DNA from: a bacterium | GTDB lineage: Bacteria > Zhuqueibacterota > Zhuqueibacteria > Residuimicrobiales > Oceaniaggregativiventaceae | NCBI GenBank assembly: GCA_029565675.1 | Contig: JAKQNP010000008.1 | Span: 1 to 64,000 of the forward strand | Direction: 5' to 3' | DNA: 64,000 bases | Shown here: piece by piece, positions 1 through 64,000 of the stretch | Position numbering within the stretch: position 1 is the first letter of the stretch | How the letters are laid out: every line of letters starts with the position of its first letter | Notes under the pieces: generated by a model | The model's database searches: none | The model's input: the letters and a program-made list of their open reading frames with translations, nothing else | Told to the model about the DNA's origin: nothing | Made by a program: the position numbers and the translations under genes

Positions 1-62
1 TGAAAATGTACATTGGCGGCATGGGTAAATAGATCAACATTGTGAATTTTATTGCTGCGCAT
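1..62 (-). CDS. 5' end of a divergently transcribed gene, truncated by the window edge
   Basis: An ATG at 62 on the minus strand opens a frame that stays open to the window edge, giving 20 codons that begin MRSNKIHNVDLFTHAANVHF. A good ribosome binding site (GGGAGAG, five bases before the ATG) supports a real start. The gene would be divergent from fusA, with about 100 bp of AT-rich sequence between them for both promoters. Too little is visible to name a product. The frame could still be accidental, but the Shine-Dalgarno spacing argues against that. Confidence 0.5.
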   Translation of the reverse strand, partial: MRSNKIHNVDLFTHAANVHF

Positions 63-160
63 CGAGGCTCTCCCTGATTGTTTGGATACGCAGCTAATAT
101 ACAAAATAGGCTCTATTAATGCAATTTTTCAGAAGTTTCTATTAATTAATTGAGAGTATT

Positions 161-2236
161 ATGGCGAATCAACAGGCACGAATGCGCAATATCGGAATCA
201 GCGCTCACATCGATTCCGGCAAAACCACCCTGACCGAGCGCATGTTGTTCTATACCAATCGCATCCACCAAATTCATGAAGTCCGCGGCAAAGACGGCGT
301 CGGTGCCACCATGGATTCGATGGAGTTGGAGCGTGAGAGAGGTATTACCATTCAATCGGCTGCAACTCATGTCGAGTGGAAAAAGCATTGGATCAATATC
401 ATCGATACACCTGGACATGTCGATTTCACCATCGAAGTCGAACGCGCCTTGCGCGTTCTTGACGGCGCCGTCCTGGTTCTGTGTGGGGTTGGCGGTGTGC
501 AATCCCAATCGATAACCGTCGATCGTCAGATGCGTCGCTATAAGGTGCCGCGCATCGCGTTTGTCAACAAACTCGATCGCATGGGTGCGGATCCTGAAAA
601 GGTAGCGCAACAAATGCGCGATAAACTGAACCTCAATGCCGTGCTCATGCAAATACCGCTCGGCCTGGAATCTGCCTTTTCCGGCATTATCGACTTGGTA
701 ACCATGCAGGCCATCTATTTCGACGGCGACCATGGTGAAAAACTTCGCGTGGAAGAAATACCCGCCGACAAGCTCGCAGAAGCGCGCAAAAAACGCGATT
801 TGTTGATCGACAGAGCTTCCCTGTTCAGCGATGAACTCGCCGAGGCCTACCTCGAAGACCGAGTGACCGAAGCCTTGATCCATGAAGCGGTGCGTCGCGG
901 TACTCTGTCGCTCGAGCTGACCCCGGTTTTCATCGGTTCAGCATTTAAAAACAGGGGAGTGCAGCCGCTTCTCGATGCGGTGATCCGCTACCTCCCCAAT
1001 CCAACGGATATCAGCAATTCAGCCCTGGACCTCGAAAACGCCGAACAAGAAATAGTCGTTCAAGGAGATCCCGACAAACCTACGATTCTTCTGGCCTTTA
1101 AGCTCGACGACAGCCGTTTCGGTCAGCTCACCTATGTTCGCATTTATCAGGGAAGGATCAAAAAGGGCGACGAGCTCCTCAATGTCCGTTCAGGTAAAAA
1201 GGTGCGTGTTGGCCGACTCATCCGCATGCATGCCGATGAAATGGTGGATATCGAAGATGCGATTGCTGGAGATATCGTCGCGCTCTTTGGCATCGAATGT
1301 GCCTCTGGCGACACTTTTACCAGTGGAGAACGGATATCGATGTCGTCGATGTTTGTGCCGACGCCGGTCATTTCCCTGTCCATCAAAGCAGAAGACAACA
1401 AATCGAACGAAAATATGGCCAAAGCGCTCAACCGTTTCGGCAAGGAAGATCCGACGTTCCAGTCCGGCATAGACCCCGAGACCAGTGAAACGATCATCCG
1501 GGGCATGGGTGAGCTGCATCTGGAAGTCTATGTTGAACGCATGCGGCGCGAGTACAACATCAATTTGACCACGGGAGCGCCACAGGTTGCCTATCGGGAG
1601 AGCATCAGCCAGAGCGTATCCTTCAACTATACGCATAAAAAACAAACCGGTGGCGCCGGCCAGTTCGCCCGTATTGCCGGGATCGTCACGCCCAAACCGG
1701 AAATCGATTTTGAATTTGTCGACGAAATTAAGGGCGGCGCGATCCCGACCGAATTTATCCCGTCGTGCAAGAAAGGTTTTGAACGAGCGCTGGAAAAAGG
1801 TCCGATCGTCGGTTTCCCGATTGTCGGAGTGCAGATCACCATCAACGACGGCCTGCACCATCCGGTCGATTCCTCTGATATGGCTTTTCAGACCGCCGCC
1901 TTTTCAGCTTTTCGCGAAGTCTATGGGCGCTGCAAGCCAATCATCCTGGAGCCGATCATGCGGGTGGCGGTCGAAGGACCCAGTGAATTTCAAGGCAATA
2001 TGATTGCCACCCTGAACCAGCGCCGCGGCGTAATCCTCAGCGCCACCGACGACAATGCCTTTACGGTTGTTGAGGCTGAAGTCCCGCTGAGCGAAATGTT
2101 CGGCTATTCAACCGTGATCCGCTCAGCCACACAGGGCAAAGCAGAATTCACCATGGAATTCGCTCGCTACAGCAAGGTGCCGGAAAGCATTGCGGAAAAA
2201 TTGAAAAAAGAGTATAGCGAAAATAACAAAAAGTAG
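161..2236 (+). CDS. fusA: Translation elongation factor G, mitochondrial/spdEFG1-like type
   Basis: EF-G is the ribosomal translocase GTPase. The 691-residue length is normal. The G1 motif AHIDSGKTT is at about residues 15-23, followed by the switch II motif DTPGHVDF and the NKLD guanine-specificity motif; domains II to V follow to the end. The P-loop reads HIDSGKTT rather than the common bacterial HIDAGKTT, and the stretches [19 protein letters not shown] and [13 protein letters not shown] match what I recall of mitochondrial EF-G1 and the bacterial spdEFG1 class. In that class translocation and ribosome recycling are divided between two EF-G paralogues, so a second EF-G is expected elsewhere (inference). 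A GAGAG sequence precedes the ATG. The gene stands alone, without rpsL, rpsG or tuf beside it. Fusidic-acid behaviour cannot be judged from sequence alone. Confidence 0.96.
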
Positions 2237-2359
2237 TCCGATTCTTTTTGCGTTTGACACGGTAAACTCTTATTTTGCAACAGCCGTCAAGACGAAATCA
2301 CAGATTTATTCTTTCTCATTCCCACCTGGGGAGAGATTATCAATCAGTCGAGGATTTTT

Positions 2360-3070
2360 ATGTTGACCAAAGATATGTTCAACAAAAGCCCCATCCGTGT
2401 TTTGGATAAAACCATCAACGGCGGTTTGGGAAAAGGAAACCTGGGGGTCTTTGCCGCCCGCAAGGGCGTCGGCAAAACGGCGACGCTGGTTCATCTGGCA
2501 ATCGATCGAATATTGGGCGGTGAAAATATCCTGCACATCTCTTTCGCCGATGATCCGCGCCATATCGAGAACTGGTATTTACAGGTATTCAATGAGCTGG
2601 CCGGCCTCTACCACCTCGAGAACAAACTCGAAAATTATAACTCTTTGCGCAAAAACCGGCTGATTCTCCATCTCAAAAAAAGTGCGCTGCAGTTCACCGC
2701 AATCAGAAGCAGCATCGAACAGCTGATCACGCACGCCGACTTTATCCCCAATGTCATCATCACCGACGGCTATCCCTTTGCCGATGCTTCAACCACTGAG
2801 TTGCAGGAATGGAAAAATCTGGCGCAACAGAGACAGGTCGAAATCTGGTTTTCCGCAACCCTGCATCGAGACAATATGGCGTTTGATGAACACGGCATAC
2901 CGTTTCCGGTCAATCGTTTCAAGGATCTCTTCTCGGTGATTATCATGATGCAGCCGGCACCCGAACATATCGACTTCAAATTGCTCAAAGTGCACGACAG
3001 CAAAGATCTCGACAAACTGCGCCTGAAGCTTGATCCCAAAACACTCCTGGTTTCCAATTATCGCGCCTGA
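2360..3070 (+). CDS. RecA/DnaB-superfamily P-loop ATPase of unknown function
   Basis: The 236-residue protein has a Walker A motif ARKGVGKTA near residue 38 and a hydrophobic Walker B-like strand VIITDG near residue 135. It is followed by a strand ending in SATLHR, as in RecA, KaiC and DnaB-type folds. No helicase N-terminal domain, signal peptide or membrane segment is seen, so it is probably a cytoplasmic single-domain ATPase. GAGGA five bases before the ATG supports the start. It lies 123 bp downstream of fusA; a perfect TTGACA at 2254 could be a -35 box for it, but I see no convincing -10. The strong terminator at 3100-3132 ends its transcript. I do not recognise a specific family and propose no substrate. 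Confidence 0.75.
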   Translation: MLTKDMFNKSPIRVLDKTINGGLGKGNLGVFAARKGVGKTATLVHLAIDRILGGENILHISFADDPRHIENWYLQVFNELAGLYHLENKLENYNSLRKNRLILHLKKSALQFTAIRSSIEQLITHADFIPNVIITDGYPFADASTTELQEWKNLAQQRQVEIWFSATLHRDNMAFDEHGIPFPVNRFKDLFSVIIMMQPAPEHIDFKLLKVHDSKDLDKLRLKLDPKTLLVSNYRA

Positions 3071-3099
3071 TAGATCGTCCACCAAGAGATATAAAATGC

Positions 3100-3132
3100 A
3101 AAAAAAGGCCGCCTTTGAGGCGGCCTTTTTTT
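3100..3132. terminator. Bidirectional intrinsic terminator
   Basis: The seven-base arms GGCCGCC and GGCGGCC (3107-3113 and 3119-3125) enclose the loop TTTGA. They are flanked by an A tract on the left and a T tract on the right, so the hairpin works in both directions. It closes the ATPase gene on the plus strand and tRNA-Arg on the minus strand. Confidence 0.92.
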
Positions 3133-3143
3133 GCCATCATCAG

Positions 3144-3217
3144 CGCGTCCGAAGGGATTCGAACCCCCAACCTTCTGATCCGAAGTCAGAAGCTCTATCC
3201 AGTTGAGCTACGGACGC
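3144..3217 (-). tRNA. tRNA-Arg, anticodon TCG
   Basis: The minus strand folds as a 74-nt cloverleaf. The acceptor stem is GCGTCCG with CGGACGC, the D-arm contains TAGCTCAACTGGATAGA, the T-loop contains GTTCGAATC, and the anticodon loop CTTCGGA gives TCG. The sequence resembles other bacterial tRNA-Arg genes. The discriminator base is G. CCA is not encoded, so a CCA-adding enzyme is needed. A promoter-like element lies just upstream and a strong terminator just downstream, making a self-contained unit. Confidence 0.95.
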
Positions 3218-3231
3218 ATATGATCGATCAA

Positions 3232-3260
3232 TTTATCACTTTTTTCCTTTTTACCAACAA
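3232..3260 (-). promoter_or_regulatory. Putative promoter of tRNA-Arg
   Basis: On the minus strand TTGTTG (3255-3260) and GATAAA (3232-3237) are separated by 17 bp. The likely start point falls a few bases before the tRNA 5' end. The boxes are imperfect but the spacing and position suit a tRNA promoter. Confidence 0.5.
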
Positions 3261-3310
3261 AAAAATGCTACTATTCCTTTTAAACAGCCCTTTGTTGCAC
3301 AGTACAAAAA

Positions 3311-3377
3311 ATGGCAAAGCGGCTTGCTATGAATGCGTAGGGGGGTTGCATTCATTAACAATCTACCGCCTTGCCAT
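3311..3377. repeat. Two-tier inverted repeat (nested hairpin)
   Basis: Outer arms ATGGCAAAGCGG (3311-3322) and CCGCCTTGCCAT (3366-3377) pair over 12 bp with one mismatch. Inside them ATGAATGC (3329-3336) and GCATTCAT (3348-3355) pair perfectly around an 11-nt G-rich loop. No T tract follows on either side, so it is not a typical terminator. It lies between the tRNA-Arg promoter and the 3' end of the minus-strand gene at 3412. The rest of the 3218-3411 gap holds nothing I can name. Confidence 0.7.
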
Positions 3378-3411
3378 GTCTAAATTATACGAACAACAAC
3401 TCTGTTTTGTT

Positions 3412-4572
3412 TCATGGTTTTTGGGGTTCTTGCTCGACCTGCAGCGCGATCACGCCATCACCCGGATCGTATGCTCTCTGCCGGGGTTGCGGCTGAACGG
3501 TGATTCCGACTTTTACCGTCGCCATCGAGGTTAACGCCCGGCCAGGCGCGATTTCCATCTCATCGATATAGCGGTATTCATAAGACACTCGAATTGCCAG
3601 CGGACCAGCAATTTTTCGTTCGATTCCCACCTCCAAAAGCGCAGACGGTTTTTGCACAGTTTTTCGCACCGGCGCCTCAGATAGGTTGTCGATATCCGCG
3701 CGCAGGACCCCCAGACCCAGTGAAAAAAAGGCGTAATTTTTCCCCACCAACCGGGGAGCAAATTCAATTCGTGCATCCGCAGCCAGCAAATTGGCCTTGG
3801 GATCAATGTAGAGCTCTTGCGGAGTCAGTTGGACCGCAGTAAGAGTCATCAACAATCGCATATTGGAAAAAACCGTGGTCCCCAACCACACCTGACTCGC
3901 CGTTCCCGTCCGGGAGTGATCGTAAGCTTGGCCGGGCAGGCCAACACCCAGGTTCATGCCCATTTGCCAACGACTGTTGATGTGGTGTGGCAGGATATTG
4001 GACTGGGGGGAAGAAGGCAATCCTGGTCGTGCAAAGCTGTTCGCTTGTTCTCGCTTCACGCTCAATCCAACTTGGTGGGCTGACAACAGAGCGCGCATTT
4101 CAGATCCAACTTGCTTTCTGGCTTGGCGAATATCCCAATCCCGGCGCTTGTCTTGTGTTGATGGACTGTTGCCGCCCCCGGTTGATCGTACAGTTGAATC
4201 CGGTGACATCGACAACGTGGTGGACTCTGCTCTCTCTTCTTTGCCACGCGCTGATCCGGCAGGGCCGGTCACCTGCAAAGCCTGCACTGCGGCCACCTGA
4301 TTCAGAGTCGACGAGGCTTTCTGCGCTGTGGCAGCATCTGAATTGGCTGGCAAATCCAGGCTGTCAATCGATTGGCCAAACATTGGCCAGATCGGGGTAA
4401 AAAATTGCCCTTCGAGTTCAATCGATTGGCCAGCCCCTGCCTCTCCACCAACCTGTGAGCCGCTCGACACCTCTACGGGTGGCATTTTCGGTTGCACTTC
4501 GATCAAGCACAAAGCAACCAGAACCACAACAAAGATCCAGACAACACCCCCCCGAACCGATCCCACGCGCAT
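3412..4572 (-). CDS. Predicted envelope protein with a possible outer-membrane barrel domain
   Basis: The 386-residue protein begins with a short basic segment and one hydrophobic helix (WIFVVVLVALCLIEV, residues about 12-26), either an uncleaved anchor or a signal. A low-complexity, Ser/Gln-rich linker reaches about residue 195. The last 190 residues alternate aromatic and small residues in short strands (for example NYAFFSLGLGVL and LAIRVSYEYRY) as small outer-membrane barrels do. GAGGG upstream of the ATG supports the start. Two copies of GQSI in the linker come from a short DNA direct repeat (CAATCGATTGGCCA). It is transcribed alone. The family is not recognised; the barrel call is inference. 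Confidence 0.6.
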   Translation of the reverse strand: MRVGSVRGGVVWIFVVVLVALCLIEVQPKMPPVEVSSGSQVGGEAGAGQSIELEGQFFTPIWPMFGQSIDSLDLPANSDAATAQKASSTLNQVAAVQALQVTGPAGSARGKEERAESTTLSMSPDSTVRSTGGGNSPSTQDKRRDWDIRQARKQVGSEMRALLSAHQVGLSVKREQANSFARPGLPSSPQSNILPHHINSRWQMGMNLGVGLPGQAYDHSRTGTASQVWLGTTVFSNMRLLMTLTAVQLTPQELYIDPKANLLAADARIEFAPRLVGKNYAFFSLGLGVLRADIDNLSEAPVRKTVQKPSALLEVGIERKIAGPLAIRVSYEYRYIDEMEIAPGRALTSMATVKVGITVQPQPRQRAYDPGDGVIALQVEQEPQKP

Positions 4573-4730
4573 CGCTCAACCCTCGAAATTGTCCCTTTTG
4601 TGTCCCGACGGATTACCGAAAGGACATCATCGTCACAAGATTGACAGATTAATGTTGGCTAATTTCTTGTTTTTTAATTGTACCGATCAACTGCTGATTT
4701 AATCCATGCAATAACTATGCCGCCACTGAA

Positions 4731-4763
4731 ACCCAGATTCGGTGCTGCGCACCGAATCTGGGT
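4731..4763. repeat. Palindromic intergenic hairpin, copy 1
   Basis: The 15-bp arms ACCCAGATTCGGTGC and GCACCGAATCTGGGT are perfectly complementary around the 3-nt loop TGC. The core GATTCGGTGC/GCACCGAATC recurs at 38645-38669 and, diverged, at 40657-40673. It sits between the glnS terminator and the promoter side of the envelope gene at 3412-4572. The remainder of the 4573-4866 gap is AT-rich and shows no gene. Confidence 0.85.
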
Positions 4764-4771
4764 GAAAGAAT

Positions 4772-4804
4772 AAAAAAAAGGGCGGGTTGCTCGGCAACCC
4801 GCCC
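4772..4804 (-). terminator. Intrinsic terminator of glnS
   Basis: On the minus strand an 11-bp perfect GC-rich stem (GGGCGGGTTGC with GCAACCCGCCC, 3-nt loop) is followed directly by a run of eight T. It lies about 60 bp after the glnS stop. Confidence 0.92.
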
Positions 4805-4866
4805 TGGTGTATTCTCAGATGATGACATTGGACGATCGCGCAGACTCCGCAATCGAGGCCAATCTC

Positions 4867-6561
4867 CTAAGATTCAGTATTTTGTTTTTCGATTTTGGCC
4901 CAGGTGTCTTTTAAGGAAACAGAACGATTGAACACCAATGCGCCTTTTTTGCTCGATGGATCGACATTGAAGTAACCCTGTCTCTCGAACTGAAAGTGTT
5001 CGTAAGGAGAAACGTCGGCCAGTTGCGGCTCCACATAGCAGTCAGACAGCACCTGTAGCGATTGCGGGTTTAGGTAATCGCGAAAATCTTTGCCCTCGGG
5101 TATTTCAGCCAAATCGGGCAGCGTAAAAAGATGGTCATAAAGACGCACTTGCGCCGGCACCGAATGATCAGCCGACACCCAATGCAAAGTCCCTCTGACT
5201 TTGCGGCCGTCCGGCGCATCGCCGCCGCGAGTTGCCGGGTCATAGGTGCAGTGCAATTCGGTGATTTCGCCGCTCTTTTTGTCCTTGATCACATCAACAC
5301 AGCGGATAAAATAGGCGTACCGCAGTCGCACCTCTTGGCCTGGTGCCAGCCGAAAGAACTTTTTCGGTGGATCTTCGCGAAAGTCTTCCTGTTCGATATA
5401 GAGAACCCGCGAAAAGGGGACATTGCGCGTTCCCATGGAAGGATCTTCAGGATTGTTGATGGCAGGCAACTCTTCGGTCTGACCCTCGGGGTAATTGTGC
5501 AGAACCACGCGCAGGGGGCGCAAGACCGCCATCCGGCGCGGGGCGACCTTGTTCAAATCTTCGCGCAAACAATATTCGAGCAATTGTACATCGACCATGC
5601 TGTCGCGTTTGGCAACACCGATACGTTCGGAAAAATCGCGGATCGCTTTGGGCGTGTACCCCCGGCGCCGCATTCCCGACAGCGTCGGCATGCGCGGATC
5701 GTCCCAACCTGAGACGAGTTTTTCCTGCACCAGGGCCAACAACCGCCGTTTGCTCATCATGGTATAGGTCAGATTCAATCGCGCAAATTCGATCTGCTGT
5801 GGATGGCAAGGCACCGGCAATTGATCCAGCACCCAATCATAGAGCGGCCGATGATCTTCAAACTCAAGTGTGCAGATCGAATGGGTAATTTCTTCCAGGG
5901 CATCGGAAATGCAATGGGTAAAATCGTAAGTGGGGTAAATGCACCATTTGGCACCCGTGCGATGATGTTTGGCGTGCAGGATGCGGTAGATCACCGGATC
6001 GCGCATATTGAGGTTGGGAGAAGCCATATCGATACGGGCGCGCAGGGTTCGCGTTCCGTTGGGAAATTCCCCGGCGCGCATTCTGGCGAAAAGATCGAGA
6101 TTTTCTTCGACAGAACGATCGCGAAAAGGGCTGTTCTTTCCCGGCCCGGTTAAAGTGCCACGATATTCGCGGATTTCATCCGGACTGAGGTCACAGACAT
6201 AGGCTTTTTCCGTCTTGATGAGATGGACGGCGTAATCGTATAACTGATCAAAATAGTCAGATGCATAATAGAGATGCCGACCCCAATCAAAACCCAACCA
6301 GCGCACATCTTCCATAATCGACTGCACATATTCGTCTTCTTCTTTGGTTGGGTTGGTATCGTCGAACCGCAAATGGCAACGGCCGTTGAACTCTGCAGCC
6401 ATGCCGAAATTCAGGCATATCGACTTGGCATGGCCGATATGGAGATAACCATTGGGTTCAGGTGGAAATCGCGTGATCACCCGCTCGGTTTTTTTTGTGC
6501 GCAAGTCTTCTTCAATAATGGTGCGGATAAAATTGGGCACCTTGTTGTTCGTCTCTTCCAT
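4867..6561 (-). CDS. glnS: Glutaminyl-tRNA synthetase
   Basis: This class I synthetase charges tRNA-Gln with glutamine, so Gln-tRNA need not come from transamidation. The protein is 564 residues from the ATG at 6561. It carries the HIGH-type motif [17 protein letters not shown] near residue 40 and the KMSKS-type motif MMSKRRL, followed by the anticodon-binding beta-barrels with the usual late-domain sequence. The frame opens upstream at a GTG (6576), but AGAGG six bases before the ATG at 6561 and alignment of PNFIR to the family start favour the ATG. It follows its cognate tRNA-Gln(CTG), separated by a terminator-like hairpin. No clear promoter lies in the 66 bp between hairpin and ATG, so read-through from gltX and the tRNA may supply part of its expression. 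Confidence 0.96.
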
Positions 6562-6626
6562 AATCAACCTCTGCACCTCTTATTCAACATCCGCCTTTTG
6601 GCTTGTTGAGTGATTCATTCTCTGGT

Positions 6627-6665
6627 TAAAAACAAAACGGCCATCATTGCATATGACGACCGTTT
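6627..6665 (-). terminator. Terminator or attenuator between tRNA-Gln and glnS
   Basis: Minus-strand arms AAACGG and CCGTTT close a hairpin whose inner stem is CGTCAT with ATGATG (one G-T pair), followed by TTGTTTTT. It starts seven bases after the tRNA-Gln 3' end, so it should release most tRNA transcripts; glnS lies directly downstream. Confidence 0.8.
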
Positions 6666-6671
6666 CTTGTG

Positions 6672-6742
6672 CTGGGGAGCAGGGATTCGAACCCCGGTTC
6701 CATGATCCAGAGTCATGTGTCCTGCCACTGGACGACTCCCCA
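6672..6742 (-). tRNA. tRNA-Gln, anticodon CTG
   Basis: The 71-nt cloverleaf on the minus strand has acceptor stem TGGGGAG with CTCCCCA, anticodon stem CATGA/TCATG with loop CTCTGGA (anticodon CTG), and T-loop GTTCGAATC. The weak U-A first pair is a known bacterial tRNA-Gln identity feature. CCA is not encoded. Only four bases separate its 5' end from the gltX stop codon, so it is almost certainly cut by RNase P out of the gltX message. Confidence 0.95.
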
Positions 6743-6746
6743 CTAT

Positions 6747-8267
6747 TTATTGCTGTTGAAGCGCCGGAATGACCTCCACCGCTTTCGCAATCCTTTTCAC
6801 CACAGTATCCTTGCCGAGCAATTCGAGCAATTCAAAAAGCCCCGGCCCGACGCTGAAACCGCTTACCGCCAAACGGATTGGATGGATGATCTGGCCGCCG
6901 CCGACTTGATGGCGCTCGGCAACACGGCGAAGCACCTCCTCGATCTCGGCCGCAAAAAATCTATCTAATTTATCAATTTCTCTGACAAATTCAAGCACTA
7001 AATTTGTGGTTTGCGCCTTCCAGTATTTTTTAAGAGCTTTATCGTCGTACTCAGTCGGATCCTCGAAGAAATAGGTGCCATAGGTAAAAAAATCATGCAA
7101 AAACCCAAGCCTGGCTTGCAGCAGCTCGATAACCGCCAGGCAGTAGGAATCCGGTTTGCGGTTCCAACCCCGCTCCTCCAACCCCGGCCGCAGCCGATTC
7201 AACAGGACATCTGCAGGCTGTTTCTTGAGTTGCTCCTTGTTCAGCCAGCGCAGTTTCTGCAGATCGAAAATCGCTGCAGATTTGTTGACCCGCTCCAGGC
7301 TATAATTGCTGATCAGTTCGGCCAGTGAAAAAACCTGCTGATCATCGCCTTCGCCCGGATTCCAGCCGAGCAGCGCAATGGCGTTCAAAATTGCATCGCA
7401 TTCAAAGCCGGCGCGGATATAGGATTCCACATCCGGATCGACTTTGCCTGCCGGCAACTCGCTTAGATTGGTGATGTCGCGCTTGCTCATCTTGCTGCCA
7501 TCCGGATTGAAAATCAACGGTAAATGCGCCATTTTGGGCGGGGTCCAGCCAAAACATTCGTATAAAAACAAATGCTTGGGAACACTGCTCAACCACTCTT
7601 CCCCGCGGATGACATGCGAAATTTGCATCAGATGATCATCGACCACATTGGCCAAATGATACGTTGGATAGCCATCGGATTTGAGCAGAATTTGATCGTC
7701 GATCTCCCGGCTGTCAAAATTTACCTGGCCGCGCACCAGATCGTCGACGTTAAAGACCCGTTCTGCAGGCATCTTGAGCCGTACGACATGGGGTTCGCCG
7801 GCAGCGAGCAGTTGTTCGACCTCCGCAGCGGACATCGCCAAACTGTTGCGCATCGATTGGCGGATTTGATGGTTGTAGCGGGTCGAGATCCGGCTTACCG
7901 CCAGTTTTCCGTTGCGCATCTCTTCCAATTCAGCCGGCGAATCAAAAGCCAGATAGGCGTGTCCCTGTTCGATCAGCTGCTGTGCAAAGCGCTGATAGAT
8001 CTCGGTGCGTTCCGATTGAAAATAAGGGCCGAATGGTCCGCCTTGCTGCGGACCTTCATCCGGCATCAAACCCGCCCAATCGAGCACACGGATCATATTT
8101 TCCGTCGCGCCCTCAACAAATCGCGTCCGGTCGGTATCCTCAATGCGCAGGATAAAAGTTCCCTGGTGTTGGCGGGCAAACAAAAAATTGTACAACGCCG
8201 TGCGCAACGAACCAATATGCACAAAGCCGGTTGGACTGGGCGCAAAACGCACACGAACAGCAACCAC
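6747..8267 (-). CDS. gltX: Glutamyl-tRNA synthetase
   Basis: This class I synthetase charges tRNA-Glu. It has the HIGH-type motif RFAPSPTGFVHIGSLRTA at the N-terminus and the KMSKS-type motif GSKMSKRD near the middle, followed by the alpha-helical anticodon-binding domain. The open frame runs up to 8303, but that start would lie inside the terminator hairpin at 8292-8339. The GTG at 8267, with GAGG eight bases before it and the family motif five codons later, is the start I choose (506 residues). Only 24 bp separate terminator and GTG, so no independent promoter fits and expression must come from read-through of the tRNA-Ser unit. GlnS is also present, so this enzyme is probably discriminating (inference). 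Confidence 0.96.
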   Translation of the reverse strand: MVAVRVRFAPSPTGFVHIGSLRTALYNFLFARQHQGTFILRIEDTDRTRFVEGATENMIRVLDWAGLMPDEGPQQGGPFGPYFQSERTEIYQRFAQQLIEQGHAYLAFDSPAELEEMRNGKLAVSRISTRYNHQIRQSMRNSLAMSAAEVEQLLAAGEPHVVRLKMPAERVFNVDDLVRGQVNFDSREIDDQILLKSDGYPTYHLANVVDDHLMQISHVIRGEEWLSSVPKHLFLYECFGWTPPKMAHLPLIFNPDGSKMSKRDITNLSELPAGKVDPDVESYIRAGFECDAILNAIALLGWNPGEGDDQQVFSLAELISNYSLERVNKSAAIFDLQKLRWLNKEQLKKQPADVLLNRLRPGLEERGWNRKPDSYCLAVIELLQARLGFLHDFFTYGTYFFEDPTEYDDKALKKYWKAQTTNLVLEFVREIDKLDRFFAAEIEEVLRRVAERHQVGGGQIIHPIRLAVSGFSVGPGLFELLELLGKDTVVKRIAKAVEVIPALQQQ

Positions 8268-8291
8268 GTGAGAATCCTCTTGTTGGCAATG

Positions 8292-8339
8292 AAAAAGGCG
8301 CACACCATTGCAAATTGTTCTGCAGAAATGGGTGCGCCT
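8292..8339 (-). terminator. Terminator between the tRNA-Ser pair and gltX
   Basis: On the minus strand AGGCGCAC and GTGCGCCT pair, extended by CCATT with AATGG past a single bulged T, around a 17-nt loop. Five T follow. It ends just before the gltX ribosome binding site, so it doubles as a possible attenuator for gltX. Confidence 0.85.
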
Positions 8340-8344
8340 GCAAG

Positions 8345-8433
8345 CGGAGAGGGCGGGATTCGAACCCGCGGTAGGGAAAATCCCCTACAACGGCTTAGCA
8401 GGCCGCCCCGTTCAGCCGCTCCGGCACCTCTCC
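8345..8433 (-). tRNA. tRNA-Ser, anticodon GCT
   Basis: An 89-nt class II tRNA on the minus strand: acceptor stem GGAGAGG with CCTCTCC, anticodon loop CTGCTAA (GCT, reading AGC and AGU), a long variable arm with stem GTAGGG/CCCTAC, and T-loop GTTCGAATC. CCA is not encoded. It is the second gene of a tandem serine pair. Confidence 0.95.
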
Positions 8434-8459
8434 TTTGTTGCTTTGGGCTCTTTGAGCCG

Positions 8460-8543
8460 CGGAGGGCGGGGGACTCGAACCCCCATGGGCTTGCGCCCGG
8501 CGGTTTTCAAGACCGCTGCCTTACCGATTAGGTCTAGCCCTCC
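8460..8543 (-). tRNA. tRNA-Ser, anticodon TGA
   Basis: An 84-nt class II tRNA: acceptor stem GGAGGGC with GCCCTCC, anticodon stem GCGGT/ACCGC with loop CTTGAAA (TGA, reading UCA), variable arm GGGC/GCCC, and T-loop GTTCGAGTC. CCA is not encoded. It is first in the unit and begins about two bases after the predicted start point of the promoter at 8552-8580. Confidence 0.95.
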
Positions 8544-8551
8544 AATTCATA

Positions 8552-8580
8552 AATGTACGAAGTTAAACATCTTTAGTCAA
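8552..8580 (-). promoter_or_regulatory. Sigma-70-type promoter of the tRNA-Ser pair (and gltX)
   Basis: Minus-strand TTGACT (8575-8580), a 17-bp spacer and TACATT (8552-8557). The start point is expected near 8545, just before the tRNA-Ser(TGA) gene. It is the only clear promoter seen upstream of gltX. Confidence 0.8.
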
Positions 8581-8623
8581 CTCTTTTTTCCCGCTCCCCC
8601 CAATATCGATCCAAGCGCCTGTT

Positions 8624-9721
8624 TCAGGTGCGGATATAAAACTTGCCCGGCAGCTGCTTGATCACTCCTTTGAGTTCCAAATTGAGCAGCAAGGTGTGCA
8701 GCCGATTGACCGGAAAATCATTCATGCGCAGCAAAGTATCGATCTGCTGCGGTTGGTCGGTCAATCTGGACAGCACTTTTTCCTCATCCTCATCCAGTGT
8801 CAACAAGGGCAATTGCTGACCTGCTGGGGCTCGTGTTCCCTGCGGTTCTATCTCTTCAACAATATCATCGACCGAACGCACCAGTTTGGCTCCTTGTTGA
8901 ATCAACATATTGGTGCCAGAGCTCTTTTCGCTGTTGATATTGCCCGGCAGAGCCATGACTTCCCGTCCTTGTTCAACGGCAAAATCTGCAGTGATCAAGG
9001 CACCGCTCGATTCTCCCGCCTCAATCACCAGAACCGCTTTGGACAATCCGGAAATGATGCGGTTGCGGCGGGGAAAATTCATCGCTTCCGGCAAGGTCCC
9101 CAGGGGATATTCGGACACCACCGCTCCGCCGGCAGCAACAAGCGCTTCCGCAAGCGAACGGTTTTCCGGCGGATAGATCTGGTCACAGCCAGAGCCGAGC
9201 ACGGCGATCGTCGCGGCCTGGGCTTGCACACAGGTGCGATGCACCAAGGTATCGATTCCGCGCGCCAATCCGCTGACCAAAGTATAGCCGCGCTGTATCA
9301 ATTCACGGCTAAACTTTTCGACCATCGTCGCGCCATACGCCGATGGCTTGCGGGTGCCAACGATCGCCAAATTCGTTTTGGAATCAAGGACTCCGAAAAA
9401 ATACAAAACCAATGGAGGATCATAAATCTCTTTCAATATCGAGGGATAACCCGCATCCCAAAAGGTAAGCAACTTTGTGCCGCTCTTTTGCAGCAGGTGC
9501 ATTTGCTTTTCAGCAAATCGGCTGTCTGCCTCGTTTTTGATATACTCCGCCAATGTCTGTTCAATGCCATGCACCTGAACGAGCTGGCGCAGCGGCGCCC
9601 GCAATACCGCAGAGGGAGACTGAAATCTCTGCAACAAAAGCCGGATCTTGTGCGGTCCGATGCGCGGAACGCTTATCAGCCGAAAGAGAGAAAACAGCTC
9701 TTCAGCAGACCATTCGGTCAT
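8624..9721 (-). CDS. dprA: DNA-processing protein DprA
   Basis: DprA binds incoming single-stranded DNA during natural transformation and loads RecA onto it. The 365-residue protein has the usual order: a helix-hairpin-helix/SAM-like N-terminal region (VPRIGPHKIRLLLQRF), the Rossmann-type DprA core with GTRKPSAYG, SGLARGID and VLGSGCDQIYPPENR, the conserved SGALITADFAVEQGREV segment, and a C-terminal winged helix (about residues 300-365). Length and motifs are complete. It lies 15 bp downstream of obgE and is probably cotranscribed with it. With comEA at 36952 and the PilM-like locus it supports competence in this organism (inference). Confidence 0.95.
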   Translation of the reverse strand: MTEWSAEELFSLFRLISVPRIGPHKIRLLLQRFQSPSAVLRAPLRQLVQVHGIEQTLAEYIKNEADSRFAEKQMHLLQKSGTKLLTFWDAGYPSILKEIYDPPLVLYFFGVLDSKTNLAIVGTRKPSAYGATMVEKFSRELIQRGYTLVSGLARGIDTLVHRTCVQAQAATIAVLGSGCDQIYPPENRSLAEALVAAGGAVVSEYPLGTLPEAMNFPRRNRIISGLSKAVLVIEAGESSGALITADFAVEQGREVMALPGNINSEKSSGTNMLIQQGAKLVRSVDDIVEEIEPQGTRAPAGQQLPLLTLDEDEEKVLSRLTDQPQQIDTLLRMNDFPVNRLHTLLLNLELKGVIKQLPGKFYIRT

Positions 9722-9736
9722 GACTAGACCCTTTAA

Positions 9737-10720
<984 letters not shown>

Positions 10721-10759
10721 TTACCGGCAATCGAACTGTCCCGCTGCGACCGAATTTGT

Positions 10760-11407
10760 TTAACCTCTTTTTGTCAATTGCTGGCGATTCTTTTTCACCA
10801 ACAAATCCATATCTTTGAGGATTTTTCGCAGACCAAACCAACCGATCTTAACATGGCCGAACTCTTCTGTATTGAGAATCTTGGCGATTTGGCCTGTTCC
10901 CGCTTGCGGATGTTTGCGAATGATCTGCCGAATTTTGTCTTCCAATGTCACCACCGCAGCCGGCTCGCTGCGCGACGGCTCTGTATGGGTTTCCACCGGG
11001 CTGGCCTGGGCAGCTTCCCGCACTGGAGTCGACTTGACGGTTGATCCCAGACCACGCTCAAAATCCTTGATCGCATCTTCCAGAGTATCAAAGGCTTTGA
11101 GAATATAATGGAACTCGAGCAATTCAAACACTTCATAGACTTCGGGAATCATGCGCACCAATTTCAAATCGCCGCCCTTTTCTCGAATCCCTTTAATTTC
11201 GCTGATAAATATACCCCAACCTGCACTGCTGACATAATCGACATTGCCTAAATCAATGACAATGTTGAAGGAACCCTGTTTCAGCAAACTGCTCAGAGCA
11301 TGCTCAAGTTCCGATGAGGTGGTGGTGTCGATGTAACCACCCACCTTGATCACGGAAATGCTATTGCCTATGCCGGTTTTTTCGATGGACAATTGAATAC
11401 CTTCCAT
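10760..11407 (-). CDS. STAS-domain anti-sigma-factor antagonist with a C-terminal helix-turn-helix-like domain
   Basis: From the ATG at 11407 (GGAG six bases before it) the protein has 215 residues; the frame opens much further up but that part is untranslated leader. Residues 1-110 form a STAS domain of the SpoIIAA/RsbV type, with DLGNVDYVSSAGWG carrying the serine (Ser60/Ser61) that a partner kinase would phosphorylate. A linker of about 45 residues leads to a C-terminal domain (about 152-210; DKIRQIIRKHPQAGTGQIAK...) that resembles residues 738-795 of the kinase-phosphatase fusion encoded just upstream at 11707-15543. Known role of the family: the unphosphorylated STAS protein sequesters the kinase and frees a sigma factor. 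The partner is most likely that fusion protein; no sigma factor gene lies in the window. Confidence 0.9.
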   Translation of the reverse strand: MEGIQLSIEKTGIGNSISVIKVGGYIDTTTSSELEHALSSLLKQGSFNIVIDLGNVDYVSSAGWGIFISEIKGIREKGGDLKLVRMIPEVYEVFELLEFHYILKAFDTLEDAIKDFERGLGSTVKSTPVREAAQASPVETHTEPSRSEPAAVVTLEDKIRQIIRKHPQAGTGQIAKILNTEEFGHVKIGWFGLRKILKDMDLLVKKNRQQLTKRG

Positions 11408-11631
11408 TTTAATCTCCAATTCTTGCCCCTCGCTGGGTTTCTGACCCGCATTCGGCGCCAAGCGCTGAATCGCCAACCCGCTTATAAGGGTGCGATCACC
11501 CGTTGGTGGGAAGAATTCATCCACCCCACATAGAGAATTAGTCTGATGTTTTTCGCTGGCCCTGGTTACCGATCGATCGCCGCATGACAAGCAAAAATTC
11601 CAGTTTTTTAATACTTTATGAAAGCAATGCA
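11408..11631 (-). other. Long 5' leader of the STAS gene
   Basis: About 224 nt separate the predicted transcription start from the ATG. The leader contains several short hairpins, for example GGGTG/CACCC around CGAT and GGGT/ACCC around TTCTG or CAGAA, depending on strand. The reading frame through it is open but ends in a poor protein with no family resemblance. I recognise no known riboswitch core here. Confidence 0.45.
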
Positions 11632-11637
11632 ACTTTA

Positions 11638-11666
11638 AATATAGCGGTTCAGTAAACAAATGTCAA
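11638..11666 (-). promoter_or_regulatory. Sigma-70-type promoter of the STAS-obgE-dprA operon
   Basis: Minus-strand TTGACA (11661-11666, perfect), a 17-bp spacer and TATATT (11638-11643). It lies right after the stop of the kinase-phosphatase gene, so the STAS gene has its own promoter rather than depending on read-through. Confidence 0.85.
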
Positions 11667-11706
11667 TAAAAAAATGGCTGTGCAAGACGAACAAAGCGGT
11701 TGCTGA

Positions 11707-14700
11707 TCAATGAAGAAATTTCTTTGCCCTTTCTATGCTGCGGCGAATATCGCTTCGGTTGGGCGCAATCTGCAACAGCTTTTCCCATTTTTCCACCGCC
11801 CGCAAAAAATCGCCCTGGTTGGCATAAACCACACCGAGATTCTCATAGGCATTGGTGTTTTGTGGATCGATTCGCAGCACATTTTCATAAATTCGCTGGG
11901 CCTCGCGATATTGCTGCATGCGAAAATAAGAGTTGCCCAACAGCATTTGGGCGTGATGATCGTCGGGGAAATCCTTTAAAAACGATCGGGCCGTGTCGAT
12001 CGCCAGGTCAAATCGTTCTTCCTCATATAGCTTGCGCAAATATTTAAACTGGGAATCGCGTATCCCCTTCTGGTCGACTGGCCGTTCTCGGGTGACGATG
12101 ACAGGCTCCGGAACTGGCTTCTCGACGTCACTGTCGAATTGAGTCGGTTTTTGATCCAACAATTCGATCAGATCGTCGAAATCGAGTTTCCGTTCCGAAT
12201 CAACGGCGCTTTTTTGCGCCGCCGGCCGTTGTGGCGGTGCCTGTCTGTCGGCATCATACTTTTGCAATTGGCGGTCTATCTCTTCGTGCAAAAGATTGTC
12301 GCTGATCTGTTCATGAAACTCTTCCGCCGCTGAAGTGAGGTCTTGCCCTTCCTCGATATCCACAAATTCATCGAAAACATCCTGCAAGAGACCATTTTCG
12401 CCGGAAGATCGATCTTCATCCGTGACAACGATTGCTTCTTCAACAGCGCTTTTATCGATCGGAACCCGGTCGAGATCTTTATTTTTCTTCGGCTCTTCCA
12501 GTCCCTCGCCCATCTGGATCAATTGAACAAAATCGAGTTCCTCAATATCCACTTCACGGTTCGCGTGCGGCTCGATATCAATATCCTGCTCGAGGTTTAA
12601 ATTTGCAGCATCCGTTTCGGCGGCTGTTCCGATGCTGGCCAAGGATTCGGTTATTGCAGAATCATCTGACAACCCGGAATCCTCGTCCGCAGCCTGCTCT
12701 GCATCCGCCGTCAACAACTCATCCTCGCCGAAAAACAGGGTGGAATCGAGCCCTTGTGGTGCTGCTTCTGGTTTTTGTTCGCTTTTCTGAAGGGATTCCG
12801 GCTCCTCCTTAACCTGTTCTTTTTTAGCCAGGACCGTAGAACGCTGGTAGAATTTGCGCTTATCCAGCAAATCCTCCAATGTTGCGGCGAACAAATCTGC
12901 CGGCTCGACAGTCAGCAGATCGAATGGCGCTTTCGGTTCGCGCGATACAGCTTCATCTTTGGGCGGTTCGGGCATAGCCGCTCTTGCCTCTGCAGGCGCA
13001 GTCGTCTGCCTGGGTGTATCGGCCATGACATATTTTTCCTCTTCTTCCCCAGGCGGATTATGAAAGCCGGCTTTTTGAATGATTACCCGGCCGTCAATCG
13101 TTAGCATCGGTGTGCCGGGCGGTTTGATGCGCTTGCGCTTGCGGCCGCCGCGCATGATAAAAGCTTCGCGCAATTCATGGGTATTCAAACGCGAACGCAC
13201 CAACTCTTCATAAATCCGCGAAGTGCTGATTTCAACATTGCCATAGTAATCGGTATTCAACTCTTCAGCGATGCGTTTGGCGCCATATTCCGGAAATCTC
13301 CGAATGATATCGTAGATCTTCGTTTTTTCTTCAATGCTGAGGTGACGCGCTTCTATCGGCTCTTCTTCCGGAAGAAGGCTTTCGTCGACCTCTATCCCTT
13401 TTTGCTCGAATATTTCTTTATATTTGTTATAGGCATAGATGGAGATGCCCGCTTTTTCGCACGCCTCTTTGATGGTCCCGCCAGCCTGCACCGCTTGATA
13501 GACATCTTTGGCGCGTTTGCGTTCGAGTTTATCGGCTGTGGTCTTTTCTTTGATGCAAACCAGAGTGATATCATCGTTTTGTGGATTGCCTTCGGTAAAA
13601 GAAAGAATCTCTTGATGCAGACTGTCGACAAACTCGTCGGCCGGTCTTTTTCCCATAGTTCGTATCGACTGCAGAAACCGTTCTTCGCCGAACAGATCGC
13701 GCTGTCCGTTCATCGCTTCGGTGATGCCGTCCGTATAGATGATCAGGATATCATCCTCATTCAACGAAAGCGTATCGGATTCGATCGAATTGCGAAAAAG
13801 GTTGTTGTCGGGCAATGAGATCCCGATCGGAAATCCGCGCGGATTGAGGTAATAGGTCTTGTTGCTGCTGGCGCGAAACAGAATCATCGGATTGTGACCG
13901 GCGCTGGCATAATTCAAGCGCCTTCGTTTGGAGTCGATGATCACATAAAAAAGGGTGACAAACATACCCTTTTTCATATCGTTGACAATAAAATCGTTTA
14001 CCCTTGCCAAAACCTCGGCGGCATCTTTGACGCCGCGCGCTTCTGTGCGCAGAGCGGTGCGAATCATGGTCATGACGAGAGACCCGGGAACGCCTTTGCC
14101 AGAAACGTCGCCGACAACGATCCCGAGGCTGTCTTTGTCCACCTCCACAAAGTCAAAATAATCGCCGCCGACCTCTTTCGCCGCCTCATAGTAGGAGACA
14201 ATCTGATAACCTTCGATGTCGGGAAATTCCGAAGGCAACAAGGTCTGCTGAATTTCCTGGGCGACCTGCATCTCCTTTTGCAGGCGTTCCTGCTCAGCCA
14301 AATTCTTTTGGGAAATGCGCAATTTTTTCGTGATGTCGCTGAAAGCCTGGGCGATTTCGCCAACCTCGGTGGAGGAGTCGATGTCCATTTCGTCGACCAC
14401 CCCGGGTTGTCCCATCTGCTTGACCCATTCAGCCAGCCGGCGAAATGGATTCATGACCACATAGATCAGCACAAACAAACCCGCTGCACCAATGGCCAAA
14501 ATCAAGAGCACAATTTTCAGCATTCCCATTCGATTGGCGACGATTTCGGCACGGATTTGCGCATACTCGATTAAAAAATGGGCGGTGCAAAGCGGATTCG
14601 CCTCGACGCTTTTGACCGGATAGACAATATCGATCACCTTGCCATGATCTTGAAACGAATAGACCACTGCATCTTGCGCCACATATCGGTGATCAGATGG

Positions 14701-15543
14701 AAGCGTGAAACGGTCAATGAGCGGCTGCAAAAACTCGCGATTGCTGCTGGCCAACACCCGAGAAAAATTATCAACCACAAAGGCGCTGTGCATCAAATCG
14801 CTGTGCTTGGAAAGAATGAGAGAATTGATCGGTTTGGCCGCACTTTCCAGAACTTCCAGATCATAGCTGCCTTCGAGCAACATCTCTTGCAATTGCGTCT
14901 GCGATAGGGCGCTCATGTTGTTGGATATTTCACCTGCCAGATAAGAGCAGGCGTTTCGACCCTGGTCGAGATAGGCGTCCATCACCTGGTGGCGCGCCTG
15001 CAAAAATGTAAACGCATACCCGGCCGCCAGGATAGAGGATAAAACAGCAAGAGAAATCAACCAATAACGAGCCTTCAAGCTCAGCGGAATGGCAGAGACT
15101 GAAAACCGGGTTTTTTTCCGCTCATCAAAATGCTTGGTCAACCACAGCTCGTTGCCTTCTTCACTCTTGCGATAATCGATGTTGTCGAGCAACCGCCGCA
15201 TGATAAAAATACCCAGTCCCCCCTTTTTGCCGATTTCGACATAGCGCTGGAGGTCTGGATCGTTTACCTGGCGGGGATCAAAATATTTGCCTTGATCGAT
15301 CAGCAGGATGGTGAGGCTTTGTTTCTTGATGATGGTGCGAATGGTGATGTCGCCGTCCCAATCGCGATAGGCGTGCTTGATGATATTGGTCGCAGCTTCA
15401 TCGATCGAGAGTTTGAAGGCGTTTATGATGCGGTCGGGAATACCATGCCGTTTGCCCACGCGGGTCACAAAATCCCGCAGGTCGCCGAGGAAATCGATTT
15501 TTGCGGGAACACGCAGCTGTTCTTTTATCACACTCCGAAACAA
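11707..15543 (-). CDS. RsbW-like kinase / membrane sensor / SpoIIE-RsbU phosphatase fusion with TPR tail
   Basis: This 1278-residue protein joins parts that are usually separate. Residues 1-140 are an RsbW-type GHKL kinase with the N-box DEAATNIIKHAY (48-59) and G-box KKGGLGIFIM (106-115). Membrane helices at about 160-182 and 341-363 flank an extracytoplasmic domain of about 155 residues, followed by a HAMP-like segment and coiled coil (364-430). A PP2C/SpoIIE phosphatase spans about 430-665 with GGDYFDF, GDVSGKGVPG, YTDGITEA and NDDIT, which hold the metal-binding aspartates. A helix-turn-helix-like segment (675-715), the domain shared with the STAS protein (738-795), a long acidic linker and TPR repeats (about 1160-1278) complete it. 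It would both phosphorylate and dephosphorylate a STAS antagonist in response to an external signal (inference). The start is a TTG with AAGGAA upstream; a GTG four codons later is possible. It begins 15 bp after the PorV-like gene. Confidence 0.93.
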   Translation of the reverse strand: MFRSVIKEQLRVPAKIDFLGDLRDFVTRVGKRHGIPDRIINAFKLSIDEAATNIIKHAYRDWDGDITIRTIIKKQSLTILLIDQGKYFDPRQVNDPDLQRYVEIGKKGGLGIFIMRRLLDNIDYRKSEEGNELWLTKHFDERKKTRFSVSAIPLSLKARYWLISLAVLSSILAAGYAFTFLQARHQVMDAYLDQGRNACSYLAGEISNNMSALSQTQLQEMLLEGSYDLEVLESAAKPINSLILSKHSDLMHSAFVVDNFSRVLASSNREFLQPLIDRFTLPSDHRYVAQDAVVYSFQDHGKVIDIVYPVKSVEANPLCTAHFLIEYAQIRAEIVANRMGMLKIVLLILAIGAAGLFVLIYVVMNPFRRLAEWVKQMGQPGVVDEMDIDSSTEVGEIAQAFSDITKKLRISQKNLAEQERLQKEMQVAQEIQQTLLPSEFPDIEGYQIVSYYEAAKEVGGDYFDFVEVDKDSLGIVVGDVSGKGVPGSLVMTMIRTALRTEARGVKDAAEVLARVNDFIVNDMKKGMFVTLFYVIIDSKRRRLNYASAGHNPMILFRASSNKTYYLNPRGFPIGISLPDNNLFRNSIESDTLSLNEDDILIIYTDGITEAMNGQRDLFGEERFLQSIRTMGKRPADEFVDSLHQEILSFTEGNPQNDDITLVCIKEKTTADKLERKRAKDVYQAVQAGGTIKEACEKAGISIYAYNKYKEIFEQKGIEVDESLLPEEEPIEARHLSIEEKTKIYDIIRRFPEYGAKRIAEELNTDYYGNVEISTSRIYEELVRSRLNTHELREAFIMRGGRKRKRIKPPGTPMLTIDGRVIIQKAGFHNPPGEEEEKYVMADTPRQTTAPAEARAAMPEPPKDEAVSREPKAPFDLLTVEPADLFAATLEDLLDKRKFYQRSTVLAKKEQVKEEPESLQKSEQKPEAAPQGLDSTLFFGEDELLTADAEQAADEDSGLSDDSAITESLASIGTAAETDAANLNLEQDIDIEPHANREVDIEELDFVQLIQMGEGLEEPKKNKDLDRVPIDKSAVEEAIVVTDEDRSSGENGLLQDVFDEFVDIEEGQDLTSAAEEFHEQISDNLLHEEIDRQLQKYDADRQAPPQRPAAQKSAVDSERKLDFDDLIELLDQKPTQFDSDVEKPVPEPVIVTRERPVDQKGIRDSQFKYLRKLYEEERFDLAIDTARSFLKDFPDDHHAQMLLGNSYFRMQQYREAQRIYENVLRIDPQNTNAYENLGVVYANQGDFLRAVEKWEKLLQIAPNRSDIRRSIERAKKFLH

Positions 15544-15558
15544 GAACCGTTTTCCTTT

Positions 15559-17529
15559 TTATCTGTTCGAGGAAGAACCGGATTGCTGTTTTTGCATGCG
15601 TTCGCGCACCACATCGATACCGCGCAAAATGGCGCGATTGTTCGGCTGCAACTTTAACGCCTCTTCATAATAGCGGAGAGAAGCTTGATAATCCCCGCGC
15701 ACAAATGCATCCGACCCTTTGGAATAGAGTTCGAGCACTTCCGGCGTCATCTCCATATCGCGGGCATTGGCGCGGGCAAAGGTTTCCTGATATTTTTTCC
15801 GCAAGGCATTGTTTTCCGGATCATATTGCAGAGCGTTGCGGTAGAGCTCTGCAGCGGCTGCCCATTCCTTGTTCTGCTCCTTGATCACGGCACGGCGAAC
15901 CAGATCATCCTTATCGAGCGATTTTTCGAGGGCCCGAATGCGGTTTTCGATGAACGATTCTGCTGTCGGATTTCCGCGCGCCAATCGCTTGGCCTGGGTA
16001 AAGGTGTTGATCGCTTCAGAAGTTCGGCCTTGCTGGGCCAACTCAATCCCTTGCGTGGCCAGGCGATTGATCTTTTGGCGCAGATCCGTTTCGGCCTTGT
16101 CTTTCAAATCTTGAATATCGGCACGACCAGGGTCTAAATCAAGTGCTTTCTGGCACTCATCGATGACGGCAGGATAGTCCTCGTCTTGATAGTAAGCCAA
16201 GGCCTTCTGATGGTGGTCGCGAATGGCTTGCTCACGCAGCCGCCGTTGCGACTCCGCTTCATCCCGTTGACGGGCCAATCGCTCCTGCTCAATCCTTTTG
16301 TCCTCGATCGCTTTCTCGATCTGATCGCGCATGGCGCGCGCTTCACTGAAATCCGGATGATCACCTGTCTCATCAAAAGCGAGGACTTTATAGATTTCAT
16401 TCGCCGCGCGCTCAAATTCACCGAGGTTGATATACGAGCGGGTTTTGCTCATCGACGTGTTGATCATTTCCTGTTGCGCCTGGGCCATTTGTGTGCGGAT
16501 TTCCCGTTCGATGCGTTCCATTTCCTGCTGGCGATAATCGGCCAGGCGTTCACTGCGGGTTTTGCCCACATTGATGATCGCTGAAATGCGGTGGCTGTTG
16601 CCCAGCACCGCATCATAGCCGCTCCAGTACGAATAATCCAGCTGCATGCCGATCACCTTGAGCCCCACTCCATAGGTGAGCTGCCCATCATACAAGCCGG
16701 TGCGCACCATGGCCGTGCCGCGATAACCGTATTCAATACCGGCAAAGAAACGGGCGGGGACGCTCCGTTCTTCGCTTTTGCTCAGTTCCAGGGCCAGCTT
16801 GAATCCCGAATCCTCTGCGCCCAGCGGAAAATTCCGCATCACCCCGACGCGAAAATTGCGCGGGGTCACATCTTCGTAATCGATGATCCGCATCGAGCGC
16901 GGCAACAGGTTTTGCGCGTTGATCCCCACCACGGTATGGCGTAAACCCAAATAATCAAGTTGCGGCATAAAAAGGAAGCCCAGATCGGCGCCAAACGCAC
17001 TCCCTACCAGACTCGATGGCTGCATCGTCGCGGCGTCTTCAGGGCCGGGAAAAACCGCTCGTTCAAATTTCAGCGTCGAGCCGATTGCCAGCCAATCGAA
17101 CACATGCAGTCCGTAACCGAGCAAAAACAAGGTGCGGCTGTAATTCATTGTCCCCAACAACGCCGCGCTTTGCGTTCCCCGACTCTCGATATCATCGCTG
17201 GCCAAACGCAGCATGCCAAAAGAAAGTGAACCCCGAAATAGAGTGGGATAGGCAAAAGCGATACAATTGTACTGCCCACCATAGGGCAAATTCTGCATAT
17301 AGAACGCCATGCTCATCTGCGGCACTTGCTCAAGGGCGGCAGGATTCCAATAGAGCGCAAAGGGATCGCTGGCAGCAGCCACATTCGCACCGCCTATCGC
17401 CATGGCATTGGCCCCCACCGGCAGATCGAAGATGTCGAGCGTCCCTCCCCATCCGCTCGATCGCTGAGCCCGGCCAACCGCAGCAAGAACAAAGAGACCG
17501 ATGCATATTTTTATCAGAGTTGTCTTCAT
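15559..17529 (-). CDS. PorV/UPF0164-type outer-membrane barrel protein with C-terminal TPR domain
   Basis: The 656-residue protein starts with a signal peptide (MKTTLIKICIGLFVLAAVGRAQ). Residues about 25-330 match the PorV/PorQ-type barrel pattern: LPVGANAMAIGGANVAAASD, YWNPAALEQV and many short alternating strands. A coiled coil rich in Arg, Gln and Glu follows (about 330-420), then TPR units (about 425-656), presumably periplasmic. In Bacteroidota PorV/LptO acts in type IX secretion, binding cargo C-terminal signals. The gene directly upstream encodes a giant secreted protein with a FlgD/type IX-like C-terminus, so a shuttle-cargo relation is plausible (inference). No Shine-Dalgarno is evident. 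It is cotranscribed with both neighbours (58 bp and 15 bp gaps). Confidence 0.85.
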   Translation of the reverse strand: MKTTLIKICIGLFVLAAVGRAQRSSGWGGTLDIFDLPVGANAMAIGGANVAAASDPFALYWNPAALEQVPQMSMAFYMQNLPYGGQYNCIAFAYPTLFRGSLSFGMLRLASDDIESRGTQSAALLGTMNYSRTLFLLGYGLHVFDWLAIGSTLKFERAVFPGPEDAATMQPSSLVGSAFGADLGFLFMPQLDYLGLRHTVVGINAQNLLPRSMRIIDYEDVTPRNFRVGVMRNFPLGAEDSGFKLALELSKSEERSVPARFFAGIEYGYRGTAMVRTGLYDGQLTYGVGLKVIGMQLDYSYWSGYDAVLGNSHRISAIINVGKTRSERLADYRQQEMERIEREIRTQMAQAQQEMINTSMSKTRSYINLGEFERAANEIYKVLAFDETGDHPDFSEARAMRDQIEKAIEDKRIEQERLARQRDEAESQRRLREQAIRDHHQKALAYYQDEDYPAVIDECQKALDLDPGRADIQDLKDKAETDLRQKINRLATQGIELAQQGRTSEAINTFTQAKRLARGNPTAESFIENRIRALEKSLDKDDLVRRAVIKEQNKEWAAAAELYRNALQYDPENNALRKKYQETFARANARDMEMTPEVLELYSKGSDAFVRGDYQASLRYYEEALKLQPNNRAILRGIDVVRERMQKQQSGSSSNR

Positions 17530-17587
17530 CTTCGTTGTTGTTGCCTCGATTAAAAACGCCTATCGACGACTGTCATATGCCTGTTTT

Positions 17588-20500
17588 TCATTTGACCACC
17601 GCAATTTTGCTCTTGGCAGTGATCCCGGAATTGACCGCCGTAATATAGGCCAGATAAATGCCGTTCATCACCCGCATTCCGTGGTCATTGAGACCGTCCC
17701 AATAAACATCGTTCTCATGCAATCCGGCACGGGTTTGTTGAAAATCGACCTCTTGATCGAAATAATACGACTTGACCAATTCGCCGGTCAAGGTGAATAT
17801 TTTGATTTCCACGTCGCTCGCCTCGCTCAAGGCATAGACAAGCCGCGTGTTGGGACGACCGCTGCTGCCAAAAGGATTGGGATAATTGAAAAAGGTCTTT
17901 TGCAGATCTGCATCGACAATCACACAAACACCCGAATGCAGGTTCAAATAATCCATGCGGTTACCTTCAATGTCGCCGATCAGCACCTGGTAACCTGAAA
18001 GCGCGTCGACTGCATAGACATGCACGGCTGAATCGAGCGCAACTGAAAATTCATTGTTCGCCGCATCGGCAGGAATATCCACCTCGATACCCAGTTCGCG
18101 CTTTTGAGTACCGCGAATCGTGTCTGCAGCGGCAAATCTGATTTCCACATAGCGGTTGTCCGGGATACTGCGCGTTTCCGCAAGGATGGTCTGTGGCGTG
18201 CCGCGTTCATAGAGAGCCACTCTCTCGACCACGCTGGAGGCAGGAATCGGCTCTCCAAGCTTGTTGCGAAAGGTCAGTTTCAGGCCTTGCAATAAAGTGC
18301 GGGTGCTGCTGCCGATATCTTGGTTTTGCATTTCCACTTCGAGCAAGTTGCGGTTGCTTTGACCTCTGGCGACCAACGATCCGGTAACCGTCGATGTCTG
18401 TCGCACAATCAGCATTCCCGATTCCGTCGATACGATCACCTGCGCCGTGTCCTCGATGACCTCCGCGGTTTGCTGCGAATAGCGGTCGAGCGGAATTCTG
18501 GTTATCTCCACTTTGATCGTGTCGGGGCCGACGATATCGACGGGCGCGTTGATTCGCCAACTCAAGAGTGTGCCGACGATCGTTTTTTCCAGGCTCTCGC
18601 TGGTCTCAAATCGGCTGTCACCCAACAACAATCGCGCACCAAAAGTGCCGACGCACTCGGCGTCTCCCAAATTTTCCAGTTCAGCCCGCAGATCGAATGA
18701 ACTGCCAATACGCACTGTTCCGATCGAGTTCTTTTCTTCATCGAGATAAGCGCGCAGCGCCAGACGACTCTTCGCCACGGTTTGCAGACGAAAAGAGACG
18801 GTGCGATTCTGCACACGCGCTTCCTGGCCGGTGTTGACATCCGCAGGCACACTCTGTACCTCAAAAACAAATTCGGACAACCCGTTAGGTTTTTGCGATG
18901 GTGCCAGCATCCGCCAGATCAGCGTATCGTTGGTATCTGTTTTTAAAAAAGTCTCGCCGGCCTTGAACTGAAAATCAGCTGGTTTACGCAGTAGAATGGA
19001 AAATTTGTCATTGGTTTTATAGTTTGCGCCCTCGTGCTCCATGATGGCTGCGAGATGAAACTCCTGGTCAGTGGAAATAAAGTCAATCAAACCAGTCGGA
19101 AAAACAATGGCTGGCTGCAGTGAAAAAACAGCGCTCTCCTCTGTGCGCACATGCAGCGAACGGGACGAGGTCGTCAGTTGAGCACCAGAGCGCTTGTCGT
19201 ATCCGACGACCGTTATCCAGAGACTGTCGGCAACCAGCCGCGGTGTTTGTGGCGCGGTGATCGCCCAGGTCACGGTCTGATTGGCGCCAACAGGCACACC
19301 GACATTCCGGACCGCGGCCAAAAACTCCGTCGAACTGAAATGGATGGTGGCGACAATTCCTTCGCGGACTTTATCCGGATCAGAACTGATTTCAGCGCCG
19401 ATGACAAAGGATTGGCCCGTGCTAAGGGTGCTGTCCTTGGCGCCTGCCGGAGAAGAGATAAAGATTTGCTGGACAGATAACTCGCCGCGCCTTTGAGTCT
19501 GCACGAGCAGTTCGTTGGGCGATTGGGCGGTTTCTGCCGGGGTGCCACTGTTTTCGTCATTTGGGATTGCGGTGACCGCAACTCGTATCTCGCGCAACGC
19601 CGTGGCGGTGTCCGGCGCCACAACCGTCCATTCAAAAACCGTATCGATTGGCCCTTCTTTGCTCAACGGTTCGGAACCGGATTTTGTCCTGAATCCGCTG
19701 CTGAGAAAATCGATGGCGACTCTGACGTTGCCCAACACCCCGGCCTGCCCCTCATTGATCACTCTGGTGCGCAACTTGGCTTCCTGGCCGATGGAAAAAA
19801 CGGCTATGCCATCCTGGACCAACCCCGGCGGTGAAGCGACACTCAATTTTTCCAACAACAAGCTGGCGCGTTTTTGCACCCGGGCAAGTTCCAGGGTATC
19901 TTTAATCGCGACTCGCTCGTCGAGATCCAAACCCTCTAGAGTCACCGTAAACCGATGGGCGGTGTCCACCTGTTCATCAGGTGCCCGCACCGTCCATTCC
20001 ACCAGGCGATCGGCGGAAAGCAATTCAACGCTCTGCGGTGACCGCAGCTCGTATCCCAGTCCGGTCGGCAATTCCAGCCGGGCGCTCAATTCGCGCATGG
20101 TTTCGCTGGCGTAAAATTGGGTGCGCACCGTAAACAGCTGCCGCGTCGATAAAACACCATCGCGTGCACCGGCCGGCAGCGTCACCCAGGTCGAGTCGAT
20201 CTGAATGGTGGTGCTGAGGGTGCTGACCTGAATTTCATCTTCCCCTTTTTCGACAACCGCCAGAGCGTTGGAGTTTAAATCTGTTGGAACTGAAGACAGC
20301 TCGAGGCGCAAAACGTCATTTTCCGATGGCGTCGAAGGCGCCTTGAGAACAAAAGCCAGGTCGACTGTTCCGTTGGGAGAATAGATAAACCTTTTTTCGA
20401 CCGGATCTTGGGTAAACAACTCCTGGCCAACCTGTATCTGATAGCCGGCAGCCGGAATCAAGCGAACGCGGCCGCTGTCATATAACGCCGTGCCCAGATT

Positions 20501-23500
20501 CTGGATCCTGCTGCGGACAGTGAACTGTTGATCCAAAGTAACCAGCGTATCGGTGGTCAAAAAGGCCAAACTCAAAGTCGCCGGTCGCTGAATCCGCAGG
20601 GTGGCGGTTGAGTCCAGAGATGCGCGTATTTGTGCCGACAGCGCGCTACCCTGCGCCCGTGCCGAGAGAATGCGGGCAGTCAATCGTTCCATTTTTTCAC
20701 CTTGCGCCAGCGGCCAGGAGTTGTCCGCCTGGAAATCGAAACTCTGCTCGACGGTTGTTTCGCTGGCAATAGTGTCGATTGTGCGTACCGTTGGGCCAAC
20801 ACCGAGCGAATTGCCGTCGGAACGCAACTCATAGATCACTTCATCGACGCCGGCCAATTCGCCGGTTTCCAGGGCAACCGTGAGCTTGACCATCTGGCCG
20901 CGGTTGACGTGGTTTGCGCCGTCCGGGCTTGTTACCGGCGTGGTGACCCAAACATTCTTGACCCTTACCCAGGCGCGGTTTTTGACAAAGACCGCTGCGC
21001 TTGCTTTTCCGGTCTGCACTGCAGAAGTGCGGCCGAGATTTCGATCGACCGCCCGCAAATTGATTTCGATCGCGCTCGAACCGGCGATTTTGCCATTTGT
21101 GCTGATCACATAGACCAGGGTGTCGATCTCAACGGCTGCCGGCAGCACGAATGGCTGGTCTGCAGACGCCCGTCGCAGCTTGAGCGGCGGCCGAACCTCG
21201 TAATCCGGATCGATCTGTCCATCGGTTGTGAATCGCACATTTTCCGCGCCGATATCGATCAACTCGAGATCCGCCCCACCTTGATTGCGGACTTGGACAT
21301 ATAATTGCCAGGGATTGCGGCTGTCGCCGGCACTGATTTCTGCCGGGGAAAGAGAGGGGGTGGCGCTGAGAACCTGCAATTGCGCCCCTTGCTGAATAAT
21401 GACCGCCGTCGAATCTTTGTCGCCGGCATCGACAATGGTCGCCGGAACGCCGCTGTTGGCGCCGATGGCAGCGTCGATCTGCGCCAGGAAATCAACATGG
21501 CCGCTTCTGTTGCCCGCAGTGATGGTGAACTCGACCATTTGCGTGTCGCCACGGCTAAAGTGCGGTTCGATAGTCAACAGACTGTCAGCTACAACCACCA
21601 GACTATCCGGATCAGCGCTTAATTTGACCCGCACATCTCTGACCATCTCGGACTGCAAATTGGTCAGCTTTACCTGTACCGGGAAAACCTGTCCAGTGCT
21701 GACCGTGGTCTGTCGCGGTGCACCGACCTCTGTCTGGACAATCACCACTTCCGCCGGACTAAAAATTTTGATGAACGCTGTGCTGTCATCCGCCGGGTTG
21801 ATTCTTGCCGTCGTTCCATCGATGCCTCTTGCCTGCAGAATCGCTGCACGAAAGGTTTCGCCCTGGGTTAAATTTTCAACATTATCGGTCTGCACATCAA
21901 ACCAAATCGTCCGCTTTTCGCCGTTCAGAAAATCATAGACCACGGTGTCAGGATGGATAATCCTGGATCGCTGGCCCTGCAGTTGCAGCTGCACCGAGTT
22001 GAGGCGTTGCCCGCCTTCGTTTTGAACTGTCACGCCGATCTGAAAATCCTGGCCCACATTGACGGCACCGATCTCGCCGGGCAGGACGTTGAAGCGCTGT
22101 GGATCGATAAATGTCTGGACCAACCTGACAGCGGCATTGGTTTCGACCATCACGTCAACGCTTAGAGTGTCGGTCGACGGCGCCTTTTGCGGATCATTCT
22201 GATCGGTTCCGGCAAGTTGCACTGTTATTGTGGTTTTGCCGCCGTACTGAGTGGTGGCGGTTACCGTATAGATCAATTTTCTTTCCTCGCCGGCGAGCAA
22301 GAGTCGTTCTTCAGCGCTCAAAACCGGCGGTTCGACCACATACCCCCGCTGGCTGAATTCGACATCCGCAATCTTGGGTTCGGTCAACAACAGCGGCGCC
22401 GTTCCGGTGTTGCGCACGCTGGCTGCGATGGTCCACGGCTCAAGATAACTCGCCGGAATCACGCTCAGAGAGGTCTTGAGGCTGTCGATCACCACTTTTG
22501 CGGGAAGTTGGGCCGCCATGGTCAAGGTGTCGACAAGGGCTGCGTCGATCATCGCTGGTTCGCCGGTATTGCGGTTGAGAGCATCCTGCAGCTCTACGGT
22601 CAGGTGCGAGGTGAATTCTTCTGCCGGCGACAAGATTTCCCTGGTCTGCACGAGAAAGCCCGGATTCGTCCACTGGCTCTCCCCTGCCGGAATGGCAGTG
22701 AGGTTGACGATCGAATCGGCGGCAACCATCAAGAGTTCCGGATTTTCGGAAACCAACGAAACAGCCACCGATTGCAGCAGGTCGCCGTGCTCCGCCGAGA
22801 CTGGATTGCTGATCTTGGCGCGCACGTAAAAGGCCTGGCCGCCGCTGACGAAATTGGGTCGCGCCACCACGGCCTGCAGGCTGTCGATGCGTGCCCGGGC
22901 ATTGTCCTGTATGAACACTTGCACAAATGCTGAATCGCCGTTTGCCAGCCGGGTGACGGTATATTCGCGGCCGCTGGTCACCTCCTGCGCCGTCAGAGTT
23001 GCAGTGATACTGCACGATCCCAGCAATTGCGCGTTCGTGTCGATGCGGGTGATGGTAAAGACAAACTCATCGCTTGCCCCGGGCGCCAACAAAAGGGGCG
23101 CGGCAGGCAAAGAGTAGGCGAAAAATGCATTGCCGGCGCTGAAATCGAGCCTGTTTTTGAGCGTATCGACTGGAAAACTGAGAGCGCTGCCGCCGCTGTT
23201 TTGCACGGTGACCGAGACGGTCCAGGGTTTCTCCTGGCCGCGGGTGACCGTGGTTTGACTTGCGGAAATTTGGGTCAAAACCAGCTGAGCGGAACCCTGG
23301 ACAGTGATGAATCCCGCGGTTCCCTGATCGGTCCGCGCGTTGACCTGCCGGGTCGTTTGCACGGCATCGATCATATCGATGCGGGCATTGACGAGAATCT
23401 TGCCTTCTGGCGCCGATTCGGAAACAGCGGTTATCGGAATCCGCAAAATGGCGCTTTCATTGCCTGCCAGCCGCGATCCGCCGCTTAAAAAGGTATCCAC

Positions 23501-26500
23501 CACCACAAAGGTAAAGGCTGAGGTTGCCTGTTCGGTAACCAGCGAAAAAAATTCAAGCTGAACGTTCTGCAGATCCAATGGATTGACACCGTTGTTCATC
23601 ACCTCGATATCGATCCACCACGGCACCGTCTGTCCTGCGGTAACCACGCTGACAGATGGACGAACCGCCTGGATGGACAATTCGCCGGCATCGCCGACGG
23701 TTACCAGGTTGTCGCTCAGCGTCAGAACCGCCGCAAACGGATTGTCGTTTTCTGTGCCGTTGAACGTCAATTGCGGGGTGTAATTGCCTGGTGGAAAGTC
23801 CGGCTGAATCTGATTGACATTGAAATACAAACGGACCGGATCACCGGGCGGAATCGTGGTGGAAAAACCATCGTCCAGGGTTGCAGAAAAATTGTGCTCG
23901 ACGAACCGGATTCTGCTTTGTATCGGGGTCAGAACAACTGTCGAACCGCCTAAATTTTGCACGTCGACTTGAAACTTGACAAACGTGCCCAGCCCGACAT
24001 AAGTGGGCTGCAAACTCCCTGGCAGATAGGTGATTTCCGGGGGCAATTGAACCTGTAAAATGCCGGCTTGCGCCTCGGTGAGCGCGGTATCCTGCAATGC
24101 CACATTGCGGTTGATCTCCCACCCGCGCACCTTGGCCCGCACATCGATCAGCGGCTCGACGTTCATGCCGATCGATTCAATCGGAAAGATCAAACTGCCG
24201 GTGGAATTGGCAGGCAGGATCAATTCCCCCGGTGCCGGACGGAAGTTGATGTCTTGTGCTACAGCGAATTCAGTGTCGAAGAAATAAGGCCGGGTATAAG
24301 TGGAATCAGCGTCAATGCGGATGTCAGCGCCGCCGCTATTCTGCAAAACCAGCTCAACGTGCCAGTTGGGCACGGCACCGGCCGTAACAATCGGTCGGCT
24401 CGGATGGACATTGACGATGGACAAGCGCGCCGGGGTTTGTACCAGGACAACACCCTTGACCGCTTCAGAAGCAGTTATGCTTTTGACCTGGCCGGTGGTC
24501 ATGACCCGATAAACCACACGGCAGCCGATTCGGCGTTCACCGGTTTGTTCGGCAAAAAGCAAACTTTTAACCGGGAAAAAATGCAGGGTGTCTTGTTGTC
24601 CTGCCTTCAAAGTGGAGCCGCCGCTGCTGAAGGCAGAGGGGGTGAGGTAGGAAAATTCGGCGATCGGCAAATCCAAAGCCAGACTATCGAAATCGATCTG
24701 CACCTCTGTGCCGCCCTGATTGCGCAAAACCACGGTCACCGTCCATTCGTAATCCTCTGCCCCCAAAGTGATGCTCGGCTGCGAAGGCTGGATGGAGACA
24801 AACCGCAGATTGTCCTCCGTCAGCACTTCCACTGTGCCGACGATGTTGCTGCTCAAGGAGGTGCTGATCACCCCGCTGACGGTCTGTACCGTCGCCCAAA
24901 TGCCATAGACGCCGGCCAGTGGAGAAGTCGTGGCGACCGTGTAAACAATCTCTTTGATTTCTCCGGAATCGATGGTGTCGGATCCGTCGCCGAAACTTGT
25001 GGGATAGATAACCGCAAAACCGGGATCAGCAGACGGACCTGAACGAAACTCGATAAAAGTACGGCCGGGATTGAAATCTATGGCGACTGGAGTCGGGCCG
25101 CTGTTGCGCACAGCGACTTCAACCGTCCATGGTTCGGTTTGGTTCCGGGTCACCAGACTTTGCGACGGGGTGATGGAGACAAGCTCGATGAGGTTGCGGG
25201 GCTCGACCCAAAACCGGTCGCTTTCGTCATCACCGGCAAAAGTTCCGGCGCTGCGCACCATGCCCGAAACCGCATCGGTATAAGGGAAATCGGTCTGCAC
25301 GACGATCTCTCCCTCTGGCGCGTCAGGGGGAACGGTGAGGTCAAAAAGCAACGACCGCAGCGCACCAGCAGAAATCAGGGTGTTTTGCTCCGACTGCATG
25401 CGCACGGTATAGGTTGCAGGCGGCAGAGTGGTGCCGCCGCTGGTCCACATGAAAGGATTAAAATCACTGCTGTTCGCGACCAGAGCGTCCGCCACCGCGC
25501 CGTTTTCGGCGGTGCCGATATTGCCCACGCGCAGTTCGATCTCGATATTGCTCTGGCCCTGATAGATCGTGTCGGCCTTGACGTCGATTGATTCGACATC
25601 GAGGACCGCCTTGCCGAACACCTGCCAGGTGTGCATGAGCGACGCTTTAAGCTCCGGCGACACCAGAGAACCGTATTTGCCATACAACGTGCCACCGACA
25701 ACCACATCACAGGTTTTCGCATCGTCGGTTACCGTGACATCGAAATCGAGGGTAACAGTCGTGCCAGGCGGAATCGATTGGCCGGCATCCAAAAATGTGA
25801 ACGAATAGTCGTCATCAAGCTTCGGCTCTAAAAGATGATCTTCAGTAAATTTTAACTCTGCTTTTTCAATCAGAAACGCTTCGGTGCCCATGTTCTGCAC
25901 TTGCATGGTGACGCGGATGTTGGTTTGCCCCTGCCCGACCTGGGTTCTGAGACTGCTGACACTGCGCACAAAGACGGCATTGACCGAAATCGGTGCAGAG
26001 GTTACGCTTAGCCCGGCGCTTTGGTCGGTGACGGTAAAGGTCTGCATGCCGGCGGTGTGAAAGGTGAAATCATCGCCTGAAAAGGATTTCGAGGCACCAC
26101 TCACAGCAGTCGAACCCGGCAGACTGGCGCCGATATCGGTGGCGCTGCTGAACACCAGGTTGCCCAGATAATCGGTTTTGCTGTTGCCGAAGCCGTCGAA
26201 CAATGCCACCACAATCGTGCCGCTCAACGGTTGATCGATCACCGCCTGGCCGGGCACACCGCTCAATGCCAGCCGCGCCAGCGGACCGGGAGAAACCACC
26301 ACATTCACATCATGGAAGGTCGAGCCGGCCTGGCAGCGCAAGACAGCCGGCGCGGAGGCAGGCCGCGCCAACACCAGCACCTGCGAGGAAGTGCCGGTCC
26401 CCAGTTCTTTGGCGTTGATGTCATTGATAATCGCCGCCTGACCGTTCGGCGAATTTCCTGCGCCGCTGACTGCGGTGACGGCAATCGTGCCGGTGGTCAG

Positions 26501-28363
26501 ATTGCCGTAGGCGTCGATCACATTCGTCGCCGGCAACGCAAATTGGGCACCGGCAGTCGCGTTCAGTGAGGCAGGCACCGTGAACTGGGCGATGGCGGCC
26601 GGATGCACCAGTATCGGCGGCGATGCGGTCGAAATGCTCGCCCGATCGCTCACCGTGATGGTGCGCACACCGGCACGCTTTAGCGTAAAATTCGAACCGT
26701 TGATGGTCACCTGACCCTTGACGAGACGAGGTCCCGGCAGAACGTCGATGATATCCCCGGTAGAGAAATCAACATCTTCTTCAAAATTGGTTTTAATATT
26801 GCCCCAGCGGTCCAGAGCGGTAATGGTAACCAATACCAAACTGCCGAAGCTCGTTCCGGCAGTGGCTTCAGTCGGCAATCCGGTCATGGAAAAGGCGTTC
26901 AGATCGCCGGGATCGACCGCAAAGGTCAGGGTTTTGGTCTCTGCGGCATAAGCCGAGGCTGAGAGAACGACCGAGGATTCTCGTTTGTACAAAACGATAT
27001 TCGCTGAACCTGAACCGTTGCTGACGACGATATCGTTCAGCACCGGCAGGGTGCCGTTGGGAGAGGCGTGCGCTTCCAGTCCGCCCTGCAGGCTCAATTG
27101 CACGGTACCATCGCTCGTTATATCTCCCAGCTTGAAATCACTGACCGTGACCGTCGCCGGCTGGCCGGCGACCACCGGCAAAGTAATGGATAGGCTATAG
27201 GTGTAAGGCGGAGTAGTCCTGACGTCAACGATTTTTTTTGTTGTAACCAGGTTAGCCGGGTGATCGCTGACCTGCAGGGTTTGGTTGCCTAAAGCTTGCA
27301 GCACGAAACTGCTGCCGCTGAATGCTGCCCGACCCCGGTCAGTTGTCGGGTCAAAGGTATAATCCGCAGGCAAAACGGCGGCAAGATCAAAACTCGCAAA
27401 ATGCACAGTGCCATCATAGGTGCGAGCGCGATTGCCGAGACTGTCGAGCGCCACCACAATGACCGAATCCGGAAAGGGTTGGCCGGTCTGGATCGCACTG
27501 GGCACGCCAAACAATTGAAAGGTATCGAGAACCGCATGCTGCACAACAAAAGGATCGGTTAGCGTGCTGGCGGCGCCGGAAATGCCGCGCAATTGCACCG
27601 ACTCGTCCGCTTCGACCAGCTTTTGCGCCACCGGAGATGCAGATGAGTCGCCGGAGACGTAGATCGGATTGAGATCGGGCTCGCGGCCGTTTGGCGAAAT
27701 GCCGTCGTCGCCCTCGATGGAGACAAAGACCCAGCCGGACGCGCGGCCGCCTGATCCGTCGTCGGCATTGCTCACGCCGAGGTCGAAGTACTTCCCGGCA
27801 ACAACCGACGCTGGGGCTGCAGGATTGAAAATAAACGAATCGATCGGGCCGAAGATATTGACATTATCGCTTCCTTGCGAAATGTCTGTATCATCACCTT
27901 GTTTTAGAATGATGGTAATTTTTGATTGTTCGTCTGTATCATATAACCGTATAGATGGGTTCCGTATCAGTGCAACATTGATTTCAACTTCTGTCGATAT
28001 GGGGATTTCTATACCTTTGCTGTCTCTTTGCAAATAAAGACTATAATCGCTCTTTGTGATTGATGAAAATCCGCCAGCCCCTGCAGCTGCATTTGCCGAG
28101 CCAAACGAAGCCATAAATACATTATTTAAATTAAAGCCAACTTCATTATTAACTTTATTGAATTTAATCTCAATCTTGCCGTTGTTGGGCCATGCGCCAT
28201 CGCTCGCGGTGGTAAATCTGAGGGTATAAACAGTGAAATCATTGACACGATCAGACTGAGGGATAACCGTGACATTGCTTAAGAGCCCTGCTGCGAAGAC
28301 AACTGAGGGTAAATGAGCCAGCAGAAACAGCAAAAGAGAGAGTTTTATGATGGCTTTTTTCAA
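17588..28363 (-). CDS. Giant secreted repeat protein (3591 residues) with FlgD/type IX-like C-terminus
   Basis: A signal peptide (residues about 1-25, ending VVFAAG) is followed by an N-terminal domain also found in the 147-residue protein encoded just upstream. To about residue 830 lie Ig-like and invasin-like units with a recurring SPNG motif (SPNGREPDLN, SPNGTLPVLND, SPNGQAAIIND). Then comes a long array of CARDB/NEW3-like beta-sandwich repeats of roughly 110-150 residues. Their starts resemble LSIVNVHPSRPIVTAGAVPN, LSIQAVRPSVSVVTAGQTVP and LVLTQISASQTTVTRGQEKP, each followed by WxVxVxVxNxG. The last 100 residues, with NYPNPFG, DVEIKIFTLTGELV and NGIYLAYI, match the FlgD Ig-like/type IX sorting fold. 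It is probably a surface adhesin or stalk. The start is a TTG seven bases after the previous stop; no strong Shine-Dalgarno is present, so translation may be coupled. Its 10.8 kb frame is intact. Confidence 0.9.
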   Translation of the reverse strand: MKKAIIKLSLLLFLLAHLPSVVFAAGLLSNVTVIPQSDRVNDFTVYTLRFTTASDGAWPNNGKIEIKFNKVNNEVGFNLNNVFMASFGSANAAAGAGGFSSITKSDYSLYLQRDSKGIEIPISTEVEINVALIRNPSIRLYDTDEQSKITIILKQGDDTDISQGSDNVNIFGPIDSFIFNPAAPASVVAGKYFDLGVSNADDGSGGRASGWVFVSIEGDDGISPNGREPDLNPIYVSGDSSASPVAQKLVEADESVQLRGISGAASTLTDPFVVQHAVLDTFQLFGVPSAIQTGQPFPDSVIVVALDSLGNRARTYDGTVHFASFDLAAVLPADYTFDPTTDRGRAAFSGSSFVLQALGNQTLQVSDHPANLVTTKKIVDVRTTPPYTYSLSITLPVVAGQPATVTVSDFKLGDITSDGTVQLSLQGGLEAHASPNGTLPVLNDIVVSNGSGSANIVLYKRESSVVLSASAYAAETKTLTFAVDPGDLNAFSMTGLPTEATAGTSFGSLVLVTITALDRWGNIKTNFEEDVDFSTGDIIDVLPGPRLVKGQVTINGSNFTLKRAGVRTITVSDRASISTASPPILVHPAAIAQFTVPASLNATAGAQFALPATNVIDAYGNLTTGTIAVTAVSGAGNSPNGQAAIINDINAKELGTGTSSQVLVLARPASAPAVLRCQAGSTFHDVNVVVSPGPLARLALSGVPGQAVIDQPLSGTIVVALFDGFGNSKTDYLGNLVFSSATDIGASLPGSTAVSGASKSFSGDDFTFHTAGMQTFTVTDQSAGLSVTSAPISVNAVFVRSVSSLRTQVGQGQTNIRVTMQVQNMGTEAFLIEKAELKFTEDHLLEPKLDDDYSFTFLDAGQSIPPGTTVTLDFDVTVTDDAKTCDVVVGGTLYGKYGSLVSPELKASLMHTWQVFGKAVLDVESIDVKADTIYQGQSNIEIELRVGNIGTAENGAVADALVANSSDFNPFMWTSGGTTLPPATYTVRMQSEQNTLISAGALRSLLFDLTVPPDAPEGEIVVQTDFPYTDAVSGMVRSAGTFAGDDESDRFWVEPRNLIELVSITPSQSLVTRNQTEPWTVEVAVRNSGPTPVAIDFNPGRTFIEFRSGPSADPGFAVIYPTSFGDGSDTIDSGEIKEIVYTVATTSPLAGVYGIWATVQTVSGVISTSLSSNIVGTVEVLTEDNLRFVSIQPSQPSITLGAEDYEWTVTVVLRNQGGTEVQIDFDSLALDLPIAEFSYLTPSAFSSGGSTLKAGQQDTLHFFPVKSLLFAEQTGERRIGCRVVYRVMTTGQVKSITASEAVKGVVLVQTPARLSIVNVHPSRPIVTAGAVPNWHVELVLQNSGGADIRIDADSTYTRPYFFDTEFAVAQDINFRPAPGELILPANSTGSLIFPIESIGMNVEPLIDVRAKVRGWEINRNVALQDTALTEAQAGILQVQLPPEITYLPGSLQPTYVGLGTFVKFQVDVQNLGGSTVVLTPIQSRIRFVEHNFSATLDDGFSTTIPPGDPVRLYFNVNQIQPDFPPGNYTPQLTFNGTENDNPFAAVLTLSDNLVTVGDAGELSIQAVRPSVSVVTAGQTVPWWIDIEVMNNGVNPLDLQNVQLEFFSLVTEQATSAFTFVVVDTFLSGGSRLAGNESAILRIPITAVSESAPEGKILVNARIDMIDAVQTTRQVNARTDQGTAGFITVQGSAQLVLTQISASQTTVTRGQEKPWTVSVTVQNSGGSALSFPVDTLKNRLDFSAGNAFFAYSLPAAPLLLAPGASDEFVFTITRIDTNAQLLGSCSITATLTAQEVTSGREYTVTRLANGDSAFVQVFIQDNARARIDSLQAVVARPNFVSGGQAFYVRAKISNPVSAEHGDLLQSVAVSLVSENPELLMVAADSIVNLTAIPAGESQWTNPGFLVQTREILSPAEEFTSHLTVELQDALNRNTGEPAMIDAALVDTLTMAAQLPAKVVIDSLKTSLSVIPASYLEPWTIAASVRNTGTAPLLLTEPKIADVEFSQRGYVVEPPVLSAEERLLLAGEERKLIYTVTATTQYGGKTTITVQLAGTDQNDPQKAPSTDTLSVDVMVETNAAVRLVQTFIDPQRFNVLPGEIGAVNVGQDFQIGVTVQNEGGQRLNSVQLQLQGQRSRIIHPDTVVYDFLNGEKRTIWFDVQTDNVENLTQGETFRAAILQARGIDGTTARINPADDSTAFIKIFSPAEVVIVQTEVGAPRQTTVSTGQVFPVQVKLTNLQSEMVRDVRVKLSADPDSLVVVADSLLTIEPHFSRGDTQMVEFTITAGNRSGHVDFLAQIDAAIGANSGVPATIVDAGDKDSTAVIIQQGAQLQVLSATPSLSPAEISAGDSRNPWQLYVQVRNQGGADLELIDIGAENVRFTTDGQIDPDYEVRPPLKLRRASADQPFVLPAAVEIDTLVYVISTNGKIAGSSAIEINLRAVDRNLGRTSAVQTGKASAAVFVKNRAWVRVKNVWVTTPVTSPDGANHVNRGQMVKLTVALETGELAGVDEVIYELRSDGNSLGVGPTVRTIDTIASETTVEQSFDFQADNSWPLAQGEKMERLTARILSARAQGSALSAQIRASLDSTATLRIQRPATLSLAFLTTDTLVTLDQQFTVRSRIQNLGTALYDSGRVRLIPAAGYQIQVGQELFTQDPVEKRFIYSPNGTVDLAFVLKAPSTPSENDVLRLELSSVPTDLNSNALAVVEKGEDEIQVSTLSTTIQIDSTWVTLPAGARDGVLSTRQLFTVRTQFYASETMRELSARLELPTGLGYELRSPQSVELLSADRLVEWTVRAPDEQVDTAHRFTVTLEGLDLDERVAIKDTLELARVQKRASLLLEKLSVASPPGLVQDGIAVFSIGQEAKLRTRVINEGQAGVLGNVRVAIDFLSSGFRTKSGSEPLSKEGPIDTVFEWTVVAPDTATALREIRVAVTAIPNDENSGTPAETAQSPNELLVQTQRRGELSVQQIFISSPAGAKDSTLSTGQSFVIGAEISSDPDKVREGIVATIHFSSTEFLAAVRNVGVPVGANQTVTWAITAPQTPRLVADSLWITVVGYDKRSGAQLTTSSRSLHVRTEESAVFSLQPAIVFPTGLIDFISTDQEFHLAAIMEHEGANYKTNDKFSILLRKPADFQFKAGETFLKTDTNDTLIWRMLAPSQKPNGLSEFVFEVQSVPADVNTGQEARVQNRTVSFRLQTVAKSRLALRAYLDEEKNSIGTVRIGSSFDLRAELENLGDAECVGTFGARLLLGDSRFETSESLEKTIVGTLLSWRINAPVDIVGPDTIKVEITRIPLDRYSQQTAEVIEDTAQVIVSTESGMLIVRQTSTVTGSLVARGQSNRNLLEVEMQNQDIGSSTRTLLQGLKLTFRNKLGEPIPASSVVERVALYERGTPQTILAETRSIPDNRYVEIRFAAADTIRGTQKRELGIEVDIPADAANNEFSVALDSAVHVYAVDALSGYQVLIGDIEGNRMDYLNLHSGVCVIVDADLQKTFFNYPNPFGSSGRPNTRLVYALSEASDVEIKIFTLTGELVKSYYFDQEVDFQQTRAGLHENDVYWDGLNDHGMRVMNGIYLAYITAVNSGITAKSKIAVVK

Positions 28364-28370
28364 ATCTTGT

Positions 28371-28814
28371 TCACTTTTCTCTTAGAATTTCGCTCTCGAG
28401 CGTCTGCAGCAGCACCGGCGCGCGTTCGTCGCGCAACAAAATCTTGAATTCATACGGCTGATCCGGAGAAACCGGATTGAACACCGAGGCGATCTTGATT
28501 TCCACGCTGTCGCCGGCCGCCAGTTTTTCGCCCAACCCCGAGCGCTGCACCCAGACCGTGTCGCCGGATACGTTTACCATCAGCCCGCCGTTCAGTTGGC
28601 GGGAATCGGCCATGATCACCTGGCTGAGGTTACAGGCCCTTGGAAAGACGACCCCGATTGCCGTATCCGCAGCGATTTCGCGGTCAGCCGTCCAGGTGAC
28701 CGAATAGACCGTCAATTGCCGCGGCAACGGATCGATCGCCCTGATCAGCGCGCGCTCTTGCGCCGACACGGCTTGAAACCACAGCAGCAGGCTTAAAAGG
28801 AATATACGATTCAT
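28371..28814 (-). CDS. Small secreted protein related to the N-terminal domain of the giant protein
   Basis: The 147-residue product has a signal peptide (MNRIFLLSLLLWFQAVSAQ) and one beta-rich domain. Its order of motifs (LTVYSVTWTADREI, GDSVEIKIASVFNP, PYEFKILLRDE) parallels residues 30-155 of the giant protein downstream (FTVYTLRFTTASDG, TEVEINVALIRNP, SKITIILKQGD). The gene ends seven bases before the giant gene and is the first gene of that operon. It could cap, chaperone or polymerise with the giant protein; this is inference. I know no named family. Confidence 0.7.
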   Translation of the reverse strand: MNRIFLLSLLLWFQAVSAQERALIRAIDPLPRQLTVYSVTWTADREIAADTAIGVVFPRACNLSQVIMADSRQLNGGLMVNVSGDTVWVQRSGLGEKLAAGDSVEIKIASVFNPVSPDQPYEFKILLRDERAPVLLQTLESEILREK

Positions 28815-29242
28815 CGAGTTCTCGACACTTTATTCACATCACATTTTGGGTCATTTATGTCTCTGTGCGGATCGCTGTACAACTCTCGTTAGGAGCGCTG
28901 CAAATCGCGCCGTTAGCAAATAGATGTTCTCGATTGACGCACAGGCTGAATTTTTAATGCCTTAACGCCTCACAATGTTTCATCGCATCGCTTAATGTGC
29001 AATCGCGATACACATTGCCAGCCGCGTTTCAGCAAACATCCCCGACATCATTGTTTTTGCAAATATTATACCACGCACGAAAGACAGCCGGTTGAAGAAG
29101 GCCATGGTGCACAGAGGACGGAAGTGGAGTAAGCGGAGTGTCGTCAGATTTGCCCGATCCATTGGCTGCCTCACGGGTGCGGTTGCGTTAGATGTCGGTT
29201 CGTTCTGCATCGTCTGGAGCGGATCCAGCAGCACAGCTCGGC
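28815..29242 (-). other. 428-bp intergenic leader region of the giant-protein operon
   Basis: No convincing gene is seen on either strand. On the minus strand it holds the promoter at 29065-29073 and then about 245 nt of untranslated leader with a small hairpin, AATGTG (28994-28999) pairing with CACATT (29011-29016) around an ATCGCGAT palindrome. The part from 29074 to 29242 lies downstream of the TPR gene and shows no clear terminator. An 80-codon frame here has no family resemblance. Confidence 0.5.
29065..29073 (-). promoter_or_regulatory. Extended -10 promoter of the giant-protein operon
   Basis: The minus strand reads TGGTATAAT, a perfect extended -10 element. No good -35 is visible 17 bp upstream, which is usual for this promoter type. 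The expected start near 29058 gives a leader of about 245 nt before the ATG at 28814. Confidence 0.6.
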
Positions 29243-30385
29243 TTATTTCAACAGGGCTTGCAGGAGGATTAAAAATCCGCGGCTGTCATTTTCCAGCAAT
29301 TTGAGATGATTGACCGCTTTTTCAAATGCCGGATTGATCTGCACGGCGCGGCGGTGTTCTTCGACGGCCAGGGTAAAGAAATGCCAACACTTGATCAAAT
29401 ATGCCGTGCCGAGGCTCTTGTGCAGATCTGCATATTCAGGGTTCTTTTCGATCGACTTTTCGATGGTGCGGAGAAAATGGTCAAGAGCCTTGTTATCGCG
29501 ATCCAGACTGGAAAACATGAATTTGAGATAAAATTCCTGATCGGCGATCGAACTCGGGCTTACCCAGTGATGAGTTTGGCTCGCTTGCAAGAACAGATTG
29601 TAGCCGGCTTCTTCCTTGTCCCGCAGCTTGAGCTTTTCAAATGCCTCTTCCATCAGTTTGAGGTCATATTCCTTGCTGAGCGATATGGCTTTGCGCAGAT
29701 GGAGTTCCGCATCCTTGATCCGCTCGATCGGCGGCTTTAGGTCGACATGTTTCGGTACCTCTGTCTTGCTCTTGAGCAGGATTAAACCCAGGGTAAAATA
29801 AGCTTCGTGATAATCAGGATTGAGATCGAGCGCTTTTTGCACCGTGCTGATGGCGAGCGGGTAATCGCCCATCTGCCAATGACATTTGCCGATGGCGAGA
29901 TGAACATCGGGATAATCTGGATTGCGCTCAGCCGATTTCATGAGGTTTTCCAGGGCCTGACTATACTCGCCTTTGCGAAACAAGGCCTGACCGAGATTCA
30001 AAAAACAATTCGGCAAGTCGGGATCCATTTTGACAGCATTGCGCAGTTGCTCTACGGCTTCATCGATAAATCCTTTTTCCAGAAAGAGCACACCGAGTTT
30101 TTGGATCGAGTCCGGAATTTTGCTCTGCTCAACCTTGTCCTGGACAAAGAAGAGCATTTCCAAATCCGACAACACCAGTTGATGAAATTGCTTGACCTCT
30201 TTTTCCAGATCCGCGGCTGCACTGTCGAAAGCGGTTTCGCGCTTATCGATCAAACGGCCATTCTCAAATACACTGGAGGTCGCTTTCTTCTCTTTGGCCA
30301 GAAAGACGGTTTGTACGTGCAGCTTGCGTTTGCCGACTCGCAGATTGTTGTTAAAACCAATTTCTTGGCTTGTCTGATCAGTCAT
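29243..30385 (-). CDS. Tetratricopeptide-repeat protein, cytoplasmic
   Basis: The 380-residue protein lacks a signal peptide. After an N-terminal beta-rich stretch (NLRVGKRKLHVQTVFLAKEK) and a short helical segment, residues about 95-200 hold three or four canonical TPRs (PDLPNCFLNLGQALFRKGEY, PDYPDVHLAIGKCHWQMGDY, PDYHEAYFTLGLILLKSK). A further TPR-like pair is near the C-terminus (NPEYADLHKSLGTAYLIKCW). It begins six bases after fmdB and so is the last gene of the rsmD-coaD-pta-aminotransferase-fmdB operon. TPR proteins are scaffolds; the partner is not apparent. Confidence 0.8.
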   Translation of the reverse strand: MTDQTSQEIGFNNNLRVGKRKLHVQTVFLAKEKKATSSVFENGRLIDKRETAFDSAAADLEKEVKQFHQLVLSDLEMLFFVQDKVEQSKIPDSIQKLGVLFLEKGFIDEAVEQLRNAVKMDPDLPNCFLNLGQALFRKGEYSQALENLMKSAERNPDYPDVHLAIGKCHWQMGDYPLAISTVQKALDLNPDYHEAYFTLGLILLKSKTEVPKHVDLKPPIERIKDAELHLRKAISLSKEYDLKLMEEAFEKLKLRDKEEAGYNLFLQASQTHHWVSPSSIADQEFYLKFMFSSLDRDNKALDHFLRTIEKSIEKNPEYADLHKSLGTAYLIKCWHFFTLAVEEHRRAVQINPAFEKAVNHLKLLENDSRGFLILLQALLK

Positions 30386-30391
30386 GCGAAC

Positions 30392-30664
30392 TCATTTCTT
30401 CTGGGGTTCGTTTTCTTTGCCGGCGCTTTTTGCCTCCGGTTTGGCCTTTTCACCATTGCCGTTGGAACTCGAGGTGTGCGAATTCTTGTAATCGGTGATA
30501 TAAAAACCCGAACCCTTAAAAATCAGGCCGGCGCCGCCGCTGACCAGGCGGACCAGGCTATCTTTTTGGCAAACCGGACATTCTTTAAGCGGTTCTTCCT
30601 TCATGCTTTGAAATTGCTCAAATCGATGTCCGCATTTCTTGCAGAGATATTCATAGGTAGGCAT
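30392..30664 (-). CDS. FmdB-type zinc-ribbon protein
   Basis: A 90-residue protein with the FmdB/CxxC regulatory-protein ribbon: MPTYEYLCKKCGHRFE followed by CPVCQKDS gives two CxxC pairs for one zinc. The segment LVRLVSGGAGLIFKGSGFYITDY is typical of this family, and the tail is charged and low in complexity. Its role is not established; it is often a conserved small gene near translation or metabolic genes. It lies in the operon between the aminotransferase and the TPR gene. Confidence 0.9.
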   Translation of the reverse strand: MPTYEYLCKKCGHRFEQFQSMKEEPLKECPVCQKDSLVRLVSGGAGLIFKGSGFYITDYKNSHTSSSNGNGEKAKPEAKSAGKENEPQKK

Positions 30665-30682
30665 TCAGTTGACTCCGTTTCT

Positions 30683-31876
30683 TTAGCGCAAAGCCTGGAT
30701 TCCGCGTTCAATGCGGTCAAAAGCTTTATGAAGATTGGCCATCGATGTGGCGAAAGATAGCCTAAAATGGTTATCCATCCCGAAAGCTGCTCCGGGTACG
30801 ACCGCCACATCGTGTTGGCTCAATAAATAGTTGCATAAATCCATCGATGTTTCAATGCGTTGGCCGCCGCCTATTTTGCCTTTGTGGGCCGAAAAATCAG
30901 GAAAAGCATAAAATGCGCCATGCGGCCGATTGAAGGTCAGACCCGGAATTCGGCTCAGTCGTTCGATCACCACTTCACGGCGTTCGGCAAAAGCCTGTAC
31001 CATCGTATGCAAAAAATCCTTCTCGCCGCGGTAAGCCTGTAAAGCCGCCATCTGCGAGATCGACGTCGGATTGGAAAGCGTATGCCCTTGATAGCGTTTG
31101 GCGCCGGCGATCAGCTCCACCGGGCCGGCCAGAAAACCGATTCGCCAGCCGGTCATGGCAAATGTCTTGGAAACGCCGTTGACCAACAACAACCGCTCTT
31201 TGATCCGCGGGTATTGTGACAGACTGGTAAAGGTTTCTCCTTCGTAGATAATCTGGTCGTAGATTTCGTCGGAAAGCACGAAAATCTGGCGTTCAGCCAA
31301 CACCTCGACCAGTTCGTCGAGTTCCTTCCGGCTGTAAACCGCACCTGAGGGGTTGCTGGGGCTGTTCAAAATCAGCAATTTCGTTTTTGCGGTCACGGCT
31401 TTGTTCAGTTGTTCAGCGGTGATTTTGAGCTCGTTTTCCGCTTTGACCGGCAACACTTTGGGGATGGCGCCTGCCAGTTTGATCTGCTCCGGATAACTGA
31501 CCCAGTAGGGAGCCGGCAAAATTACCTCATCGCCGGGATTGCAGACCGCGGCGATTGCCATGAACACTGCAAATTTCGCACCAGCGGTCACCAATATTTC
31601 ATTGGCATCGTATTCTGCGCCATACTTTTTTTGCAAATACGCACCGATGGCCTGGCGCAATTCGAGAATGCCTTCCGCAGCGGTATATTTGGTAAAACCG
31701 TTGCGAATCGCTTCAATGGCGGCGTTTTTGATCGTCTCCGGAGTATCAAAATCCGGCTCACCTGCGCCAAGGGCCACCACATCCCGACCTTCGCGGCGCA
31801 ATTTGGCCAACAAACCGGTCAACGCGACTGTTTGGGATTCGCCGATGCGGCTAAAAGAATCGGACAACAAGGGCAT
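30683..31876 (-). CDS. Class I pyridoxal-phosphate aminotransferase (aspartate aminotransferase type)
   Basis: It transfers amino groups between aspartate (or aromatic amino acids) and 2-oxoglutarate in the cytoplasm. From the ATG at 31876, with GGAG six bases upstream, it has 397 residues, the family length. Visible motifs are GAGEPDFDTP near residue 40, the NSPSNPSGAVY segment, the SDEIYDQ motif, and GVSKTFAMTGWRIGF, whose lysine binds the cofactor; an arginine for substrate carboxylate binding follows near the C-terminus (FRLSFATS). It resembles the AspB/AspC-like subgroup of thermophiles and FCB bacteria. The frame opens upstream at 31921 but would overlap the pta stop, so the shorter start is better. 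Confidence 0.92.
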   Translation of the reverse strand: MPLLSDSFSRIGESQTVALTGLLAKLRREGRDVVALGAGEPDFDTPETIKNAAIEAIRNGFTKYTAAEGILELRQAIGAYLQKKYGAEYDANEILVTAGAKFAVFMAIAAVCNPGDEVILPAPYWVSYPEQIKLAGAIPKVLPVKAENELKITAEQLNKAVTAKTKLLILNSPSNPSGAVYSRKELDELVEVLAERQIFVLSDEIYDQIIYEGETFTSLSQYPRIKERLLLVNGVSKTFAMTGWRIGFLAGPVELIAGAKRYQGHTLSNPTSISQMAALQAYRGEKDFLHTMVQAFAERREVVIERLSRIPGLTFNRPHGAFYAFPDFSAHKGKIGGGQRIETSMDLCNYLLSQHDVAVVPGAAFGMDNHFRLSFATSMANLHKAFDRIERGIQALR

Positions 31877-31890
31877 GGACAACTCCAGAA

Positions 31891-32871
31891 TTACGATCGT
31901 GAAATTACACTGCACAGACACGCGACATTGACGATATCTTCGGCTTTACAGCCGCGCGACAAATCATTCATGGGTTTGGCCAACCCCTGGATCACCGGCC
32001 CCACGGCTTCGGCGCCACCCAGGCGTTCGGTCAATTTGTAGCCGATATTGCCCGCCTGCAGATCGGGAAAAATCAGCACATTGGCGCGCCCGGCAACCGG
32101 GCTTCCCGGCGCCTTGCGCCGGCCGATGCTTTCAACCAGCGCGGCATCCAGCTGCAATTCTCCGTCCAATGCCAGATCCGGTCTCTTGGCTTGCGCCAAT
32201 TTGGTCGCCTGCTGAACCTTGTCGACCAACTCATGCTGGGCACTGCCCTTGGTCGAAAAAGACAACATGGCGACGATCGGTTCTTCGCCCGTCAATTTCC
32301 GATGGGTTTCGGCAGAAGCGATCGCGATGTCTGCCAGCTGTTCGGCAGTGGGGTCGGGATTGACCGCACAATCGGCATAGCTCAAGACGCGGCCGTCCGG
32401 CAAGACCATCAGGAAAACACTCGAAACCAGGGAAAACCCCGGTGCAACGCCGATCGCCTGAATAGCCGCGCGCAGCACATCACCGGTCGTGTGAGTCGCA
32501 CCTGCAACGCTGGCATCGGCGCGCCCCAGTTTGACCATCATCGCCGCATAATAGAGAGGATCGGCCACCGTCTGTTGCGCCTTGGCCAGATCGATGCCCT
32601 TATGTTTTCGCTGTTCATAAAATGCTTGCGCCACCTGATCCCTTTGCGAATCGACAGCCGGATCAACAATCTCAATTCCGGTCAAATCAACACCGCTCTT
32701 GTGGGCGGCATTTTGGGTTTTTTCGCGGTCACCCACCAGAATGGGGATGACCAGTTTCTTGTCCCGGCATTCTTTTGCCGCCGTCAAAGTGCGCTCGTCT
32801 TCGCTTTCCGGCAAAACCACGCGCTTGATGTCAGCTTTAGCTTTTTCCCGAATCGTTTGTAAAAAGGTCAT
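31891..32871 (-). CDS. pta: Phosphate acetyltransferase
   Basis: It interconverts acetyl-CoA and acetyl phosphate, the first step of the acetate-forming pathway. The 326-residue protein is the short, single-domain form, without the N-terminal regulatory DRTGG/AAA parts. Typical segments are [13 protein letters not shown] at the N-terminus, [20 protein letters not shown], and [20 protein letters not shown] near the C-terminus. Its ATG overlaps the coaD stop (ATGA), so the two are translationally coupled, linking two CoA-related steps. An ackA partner is not in the window. Confidence 0.95.
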
Positions 32872-33380
32872 TTTTTCCTCAACTTGTCGTATAACCGTTC
32901 CTTGACATATGCCGGTACAAAACAGCCAACGTCTGCACCCAGTGAAACCAGCTCTTTGACGATGCTGGAATTGAGATAAGAATACTTGTCATGCGTCATC
33001 AAAAAGACGGTAATCAAGTCTTCGCTGATCTTGCGGTTGACCAACGCCATCTGGAATTCATATTCGAAATCAGAGACCGCCCGCAAACCGCGGATCATGG
33101 CGGTGGCGCCTTTTTTTCGCGCATAATCGACCAACAATCCGTGAAAACAATCGACCTCAACGCCAGGCAAATCGGTCACACAGTTTTTGATCATCTCCAT
33201 GCGCTCCTGCTCGGAGAAAAGCGGCCTTTTCTCCCGGTTGCGCGCGACTGCCACAATCACCTGGTCGAAAAGCATGATCGCACGACGAATGATATCCAGA
33301 TGGCCAAACGTAATCGGATCAAAAGATCCGGGATAAATGGCGATCTTGGGGTGATTCGGATACCCGGTTTGGGCGGTCAT
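32868..33380 (-). CDS. coaD: Pantetheine-phosphate adenylyltransferase
   Basis: It makes dephospho-CoA from 4'-phosphopantetheine and ATP, the penultimate step of CoA synthesis. The nucleotidyltransferase motif [15 protein letters not shown] with the T-x-G-H signature is near the N-terminus, and [17 protein letters not shown] is the usual substrate-binding segment. The ATG at 33380 gives 170 residues, close to the family's 160; the frame is open to 33512 but would overlap rsmD. GGTGGGGA precedes the ATG. It overlaps pta by four bases. Confidence 0.96.
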
Positions 33381-33448
33381 CTTCCCCACCTCGGCTGCCA
33401 AGAGTTTGCAGGAGACGCTTGCGGGCTGAAAAAAGACAGCCGGACAAA

Positions 33449-34003
33449 TCAAGGCGCTGGCGCCGCCTGAAAGTAGGTAATGCGGGTTTCTCCCAAGATC
33501 TGTTCGCGCCAAACCAGCAATCCAGCTGGCGCACTCGGCCGGGGAGCCCGCATGCTGTTTTCATAGATAATCCACCCCTCTTGCTCAAGCCATCCGTTTT
33601 CGATGATGCGCAGCAGAAGCGGTTGACTGCGTTCATAGCGATAGGGTGGATCACAGAAAATGATTTCAAAGGGCGTTATGGTCGAAGCCAATCGGTTCAA
33701 AAAAACTTCGGCGGCAAATCGATAGACCTTGGCATCAACCCCGATTGCCTGGAGGTTTCGCCTGATCACCTGTACCGCCTGCAGCGATTGATCGTTAAAA
33801 ACTGCATCGCGCGCCCCCCGGCTCAGAGCCTCAAGTCCGACAGCTCCGCTGCCGGCAAACAAATCGAGAAAACGCGCATCGACAACCGCCGATCCCAAAA
33901 CCGCAAACAGTGTTTCCCGCACACGATCAGATGTTGGCCGAACCGCCAACCCGGCGGGAGAAAACAATCTGTGCCCTCGATATCTTCCGGCAATGATTCG
34001 CAT
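33449..34003 (-). CDS. rsmD: 16S rRNA (guanine966-N2)-methyltransferase
   Basis: It methylates G966 of 16S rRNA using S-adenosylmethionine. The 184-residue protein begins MRIIAGRYRGHRL, with RPTSDRVRETLFAVL, the SAM-binding LDLFAGSGAVGLEALSRG and the catalytic DPPY motif (CDPPYRYE). Length and motifs are complete. The rsmD-coaD pairing is very common in bacteria and supports both calls. It is the first gene of its operon, 91 bp after the PilM-associated genes. Confidence 0.96.
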   Translation of the reverse strand: MRIIAGRYRGHRLFSPAGLAVRPTSDRVRETLFAVLGSAVVDARFLDLFAGSGAVGLEALSRGARDAVFNDQSLQAVQVIRRNLQAIGVDAKVYRFAAEVFLNRLASTITPFEIIFCDPPYRYERSQPLLLRIIENGWLEQEGWIIYENSMRAPRPSAPAGLLVWREQILGETRITYFQAAPAP

Positions 34004-34094
34004 GGCCTACCAATAACAAACGCCCAATAGTCAGCATCACTGAACAGCGTACTGGTTCCTAGAGGGCGTTCACTTGCTCCCTGTGACGGGTCTA

Positions 34095-35057
34095 TCAAAG
34101 TGCCCCGTTCACCTCAAGACGCAGAACGAGATCACTCTGTTGATCTGTGTTCGACAGCAAAATGACTTTGGATACCCGCACAGCGCCGTTCTCTTGTGCG
34201 ATCCGTCGGATAAAATTCAGACAGCCGTTGTTGGTGCCGCGCACCTTGACAAAAAGCGGAGTCACCGTTTTTTGATCCGCTCTTTGGCGTGGCGAGTCGG
34301 CTCCGCTGTCTATAATCTGCACGCCGGTTGTGGAAGCATGGCTCTGCAAGTTTGCCAGAATCCCTTGTGCAGTGGCCGCGCTCGCCGAGACTGGGGCAAC
34401 AGGCGAATCGTATAACCCGCTCAACAGAGTTCTTGTTCCACTGGTTCCGCTCGTAGGAGAAAAAGTGACTTTGCCGGGAAATCGATCCTGGAGTCGTTGA
34501 TAGAACGCATCCAAGGCTTGGCGATCAGCAGCCGAGATCTCGGCAGAGAAAGAAGTCTCATCCATGATCAGGGTCGTCAGACGCATATCCTTTGGCAGTG
34601 CCTCGCTGAACCAGCTCATCAGTTGAGCTGTTCGCCCCAACGCGCCCGGAATAACAGCAGTCGGCTCGAGCGTCGTCTCGGACCCCACGCCAACCGCCCC
34701 GGGTACCACCAGCTCCTCAGCAGGAGTTGTGGTGGTTTGGCCGGCTTTGGGCTTGACATCATCCGATTCCTCGATCTGAACAGGCGAAGGCTCTTTGGTA
34801 AAAAGAGAAGATAGATCATTCTGATCCCGCAGAAAACCCCAGTAGATGGCTGCACTGATCAACAGCAAAAGCGCCAAGATCAACCACCAGGGAGAGCGCG
34901 ATCGCCGACGATGTTGGGGAAACTCCGGCAGGCCACCAGCGCCCGCATTTGGGGAGATCGTTGGCTTCTCCTCATATTCAGGCTCGGCAAACGGATCTTC
35001 CCTTTCATCTTCGTGATCACTCTCTTGCTGTTCGCGATAGTCGGAAATTAGATTCAT
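34095..35057 (-). CDS. Bitopic membrane protein, possible PilN/PilO-type pilus-assembly component
   Basis: The 320-residue protein has an acidic N-terminal cytoplasmic segment with a Pro/Arg-rich patch, one membrane helix (WWLILALLLLISAAIYWGFL, about residues 57-76), and a Pro/Glu/Val-rich linker. The C-terminal half folds plausibly as two alpha-beta units (TLIMDETSFSAEISAADRQA, LFVKVRGTNNGCLNFIRRIA). One helix plus ferredoxin-like units is the layout of PilN/PilO and GspL/M partners, and the gene directly upstream is PilM-like. No sequence signature proves it, so the call rests mainly on context. Confidence 0.55.
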   Translation of the reverse strand: MNLISDYREQQESDHEDEREDPFAEPEYEEKPTISPNAGAGGLPEFPQHRRRSRSPWWLILALLLLISAAIYWGFLRDQNDLSSLFTKEPSPVQIEESDDVKPKAGQTTTTPAEELVVPGAVGVGSETTLEPTAVIPGALGRTAQLMSWFSEALPKDMRLTTLIMDETSFSAEISAADRQALDAFYQRLQDRFPGKVTFSPTSGTSGTRTLLSGLYDSPVAPVSASAATAQGILANLQSHASTTGVQIIDSGADSPRQRADQKTVTPLFVKVRGTNNGCLNFIRRIAQENGAVRVSKVILLSNTDQQSDLVLRLEVNGAL

Positions 35058-35105
35058 AACAGCCCTCTTTGCTCGCTCTTGTTTTGCAACAATACCCGCA
35101 TTGGA

Positions 35106-36065
35106 TTAGAAGACCATGCCGGCAGTGGCGAGAAATTTTTCTGGCTTGTTCTTGACCAGTGGATCGGTCTCTGCTTCAAGATAGAGGTTAAAATGTTCAA
35201 AGGGATCGGCAAAACGAATATCAGCGGTGTCCTGCAAGCCTTGCAGATGGGGAATCACTTCAACATCAGCCTGATCGCCGCACAGATAAATGCTTTCGAG
35301 CGACTTGGTCACCGTGTCTTCGTCCATTTGCTCCATCAAGTGGTTGAGCGCGTCGCTGATCGTATGGGCAACCGGTTCTGCCCCGTTGTCTACGATTTTT
35401 GTCGCTGATGCGGCCGATGCAGGGATCTCTGTCGATTCTGCAAATTTGCCATCTTTGATGAGGGTCAAATCGATCCCATACTCGTTGAAATCGACCAATG
35501 CGGACAGCATATCAGGCCGTCGATTTTCGGATGCATAAAGTGCGCGAATCGAAGAAAGAATATCGAGATCGACCACTTGTAGGGTCAAAGGTGTATGAGA
35601 AAATATTTCGTTCAGGTAGTTGATAACATCTTTGCGAACCGCCGCGATCAACAGGCGATTGTATTGATGGCCGTAATCGCCCAGGCGTTCGTGTCCAATA
35701 TTGTAGTTGTTGCGGGGCAAGATGAGCATCTGCTCGATCTCCCACTCAACATGGTCGCGGACCTGGGTTTCTGACAGGCCTTGATCCAGCTTGATCTTTT
35801 TAAAGAAGAGCATGCGCCGGTCCAAAGCCAAAGAGACCGTCGTCGTGCGAATGGCTTTTTGATCCAACATCTGATTGATTGCGCCGGCGAATAACGCAGC
35901 ATTAGCTTCATTTCCTATCGCGCGCAAATCAAAAGGCACGCTGAGGATTCGTTCGCTGACCGTGCGTATGGCAAGACGCTCGCCATTCTTTTCAGCCTCG
36001 ATCATGCGAAGATTCTTGCCAACCAGATGCAAACCCAAACGGATCTGGCCATGGACAGGCGTCAT
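35106..36065 (-). CDS. PilM-like actin-fold protein
   Basis: The 319-residue protein shows the PilM/GspL cytoplasmic layout: an N-terminal beta unit (IRLGLHLVGKNLRMIEAEKN), SLALDRRMLFFKKIKLDQGL followed by a helical segment (QVRDHVEWEIEQML), LLIAAVRKDVINYLNEIF, and an acidic LVDFNEYGIDLTLIKDGKFA phosphate-binding-like strand. PilM docks the inner-membrane type IV pilus platform in the cytoplasm. The gene stands 40 bp upstream of the single-helix protein at 34095 and 52 bp after a pilin-like gene. No pilB, pilC or pilQ is in the window, so this is an orphan assembly cluster or a reduced system. Confidence 0.7.
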   Translation of the reverse strand: MTPVHGQIRLGLHLVGKNLRMIEAEKNGERLAIRTVSERILSVPFDLRAIGNEANAALFAGAINQMLDQKAIRTTTVSLALDRRMLFFKKIKLDQGLSETQVRDHVEWEIEQMLILPRNNYNIGHERLGDYGHQYNRLLIAAVRKDVINYLNEIFSHTPLTLQVVDLDILSSIRALYASENRRPDMLSALVDFNEYGIDLTLIKDGKFAESTEIPASAASATKIVDNGAEPVAHTISDALNHLMEQMDEDTVTKSLESIYLCGDQADVEVIPHLQGLQDTADIRFADPFEHFNLYLEAETDPLVKNKPEKFLATAGMVF

Positions 36066-36117
36066 CCCTCACCCCAATTTTTGGCAACATCCAGTTCAAA
36101 AACTCAGGATTTCAAAA

Positions 36118-36798
36118 TCACTTTTTCCAAGTGGGTGAACCATTATCGATTTTGCCATGATTGCTGATTACAAGCCCACCCAGACGATGCAGCTTAAAGT
36201 TAGAATGGACCTTCAAGCTGTCGAGCGAATCGATCGGACAGGTGATGACCAGCTGCTTGATGACCGAGGTGTCAATCACCGCGATTTTATAGGGCTTTTG
36301 CAGAGTCGGGCATTGATTGAACGTGTTGATTGCGGCAACCGCCATAGAGTCGACAAAACGGGAATATTTCGGATAGCTGCGCAGAGAGTCAAGAATCAAT
36401 GCGGCGGTTGTGTCGATATTCATTTTATAGGCAAACCGCTTCAGGGTGTCGATGATGGCGGCAGCCTGTTCATCGCCTTTCATCTTATCCATAATCTTGA
36501 ACGCCAGGGTGGAGTCGAGATTGACAAAGAGACGCAGCCGCCTGCCGGTGGTATCGGCATTGATAAAATCAACCGCCTTTTGCAGAGTGTCGGTATAGGT
36601 GGAGTTTTCATTGAGATAGACCAACTGCGCGTAGAGGATATGCATCATGTTTTCGCGACAACTTTTGGTGTTCTTTTCCTCTTTATCCCACAGTTGTTTC
36701 GGATAAATAATCGTGCCGATCAAGAGAGCCGCCAGCACGATGATCAATAATTTGTAAACAATTGATCCTTTTGGCGTGACATAAGTGGCCTTTGCCAT
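36118..36798 (-). CDS. Single-helix membrane protein, pseudopilin-like N-terminus
   Basis: The ATG at 36798, with AGGAGG five bases before it, gives 226 residues; longer starts lack such a site. A membrane helix (SIVYKLLIIVLAALLIGTII, about residues 12-31) is followed by SCRENMMHILYAQLVYLNENSTY, which resembles the NLR-x-I-x-x-AQ-x-x-Y helix region of type II/IV pseudopilins, and then by an alpha-beta domain with five DT(L/A) turns. No canonical prepilin peptidase site (G-F/E) is visible. It heads the operon with the PilM-like gene. A pseudopilin-like part is plausible but unproven. Confidence 0.55.
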   Translation of the reverse strand: MAKATYVTPKGSIVYKLLIIVLAALLIGTIIYPKQLWDKEEKNTKSCRENMMHILYAQLVYLNENSTYTDTLQKAVDFINADTTGRRLRLFVNLDSTLAFKIMDKMKGDEQAAAIIDTLKRFAYKMNIDTTAALILDSLRSYPKYSRFVDSMAVAAINTFNQCPTLQKPYKIAVIDTSVIKQLVITCPIDSLDSLKVHSNFKLHRLGGLVISNHGKIDNGSPTWKK

Positions 36799-36951
36799 TT
36801 TTCCTCCTGGTGATTTTGCAACGCCCGCCTGTTTGTTTAGCGAATCTGTAAAGTGTCGGCACTCCGCCAAACCTTCGGATTCGATTCGATCTGGGGCAAG
36901 TTAAAATCAGTTGATTGTTATCGGGATTCCGCGTAATCCGGGAAACCCGGC

Positions 36952-37374
36952 CTATTCCACAGTGATATGCTCTTTGATGTTGGCAAAGGTTTTAGGGCCT
37001 ATACCTTTAACCTTTTGTAAATCTTCAATGGTCTGAAAAGGACCTTGTTTAGCCCGGTAGTCCAAAATCCGTTGTGCCAACGCTGGACCGATCTTTTTCA
37101 ACGTCTGCAATTGTTGCGCTGAAGCGGTGTTGAGATTGATCCGGTTGACGAGATCTTGCTTTTTTACACCTGTCTCCGACGGTGAATCGATGGCCAACTC
37201 TTCTTCCTTGGCCTGTTGTTGAAAAAACGCGAACAGCTGATCCCGCTCAGCAAGCCATCCATCATCGACCTGTTCGAAACGGCGATTTCGAATAAGTTTA
37301 ATCGTCCCGCCAACCACTAAAGCGGTTAAAAGAAAAAGAACCGCTCGTTGTTCCTGTCGATTCAGGGCCCACAT
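36952..37374 (-). CDS. ComEA-like helix-hairpin-helix DNA-binding protein
   Basis: The 140-residue protein has an N-terminal membrane helix (AVLFLLTALVVGGTIKLI) and a C-terminal double helix-hairpin-helix (INLNTASAQQLQTLKKIGPA and FQTIEDLQKVKGIGPKTF). That is the ComEA arrangement: a membrane-anchored or periplasmic double-stranded-DNA receptor for transformation. It starts eight bases after dnaJ and ends before a small GC-rich stem-loop (CCGGG/CCCGG near 36940). With dprA and the PilM-like genes it supports a natural-competence set. Confidence 0.85.
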   Translation of the reverse strand: MWALNRQEQRAVLFLLTALVVGGTIKLIRNRRFEQVDDGWLAERDQLFAFFQQQAKEEELAIDSPSETGVKKQDLVNRINLNTASAQQLQTLKKIGPALAQRILDYRAKQGPFQTIEDLQKVKGIGPKTFANIKEHITVE

Positions 37375-37382
37375 GACCAGAC

Positions 37383-38507
37383 TCAGTCAAAAACTTCTTT
37401 GACTCGTTCAAAAAAACCTTTTTCGCCCTTTGGTGGATAGATGCAGTCGCATTTGCCCAATTCACGCAAGAGCTGTTTTTCTCGTTCGCCGAGCTTTTTC
37501 GGAACATAAATATTGATGCGGACCAATTGATCGCCTGCGCTGGTCGCGTTCAGATGGGTGATTCCTTTTCCGCGCATCCGCAACAATTTGCCGTTTTGTG
37601 TGCCCGGTGGAATGGTTATTTTCGCCTTGCCCTTAAGAGTCGGCACTTCCACCTCATCTCCCAGAGCGGCCTGGACGAAGCTCAAGGGCAACTCATAGAG
37701 AATATCATCGCCATGGCGTTCAAAATAGCGATGCGGCGCCTCTTCCACCAGAACAATCACATCTCCGGCACTGCCGCCGCGCAACCCTGCGTTGCCCGCC
37801 GCGCGGATGGTTAAATATTGACCACTCGAAACCCCGGCGGGCATATCCACTTCAAGGGAGGCTTCGCCGCGCACACGGCCTTCTCCTCGACAGGTTGGGC
37901 ACGGATGTTCGATAATTTCTCCCATGCCCTGACAGGCGGGACAGGTCCGGCTGACCGAGAAAAGCCCCTGCCGATAGGCGACTTCGCCGGCACCTCGACA
38001 GGTCGGGCAAGTGGACATCGAGCTTCCCGGCTTGCTGCCGCTTCCATGGCAGGTTTCACAGACCGCTTGCTTGCGGATCTTTACTTTTTTCTTGACGCCG
38101 GCAGCAATTTCTTCCAGGCTGAGGCGCAGCTTTATCTGCAGATCATTGCCTCGGCTGTGTGAAGACCGCCGACCGGCTGAGCCCCCCATTCCGAAAATGT
38201 CTCCGAACCCGCCGCCAAACACCTCGCGAAAGATATCGAAAGGATCAAACCCGCTGCCGCTGGTGGCGCCGCCAAAGCCACCTCCCATGCCGGTATGACC
38301 AAATTGATCGTATTGTCGCCGTTTTTGTGGATCCGAAAGAATAGAATAGGCTTCGCCGATTTCCTTGAATTTTTCTTCAGCGCTTTTGTCGTCCGGATTC
38401 TTGTCCGGATGATATTGCATCGCCAATTTGCGGTAGGCGCGTTTGATCTCTCCCGCATCGGCATTTCGATTGACACCGAGTATTTCATAATAGTCACGAC
38501 TGGACAT
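37383..38507 (-). CDS. dnaJ: Chaperone protein DnaJ (type I)
   Basis: It is the Hsp40 co-chaperone that delivers substrates to DnaK. The 374-residue protein has the J-domain with YHPDKNPDD (HPD motif near residue 33), a Gly/Phe-rich linker ([20 protein letters not shown]), four CxxCxGxG zinc modules ([32 protein letters not shown]) and both C-terminal substrate domains. It follows grpE after a 181-bp gap holding the palindromic hairpin, not dnaK. comEA starts eight bases downstream. Confidence 0.97.
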
Positions 38508-38644
38508 ACACTAACCGACTCTCTCTCTATATCCCGGATTCTGGGTCAACAAAATCCAATAAAAAGTATCTTTATAATTCTATGTTGTTTACAGAAGCCA
38601 CCATTCGCACCCGATTGGTGAAAACATAGCATTGTATTTATTGG

Positions 38645-38669
38645 GGATTCGGTGCTTCGCACCGAATCC
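38645..38669. repeat. Palindromic intergenic hairpin, copy 2
   Basis: GGATTCGGTGC and GCACCGAATCC pair perfectly over 11 bp around the loop TTC. The core is identical to copy 1 at 4731-4763 except for the loop. It lies 20 bp after the grpE stop in the gap before dnaJ, in the place where dnaK is expected in many operons. Confidence 0.85.
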
Positions 38670-38688
38670 GGGTATATGATAGAATCAG

Positions 38689-39264
38689 CTATCGGCTTAC
38701 CACCACCCGTGCGTGGCGGATCACTTTGCCGTTAAGCTGATAGCCTTTCTGTTGCTCTTCAACAACACAGTTCGATTCGACGCCTGGGGCATCGACCTGC
38801 ATGATGGCCTCATGCTGCTCGGGATCGAACTCCTGCCCCACCGATGCGATCGGTTCAAGACCGCGCTCAGCAAGCAGACGCATGAAATTTTCGCCCACCA
38901 TGCGCATGCCAGCGATCACCGCTTCGGCATCGTAACCCTGCTCTGCCGAAGCCAGACTGCGCTGCAGATCATCCACAATCGGCAACAGCGCTGTGATCAA
39001 TCCGGCATTGGCCTGTTCGATCAGTTGAAGGCGTTCTCTTTCAGAGCGTTTGCGAAAGTTATCAAATTCCGCCATCAAGCGCAATAGCCGATCGCCGAGT
39101 ACCTCGCGCTCTTTTTGGCTTTTTTCAAGCTCTGTTTGACTCTTTTCGAGCTCTTTTTGCAGCTCCAGCAGCTCATCGACCTTGTTTGTATCGGTCGCTT
39201 CTTGTTCGGCAGTCGATTTGCGCAGTTCGTCTTCCCAATCTTTTTCTTTTTTTTCCATCATCAC
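38689..39264 (-). CDS. grpE: Nucleotide exchange factor GrpE
   Basis: GrpE releases ADP from DnaK. The 191-residue protein has a long N-terminal coiled coil of repeated Glu/Lys/Gln heptads (LLELQKELEKSQTELEKSQK), the signature FDNFRKRSERERLQLI, and the C-terminal beta-wing with PIASVGQEFDPEQHEAIMQV. The start could be a GTG at 39264 or one of two ATGs directly after it; no strong Shine-Dalgarno is seen. It follows hrcA by about 150 bp. Confidence 0.96.
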   Translation of the reverse strand: MMMEKKEKDWEDELRKSTAEQEATDTNKVDELLELQKELEKSQTELEKSQKEREVLGDRLLRLMAEFDNFRKRSERERLQLIEQANAGLITALLPIVDDLQRSLASAEQGYDAEAVIAGMRMVGENFMRLLAERGLEPIASVGQEFDPEQHEAIMQVDAPGVESNCVVEEQQKGYQLNGKVIRHARVVVSR

Positions 39265-39416
39265 AAAATCGTGTTAACCAAGATTTTACTTCCGGCGGAT
39301 TCGTGGCCAGATTCTCTGCTTATTTCACTGCTTGGGGCTTAAAATCGCCCCGTCCAACCACAGGATCGCTTGCTCCGAGTTGCGCCATCGATCGGACCCT
39401 TGCTGTCAAATCAGGT

Positions 39417-40460
39417 CTATAAAGCATTTTGTGGATGAGCGATCATATGGCTGAGCGCTTCAGACATAAACTGCACCAGAGCGATGACCTTGTCATATTT
39501 CATCCGCACTGGTCCAATGACGCCGATTGTCCCAATGGCGTCCTGATATTTAAATGTGGTTGTAATTAAACTGCAATTTTTCATCAACTCGATTTCGTTT
39601 TCTTCACCGATGACAATCGAAACCCCTTCTGCCTGTCGATCGAGCAAAACTTTGATTAAAACGTCTTTGCGCTCGATCAATTCGAGCATTTTGTCGATCC
39701 CTTCGTTGGACTGAAATTCAGGCTGAATCAGGACGTTACGGGCACCGAACAAATGAAAATCGCGGCTGGAATCGATGTTGAGCACACCCAGCGCGCTGCG
39801 GCGGATCAAATTGATGACCATGCGCCGACGAGAATCCAAATCACTGAAAATATCGCCAAACGAATCCTGCAACTGCTCGACCGACAATCCGTAAAGCCGT
39901 TCGTTGAGGATTTCATTGGTCGCCTCAAGCAAATCCTGAGGTATTTCTTCCTCGATTTCGAGAAAAATCGTCTTAACCAATCCCGCCTGAATCCGCAGCA
40001 CCATGAGCAGCTTGCCGTCCGTCAATCTGACAAGCTCGATTTTTTCCACTTTGCCGCGATTGAACCGCGGGGCAAGAGCAACACCAAGAAGGCAGGAAAT
40101 ACCCCCCAATACCTCAGAGGCTTTTTCCACAATCCCGTCGAGATCCAGCGCAATGCGGGTCAAATGGTTCAAAATCGCCCGCTTTTCGGTGCCGTCGAGT
40201 TTCGTCACACCGATCAAATTGTCAACATATTGCCGATATCCCAGGGTGGTGGGAATGCGCCCGGCCGATGTGTGCGGTTGATCGATTAACCCCTTATCTT
40301 CAAGGTCAGTCATGATATTGCGAATCGTCGACGGACTGAACTTGAAGCCATATTTTTTCACCAAATAACGGGAACCGACTGGCTCGGCCGTTTGGATAAA
40401 ACTATCGACAATCGATAAAAAAACCTGGCGCTCGCGTTCTGTTAGTTCATTTAAGGCCAT
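39417..40460 (-). CDS. hrcA: Heat-inducible transcription repressor HrcA
   Basis: HrcA represses heat-shock operons by binding the CIRCE inverted repeat. From the ATG at 40460 it has 347 residues (a TTG three codons earlier is possible). The N-terminal winged helix contains TERERQVFLSIVDSFIQTAE and SPSTIRNIMTDLEDKGLI, the dimerisation/insert regions follow, and VSIVIGEEN and ATFKYQDAIGTIGVIGP-type motifs lie near the C-terminus. It heads the cluster with grpE and dnaJ. No CIRCE (TTAGCACTC-N9-GAGTGCTAA) is found upstream of any of the three genes; a different inverted repeat lies in its leader. Confidence 0.95.
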   Translation of the reverse strand: MALNELTERERQVFLSIVDSFIQTAEPVGSRYLVKKYGFKFSPSTIRNIMTDLEDKGLIDQPHTSAGRIPTTLGYRQYVDNLIGVTKLDGTEKRAILNHLTRIALDLDGIVEKASEVLGGISCLLGVALAPRFNRGKVEKIELVRLTDGKLLMVLRIQAGLVKTIFLEIEEEIPQDLLEATNEILNERLYGLSVEQLQDSFGDIFSDLDSRRRMVINLIRRSALGVLNIDSSRDFHLFGARNVLIQPEFQSNEGIDKMLELIERKDVLIKVLLDRQAEGVSIVIGEENEIELMKNCSLITTTFKYQDAIGTIGVIGPVRMKYDKVIALVQFMSEALSHMIAHPQNAL

Positions 40461-40534
40461 TTTTTGCAAAACCGGATATGATTTAACTCATCCTATATTG
40501 AAGAACAGTTCCCTGAATTTCCGATGCAAAACTC

Positions 40535-40557
40535 TTTGCCACCATTGCGGTGGCAAA
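40535..40557. promoter_or_regulatory. Inverted repeat in the hrcA leader
   Basis: TTTGCCACC and GGTGGCAAA form a perfect 9-bp inverted repeat around ATTGC. It lies about 45 to 65 nt downstream of the predicted hrcA start point. It could be an operator or an RNA hairpin. It is unlike CIRCE. Confidence 0.6.
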
Positions 40558-40606
40558 TCAGTTCGCGATGGTAAATACAGAGAATACGATTCTAGTAAAG
40601 TGAATT

Positions 40607-40635
40607 AAGATAATGATTTTTCGCAGACTAGTCAA
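40607..40635 (-). promoter_or_regulatory. Sigma-70-type promoter of hrcA
   Basis: Minus-strand TTGACT (40630-40635), a 17-bp spacer and TATCTT (40607-40612). The start point near 40600 gives a 130- to 140-nt leader before hrcA that contains the inverted repeat at 40535-40557. Confidence 0.7.
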
Positions 40636-40656
40636 GCAAAAACTCGGATCTCCCGC

Positions 40657-40673
40657 TCGGTGTGGCACACCGA
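40657..40673. repeat. Palindromic intergenic hairpin, copy 3 (diverged)
   Basis: TCGGTGT and ACACCGA pair around the loop GGC. Compared with copies 1 and 2, a C-G pair next to the loop is replaced by T-A, so pairing is kept, while the outer arm has drifted on one side. It lies upstream of the hrcA promoter. The rest of the 40470-40793 gap, down to the ftsX stop, shows no gene. Confidence 0.6.
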
Positions 40674-40793
40674 ATCATCAATAAGATCAAACACATACGA
40701 TCGACACGCGACCCGCTCGCCGGGGCGCACGAGGTGAAGGATGCGATCACGTATTCTGCACAGCCGCCTTCGCCCGCTCATGGTTATTTCACG

Positions 40794-41651
40794 CTAGGTC
40801 TTCAGAAAGCGTCGGACAGACAAGACACTGGCAAACACTCCCAATCCTGCACCCACCAAGACCGCCAACAGCAGGGTGTTTTTCGAAGTGATCAGGACGC
40901 CGGGGGCTTGAGCCTGCACAAATCGCACGACCAATGCCAACAACAAGAATGCCGCTCCGCCACCAAGCGCGCCTTGCAACAAGCCTTGCAACAGATAGGG
41001 CAAACGTATCAGCCAGCTCGTAGCACCGACAAGGCGCATGGTTTCGATGATCTGCTGACGACCAAGGATCACCAACCGCACCGTATTGGAAATCACCAGC
41101 AAAGAACCCAGGACCACAAAAAGCAAAAGCACCCAATTGGCGGTTTGGACCACACGAGAATAGCGGCTCAGCGTGCTCACCATCTCGTTTTGATAGATCA
41201 CCTCATCCACGCCTGGGTACGACTCGATTTGCGTGACAAGCACCTTGACTTGTTCCGCATCGCTGTGCCGGGCATCGCAGCGGACATTGAAAGATGACGG
41301 CAGCGGGTTTTCTTCGAGAGCCTGAAAAATTTCATCGCCAAATTCCCGCTTGAATTCTTCAGCAGCAGCATCCTTGGAGTAAAACATCACCGCTTCGATT
41401 CCCGGGATGTTCTGCAGCCGGCGCCCGAGAGCGCTGATTTCAGCATCGTTGCTTACCGGTGAGATAAAAACCTGCATCTCAAATTCGGCATTCATCGATG
41501 CCAGTATGCGGTCTGCATTTTGTGAAAAGAGAAAAAGCAATCCCATGAGAATCAACAGGAAACCAACGGTCAAAACCGAAAGAAAAAAGGAGACCTTTGC
41601 ACGGCACAAACCGGCCAAGGTTTCCTGCAACAAATAGCGCAAATTGCCCAT
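40794..41651 (-). CDS. ftsX: Cell-division ABC transporter permease FtsX
   Basis: FtsX is the membrane partner of FtsE; the pair activates cell-wall hydrolases at the septum rather than moving a solute. The 285-residue protein has an N-terminal membrane helix (FFLSVLTVGFLLILMGLLFL), a periplasmic domain of about 120 residues (FEMQVFISPVSNDAEISALG) and three further helices with ETMRLVGATSWLIRLPYL between the first two. This is the four-helix FtsX layout. It begins one base after the ftsE stop. Confidence 0.95.
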   Translation of the reverse strand: MGNLRYLLQETLAGLCRAKVSFFLSVLTVGFLLILMGLLFLFSQNADRILASMNAEFEMQVFISPVSNDAEISALGRRLQNIPGIEAVMFYSKDAAAEEFKREFGDEIFQALEENPLPSSFNVRCDARHSDAEQVKVLVTQIESYPGVDEVIYQNEMVSTLSRYSRVVQTANWVLLLFVVLGSLLVISNTVRLVILGRQQIIETMRLVGATSWLIRLPYLLQGLLQGALGGGAAFLLLALVVRFVQAQAPGVLITSKNTLLLAVLVGAGLGVFASVLSVRRFLKT

Positions 41652-41652
41652 A

Positions 41653-42300
41653 TCAAATCATCCGGCCATTTTTCATATGGATCACTCGTTCGGCAAAATT
41701 TTTAACCATTTCATAATTATGTGTTGCCATGATTACCGCAGTTCCGCGGATGTGAATTCGATGCAAAACATTCATAATTTCAAGTGCTGTCTGTGGATCC
41801 AGATTTCCCGTTGGCTCATCTGCCAGCAGCACATAGGGTTCATTGGCAATTGCCCGCGCGATGGAAACCCGCTGTTGCTCACCGCCGGAAAGTTCATTTG
41901 GCATTTTGCGCGCTTTGTGGCTCAGTCCGACATCGGCCAGGGCGCGCAGTACGCGTTTTTTGATCTCCTTTTGCCGGCGGCCGGTAACCTGGCAGGCAAA
42001 AGCCACATTCTCAAAAACATCTCGATCCGGTAAAAGCCGAAAATCCTGAAAAACAATGCCCAATTTACGGCGCACAAAAGGGATCTCGCGCTTTTTCATG
42101 AACAGAGAATTGTATTCCGCAACCTGAACACTGCCTTCCTGCGGCCAAAGATCCAAGTAGATCGCCCGTAAAACCGTGGTCTTGCCCGCACCGCTGGGGC
42201 CGACAATGGTCAGAAATTCTCCTGGCGCCACCCGGAAAGAGATATGTTCAATTCCTTCACCCGTGGGATAGACGATTCGCACATTTTGCAGTTCGATCAT
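41653..42300 (-). CDS. ftsE: Cell-division ATP-binding protein FtsE
   Basis: A 215-residue ABC ATPase: Walker A GPSGAGKTT, Q-loop region FQDFRLLPDRDVFENVAF, signature LSGGEQQRV, Walker B VLLADEPTGNLD and the H-loop ATHNYEMV. The FRLLPDRTVxENV-type Q-loop and the length mark FtsE. The ATG overlaps the upstream methyltransferase stop (ATGA), and ftsX follows at once, so all three are coupled. Confidence 0.96.
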   Translation of the reverse strand: MIELQNVRIVYPTGEGIEHISFRVAPGEFLTIVGPSGAGKTTVLRAIYLDLWPQEGSVQVAEYNSLFMKKREIPFVRRKLGIVFQDFRLLPDRDVFENVAFACQVTGRRQKEIKKRVLRALADVGLSHKARKMPNELSGGEQQRVSIARAIANEPYVLLADEPTGNLDPQTALEIMNVLHRIHIRGTAVIMATHNYEMVKNFAERVIHMKNGRMI

Positions 42301-43175
42301 GCTCGGCTCGTCGAAGTTTTCACCGTTCGCTCCTGCGGTTTTTGCAGCACAAAATGAACTCGCTCGGATTGATCCGATCCGGCTTGCAGAGAGAACCCGT
42401 TGTACTGTCCGAGTATGGCAAAGGGAGTCTCTTCGATCAACTCTTCGATCTCCGCCAGCGAACGAATGCGCTGCCGGTGGTGTTCGTGGTAGATCTGTTG
42501 GGGGTTGTTGCGAAACGTGATGGCGAATTCATTGTGCTGGATTTTTTGTCGTTCCTCAAAATAGCTTTTTCGTCGGTAAACAACCTGTTGGTTTTGCTCT
42601 TTCTGAACGAACCGGTTAAAAAAGTCGCGTGAATTTCTCAGCGTGCTGACATCAAAGATAAACACCCCGCCCGGCTCCAGCGCCTCCTCGACTCGCAGCA
42701 GACACTGCCGCCATTGTGATTCTTCCAACAGGTAATTCATGCTGTCATAGAGGGAAACAACACAATCAAAACGCCGCCGGGAAGCAAACGCGGCCATGTC
42801 GGCACACCAAAACAGAGATCGTCGGCGTTTTTTTGCCGCCTTGCAGATCGCCTGGCGAACCATTTCAGACGAACCATCACAGCCATACACCTGCAGCTTG
42901 TTTAAAGCCGTGGACAAGCAGAAACTGCCGGTACCGCAGGAAATGTCGACAAGCGACTGTGCGGTCACTTGATGGTGACTCAGCAGACGCGCGATATATG
43001 CAGCCCAAGCCGCATAATCGACATGATCCATGACAAAATCATAGATCTGCGCCAATATGGAGTATGGCGCCGACTCTTGCTCTTTTTTTGCCAATTTGAG
43101 CACGATAAAAAGCCCTGCGCTGCCTTGATCAAACGGTCGTCGAGCGGTGCTTTCAGCTTTGCCGCCGGTTTCCAT
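42297..43175 (-). CDS. Class I SAM-dependent methyltransferase, substrate unknown
   Basis: The 292-residue protein starts its fold at YSILAQIYDFVMDHVDYAAW, has the SAM motif VDISCGTGSFCLSTAL (motif I), then FDCVVSLYDSMNYLL (motif II) and EPGGVFIFDVSTLRN (motif IV). This is a common cytoplasmic methyltransferase fold. The first 30 residues look poorly conserved and the ATG at 43175 has only a weak Shine-Dalgarno; a shorter form is possible. It is the first gene of the unit with ftsE and ftsX, but nothing ties it to division. Confidence 0.82.
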   Translation of the reverse strand: METGGKAESTARRPFDQGSAGLFIVLKLAKKEQESAPYSILAQIYDFVMDHVDYAAWAAYIARLLSHHQVTAQSLVDISCGTGSFCLSTALNKLQVYGCDGSSEMVRQAICKAAKKRRRSLFWCADMAAFASRRRFDCVVSLYDSMNYLLEESQWRQCLLRVEEALEPGGVFIFDVSTLRNSRDFFNRFVQKEQNQQVVYRRKSYFEERQKIQHNEFAITFRNNPQQIYHEHHRQRIRSLAEIEELIEETPFAILGQYNGFSLQAGSDQSERVHFVLQKPQERTVKTSTSRA

Positions 43176-43265
43176 CTCTATTGGAATGTATCACTTTTCG
43201 CACAGGATACAAACAAAATTCCGCTTGTGAACAGCCGTCGAGCCCCTATCGCTGCCTGCCGGGCG

Positions 43266-44534
43266 TCATGTTTTGAGTTTCTTCTTTTTTGCCGCCGGAA
43301 AGAGGATATTGTTAAGAATCAATCGGTATCCCGGCGATTGCTTGTGAAGATCCAGTTGCGTCGGCGGGTCGTTGACATAATGTTGATAATCCTCTGGATC
43401 GTGCCCAGCCAGAAAGGTAAAGGTCCCCTTGCCATAATTGCCATGCAAATATTTGACCTGGTCGCTTCCCTCGGCTTCAGCCAGCACCACAACCGTGTTC
43501 TTGATGCATTGCTTGCGAAACCCCGTAGTTTGGCCCATAAAGCCCTTGATCGCAGATACATGGTTTTGGGTCAACATGGTCGGTACCGGATCATATTTGG
43601 CAGAGAATTCGAACAGGGTAAAATGCTCGGCTTCCGGGCCGAGCAGCGGCGCCGAAAAACTCGGCGGTAAGTCGATGGTCGAATATTCGTATACATAGGG
43701 ATCGGGGATGAGCTCGAAATTTTCAAATGCGAAGCTGCCGGCAAAATTCAGCTTTTTCTGGGCTTGCGGGTCAACCGGTGTGCCATCGAAGACCGCCGGA
43801 CAGATATCCACATCCAGAGAGGCAAGCGCCAAATCGATTGTATCGGTCGCCGAACACATCGCAAAAAGGAATCCCCCTTGCGCCACATAATCCCGCAGCG
43901 CGCTGGCAACCGCTTTTTTCAGCAGCGAAACCTGGGCAAAACCGAGTCGCGCAGCCATCTTTTCATTTTTTTCGACTTCATCATGGTACCAGGCTGCCTG
44001 GCGATAATTTGCCCAGAATTTGCCGTATTGCCCGGTAAAATCCTCATGGTGCAGATGAATCCAGTCGTATTGTCGAATTTCACCGCTCAACACTTCGGCA
44101 TCCCAGACAACTTTATAGGGAATTTCAGCATAGTCGAGAGCGAGCAAAACCGCATCATCCCAAGCCTGCTTGTTGGGCGGCGCGTAGATGGAAATTTTTG
44201 GTGCTTTTTCAAGCCGTATGGTTTCCATGTTTCCGGTTTCAATCAGCATCATGATCTGCTCTCGCTGGGCGGGAGCAACCATTTCAAAGGCTACGCCGCG
44301 CAACAGCAGCTCGCGCTCGACTGCGGCTGATCGGGGAACCAAAAAAGAGCCGCCGCGGTAATTCAATAACCACTCCACTTCAATGCCTTGCTGCAAAGCG
44401 AGATAGGCAATTCCATAGGCTTTGAGATGGTTGCTCTGCTGCAAATCCATGGGAACCAACAACCCCTCGGCTTGCAGTGTGCCCAGGAACAGCAGAAAAA
44501 AAAGAAACAGGACGATATGGCGTGAAACGTTCAT
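43266..44534 (-). CDS. Secreted protein of the 'asparagine synthetase B-like' family of FCB bacteria
   Basis: A 422-residue protein with a signal peptide (HIVLFLFFLLFLGTLQAEG). Segments such as NHLKAYGIAYLALQQGIEVE, LNYRGGSFL, LHHEDFTGQYGKFWANYR, FAMCSATDTIDLAL, FSAKYDPVPTMLTQNH and GHDPEDYQHYVNDPP match what I recall of a widely conserved Bacteroidota protein often annotated asparagine synthetase B. It lacks the amidotransferase and synthetase domains of true AsnB, so that name is a database misnomer. It resembles a DJ-1/glutamine-amidotransferase-like fold with a conserved CSATD. Function is unknown; its place in an envelope locus, with a four-base overlap of the TPR gene upstream, suggests an outer-membrane or cell-wall role. 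Confidence 0.8.
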   Translation of the reverse strand: MNVSRHIVLFLFFLLFLGTLQAEGLLVPMDLQQSNHLKAYGIAYLALQQGIEVEWLLNYRGGSFLVPRSAAVERELLLRGVAFEMVAPAQREQIMMLIETGNMETIRLEKAPKISIYAPPNKQAWDDAVLLALDYAEIPYKVVWDAEVLSGEIRQYDWIHLHHEDFTGQYGKFWANYRQAAWYHDEVEKNEKMAARLGFAQVSLLKKAVASALRDYVAQGGFLFAMCSATDTIDLALASLDVDICPAVFDGTPVDPQAQKKLNFAGSFAFENFELIPDPYVYEYSTIDLPPSFSAPLLGPEAEHFTLFEFSAKYDPVPTMLTQNHVSAIKGFMGQTTGFRKQCIKNTVVVLAEAEGSDQVKYLHGNYGKGTFTFLAGHDPEDYQHYVNDPPTQLDLHKQSPGYRLILNNILFPAAKKKKLKT

Positions 44535-46351
44535 TGCCTAAATTCCTTGATTCGTCGCAATTCATTGCGTATTGGCTCACTGTAGATGCTGGCCGGAAAC
44601 TTGAGCAAAAATTGTTCGTAAATTTTTTCTGCCTCCCGGGGCTGCTCTGTCTTTTGAAAAACCTCGCCGATCTGCAGCAAGGCCCACTCCTGATAGACTC
44701 CCTCTGATGCAGCCAAATGTCCCAGAACTGCGCGCGCAGAATCATATTTTGCCTCGACGAGGAACGCATCAGCCAGCAATCGCTGCCACTCCTCGCGCAA
44801 CTGCGGATTTTGCCCTTCTTGTTGCCGAATCCAACGCCGCGCTTCTCCAGTTTTTCGCTGTTGCAGCAGAAAATCCGCCATTCCCCAGGCGCTCAGCGCC
44901 GAGGAATCGAAGAGAGCGCTCTGCATCAGCAGCATGATTTCAAAAGCATCGTTGATTTGGGGTTCATCGAAATTGCTTTGGGCGGCCGAGACCATCTGCG
45001 ACAATTGCTGGCGAGCATGGCCTGGCTTGCCGCGGTATAGAGAGATCTTTGCCAAGGCAAGGAGAGCGAGTGGATTTTCCTGTTGCCCCGGCTGATCGAG
45101 AATTGAACGAAATTCTTTCTCGGCAGCGCGCAAATCGCCGGCCGCGATCGCACACCTTCCCAGCCGTTGGTGCAAGGCGATAGTTTCAGGCGGCTGCAAT
45201 GAAAAGCGCGATGCCTCGTTGTACAGCTCACGCGCTTCATCCAAAGCAAACAGATGATCAAAGGCCAGGTCGCCGGCATCGACCAGCGCTTGCACGGCCT
45301 CGCGAGACTGTGGAAAGCGGCGGGCAAAATCGCGCAGCGCGCCTATCGACTCGCCATACAGCTTTTGATTGGCCAGCAATCTGGCCAATCCGAGTTGAGC
45401 GCGAAGCGCAAAAGGTGACCCGCCAAAGCTGTCGATGACCGCGGCATAGGCCTTCTGTGCCGCAGCCAGCTCGCCGTGATTGCCCGCGGCTTCGCCTAAA
45501 CTCAACAACAGGGGAGCGGCTTGAGATCGATTCCCTGGCGGCAAAAAATGCAGATACTGGAGATAGCTTTCTACTGCCTCTGCATAGTCGCGGCGTTGCT
45601 GATAGAGCGTTGCGGCAATGCGCAAAAGATCCGTGCGCAGCTCTGGTTGCGCCTCGGCCATTCGTTCCAGTTCGCGATGAATCGTGACCGCCGCTTCGCC
45701 GTCTTTTTGAATGATATCGATCAGACGCGACTCGACGTAGGAAAATTGCCGTGGATTTTTTGCCAAAAAAGCAACTGCCTCGCGAACCGCCGGGCCATAA
45801 TCGCGCTGCAATGTATAGAGCTGAGCAAGCTCAAAATGGTAGAGGTGGTTTTGTTGGAAAGTTTTTCGGGCGCGCAAATAGACTCCGATGGCTTCCTCGA
45901 CTAAACTGTTCTCCATCAGAGCTGCGGCGATCAAATCATAAACAGACTGATTCCTGGAATTGTCATTGAGAATATCCTGCCATTGTTGACGAGCCGAATT
46001 GCGCTGGCCGCGTCGATAAGAGATGTCTGCCAGATCGATCCGGTAACGAACATCCTGACGTTTGCTCTGCAACTGTTGGATCAGGTCTTGCCATTCGTCG
46101 AGTCGATTGAGCTGCAGATAATTCCGTCTGGCACCGCTATAGCTGACGATGTCGGCGGGATCGTCCAAAACGATCAGGCGATAATAGGCGGCAGCCTGCT
46201 CGTGCCGACCGTCGTGTTCAAAACTGCGCGCCATTTGGGTGTAATTGCTCCGCGTGCGCTCGTCCAACTTCTGCGAAGGCTGTCCAACTGCAGCTCCGCT
46301 GCAGATGACCAAAAGCAAAATGGCGACAGCTCTTTCAACGCCCTTCTTCAT
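44531..46351 (-). CDS. Periplasmic TPR protein
   Basis: The 606-residue protein has a signal peptide (AVAILLLVICSGAAVGQ) and a nearly complete array of tetratricopeptide-like helical repeats from about residue 30 to the end, with units such as HEQAAAYYRLIVLDDPADIV, YAEAVESYLQYLHFLPP and QREAEKIYEQFLLKFPASIY. The C-terminal units resemble the TPR domains of BamD/CpoB-type envelope proteins. It overlaps the DUF4175-like gene upstream by 17 bp and the asparagine synthetase B-like gene downstream by four, so all three are probably made together. It likely scaffolds the locus products (inference). Confidence 0.85.
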   Translation of the reverse strand: MKKGVERAVAILLLVICSGAAVGQPSQKLDERTRSNYTQMARSFEHDGRHEQAAAYYRLIVLDDPADIVSYSGARRNYLQLNRLDEWQDLIQQLQSKRQDVRYRIDLADISYRRGQRNSARQQWQDILNDNSRNQSVYDLIAAALMENSLVEEAIGVYLRARKTFQQNHLYHFELAQLYTLQRDYGPAVREAVAFLAKNPRQFSYVESRLIDIIQKDGEAAVTIHRELERMAEAQPELRTDLLRIAATLYQQRRDYAEAVESYLQYLHFLPPGNRSQAAPLLLSLGEAAGNHGELAAAQKAYAAVIDSFGGSPFALRAQLGLARLLANQKLYGESIGALRDFARRFPQSREAVQALVDAGDLAFDHLFALDEARELYNEASRFSLQPPETIALHQRLGRCAIAAGDLRAAEKEFRSILDQPGQQENPLALLALAKISLYRGKPGHARQQLSQMVSAAQSNFDEPQINDAFEIMLLMQSALFDSSALSAWGMADFLLQQRKTGEARRWIRQQEGQNPQLREEWQRLLADAFLVEAKYDSARAVLGHLAASEGVYQEWALLQIGEVFQKTEQPREAEKIYEQFLLKFPASIYSEPIRNELRRIKEFRQ

Positions 46352-49300
46352 CGGCCCTCTGCATCAACAGTTTGAAATAGGCATGGATAAGATCGAGAAC
46401 CTCCTTGCTATAGCCCTCGGCTTTGGCGCGCAACAAATCCTGCTGCAAGGCATGCACCTGATCGATCTGTTCACTCCGCAACGCCGGCGGAGAAGCTTTG
46501 GGATAGTATTTGCCGCTTTCTGCCTGGCGCTGGCGGCTAAAATCTTCTCGCTGGAGAGATTTTTGCGCATCCAACATTCTGGATAAAATGCGATTCTGTT
46601 TCTCCAGCATTTCTGGTGTGATGCGATTCTGGCGCAGGTCGTTTTCCACTTGCCCCATCTCTTCCGCCAGCTGGTCAAGATCGCCCAGGGCGCCGGTCAA
46701 CTCTGTCGATTCTTGCGACAATTTTTGCATCGACTTGCGCACGCGTCCCTGCGACTCGGCCAGGCGAGACATCGCTTGCCTTTGCGCCAGAGCCTGTTGT
46801 AAACCTTGTGCAAGGGCCAGGGATTCCTGGTTGATGCCCTGTTGCATTTGGGCAGCTTGTTGCATCTGCTGCATGAACTGCTCAAAGGACATGCCGCCGG
46901 CTCCGCGATTTTGCATCATCTGGTCCATCTGCTGCTGCAAATCAAACAGCAGGTGGTTGAGGCCTGCAAGCGCTGCTGCTTGTTTGCCGTTGGCGGACTG
47001 GGTTTGTCGCTCTGTCAAAAATTGCCGGGCGGTCTGCATATTCTGAAACGCCGTCCCCATCTCGCGCATCGACCCGGGATGTAACGCCAGCTGCAACTTG
47101 GCGGCATCTTGGGCGCGTTGCCTGAGGCGCCCCAACGCAGCCGACAAATCGTTCTGCTCTGACGCCAATTCGGTGGCTCGCGGATCGCTGCTTGTCAGTT
47201 GTTGCGTCTTCTGCAAGAGATCTTCCTGCCGATGCGACAAACGCAGCAAATCGCTGGCGAGCATTTGCATGGCCTGCATGTTGACCTGCTGTTGCTGAGC
47301 GGATGTTTTCTGTTTGGCGGCAGAGAGTTTTTCACCGATCTGCGCCAGCGTTTGCCTCGCCTGTTGCGATTGCTGTTGAAAAGGACCTGTTTGCTGATTC
47401 GCCAACAGCTCTTTCATCTGCTGAAATTTTTCCGGCAATCGCTCTCCGCGCATTTGTTCGGCTGCCGCATGGATATCCGCGTGTGCATCGTTCCAGGTTT
47501 CCTCTGTGTTGCGGTCCAGCTCCTGCAAGACATCTTGAAGCTGCTGACTGATATCTGCAACCATCGCTTGCTCTCGCTGCAGCGCCGACATCTGCCCGGC
47601 ATGGTCTGCCACGCTGGATTCGATGGCTTCTTGTTGTGTTTGCGCCGCTTTGGCCAGAGTCATGCCCTGGTCCAAAGCCTTTTGCAGTCGCAAATTCTCC
47701 ATCAACGCGATGAGGCGATCCAGATTTTCCTGCAGTTCCTGTTCGTTGTTGCGCATTTCTTTTAGCGCAGCGACCATTTTCTGGGGGTCAAAAGAACGCA
47801 TCGCTTCAGAGAGCTCTTTCATCGCTTCCTTTAGTTCCGCTGACAACAACTCCTGCATCAATTCACCCAGGGCCTGATATTTTTGCAGCGTTTCCTCTGA
47901 CACCAACTGGTTGGATTGCAGCTGATCTTGCAGGGTCTGCAGATCTTGCGCCGATTGCTCGAGATCGCGATACAACTGCTCTTGGTCTGCCAACAGCTCT
48001 TCAACCTGCTGCCGCTTCTGCCAATCCAGATTTTCTGGTTGGCGATACAACTCCCAGGTCAGTTCATCCATTTTTTGCTGCAAATCTTCGGCGCGACTGC
48101 TCAGCTCCACCATCTGGCCAGCAAGGTCGTCATGTTCGTCGGCGACATCGCGATAAAGCTCATAAAGAGATGGAAAGCGAGCCTGAAAAATCGCGCTGCG
48201 CGCTGATTTGGGCCCTGAAATGCGGTCATTGTCCCAAACTTGAATATAATAGAGAAGCCTGTCTTTGGGAAAAAGTTCAAACGGCTGGGCATCGAGGACA
48301 AACTGATATCGGAACTCGCGCTCGTCTAGCGGCGCATGGCTGAGATCGCGAAAATCGAATGGCCCATCTTCGTCATCCTCAGAATCATCTGCCCGCCGCA
48401 CCCGAGTGGCCAAGCTGATACGCGAAAAACCATAATCGTCCTGCGCCTGAAAGATGACTGCGATCCGCTGATCTTCCGGCAGCTCGATATCCCGGTCCGG
48501 CTGTTCGATTTGCACCAGCGGAACATGATCCGGGAGACAATTGATCTGATAAACGATTGGATCAGGTGTCTGCAAGCTGTCGACATCCGTCAAAATCAGG
48601 CTATAACGGTCATCTTTTTCAACGGTAAAAACGGTTTGGACCGTCTTGCCGTTGGTCGCAGCCGACTGCCGCGTGTCATCGAAACGAATTTCCGCCGCCT
48701 GCAGCGGCTTGTCAGCAGAGGCGCTGAGTGATATGCGAGAACCTCTCAGCGCGGTGATATCGCCGATGTTCTCCGGCAGCAATGACGGTGCAAGGCCGGA
48801 ATAGGCCGGCGGAGCGATTTTTATCTGCAACCGCCGCAATACCGGATAAGCCAGAACGCGGACCGCATAAGCCCGGCTTTGTGCATCAGCCGCGCGAATC
48901 GCGTAACTGAGGGTGTCTTCAATACCGAGAAAAGTATAACGGAAAGTGTCATCCACAGCTCGCTGCAGAGGGATGGTTCGCGACTTGAACGAACGCGCTT
49001 CGAGCAATTCGATTGAATCGATTTCTGGTTTCGAGAGCCAGATTCGAATCGGCAGGTCCTGGCCTTTTATGATGGTGCAGTCGCCTGGAAAGACCTGCCA
49101 GAATAAATCTGCAAAGGGGGAAAAATCGCGTTGCGGGTGACTCAACCGTTGAGCTGCAGCAGAAAAAAAGGAGGGAAACAGCAGCAGCAAAAAGCCAGCC
49201 AGCGCCGCCACAACCGCGACTCTGCGTCCCAAACGCCGGATCGGCACAAAATCGATACAATCGCGAAATGATCGCCTCTGCAAGCGCTCGCCGACATCCT

Positions 49301-49646
49301 GCAGAGAAGCTTCGATCAGAGATAACGAATAATTTTCCGGATTGGCGGTGCGTTTTTGGTAGAGCTGCAAGGCGTTGGCCAATCGGTCATCGACTTGATT
49401 AAAGTGTCTGCCAACCTTTTTCGCTATGGTGTTGAGGTCTGGCGAATTCGGCTGTGCAAGCAACCGATAGAGTGGCACCAGCACCCAACAAAAAAGCGAG
49501 ATGAAAGCCGTTAAACTAAAAACGCCGACCAATGAAATCCTCACGGCCGGCGTCAGATAAAAACTCCCGGCATACAACAAAAAGACTGTGATGATTGAGA
49601 TCATCAAAGCCAGCCAGCGGCACAACCCGACGCCGAGTTGGACCAA
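46335..49646 (-). CDS. Large membrane protein of DUF4175 type with glutamine-rich coiled coil
   Basis: The 1103-residue protein has membrane helices near the N-terminus (ALMISIITVFLLYAGSFYL, SLTAFISLFCWVLVPLYRLL) and a third near residue 150 (VVAALAGFLLLLFPSFF). Beta-rich repeats follow, with a sandwich of the kind seen in DUF4175 proteins (AYSGLAPSLLPENIGDITAL, about residues 280-430). From about 500 to the end it is one long Gln/Glu/Met/Leu-rich coiled coil. The called start is a TTG with AGGAG four bases upstream. The frame stays open and protein-like for another 23 codons (PIYNRLVDNLKVFRREEK), but no ATG, GTG or TTG is there. Function is unknown; such proteins often sit near DUF4159 and MoxR/BatA genes. 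Confidence 0.78.
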   Translation of the reverse strand: MVQLGVGLCRWLALMISIITVFLLYAGSFYLTPAVRISLVGVFSLTAFISLFCWVLVPLYRLLAQPNSPDLNTIAKKVGRHFNQVDDRLANALQLYQKRTANPENYSLSLIEASLQDVGERLQRRSFRDCIDFVPIRRLGRRVAVVAALAGFLLLLFPSFFSAAAQRLSHPQRDFSPFADLFWQVFPGDCTIIKGQDLPIRIWLSKPEIDSIELLEARSFKSRTIPLQRAVDDTFRYTFLGIEDTLSYAIRAADAQSRAYAVRVLAYPVLRRLQIKIAPPAYSGLAPSLLPENIGDITALRGSRISLSASADKPLQAAEIRFDDTRQSAATNGKTVQTVFTVEKDDRYSLILTDVDSLQTPDPIVYQINCLPDHVPLVQIEQPDRDIELPEDQRIAVIFQAQDDYGFSRISLATRVRRADDSEDDEDGPFDFRDLSHAPLDEREFRYQFVLDAQPFELFPKDRLLYYIQVWDNDRISGPKSARSAIFQARFPSLYELYRDVADEHDDLAGQMVELSSRAEDLQQKMDELTWELYRQPENLDWQKRQQVEELLADQEQLYRDLEQSAQDLQTLQDQLQSNQLVSEETLQKYQALGELMQELLSAELKEAMKELSEAMRSFDPQKMVAALKEMRNNEQELQENLDRLIALMENLRLQKALDQGMTLAKAAQTQQEAIESSVADHAGQMSALQREQAMVADISQQLQDVLQELDRNTEETWNDAHADIHAAAEQMRGERLPEKFQQMKELLANQQTGPFQQQSQQARQTLAQIGEKLSAAKQKTSAQQQQVNMQAMQMLASDLLRLSHRQEDLLQKTQQLTSSDPRATELASEQNDLSAALGRLRQRAQDAAKLQLALHPGSMREMGTAFQNMQTARQFLTERQTQSANGKQAAALAGLNHLLFDLQQQMDQMMQNRGAGGMSFEQFMQQMQQAAQMQQGINQESLALAQGLQQALAQRQAMSRLAESQGRVRKSMQKLSQESTELTGALGDLDQLAEEMGQVENDLRQNRITPEMLEKQNRILSRMLDAQKSLQREDFSRQRQAESGKYYPKASPPALRSEQIDQVHALQQDLLRAKAEGYSKEVLDLIHAYFKLLMQRADEEGR

Positions 49647-49719
49647 TTTCTCCTCGCGGCGAAAAACTTTCAGGTTGTCGACCAGCCGATTGTAGATCGG
49701 GGTATCCGTCTCACCACCT

Positions 49720-50388
49720 CTATTGAATCAACGCATAAACAACGATGTTGGCGCCCATCTTGAGGGCCGACAAACGAACCTCCTCATCGTCACCGTGAAC
49801 CTGGGCATCTGCCCAGCCGTCGGTGATGTTCGTATTCAAAGAATAAAAGACCACCATTCTGCCTTGTTCAAACAGGGCCAGTCCCTGCGGCGGCCCGGGA
49901 TCATGTTCATGAATTTTAGGCAGACCATCCGGAAAAGGGTAGAGCACCGAATAAATCAGATGGGAAAACGGCAATTCCACCCATTCTTTATCTGGAAAGA
50001 CCTGTTTCATTGCCTCTCGGAATGAGCTGTCCATGCCATAATCATCGTCCGCATAGAGAAAGCCTCCATGCAACAAATGGCTGCGCAGGTTTTCGGCATC
50101 CTTGTCGCTGAAGCGGATGCGGCCATGGCCGGTCATAAAGAGAATTGGATATGAAAAGAGCTTCGCATCGCTCGGTGCGACCCGCGCCTCCTGGTCGGCA
50201 ACCGCGATGTTGGTCTGTTGGTGGAGAAATGCCAAGAGATTGGGAATACTCGACGGATCGTTGTACCAATCTCCGCCGCCGCTGTAATGCAGCCTCGCAA
50301 GGGTCAAGCGATTGGATTCAGCCCGGGTTTCGGTGAGCGTTCCACAGCTCATCAACAGGACAACGAGCAACTTGAGTGCGGTGTTCAC
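49720..50388 (-). CDS. DUF4159-type lipoprotein or secreted protein
   Basis: The GTG at 50388 gives 222 residues that begin VNTALKLLVVLLMSCGTLTETRAES, a signal peptide with a lipobox-like LLMSCG, so a lipoprotein is possible. The domain has RLHYSGGGDWYNDPSSIPN, YPILFMTGHGRIRFSD and HGGFLYADDDYGMDSSFREAMKQVF, the typical DUF4159 pattern with conserved Asp residues of an amidotransferase-like fold. The start lies ten bases after the surA-like stop. Longer frames upstream overlap surA and are not protein-like. The Shine-Dalgarno is weak. It precedes the DUF4175-like gene, a pairing also seen in other phyla. Confidence 0.82.
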   Translation of the reverse strand: MNTALKLLVVLLMSCGTLTETRAESNRLTLARLHYSGGGDWYNDPSSIPNLLAFLHQQTNIAVADQEARVAPSDAKLFSYPILFMTGHGRIRFSDKDAENLRSHLLHGGFLYADDDYGMDSSFREAMKQVFPDKEWVELPFSHLIYSVLYPFPDGLPKIHEHDPGPPQGLALFEQGRMVVFYSLNTNITDGWADAQVHGDDEEVRLSALKMGANIVVYALIQ

Positions 50389-50398
50389 GCCAGGACGG

Positions 50399-51739
50399 TC
50401 ACGACGCAATTTCTGGCTTGATTTCGATATAGATGGTCTTTTTAATTTCATCCAGCCATTTCTTGAATTCATTTTGTACTTTATATTCCAATGCCATTTT
50501 TTCGATGCGGTCCCAATCCTTTTGCAGCTCCAAATTGCGCGGCGCTTCGCGGGCGTTGAGGCGCAAAATATGGTAGCCATAAGCCGTTTTCACCGGCTCG
50601 GCCAACTGGCCGGGTTGGATGCCCGTCAAAACATAGGTAAATTCCTTGGCGGTTTCGCGCAATTGGTCCACTTCAAAAATGCCGAGCTTGCCGCCGCTAT
50701 CGCGGGTAGATTCGTCATCTGAATGTGTTTTTACCATTTCTTCAAAGTTCGCACCTGCCTGCAGTTGCTCATAAAGTCCTTTGATTTTTTGCACCGCCTG
50801 CAATTCATCCTCTTCACTCGGTTTCGGCACGATCAAAATATGGCGCACATTGATCTTTTCTCCACGGCGTTCGAGCATTTGAATCAGATGAAAACCGAAT
50901 TGGGTCAGGACAACATCTGACAGCTGCATGGGTTCAAGTGCAAAAGCAACCTCTTCGAATTCGCGGACAAAATCGCCGCGCGACACAAAACCGATCTCGC
51001 CGCCGCGCTGGGCGCTGGCCGGATCTTCTGAATTCTGGCGCGCCAATTGGCCAAAGTCTGCCCCGGCTTGCAGCTGATTTCTGATCTCAATCAGCTTCTG
51101 TCTGGCCAGGTTAACCGCTGCTTCCCCGGCTTTGGGACTCACCAACAGATGACTGATATCGACGGTCTCTTTGATCGCGGCCAGGCTGTCGCTTTGGGTG
51201 CGAAAATAGTCCTCGACCTCCCGCCGACTTACCTTGATGTTGGCCATTTTGGTATTGCGAACCGCAGAAACCCGCAGCTCTTGCTCGATTTGCTCGCGAT
51301 AGCTTTTGCGAATTTTGGACATGTTCATGCCGAAATAGGCTTCAACTTTGTCTTCGCCGCCCAACCGTTGAACGATCGACTGCATCTGCTGCTGCAAATG
51401 GTAGTCGATCTGACGCTGATCGGCTTCAATCGTGTCTTTCTTCGCCTGTATCAAAAATACCTGTTTGTTGATCAGGTTTTCCAGGCTGGTGCGTTTATAC
51501 TTTGCGAACTCTTTTTCAAAAAGCTGGGGGTTTTTCACCGGGTCAAGACCATCCTGCAGCGCCATCAGGTAACCGTTTTGAATGATTTCAGATTCCAGGA
51601 TGATCGCATCATCGACAATGGCGACCACTCGATCCAAAACTTGTTGTGAAAACACCCCCGAAGTCATCAGAAAAATGGCCAGAAATCCGATACGCCGGAT
51701 TAACGATTTGTTGTTCATATTCAAAACAGCTCTCCTCAT
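50399..51739 (-). CDS. SurA-type periplasmic peptidyl-prolyl isomerase
   Basis: SurA chaperones outer-membrane proteins through the periplasm. The 446-residue protein has a signal peptide (RIGFLAIFLMTSGVFSQQ), a SurA_N domain (VLDRVVAIVDDAIILESEII, about residues 32-165) and two parvulin domains (about 190-285 with VDISHLLVSPKAGE, and 295-400 with VRHILIVPKPSEED). The C-terminal helix resembles SurA's. The ATG at 51739 overlaps the stop of the upstream gene (ATGA); a TTG at 51724 or ATG at 51718 is a reasonable alternative start. It is the third isomerase of the cluster. Confidence 0.92.
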   Translation of the reverse strand: MRRAVLNMNNKSLIRRIGFLAIFLMTSGVFSQQVLDRVVAIVDDAIILESEIIQNGYLMALQDGLDPVKNPQLFEKEFAKYKRTSLENLINKQVFLIQAKKDTIEADQRQIDYHLQQQMQSIVQRLGGEDKVEAYFGMNMSKIRKSYREQIEQELRVSAVRNTKMANIKVSRREVEDYFRTQSDSLAAIKETVDISHLLVSPKAGEAAVNLARQKLIEIRNQLQAGADFGQLARQNSEDPASAQRGGEIGFVSRGDFVREFEEVAFALEPMQLSDVVLTQFGFHLIQMLERRGEKINVRHILIVPKPSEEDELQAVQKIKGLYEQLQAGANFEEMVKTHSDDESTRDSGGKLGIFEVDQLRETAKEFTYVLTGIQPGQLAEPVKTAYGYHILRLNAREAPRNLELQKDWDRIEKMALEYKVQNEFKKWLDEIKKTIYIEIKPEIAS

Positions 51740-52596
51740 TCCATGGTTTGCTCTGCACTGTCGGCAAATGCCGATTGAATCACGGAAAAATAGCTTTCCA
51801 CATCACTGTTTTCGCCGAGTTGGGAAATCAACTTGCGATACATCTGCTCGCGCTTGCGAACCTGCAGCTGCCAAACGAGTTTATCCCGCACCTCTTCCAG
51901 TTTTGCCGGTTCCCCTTTCTTGCGCTTGTCGAGAACCCGAATCAAGGCATAGCCAACCTCGATTTTTACCGGCCGCGACAAGCGTCCGATCTCGAGCTTG
52001 GCGATGCGATCCGCCAGAATCCCTGAAAGCCGATCGAGGGCAATCCACTCAACCCGGCCGCCGTTGTCCTTGCTGACATCGATCGAATTCTCGCGCGCAG
52101 CTTCGGCAAATTCAAGACCGCTGTTGATCTGCTGATAAAGCGTATTGGCTTGGCGAAAAGACTCTGTGACCAAAAACTCGAAAAGATAAAGATCCTCTTC
52201 CCGGGTGAACTCTGCAGCCTTTTCCGCATAGTAATCCTGGATCTCTTTCTCATCAACTTGAACATGGCGATCGACAAAGTGTTCCAAATAACTGGCCACG
52301 ATATACTCTTTGCGCAAGCGCGCCATTTGTTCCTGGATTTGCGCCTGTTGATCGAATTTTTGCCGCACCGCTTCCTGATAGATCAATTCGTTTTCCGTCC
52401 AGCGCTGCACAAACTGCTCGATCTGTACCCGGCTGATTGGCAGGTACGACGCAGGCAACATTGCCTGCAAATCCTCCAGCAACAACCGCTCATTGCCAAC
52501 GCGGACGACCATCGGGCTTTGCGCTTTTTTATCGCCGCAAGACACCGCCAGCCCCAGCAAAATGACAGCAACAGTCAATCTAAATAACTTCTTCAC
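51736..52596 (-). CDS. SurA_N/parvulin-type lipoprotein
   Basis: The GTG at 52596, with AGGA nine bases upstream, gives 286 residues beginning VKKLFRLTVAVILLGLAVSC, a clear lipoprotein signal (LAVSC); the frame opens earlier at 52644 but without one. Residues about 30-130 are SurA_N-like (VVRVGNERLLLEDLQAMLP) and 130-235 a parvulin-like domain (LYLFEFLVTESFRQANTLY). It overlaps the surA-like gene by four bases and follows another isomerase-like lipoprotein. It probably assists outer-membrane or surface-protein folding with its neighbours. Confidence 0.85.
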   Translation of the reverse strand: MKKLFRLTVAVILLGLAVSCGDKKAQSPMVVRVGNERLLLEDLQAMLPASYLPISRVQIEQFVQRWTENELIYQEAVRQKFDQQAQIQEQMARLRKEYIVASYLEHFVDRHVQVDEKEIQDYYAEKAAEFTREEDLYLFEFLVTESFRQANTLYQQINSGLEFAEAARENSIDVSKDNGGRVEWIALDRLSGILADRIAKLEIGRLSRPVKIEVGYALIRVLDKRKKGEPAKLEEVRDKLVWQLQVRKREQMYRKLISQLGENSDVESYFSVIQSAFADSAEQTME

Positions 52597-52668
52597 TCTT
52601 ATCTTTCCTGTATTGGGTTCGATCGGGTTTTTCAATTCGGCCATTCCTCGACCATCATCGGCTCTCTG

Positions 52669-54318
52669 TTAAAGTGGGTAACTCTGCACGACAACGCCTT
52701 TTCGAATCTGCTGCAGCCATTCCGCCTCATAACGCCGGCGAAGCTCGCGCTCCAACTGTACCGCCACCCGCGGTTTTACTTCTGCAAAGGAGAGCTGCAC
52801 CGGTTCGCGGATATCCGACACCTGGATCACGGAATACAGCCCGCCGTTCGGGATGGGTTGTGAAACCTGGCCCACCTGCATCTGCGCCGCGGTTTTGCCG
52901 ATGGCGCGATATTGATCCTCGTTGATATAACCATCGATCCCCTTGCGCGCGGTATCGACCTGACCGCGCAAAACGGCAAAAGATGTATAGCGGCTGCTCT
53001 CGATCACTCCTTGCGCTTCGGCTTCGGTGCGCACCGCTATCTCGGTCACCTTCATTTGCCGCGGCTGTACAAAGTGCTCCAGATGTGTTGCATAATAGTC
53101 CCGCAGATCGTCTTCGCCTGGCTGAATTCTCGACCCAACCATGTGCTGCTCCGCTTCCCGGATCAGAATTCGTTCCAGCTGTGGCTCAACCGTCTGCCGA
53201 TATTCGAGAGTGGAATCCAGGCGGCGGTCCTTTCCATAGCGGACCAAAAGAAGAAAGGGAACCCTGCGCTGCAATTGGCTGCGGATCTGTTCCGGATTGC
53301 CGATTGGCGGCCTGCGGTTCGGTGGTATTGCGCGCAGATCGTCGAGAAAATTTTCAATCCGATAAGAGCCACCGCGATAGCTCAGCAAAGACCGCTGGCG
53401 ATCGCCTGGCGAAAGCAAGGCATAAAGAGAATCAGCAGCCGTCTCTCTTTCATGCGCAAATGCTCGACTCCTGTTCGCCAGCAAAGCAATCGTTTCGTCT
53501 TCGAAACACAATCGGTAGTCTTTTTGCAATCGATCCACCAATTGAGCAAAAACAGTTTCCATTTCGTTTCGCCGGCGGCGATAGCGTTCAGCCAACAATC
53601 TATTTTTATACTGCGCAAAGGGCGGCAGGTTTCGGTTGCGCTTGGCCAACACTTGCACCAGATGCAAACCGCTGTTGGAAAGCAATGGGGTGGAAACTCT
53701 ACCGTACGGCAAACAGGAAATCTCGGTATAGAAACTGTCGCCGTAATCGCGGTCGCCCCAGGTTAAATACCCCTCAGTCCTGGCGACAAGTCTGCTATCC
53801 GGCACAGCGGCCAGCGAATCGACCAGTTCAGCAAAAGAGCCGCGGCCGCGAAAAAACCGCCCGCGAATTTCGTTCAAACGCCGGCGATCCACTTCCTCGG
53901 TGACGCGGTCGAAAGGCAGAGAGATATGGCGAAAATGGATTTGTTTTATTGCTTGGTCGTAGAGCTTGCGCAACTCTCTTTCAGAAACAACTTTTTGCGT
54001 CACCTCGCGTGCAAAGACCAACCGATAGAGTTCCTGGTCGCGGGTGGCTTGCAGTTTTGCCTGTACAGCCGGCAGCCGGTCAAAATCCCGGCGATAGGCA
54101 TCATACACTTTGAGTTTTGCCTCGATCATGCGCGCCAGAAGCGAATCCTTTTTGGCCGGCGTCGCCTCTGCCAGATTTTCCCGGCGGAGATAATTCTCCA
54201 CTTCGGCCTTAAATGCCCGTCGACTGATGCGCAGATTTCCGACTCGAGCCACCAGATCGGCTTGCTGACAGGAAAACGCAACCGCTGCCAGCACGACCAG
54301 GCAACAAATACGCTTCAT
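52669..54318 (-). CDS. Large parvulin-like lipoprotein
   Basis: The 549-residue protein has a lipoprotein signal (CLVVLAAVAFSCQQ) with a GGAGG ribosome site six bases before the ATG. Two SurA_N/parvulin-like modules follow: residues about 20-240 (LVARVGNLRISRRAFKAEVE, KQIHFRHISLPFDRVTEEVD) and about 300-535 (VKPRVAVQLERELRRRYEAE closes it). It is the first gene of the isomerase set and has a plausible promoter of its own. Duplicated isomerases and the giant secreted protein elsewhere suggest heavy traffic of beta-rich cargo across the periplasm (inference). Confidence 0.82.
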   Translation of the reverse strand: MKRICCLVVLAAVAFSCQQADLVARVGNLRISRRAFKAEVENYLRRENLAEATPAKKDSLLARMIEAKLKVYDAYRRDFDRLPAVQAKLQATRDQELYRLVFAREVTQKVVSERELRKLYDQAIKQIHFRHISLPFDRVTEEVDRRRLNEIRGRFFRGRGSFAELVDSLAAVPDSRLVARTEGYLTWGDRDYGDSFYTEISCLPYGRVSTPLLSNSGLHLVQVLAKRNRNLPPFAQYKNRLLAERYRRRRNEMETVFAQLVDRLQKDYRLCFEDETIALLANRSRAFAHERETAADSLYALLSPGDRQRSLLSYRGGSYRIENFLDDLRAIPPNRRPPIGNPEQIRSQLQRRVPFLLLVRYGKDRRLDSTLEYRQTVEPQLERILIREAEQHMVGSRIQPGEDDLRDYYATHLEHFVQPRQMKVTEIAVRTEAEAQGVIESSRYTSFAVLRGQVDTARKGIDGYINEDQYRAIGKTAAQMQVGQVSQPIPNGGLYSVIQVSDIREPVQLSFAEVKPRVAVQLERELRRRYEAEWLQQIRKGVVVQSYPL

Positions 54319-54377
54319 GAGACCTCCACTGAAGCTCGTTTCCGCTCTTGTGGTTCAAATAAATAGCTATAAAAATC

Positions 54378-54406
54378 AGTTTACAGGTTTAAATATCGTT
54401 TTGCAA
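54378..54406 (-). promoter_or_regulatory. Putative promoter of the isomerase operon
   Basis: Minus-strand TTGCAA (54401-54406), a 17-bp spacer and TAAACT (54378-54383). It partly overlaps the 3' end of mfd. The spacing and AT-rich spacer are good but the boxes are imperfect. Confidence 0.5.
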
Positions 54407-57400
54407 GAAGATTTTAATCTCTTCCATGTGGTCGGCGGTGACCAACGCGAGCTCGAACCGCAGATCACTCTTGTCCTGTTTGAGGGTCAATCGCTCGCCG
54501 CCCTTGGCAATCCAACGCCCAATCCAGGGTCGAAAAGCCTCTCCTTTGGGAATGGCGTCCGGCAGAAACTTGCCAACCAGAAGCGAGTCGCGCAGCATCA
54601 CTTCCTGCATTTGTTGTTTCCTGGCCAGCAATTTGATCTCGATATAGGACAGAAGATGTCGCGCTGCAGCCGGCAATGGACCAAAACGATCCTTCATCTC
54701 TCCGCGAATCGCCTCGATTTCAGGCAAATTTTTCGCCAGAATGAGACGTTTGTAGAAATCGATTCGCTCCGCTGGTGAAGAGACATACTTGTCGGGCAGG
54801 TAGGCTTCAGCGTGCACCTCGACCCGCGGTTCAAATTCGGGTGCTTCAGCAGCCGCACTCTCTTCGGGCTGCAATTCGCTGCGCAGTTCCTGAATCGCCT
54901 CCTCGATGATCTTCAAATACATCTCATAACCGAGAGCATCGACAAAGCCGCTTTGGCGCGCTCCAAAAATGTTGCCAGCGCCGCGAATTTCCAAATCGCG
55001 CGCAGCTATTTTATAGCCAGAACCCAAATGCGAGTATTCTTGAATGGCTTGCAAGCGTTTGATCGCCGTCCGGTTCAGGCGCTTTAACGGCGGAATCAGA
55101 AAATAAGCATAGGCTTGCTGCGATGCGCGGCCAACCCGGCCTTTGAGCTGATAGAGCTGGGAGAGTCCAAACCGATCCGCGCGATTGACGATCAGGGTAT
55201 TGGCGTTGGGAACATCGATTCCCGACTCGATGATCATGGTGGTGATCAGACACTGAATCTCGCCAGCCATAAAATTCATCATTACCTTTTCCAGCTGACT
55301 GCTTTCCATCTGGCCGTGCGAAATGCCAAAATTGACCTCCGGAACCAACTCGCGCAAAAAAGCATCGATGGCATAGATGCTCTGCACACGGTTGTGGACG
55401 AAAAAAACCTGGCCGCCGCGATTGACTTCCAACAAAATGGCCTGGCGGATCAAATCACGATCAAAGCGCAAAACTTCGGTTTTGACTGGTATCCGGTTGT
55501 GCGGCGGTGTGTTGATGATGGACATATCGCGTGCACCCATGAGCGCCATCTGCATCGTGCGCGGAATGGGAGTGGCTGAAAGCGACAAGGTGTCGACGTT
55601 GTCTTTCCACAGCTTTAATTTCTCTTTTTGCAGCACACCGAACTTTTGCTCCTCATCAACAATCAACAGACCGAGATTGGCAAATTGCACATCGCTGGAA
55701 AGAAGCCGGTGGGTGCCGATGACCAGATCGATGCGGCCGCCGCGGATCTCTTCAGCCGTTTGCTGCTGCTGCCTCGCATTGCGAAAACGCGAGAGCATTC
55801 CAATCTGTACAGGATAGGGAGAGAGACGATCGCGAAAAGTTTGGTAATGCTGTTGCGCCAAAACAGTCGTCGGCACAAGAACCGCGACCTGCTTGCCGTC
55901 ATTGATCGCCTTGAACGCCGCGCGAATGGCCACTTCCGTTTTACCGAATCCCACATCGCCGCAGATCAAGCGATCCATCGGCCGATCGCTTTCCATGTCT
56001 TCCTTGATTTCCTGAATCGCATTCAACTGATCCACGGTTTCATCGAAAGGAAAACTCGCTTCGAGCTCGTTCTGCCAAACGGTATCCAGGGAATAAGCAT
56101 AACCTTTTTTGATCTGGCGCACGGCATAGAGCTTGATCAACTTTTCGGCAATTTCTTTCACTTGCTGTTTGGTGCGCGATTTCAACCGCTGCCATTCGCT
56201 GGTACCCAACTTGCTCAAGGACGGAACCGTGCTCTCTTTTGAGGTGTACTTTTGTACACAATCCATCTTTTCCAATGGCACATAGAGCGTGTCGCCATCG
56301 CGATACTCGATGATCAGACACTCGCGTTCACGGCCATACGCGGATATATTTTTCAGACCGCGATAAAGACCGATGCCATAATCGACATGCACCACGTAGT
56401 CGCCGTTTTTCAGCTTGAGCAATTCCTGAAAGGAGACCGGGCGAGTTTCGAGCGAGTCGAGACGGTTCAATCGCCGGCGATTGTAAAGCTCGTGATTCGT
56501 AAAGAGAAAAAGGCCGGCATCACGCCAGAGCAAACCTTGAGCGACATTGATCGCGCTGATGCAAAGATCCGGGCAAACCTCCTCCCGCAACAGAATGTTT
56601 TGCAGTCGTTCCGCTTGTGAAGGCGAATCGGCGAGCAAAGCGACCAGCGCTTCTCCTGAACTGGATTGTGTTACACGCTCGAGGTCCTGGAGGAAAAACG
56701 CGCTGTTGCCGTGGTAGCTCGGCGCGTGTTCGATGGCCAAATCGATTGCCGCGTCCATGCTTTCGAGGATCGGAAATTCGATCCGGCTGCAGTGCTGCAG
56801 TTCGCTTTGCAGCTCTGCGGCTGAAAATAAGAATGCGTTGTTTTCGAGTTCTCCTGTGGGGTGATGGGCCGGCGCTTGGCGGCCAAATTCTGCGCTTTCC
56901 TCGCCAGGGAGGCGTTCCGGGTCGAATAGCAGCACCAGGGTATTGGCGGGCAGGTAGCGCAGCAAAGAACTTTCAAGGGGCAGACTTTTGAGGTGCGGTT
57001 CATCCGGCGGCCCGAACGAGCCGGCAGCGCTGAGCGGCACAACAACGAGGCTATCGAGCGGCTCGATGGAGCGCTGTGTTTCGACGTCGAATCGGCGCAT
57101 CGATTCGATCTGATCACCGAAAAACTCGATGCGCACTGGAGCAGATTCGTGCAAGAGATAGATATCGATGATTCCACCGCGCACGCTCAGCTCTCCGGCC
57201 TGGTCAACGCGCTCCTCCCGCACATATCCCATGGACACGAGCCGTTCGATGATGTCGGCGAAATCCATCGCCTTGCCGACCTGCAACCGCAGCGCCTCGG
57301 CGCGGGTGCGCTGCGGAGCGGCGACTTTTTCCAAAAGTGCGCTCACCGAGGTCACCGCAGTAGGCAGCGGCGATTCGAGCAGTTGTTGCAAGGCCTGCAA

Positions 57401-57754
57401 ACGCTTGCCGACCAGTGAAAAGGCGGGTCCGATCTCGTTCCACCGCTGATCGCCGAGCGGGGGGAAATAGACCGCCGGCCTTCCTGGCAGCCACTCAACG
57501 AAATCTTCCTGCAAACTCTTGGCGTCCGCTTCATCGGCGCAGATCGCCAAAAGCGGTCTCGACTGTTGGTTAGAGAGAAGTGCGAGCAGCAAACCGCGCG
57601 CCGGGGCGATGGCACCGCGAACCGCAAATACAGAGCCAGCAGGCAAGGTGGCGCCCTGTTGCAGCAGCCGGACAACAGCGGGACACGTGCGGGCGCGCTG
57701 CAGCACTCGCTGGCGCAGATCGTCTGTGTGGCAGATCAGAGAGCGATCATTCAT
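54389..57754 (-). CDS. mfd: Transcription-repair coupling factor Mfd
   Basis: Mfd removes RNA polymerase stalled at DNA damage and recruits UvrA. The ATG at 57754, near codon 56 of the longer frame, gives 1121 residues, the usual length; the earlier part lies inside murQ. The N-terminal UvrB-like homology region, the RNA-polymerase-interaction domain with DYVVHVDYGIGLYRGL, and the RecG-like translocase with GDVGFGKTEVAIRAAF (Walker A), DEEQKFGV (motif II) and SATPIPRTMQMALMG are all present. The C-terminal TRCF domain ends with DRFGPLPAAARHLLSYIEIK. It overlaps murQ by eight bases. Confidence 0.96.
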   Translation of the reverse strand: MNDRSLICHTDDLRQRVLQRARTCPAVVRLLQQGATLPAGSVFAVRGAIAPARGLLLALLSNQQSRPLLAICADEADAKSLQEDFVEWLPGRPAVYFPPLGDQRWNEIGPAFSLVGKRLQALQQLLESPLPTAVTSVSALLEKVAAPQRTRAEALRLQVGKAMDFADIIERLVSMGYVREERVDQAGELSVRGGIIDIYLLHESAPVRIEFFGDQIESMRRFDVETQRSIEPLDSLVVVPLSAAGSFGPPDEPHLKSLPLESSLLRYLPANTLVLLFDPERLPGEESAEFGRQAPAHHPTGELENNAFLFSAAELQSELQHCSRIEFPILESMDAAIDLAIEHAPSYHGNSAFFLQDLERVTQSSSGEALVALLADSPSQAERLQNILLREEVCPDLCISAINVAQGLLWRDAGLFLFTNHELYNRRRLNRLDSLETRPVSFQELLKLKNGDYVVHVDYGIGLYRGLKNISAYGRERECLIIEYRDGDTLYVPLEKMDCVQKYTSKESTVPSLSKLGTSEWQRLKSRTKQQVKEIAEKLIKLYAVRQIKKGYAYSLDTVWQNELEASFPFDETVDQLNAIQEIKEDMESDRPMDRLICGDVGFGKTEVAIRAAFKAINDGKQVAVLVPTTVLAQQHYQTFRDRLSPYPVQIGMLSRFRNARQQQQTAEEIRGGRIDLVIGTHRLLSSDVQFANLGLLIVDEEQKFGVLQKEKLKLWKDNVDTLSLSATPIPRTMQMALMGARDMSIINTPPHNRIPVKTEVLRFDRDLIRQAILLEVNRGGQVFFVHNRVQSIYAIDAFLRELVPEVNFGISHGQMESSQLEKVMMNFMAGEIQCLITTMIIESGIDVPNANTLIVNRADRFGLSQLYQLKGRVGRASQQAYAYFLIPPLKRLNRTAIKRLQAIQEYSHLGSGYKIAARDLEIRGAGNIFGARQSGFVDALGYEMYLKIIEEAIQELRSELQPEESAAAEAPEFEPRVEVHAEAYLPDKYVSSPAERIDFYKRLILAKNLPEIEAIRGEMKDRFGPLPAAARHLLSYIEIKLLARKQQMQEVMLRDSLLVGKFLPDAIPKGEAFRPWIGRWIAKGGERLTLKQDKSDLRFELALVTADHMEEIKIFLQNDI

Positions 57755-58667
57755 GGTTTTGCACTGCTCGATAGATGAATCCGTCGTTTTTGCGCAGCCG
57801 TTCGTGAGCGGTCGTGCGGTCACAGCTGGTAAGGCGCATGACAATCGCTGTTTTGACATGTCCGGCAGCCTCTCTGAGAAGCTTATCCGCCTCGTCGTAG
57901 GAAAGACCAGGGAAAACATGAATCAGAGTGCGTTTGGACCGCTCTTCCAACTTTTTCGAGGTCATCTGCAGATCGACCATCATATTTTCATAAACCTTTC
58001 CCAGACGGATCATCGCGGTGGTGGTGAGCATATTGAGGACGAGTTTGGTCGCGGTTCCGGCTTTCAGGCGCGTCGATCCCATCAGAACTTCCGGTCCGGT
58101 GAATGGGCAGATCGCCACATCGACCTCGATGTTCATTTTTTGCCGCTGTGTGCAGGTGATATAGAGAGTTTTGCACCCGACGATGCGAGCCTGTTCGATT
58201 GCACCCACCACATAGGGCGTTCGTCGGCTGGCGGCGATGCCGCAGACCACATCCCTGGGCGTGACCTCTTTGGCCATAAGATCTTCGGCGCCCTGTTCAT
58301 AAAGATCTTCGGCGCCTTCCTGGGCGCGCACCAGCGCTTTTTGTCCACCGGCAATCAAGCCTTGCACCATCTCGGGATCGACGCCAAAGGTCGGCGGGCA
58401 TTCAGAGGCGTCGAGCACGCCGAGTCGGCCGCTGGTTCCGGCACCCACATAGATCAAGCGACCGCCGGCCTTAAACGCGCCGAGCAAAATTTCCACCGCC
58501 CTTTCTATATACGGAATCTCGTCGCGTACCGCAACCGCAACCCTGAGGTCTTCGTTGTTCATCATCAGCAGAATGTTGTGCGTGCTTTCGCGGTCGATGT
58601 TGCACGTCGCCTGGTTGCGCTGTTCCGTATCGATCGTTTCAAGCTGATCGAAAATCTCTTTGCTCAC
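57747..58667 (-). CDS. murQ: N-acetylmuramic acid 6-phosphate etherase
   Basis: It cleaves the lactyl ether of N-acetylmuramic acid 6-phosphate in peptidoglycan recycling, giving N-acetylglucosamine 6-phosphate and lactate. The 306-residue SIS-domain protein has ATCNIDRESTHNILLMMNNE at its start, GGRLIYVGAGTSGRLGVLDA, the catalytic-region ECPPTFGVDP and VVCGIAASRRTPYVVGAI. These are the standard MurQ motifs. It overlaps rsmG by 29 bp and mfd by eight. murP/nagZ partners are not in the window. Confidence 0.96.
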   Translation of the reverse strand: MSKEIFDQLETIDTEQRNQATCNIDRESTHNILLMMNNEDLRVAVAVRDEIPYIERAVEILLGAFKAGGRLIYVGAGTSGRLGVLDASECPPTFGVDPEMVQGLIAGGQKALVRAQEGAEDLYEQGAEDLMAKEVTPRDVVCGIAASRRTPYVVGAIEQARIVGCKTLYITCTQRQKMNIEVDVAICPFTGPEVLMGSTRLKAGTATKLVLNMLTTTAMIRLGKVYENMMVDLQMTSKKLEERSKRTLIHVFPGLSYDEADKLLREAAGHVKTAIVMRLTSCDRTTAHERLRKNDGFIYRAVQNHE

Positions 58668-59343
58668 CGTGGACTCCTTTCGGATGGAGGTGATTGCCCC
58701 CGGACATCGACTTGACCATGAACAGGAGGCGAGGGACTGAATCGATGACCAGCGGAAAGAATTGTATATCGACTGCGGTTTTCTTCTGCAGCAGCCGCGC
58801 CTCTTCGTGACCGCCTTCGCCTTTAAGGGCCAACAAGAGAGTATGCGGTTGCCGGAAGGGTTCGCTCCATTGCCAAAGATCGATCAACGGAGCGACGGCT
58901 CGTGCCGCCACCAAGTCTACCGAATAGCGCCCCGGCGGCACCTTTTCAGCCCGCTCGTTCAGGACAACCGCGTTTTCCAGGCGCAGGCAATCGATTGCCT
59001 GCTGCAAAAAAAGCGCTTTGCGCTGTTTGGATTCGGCCAACAGCAAAACCATCGATGGTTCGAAAATTTTGAGCGGAATACCGGGAAAGCCCGCCCCAGC
59101 CCCCAGATCCAACAGCCGGCAACCGGCTCGCCAGATCGGCGCTTGGCGAAAGGCCAGCGAATCGCGAATATGGCGGGAGACCAGACGCCTGGCGTCTTGC
59201 GCCGAGACCAAATTGGTGTGGCGGTTGTAATTCTCGAGCAATTCGATATAGAGCGTCAGCTGCCGTTCTTGTTCGGGGGTCAGCGAAAACTCGATTACCA
59301 ATTGCTGGAGAGCTATGGCGTTTTCAGCAAACATACCCGTCAC
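58639..59343 (-). CDS. rsmG: 16S rRNA (guanine527-N7)-methyltransferase
   Basis: Also called GidB, it methylates G527 of 16S rRNA. The 234-residue protein has NRHTNLVSAQDARRLVSRHI, the SAM motif LLDLGAGAGFPGIPLKI, ESKQRKALFLQQAI and LVAARAVAPL, all family features. The start is a GTG at 59343; an ATG at 59334 with GGAA upstream is a good alternative. The rsmG-mnmG order is one of the best-conserved origin-proximal gene pairs. A parS palindrome fills the 45-bp gap to mnmG. Confidence 0.95.
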   Translation of the reverse strand: MTGMFAENAIALQQLVIEFSLTPEQERQLTLYIELLENYNRHTNLVSAQDARRLVSRHIRDSLAFRQAPIWRAGCRLLDLGAGAGFPGIPLKIFEPSMVLLLAESKQRKALFLQQAIDCLRLENAVVLNERAEKVPPGRYSVDLVAARAVAPLIDLWQWSEPFRQPHTLLLALKGEGGHEEARLLQKKTAVDIQFFPLVIDSVPRLLFMVKSMSGGNHLHPKGVHGEQRDFRSA

Positions 59344-59372
59344 TTTCCGCTATCATCGCGGTCGGCGCAAGT

Positions 59373-59388
59373 GGTTTCACGTGAAACA
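59373..59388. promoter_or_regulatory. ParB-type parS palindrome, site 1
   Basis: The sequence reads GGTTTCACGTGAAACA. It matches the widely conserved bacterial parS consensus TGTTTCACGTGAAACA at 15 of 16 positions, and its inner 14 bp are a perfect palindrome. It lies between mnmG and rsmG. Confidence 0.85.
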
Positions 59389-61269
59389 TCACCGCGGCTT
59401 ACCGCTGCGCAAAGCCATCATCAGAATGGCCAGATCGGATTGCGACACGCCGAGTATTCGACTGGCCTGGCCGAGCGTTGCCGGCCGAATGCGCGACAAC
59501 TTTTCCCGACCCTCCGTGGATAGCGATGCCAGGCGCTGGTAGTCCCAATGCTCGGGAATGCGCACCTCTTCCATTTGCCGCATCTTTTCCACTTGATTGC
59601 GCTGTCGCTGCAAAAAACCCTCATATTTGATTTCGATTTGGATTTGCTCGCGCACGCGCCGCCAAAAGGGATCCGCATCGACACGAAAGAGCGGGTGTTC
59701 GGAAAGGCCGGCAAAATCGGTCAATTCGATCTCCGGTCGTTTGAGCAATTTGGCGACCGATTCTTTGCCTTGCAGCGGAGCGCTGTGCCGTTTTTCCAAC
59801 ACCGGCGCCACATCGGCCATCTCGGGTTTGAATGTCTCGAGTTGGCAGCGTTGCTCGTCGATCGCCGCTTGCAAGCGATCGACCTGCGAGTTGGCGCCAT
59901 CGGAGATCAATCCCAGGCGATGACCGCAGCGCATCAACCGCAGATCGGCGTTGTCTTGCCGCAGCAACAGACGGAACTCCGCGCTCGAGGTAAACATGCG
60001 ATAGGGTTCATGCAGTTCTTTGGAAACCAGATCATCGATCAAGACGCCGATGTAGGCCTGTGAACGGTCGAGGATAAAGGGCTCCTCGCCGCGCAGCTTG
60101 AGTGCTGCATTGATGCCGGCCACCAACCCTTGTGCCGCTGCCTCTTCATATCCTGAGGTGCCGTTGACCTGGCCGGCCAAATAGAGGCTTGCCGCGGTTT
60201 TGCATTCCAGCGTCGGATAGAGCTGCGTCGGCGGAAAATAATCGTATTCGACTGCATAACCCAGACGAGTGATATGGGCGCGCTGCAGGCCGGCCACCGA
60301 GCGCAGGGCGCTGGTTTGGATGTCTTCCGGCAGGCTGGTTGCAAAACCGTTGACATAGTATTCTGCCGTCTGGCGGCCTTCCGGTTCGAGAAAAATCTGG
60401 TGCTGCTCGCGGTCGCTGAACCGGACGATTTTGTCCTCGATAGACGGGCAATAGCGGGGTCCGACCCCCTGGATCACACCGGTGTAAAGCGGCGAGCGGT
60501 CGAGTCCGCTGCGCAGGATTTCATGGGTTTTGGGATTGGTGCGCGTCAGGTAGCAGGGCAATTGTTCGATGTCGAGCCTTTCGTGCCGATAGCTGAAAGG
60601 CTGGGGATGGGGATCGCCGTCCTGGCGTTCGATGGCGGCAAAGTCGATGGTGCGGCCGTCGACGCGGGGCGGGGTGCCGGTTTTGAGTCGGCCTTTCTGC
60701 AAACCGAGCCTTTCCAAACTCGCAGTCAAACCGCAGGCGGCCAAATCACCCGCCCTGCCGCCACGGATTTGCCGCAATCCGACATGCATCAGGCCGTTGA
60801 GAAAAGTGCCGACCGTAAGAATAACCGCATGCGATGAAATTTCGCCGCCGACATCACTGCGCACGCCGACCACTTTCTCGCCGTCCCACAGCAGATCGAC
60901 CACTTGCATCTGCCGTAAATCGAGCCGCTCTTGCGATTCCAGGCTCTGCATCATTTCCCGGCTGTAAAGGAGTCGATCGTTCTGGGTGCGCGGAGACCAT
61001 ACTGATGGTCCTTTGGCGGTATTGAGCATGCGGAACTGCACAGCTGAACGGTCGGCGATTGCGGCCATCTCACCACCCAGGGCATCGATCTCTTTGACCA
61101 GATGGCCTTTGGCCAAACCGCCGATCGCCGGGTTGCAGGACATCTGGGCGACGGTAAAGAGATTGATGGTCGTCAGCAGCGTTCTGGCGCCCATGCGGCT
61201 GGCGGCCAAGGCCGCTTCACATCCGGCATGCCCGGCACCAACGACGATGATGTCGTAATCGATGTTCAT
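59389..61269 (-). CDS. mnmG: tRNA uridine-5-carboxymethylaminomethyl(34) synthesis enzyme MnmG
   Basis: Also called GidA, this flavoprotein modifies the wobble uridine of several tRNAs with MnmE. The ATG at 61269 gives 626 residues, the family length; the frame is open to 61317 but would cross the second parS. The FAD-binding motif VVGAGHAGCEAALAASRMG starts near residue 8, SCNPAIGGLAKGHLVKEIDA and MLNTAKGPSVWSPRTQND follow, and the C-terminal helical domain is complete. Both flanking intergenic gaps carry parS sites. mnmE lies directly upstream. Confidence 0.97.
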   Translation of the reverse strand: MNIDYDIIVVGAGHAGCEAALAASRMGARTLLTTINLFTVAQMSCNPAIGGLAKGHLVKEIDALGGEMAAIADRSAVQFRMLNTAKGPSVWSPRTQNDRLLYSREMMQSLESQERLDLRQMQVVDLLWDGEKVVGVRSDVGGEISSHAVILTVGTFLNGLMHVGLRQIRGGRAGDLAACGLTASLERLGLQKGRLKTGTPPRVDGRTIDFAAIERQDGDPHPQPFSYRHERLDIEQLPCYLTRTNPKTHEILRSGLDRSPLYTGVIQGVGPRYCPSIEDKIVRFSDREQHQIFLEPEGRQTAEYYVNGFATSLPEDIQTSALRSVAGLQRAHITRLGYAVEYDYFPPTQLYPTLECKTAASLYLAGQVNGTSGYEEAAAQGLVAGINAALKLRGEEPFILDRSQAYIGVLIDDLVSKELHEPYRMFTSSAEFRLLLRQDNADLRLMRCGHRLGLISDGANSQVDRLQAAIDEQRCQLETFKPEMADVAPVLEKRHSAPLQGKESVAKLLKRPEIELTDFAGLSEHPLFRVDADPFWRRVREQIQIEIKYEGFLQRQRNQVEKMRQMEEVRIPEHWDYQRLASLSTEGREKLSRIRPATLGQASRILGVSQSDLAILMMALRSGKPR

Positions 61270-61284
61270 GCTCCGATTCCGCAC

Positions 61285-61300
61285 TGTTCCACGTGAAACA
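61285..61300. promoter_or_regulatory. ParB-type parS palindrome, site 2
   Basis: The sequence reads TGTTCCACGTGAAACA, which fits the parS consensus TGTTNCACGTGAAACA at every position. It lies in the 32-bp gap between mnmE and mnmG, 1.9 kb from site 1. Confidence 0.9.
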
Positions 61301-61301
61301 T

Positions 61302-62702
61302 CTATTTGCCTATACAAAAACGAGAAAAAATATCGTGTAAAATTTCTTCAGAGGTCACTTCACCGGTCAATCGCCCCAGGGCGTCGAGCGCTTGGCGCAG
61401 ATCGAACGCGATAAATTCACCGGAGAGTCGGCTTTCAACGGACTGCTCAGCGTTTTGCAACGCTGTTTGACAATCCTGTAGCGCGTGCAGATGGCGGATT
61501 TTGCTGATCAGTGGCTCTTCGCGCAAAACTGCAAGGGAGGGAGCCCACGCGAGCATCGCTTGTTTGAGAAGATCCATGTTCTGGCCGGTTTGGGCCGAAA
61601 TGGACAAGGCCGGCAACGGCAACGCTTGCAGGGTTTGGCGGTTTTCCGGCATAAGCGAGATGTCGCTTTTGTTGAAAACGGCGATGGCGCGATCGAGTCG
61701 TTGTTCAGCTGCCTGCAACAACCGGCGATCATCACTGTCCAGAGGTTGGCTGCCGTCCACAACAACGAGCCACAGATCGGCGTTTTCCATGGCAGAGGTC
61801 GCTCTTTCGATGCCGATTTTCTCCACCGGATCGTCGCTGTGCCGGATGCCGGCAGTATCGATCAAGCGGAAATGCACTCCGCCCAAATCGATTTGTTCCT
61901 CCAGGGTGTCGCGGGTGGTGCCGGGAAATTCGCTGACGATCGCCCGGTCGTGCTGTAAAAATTGATTGAGCAAACTGCTCTTGCCGACATTGGGACGGCC
62001 CAATATGGCGGTAGCGATTCCTTCCGCCAACAAACGGCCATGTTGATAACCTGACATCAGACGGCTGATTTTTGCACGCAGCGCCTCGATGTTGATCTTG
62101 AGCTTGCTGCGGTCGACAAACTCAACGTCTTCGGAAAAATCGAGTTCCACCTCCAACAGCGCACACTGCTCCTTCAGGTCGTCGCGCAAATGGTGCAGAT
62201 CCCTCGACAACCAACCCTGCAGATTCTGAAGAGACAATCGGTGCTCTGCTGCCGTCTGCGCGCGGATCAAATCATCGATCGCTTCAGCTTGCACCAGGTC
62301 GATTTTGCCGTTGATAAACGCTCGGCGGGTAAACTCTCCCGGTTGCGCCGGCCTGGCGCCCGCTTCGCACAGGCGCTTGAGGATTTGCTGTACGATATAA
62401 GGGCTGCCATGGCAACTGATTTCGACCACATCCTCGCCGGTGTAGCTGTGTGGCGCGATAAATTTGCTCACCAACACCCGGTCGATCAACTGATCCTGTC
62501 CGCCCGTTTCGCGCAAACTCGCGAAAATCTGCCGATGCGACGGCAGTTGGTCGAATTCTCGTTTTCGCTTGAGCAATTGGCCGGCAACGGAAAAGGCCTG
62601 CGGTCCGCTGACACGGATAAGGGCCAAGGCCGCCATGCCCGCGGCGGTCGCCGGCGCGGCGATCGTATCGCCGAGTAGCAGATCTCTCATGGTGTTGGGC
62701 AT
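61302..62702 (-). CDS. mnmE: tRNA modification GTPase MnmE
   Basis: Also called TrmE, it works with MnmG on wobble uridines using a folate cofactor. The 466-residue protein has the N-terminal folate-binding domain (DTIAAPATAAGMAALALIRV), the helical domain, and an inserted Ras-like G domain with GRPNVGKSSLL, DTAGIRHSDDPVEKIGIERA and NKSDI. The last residues FCIGK carry the conserved C(I/L)GK cysteine. The start may be the ATG at 62702 or one at 62690; neither has a strong ribosome site. It follows yidC after a terminator. Confidence 0.97.
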   Translation of the reverse strand: MPNTMRDLLLGDTIAAPATAAGMAALALIRVSGPQAFSVAGQLLKRKREFDQLPSHRQIFASLRETGGQDQLIDRVLVSKFIAPHSYTGEDVVEISCHGSPYIVQQILKRLCEAGARPAQPGEFTRRAFINGKIDLVQAEAIDDLIRAQTAAEHRLSLQNLQGWLSRDLHHLRDDLKEQCALLEVELDFSEDVEFVDRSKLKINIEALRAKISRLMSGYQHGRLLAEGIATAILGRPNVGKSSLLNQFLQHDRAIVSEFPGTTRDTLEEQIDLGGVHFRLIDTAGIRHSDDPVEKIGIERATSAMENADLWLVVVDGSQPLDSDDRRLLQAAEQRLDRAIAVFNKSDISLMPENRQTLQALPLPALSISAQTGQNMDLLKQAMLAWAPSLAVLREEPLISKIRHLHALQDCQTALQNAEQSVESRLSGEFIAFDLRQALDALGRLTGEVTSEEILHDIFSRFCIGK

Positions 62703-62720
62703 TTCTGCGCGAATCTTACA

Positions 62721-62754
62721 TAAAAGCCCTGCCTGGGTTCGTCACAAGCAGGGC
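62721..62754 (-). terminator. Probable intrinsic terminator between yidC and mnmE
   Basis: On the minus strand GCCCTGC and GCAGGGC pair over 7 bp around a 15-nt loop and are followed by TTTTA. The T run is short, so it may be leaky. Confidence 0.6.
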
Positions 62755-62780
62755 GTCGATTTGCGTTGGCCAAACCGCGT

Positions 62781-64000
62781 TCACCGCTGTTTCAGTTTTT
62801 TCGCTTTGTCGTTGATTTGCGGGGCCGGCGTTTTTTGACTCAATTTTTGCTGCAAAATGGAGAGAACATTAAAAAGCGCATAATAGAGATTCAATCCGGA
62901 TGGAAAGGTGTTGAACAAAAGAATAAAAAAGATCGGCATCATGTAAACCATGGCCTTTTGTTTCGGATCGGTAACCGACATCTTTTGTTGCCAGATCATG
63001 GTGGCACCCATCAACAAAGGCAAAACGTTTACCCCGTTGCCGTAGATCGGAATGGAAAAGGGCAACGTGTAGACGGTATCGGGCATGGAAAGATCTTTTA
63101 TCCAGCCGATAAAACCAGCGCCGCGCAATTCAATGGTGCTGCGAAAGACGATGAAAAGGCCGTAGAGCAATGGCATTTGCAGCACCATCGGCAGACATCC
63201 GCTCATCGGATTGACTTTTTCGCGCTTGTAAAGCTCCATCATTTCTTTTTGATAGCGCTGCTGATCGTTGCCGCACTTTTCTTTCAGCTCTTCAAGTTTT
63301 GGCTGCAACAGCTTCATTTTGTTCATCGACTCATAACTCTTGTGAGTCAATGGCCAGACGATAAGCTTGATCAAAAATGCAAATATGATCAGGACCACCC
63401 CATAGTTCGGAACGACGGTGTGTATTTTCTTGAAGGTCCACAAGATGGCGATGCTGAAGGGTTGAATGATTTTGGCGCCGAAATCCATTGTTTTTTCTAG
63501 ATTGCGCCCATAGCTCTTGAGCAGATCATCATCCAGTGGGCCGACATAGATGCGGAAATGATCGCCTTCGCGCGGAGTGTTGAGAAAAGGCATGCCAAGC
63601 GAGATGGCAAACTTTTTCCATTTCTCACCGCTTGGCTTTTGCGCCACTTCCTGTAGAAAGACTTTCGCAGAGGTCGCTTGCCGATTCTCCGGCATCATGA
63701 CGAGAGTGAAATACTTGGTGCGCACAGCCATCCAGTCGAAGGAGCCAGCTTCGTGATAGAGTCGCCCCTTATCTTTATAGTCCTTTTCGATTCGTTTTCC
63801 GGAAGCCAGAACAACTTTGGCATAGTGCATATCATCTGCCAAACGCTTTTCTGTGGACATTAAACCGGTTGGCGAGTCGAGATAGTATACTTTTTCATCG
63901 ACATGGTGTTGCATGTTGATAAATTGCACTGCCAGATCAAAATCGTAGCGGTCGCCGTAAAAAGTATAGACCTTTCTGATCTGCGCATCTCCCGACCAGG
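62781..64000 (-). CDS. yidC: Membrane protein insertase YidC, C-terminal part (5' end beyond the window)
   Basis: YidC inserts proteins into the inner membrane with or without SecYEG. The frame stays open to the right edge, with coding sequence beyond the apparent start at 63929, so at least 406 residues are visible. The edge reads into the periplasmic domain (VYTFYGDRYDFDLAVQ). The conserved insertase core is intact: KIIQPFSIAILWTFKKIHTV, IFAFLIKLIVWPLTHKSYES, KVNPMSGCLPMVLQMPLLYG and the last helices with LNLYYALFNVLSILQQ. The long periplasmic domain marks a Gram-negative-type YidC. jag does not separate it from mnmE. Confidence 0.96.
   Translation of the reverse strand, partial: WSGDAQIRKVYTFYGDRYDFDLAVQFINMQHHVDEKVYYLDSPTGLMSTEKRLADDMHYAKVVLASGKRIEKDYKDKGRLYHEAGSFDWMAVRTKYFTLVMMPENRQATSAKVFLQEVAQKPSGEKWKKFAISLGMPFLNTPREGDHFRIYVGPLDDDLLKSYGRNLEKTMDFGAKIIQPFSIAILWTFKKIHTVVPNYGVVLIIFAFLIKLIVWPLTHKSYESMNKMKLLQPKLEELKEKCGNDQQRYQKEMMELYKREKVNPMSGCLPMVLQMPLLYGLFIVFRSTIELRGAGFIGWIKDLSMPDTVYTLPFSIPIYGNGVNVLPLLMGATMIWQQKMSVTDPKQKAMVYMMPIFFILLFNTFPSGLNLYYALFNVLSILQQKLSQKTPAPQINDKAKKLKQR

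Follow-up and report, generated by a model that had tools for sequence, protein, structure and literature searches.

Fusions of an RsbW-like kinase with a PP2C phosphatase are already known from SypE, HsbR, CrsR and Rv1364c (PMC3610818, PMC4517449, PMC6482189, PMC12143880). In Vibrio fischeri, SypE has the layout kinase-REC-phosphatase and acts as the switch for SypA, whose gene opens the syp polysaccharide locus (PMC3610818, PMC4517449, PMC10162802); unphosphorylated SypA is the active form, and its downstream action was reported as unknown (PMC4517449). Biofilm is under the control of HsbR-HsbA (PMC6482189) and likewise of the SiaABC pathway (PMC7647112).

Here, we analysed a window of 64,000 nucleotides from a bacterium placed in the KSB1 group by its named homologues, in which both enzymes are joined on one membrane protein, hereafter KP. 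As in SypE, an N-terminal RsbW-like kinase and a C-terminal PP2C phosphatase lie in the same order in one chain; the likeness extends to a STAS protein as (here predicted) substrate and to a STAS gene standing first in an exopolysaccharide locus, which is sigma54-dependent in the case of SypE-SypA (PMC3610818, PMC4517449, PMC10162802). However, SypE has a receiver domain between its enzymes at the place where KP has a membrane sensor, and SypA is a lone STAS domain, whereas there are two STAS proteins here, STAS1 and STAS2, each with a basic helix-turn-helix (HTH) tail. Moreover, KP carries HTH and TPR modules, unlike SypE. HsbR-HsbA of Pseudomonas and CrsR-CrsA of Shewanella also have PP2C and an RsbW-like kinase in one chain and a single STAS target, but their order is REC-PP2C-kinase, their kinase domain also binds RpoS and no HTH has been described. 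Rv1364c of Mycobacterium tuberculosis unites sensor, PP2C, kinase and STAS in one chain (PMC12143880). It differs from KP in its PAS sensor and in a STAS domain fused in cis, and no HTH has been described for it either. The membrane sensor-PP2C half of KP resembles SiaA of the Pseudomonas SiaABC pathway, its 71.5 bits being far under the cut-off of 700 of this NCBIfam model; the kinase of that pathway, SiaB, is a separate protein. Finally, CapK-CapS pairs an RsbW-like kinase with a STAS protein that has a C-terminal HTH, is phosphorylated on the equivalent serine and controls transcription (PMC13373217); its HTH is, however, winged and was compared with MarR, it has no phosphatase or membrane sensor, and it controls immune operons.

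The first-pass annotation of this DNA had held that the two opposing activities are normally separate proteins, which is only partly right and does not stand as "always" in view of the published fusions SypE, HsbR/CrsR and Rv1364c. In the open-access literature we found no description of a membrane-sensor form of this fusion, of a transposase-type HTH common to an enzyme and its substrates, or of a two-STAS set with near-constant presence in one phylum, and nothing on point about partner switching in KSB1 or Calditrichota.

KP carries an intact kinase and an intact phosphatase

In the open reading frame listing of the window, KP is an uninterrupted, complete frame of 1278 codons (Table 1). Its TTG start at 15543 is preceded by AAGGAAA and lies 16 nt past the stop of the preceding gene. 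Pfam assigns HATPase_c_2 to the kinase domain with 87.6 bits (cut-off 27.4) and SpoIIE to the phosphatase domain with 178 bits (cut-off 25). The kinase aligns with RsbW, its best match (6m36, E 4e-14), and with SpoIIAB via the same motifs, and shows the HATPase_c_2 fold, the N-box Glu and Asn and the G1/G2 motifs of RsbW/SpoIIAB-type kinases. The phosphatase, which has the SpoIIE domain and metal-binding aspartates of the SpoIIE/RsbU PP2C group, aligns with RssB and Rv1364c, the PP2C domain of the latter being among the closest solved structures.

Table 1. Features of the KP locus (window coordinates; aa numbering of the respective protein)
Feature	Position	Strand	Basis or remark
Giant secreted repeat protein, 3591 aa	17588..28363	-	precedes the PorV/TPR gene at the loci read
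PorV/PorQ-family outer-membrane protein (type IX secretion-like) fused to TPR repeats	15559..17529	-	immediately ahead of KP at the loci read
KP, bifunctional kinase/phosphatase membrane protein, 1278 aa	11707..15543	-	Pfam, orthologs, invariant residues
KP RsbW/SpoIIAB-type HATPase_c_2 serine kinase domain, aa 13-137	15133..15507	-	Pfam; RsbW 6m36
KP transmembrane segments, aa 160-181 and 338-367, with extracytoplasmic region, aa ~182-337, between	14443..15066	-	hydropathy
KP HAMP-like segment, aa 359-401, joined to the phosphatase by a helical linker	14341..14469	-	Pfam, weak
KP SpoIIE/RsbU-type PP2C phosphatase domain, aa 470-665	13549..14136	-	Pfam, invariant residues
KP helix-turn-helix 1, transposase type, aa ~676-722	13378..13518	-	profile matches, model
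KP helix-turn-helix 2 (HTH2), aa ~735-797, common to STAS1 and STAS2	13153..13341	-	BLAST, hhalign, profiles
KP linker, acidic and variable, ~320 aa (aa ~840-1160)	12064..13026	-	sits before the TPR repeats
KP C-terminal TPR repeats, aa 1165-1268	11740..12051	-	Pfam
STAS1 sigma70-type promoter, TTGACA-17-TATATT	11638..11666	-	predicted; sequence match
STAS1, 215 aa: STAS domain and HTH-like tail; predicted KP substrate	10760..11407	-	Pfam, SpoIIAA fold
STAS1 Ser61, position of the phosphorylated S58 of SpoIIAA	11225..11227	-	alignment
STAS1 basic HTH-like tail, homologous to KP HTH2	10763..10948	-	BLAST, hhalign, profile

Loss of key kinase or phosphatase residues on careful alignment had been named beforehand as an outcome that would speak against KP as an enzyme. 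Such a loss is absent, since kinase residues E49, N53, H57, D83, G85 and GGLG 108-111 and phosphatase residues D461, D479, D605 and D658 never vary in 17 orthologs; D461, a metal-site residue, lies just N-terminal to the SpoIIE match. The placement of kinase and phosphatase on one membrane protein of this length is thus borne out by Pfam domains, intact active sites and orthologs. The kinase and phosphatase action of KP is strongly supported by these sequence data, from which we infer phosphotransfer itself. It should be noted that the genome codes for several stand-alone RsbW-like kinases, 12 SpoIIE-type phosphatases and 9 STAS proteins, so that KP may have other partners or be subject to cross-talk.

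The two hydrophobic segments flank an extracytoplasmic part of ~155 aa, and kinase and phosphatase should therefore both be cytoplasmic. No receiver domain was matched by Pfam in the central part of KP, which holds the two transmembrane segments and the extracytoplasmic region instead. The latter gets no domain name in KP itself; in relatives, a single-Cache domain is recognisable between the membrane segments, and the proposal that the extracytoplasmic domain sets the switch appears reasonable. The HAMP match of KP (16.5 bits) is under the Pfam cut-off, and relatives score above it. Kinase, sensor, phosphatase and TPR repeats had been listed correctly at first, while the tandem HTH, its partial copy in the STAS protein and the long acidic linker had been missed.

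Of 60 related genomes, nearly all code for a KP ortholog, with identities of 45-70%. Full-length orthologs recur without stops, by which a chance or assembly-fused frame was ruled out. In one long-contig genome (L064, G017:C5:973000-989000), the genes for KP, the PorV/TPR protein and the giant protein are all fragmented, probably through sequencing frameshifts.

STAS1 retains the phospho-acceptor serine

The adjoining STAS protein had first been given a TTG start at 11659, which is too early: the true start is most likely ATG 11407, which has GGAG ahead, agrees with the orthologs and gives 215 aa. The 299 bp between KP and STAS1 hold the predicted sigma70-type promoter of STAS1; a site of this type precedes STAS1 in 13 of 15 loci, and a sigma54-type site in none of them.

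The STAS domain scores 63.8 bits in Pfam, and the AlphaFold model of STAS1 matches the SpoIIAA/RsbV folds, with a TM of 0.89 on the SpoIIAA target. Ser61 pairs with an alanine in 1tid, a position at which 1th8 has the S58 serine of SpoIIAA, and it is invariant among the 16 STAS1 orthologs aligned. STAS1 thus has both the fold and the phosphorylatable serine, equivalent to SpoIIAA S58, of an anti-sigma antagonist, as expected for the substrate that the first reading had seen in it. Directly downstream of STAS1, many loci have obgE (9737-10711 on the minus strand in the window); in Bacillus, Obg is connected with the partner switch of sigma-B.

The second half of a tandem HTH is shared by KP and its putative substrates

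The tandem HTH of KP sits between the phosphatase and the acidic linker and is modelled as two helical units. Each of the 12 KP tandem-HTH regions tested aligns with the IS481 transposase model over its N-terminal part (best E 4e-17), and most also hit HTH families of Pfam. Against this model, KP reaches 37.5 bits (cut-off 224) and covers only profile positions 4-124 of 284; no DDE/catalytic transposase domain follows the tandem HTH, and KP is therefore no member of IS481, which combines tandem HTH and DDE. An inserted transposon was rejected as an explanation of the KP module, which lacks a DDE domain behind it and is conserved throughout the phylum.

HTH2 recurs as the C-terminus of STAS1, as indicated by BLAST (E 6e-6), by hhalign (probability 97.8, E 1.2e-12) and by a profile made from STAS1 tails only, which scores KP at 27.1 bits, the top of 2000 shuffles being 6.4. 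With +5 to +16, the STAS tails carry a strong positive charge next to an acidic STAS domain, and the KP copy is near neutral. In predicted structures, the STAS tails and the KP tandem HTH both appear as helical HTH-like modules. In profile searches of the PDB, neither the tandem HTH nor the STAS tail had a significant match among solved structures, and Foldseek found nothing significant in the PDB for the HTH model (best E 0.83). Pax5/Pax6 and Tc3 transposase DNA-binding domains were among the top rows of VIA, at Z 5.5-6.2, a range also reached by common arrangements. From sequence and models, it is plausible that the HTH-like STAS tails bind DNA; the HTH shared by KP, STAS1 and STAS2 may dock the enzyme and its putative substrates, bind nucleic acid, or both.

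A three-protein set is nearly constant in the phylum

Using a profile of the tail domain, we found it at exactly three places in the genome, namely STAS1, KP and STAS2, the last on another contig (C46). All but one of the 82 genomes of the phylum (KSB1 group) carry it at least once, mostly in three copies: exactly three are found in 61 genomes, four in 8 and fewer in the others, which are largely less complete assemblies. The listed matches fall in open reading frames of STAS1/STAS2 size or KP size. The KP and STAS2 genes are unlinked, and their connection is drawn from the common tail domain and the co-occurrence.

STAS2 was recognised in 19 of the 20 fetched loci. In the genome studied, the order is glgA, STAS2, a Wza-type export gene, a Wzc-type Wzz/AAA_31 gene, and genes for a sugar epimerase, a sugar transferase and a glycosyltransferase. 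A Wza-like gene comes after STAS2 in 18 of the 19 loci, 17 times directly and once with an extra frame between; at the remaining locus, the listing has a competing reverse-strand frame ahead of the Wzc-like gene. With few exceptions among the loci read, STAS2 is followed by wza, wzc and genes for an epimerase and a sugar transferase. The serine motif SSAGW is kept in all 19 STAS2 proteins, which makes STAS2 a putative KP substrate together with the shared tail; from the gene order, polysaccharide would be the output of the switch. All 19 end in a nearly constant, basic-aromatic sequence (KRYRFYRSR-like; L182:9066-9818 and relatives), suggestive of a binding peptide.

The sequence TGGCR-N5/6-TTGC is the textbook sigma54 consensus. 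Such a site, noticed in two STAS2 loci before all 19 were tested, lies at most 250 nt upstream of STAS2 in 11 loci and was not found in 8, compared with a mean of 0.26 in random windows and with 6 of 235 other genes. The genome has rpoN.

Conserved neighbours upstream of KP

The class and Calditrichota share the gene order giant, PorV/TPR, KP, STAS1, and obgE and dprA often come next in the class. The first three genes keep their order also in Latescibacterota. The giant protein, conserved upstream of KP through the class, has many repeats and a C-terminal segment of FNYPNPF type. A Latescibacterota homologue (L083:5956-10362) unites kinase, Cache-HAMP, PP2C, HTH and three STAS domains in one chain, and two further STAS genes lie downstream of it. 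Longer kinase-phosphatase paralogs of 1638 and 1849 aa (L074:2301-7217 and L075:2430-7979) have large TPR arrays; no STAS1 homologue was found in the fetched stretch around them.

Discussion

The explanation that we favour, and hold to be reasonably probable, is that KP is a membrane-bound switch of the SypE type, which sets the phosphorylation of STAS1 and STAS2 and thereby surface polysaccharide. It draws on computed domains, catalytic residues, the phospho-site, the common domain, the phylum-wide triad and gene order; phosphotransfer, the direction of the switch, the polysaccharide output and the function of the tails are what we infer from them. An extracytoplasmic Cache-like domain would receive a signal and the HAMP-like/coiled linker would pass it on, the two deciding whether the kinase or the phosphatase activity of KP wins; linker-driven dimerisation has been proposed as a general activation route for such phosphatases (PMC12143880). 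The N-terminal RsbW-like domain would phosphorylate the conserved serine of STAS1 and STAS2, and the PP2C domain would dephosphorylate the same residue. The two STAS proteins would be two outputs, STAS2 being placed to act on polysaccharide. The transposase-type HTH module would mark KP, STAS1 and STAS2 as one pathway, either docking the three proteins or, in STAS1 and STAS2, binding nucleic acid, and phosphorylation of the STAS proteins would then alter exopolysaccharide expression or assembly.

A sharper form of this explanation, compatible with it, would follow CapK-CapS: STAS1 and STAS2 would be DNA-binding repressors or activators, with dimerisation and binding set by phosphorylation and with no need for a sigma factor or another effector. 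The basic charge of the tails next to an acidic STAS domain, their place in a transposase-type HTH family and their modelled helical fold agree with this, and in CapS a STAS-wHTH repressor under the control of an RsbW-like kinase has been published (PMC13373217). However, the same domain, near neutral, is found on membrane-bound KP, a domain common to enzyme and substrates suits docking equally well, and neither VIA (best Z 6.2) nor Foldseek (E > 0.8) gave more than a weak fold match; we regard this form as a possibility, with the balance somewhat against it. Rather doubtful, in our estimate, is the wider claim of a phylum-wide, sigma-factor-independent switch in which KP would both phosphorylate and dephosphorylate two DNA-binding STAS regulators and so couple outside sensing directly to exopolysaccharide transcription, enzyme and substrates using a common domesticated transposase-type HTH.

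The first-pass annotation had expected a sigma factor partner, and in a classical partner switch the KP kinase would be an anti-sigma factor that keeps an alternative sigma factor at the membrane, unphosphorylated STAS freeing the latter. The fused kinase domain of HsbR and CrsR does bind RpoS (PMC6482189). RsbW, the top match of the KP kinase, is itself an anti-sigma factor, and the genome has 13 sigma70-region-2 genes, yet none of the loci examined has a sigma factor gene next to KP or STAS2. Exopolysaccharide and surface genes are the conserved companions, STAS2 at the head of the exopolysaccharide operon being the conserved link in place of a sigma partner. The site ahead of STAS2 resembles a promoter of the sigma54 type, a class that is not known to be targeted by RsbW-like anti-sigma factors. 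We consider this classical switch unlikely, and the need for a sigma partner is not supported. The output could instead be surface-protein secretion, given that the constant neighbours of KP code for giant secreted and PorV-like proteins; KP would then govern export or anchoring of the giant protein via the PorV-like protein, not polysaccharide. This leaves the third copy of the private domain, at the head of an exopolysaccharide operon, unexplained, and a PorV protein that, judged by its family, should be extracytoplasmic could not meet the cytoplasmic TPR of KP; TPR repeats in both proteins and the gene order kept in the class, in Calditrichota and, without STAS1, in Latescibacterota speak for it, and we judge it improbable on the whole.

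Under the SypE-type reading, the HTH-like tails on STAS proteins make a direct nucleic-acid route testable. The KP set is a candidate master switch for surface polysaccharide in uncultured bacteria of the KSB1 group, conserved across the phylum, and its private enzyme-substrate domain offers a clean case for the question of how such switches stay specific when one cell has 12 phosphatases and 9 STAS proteins.
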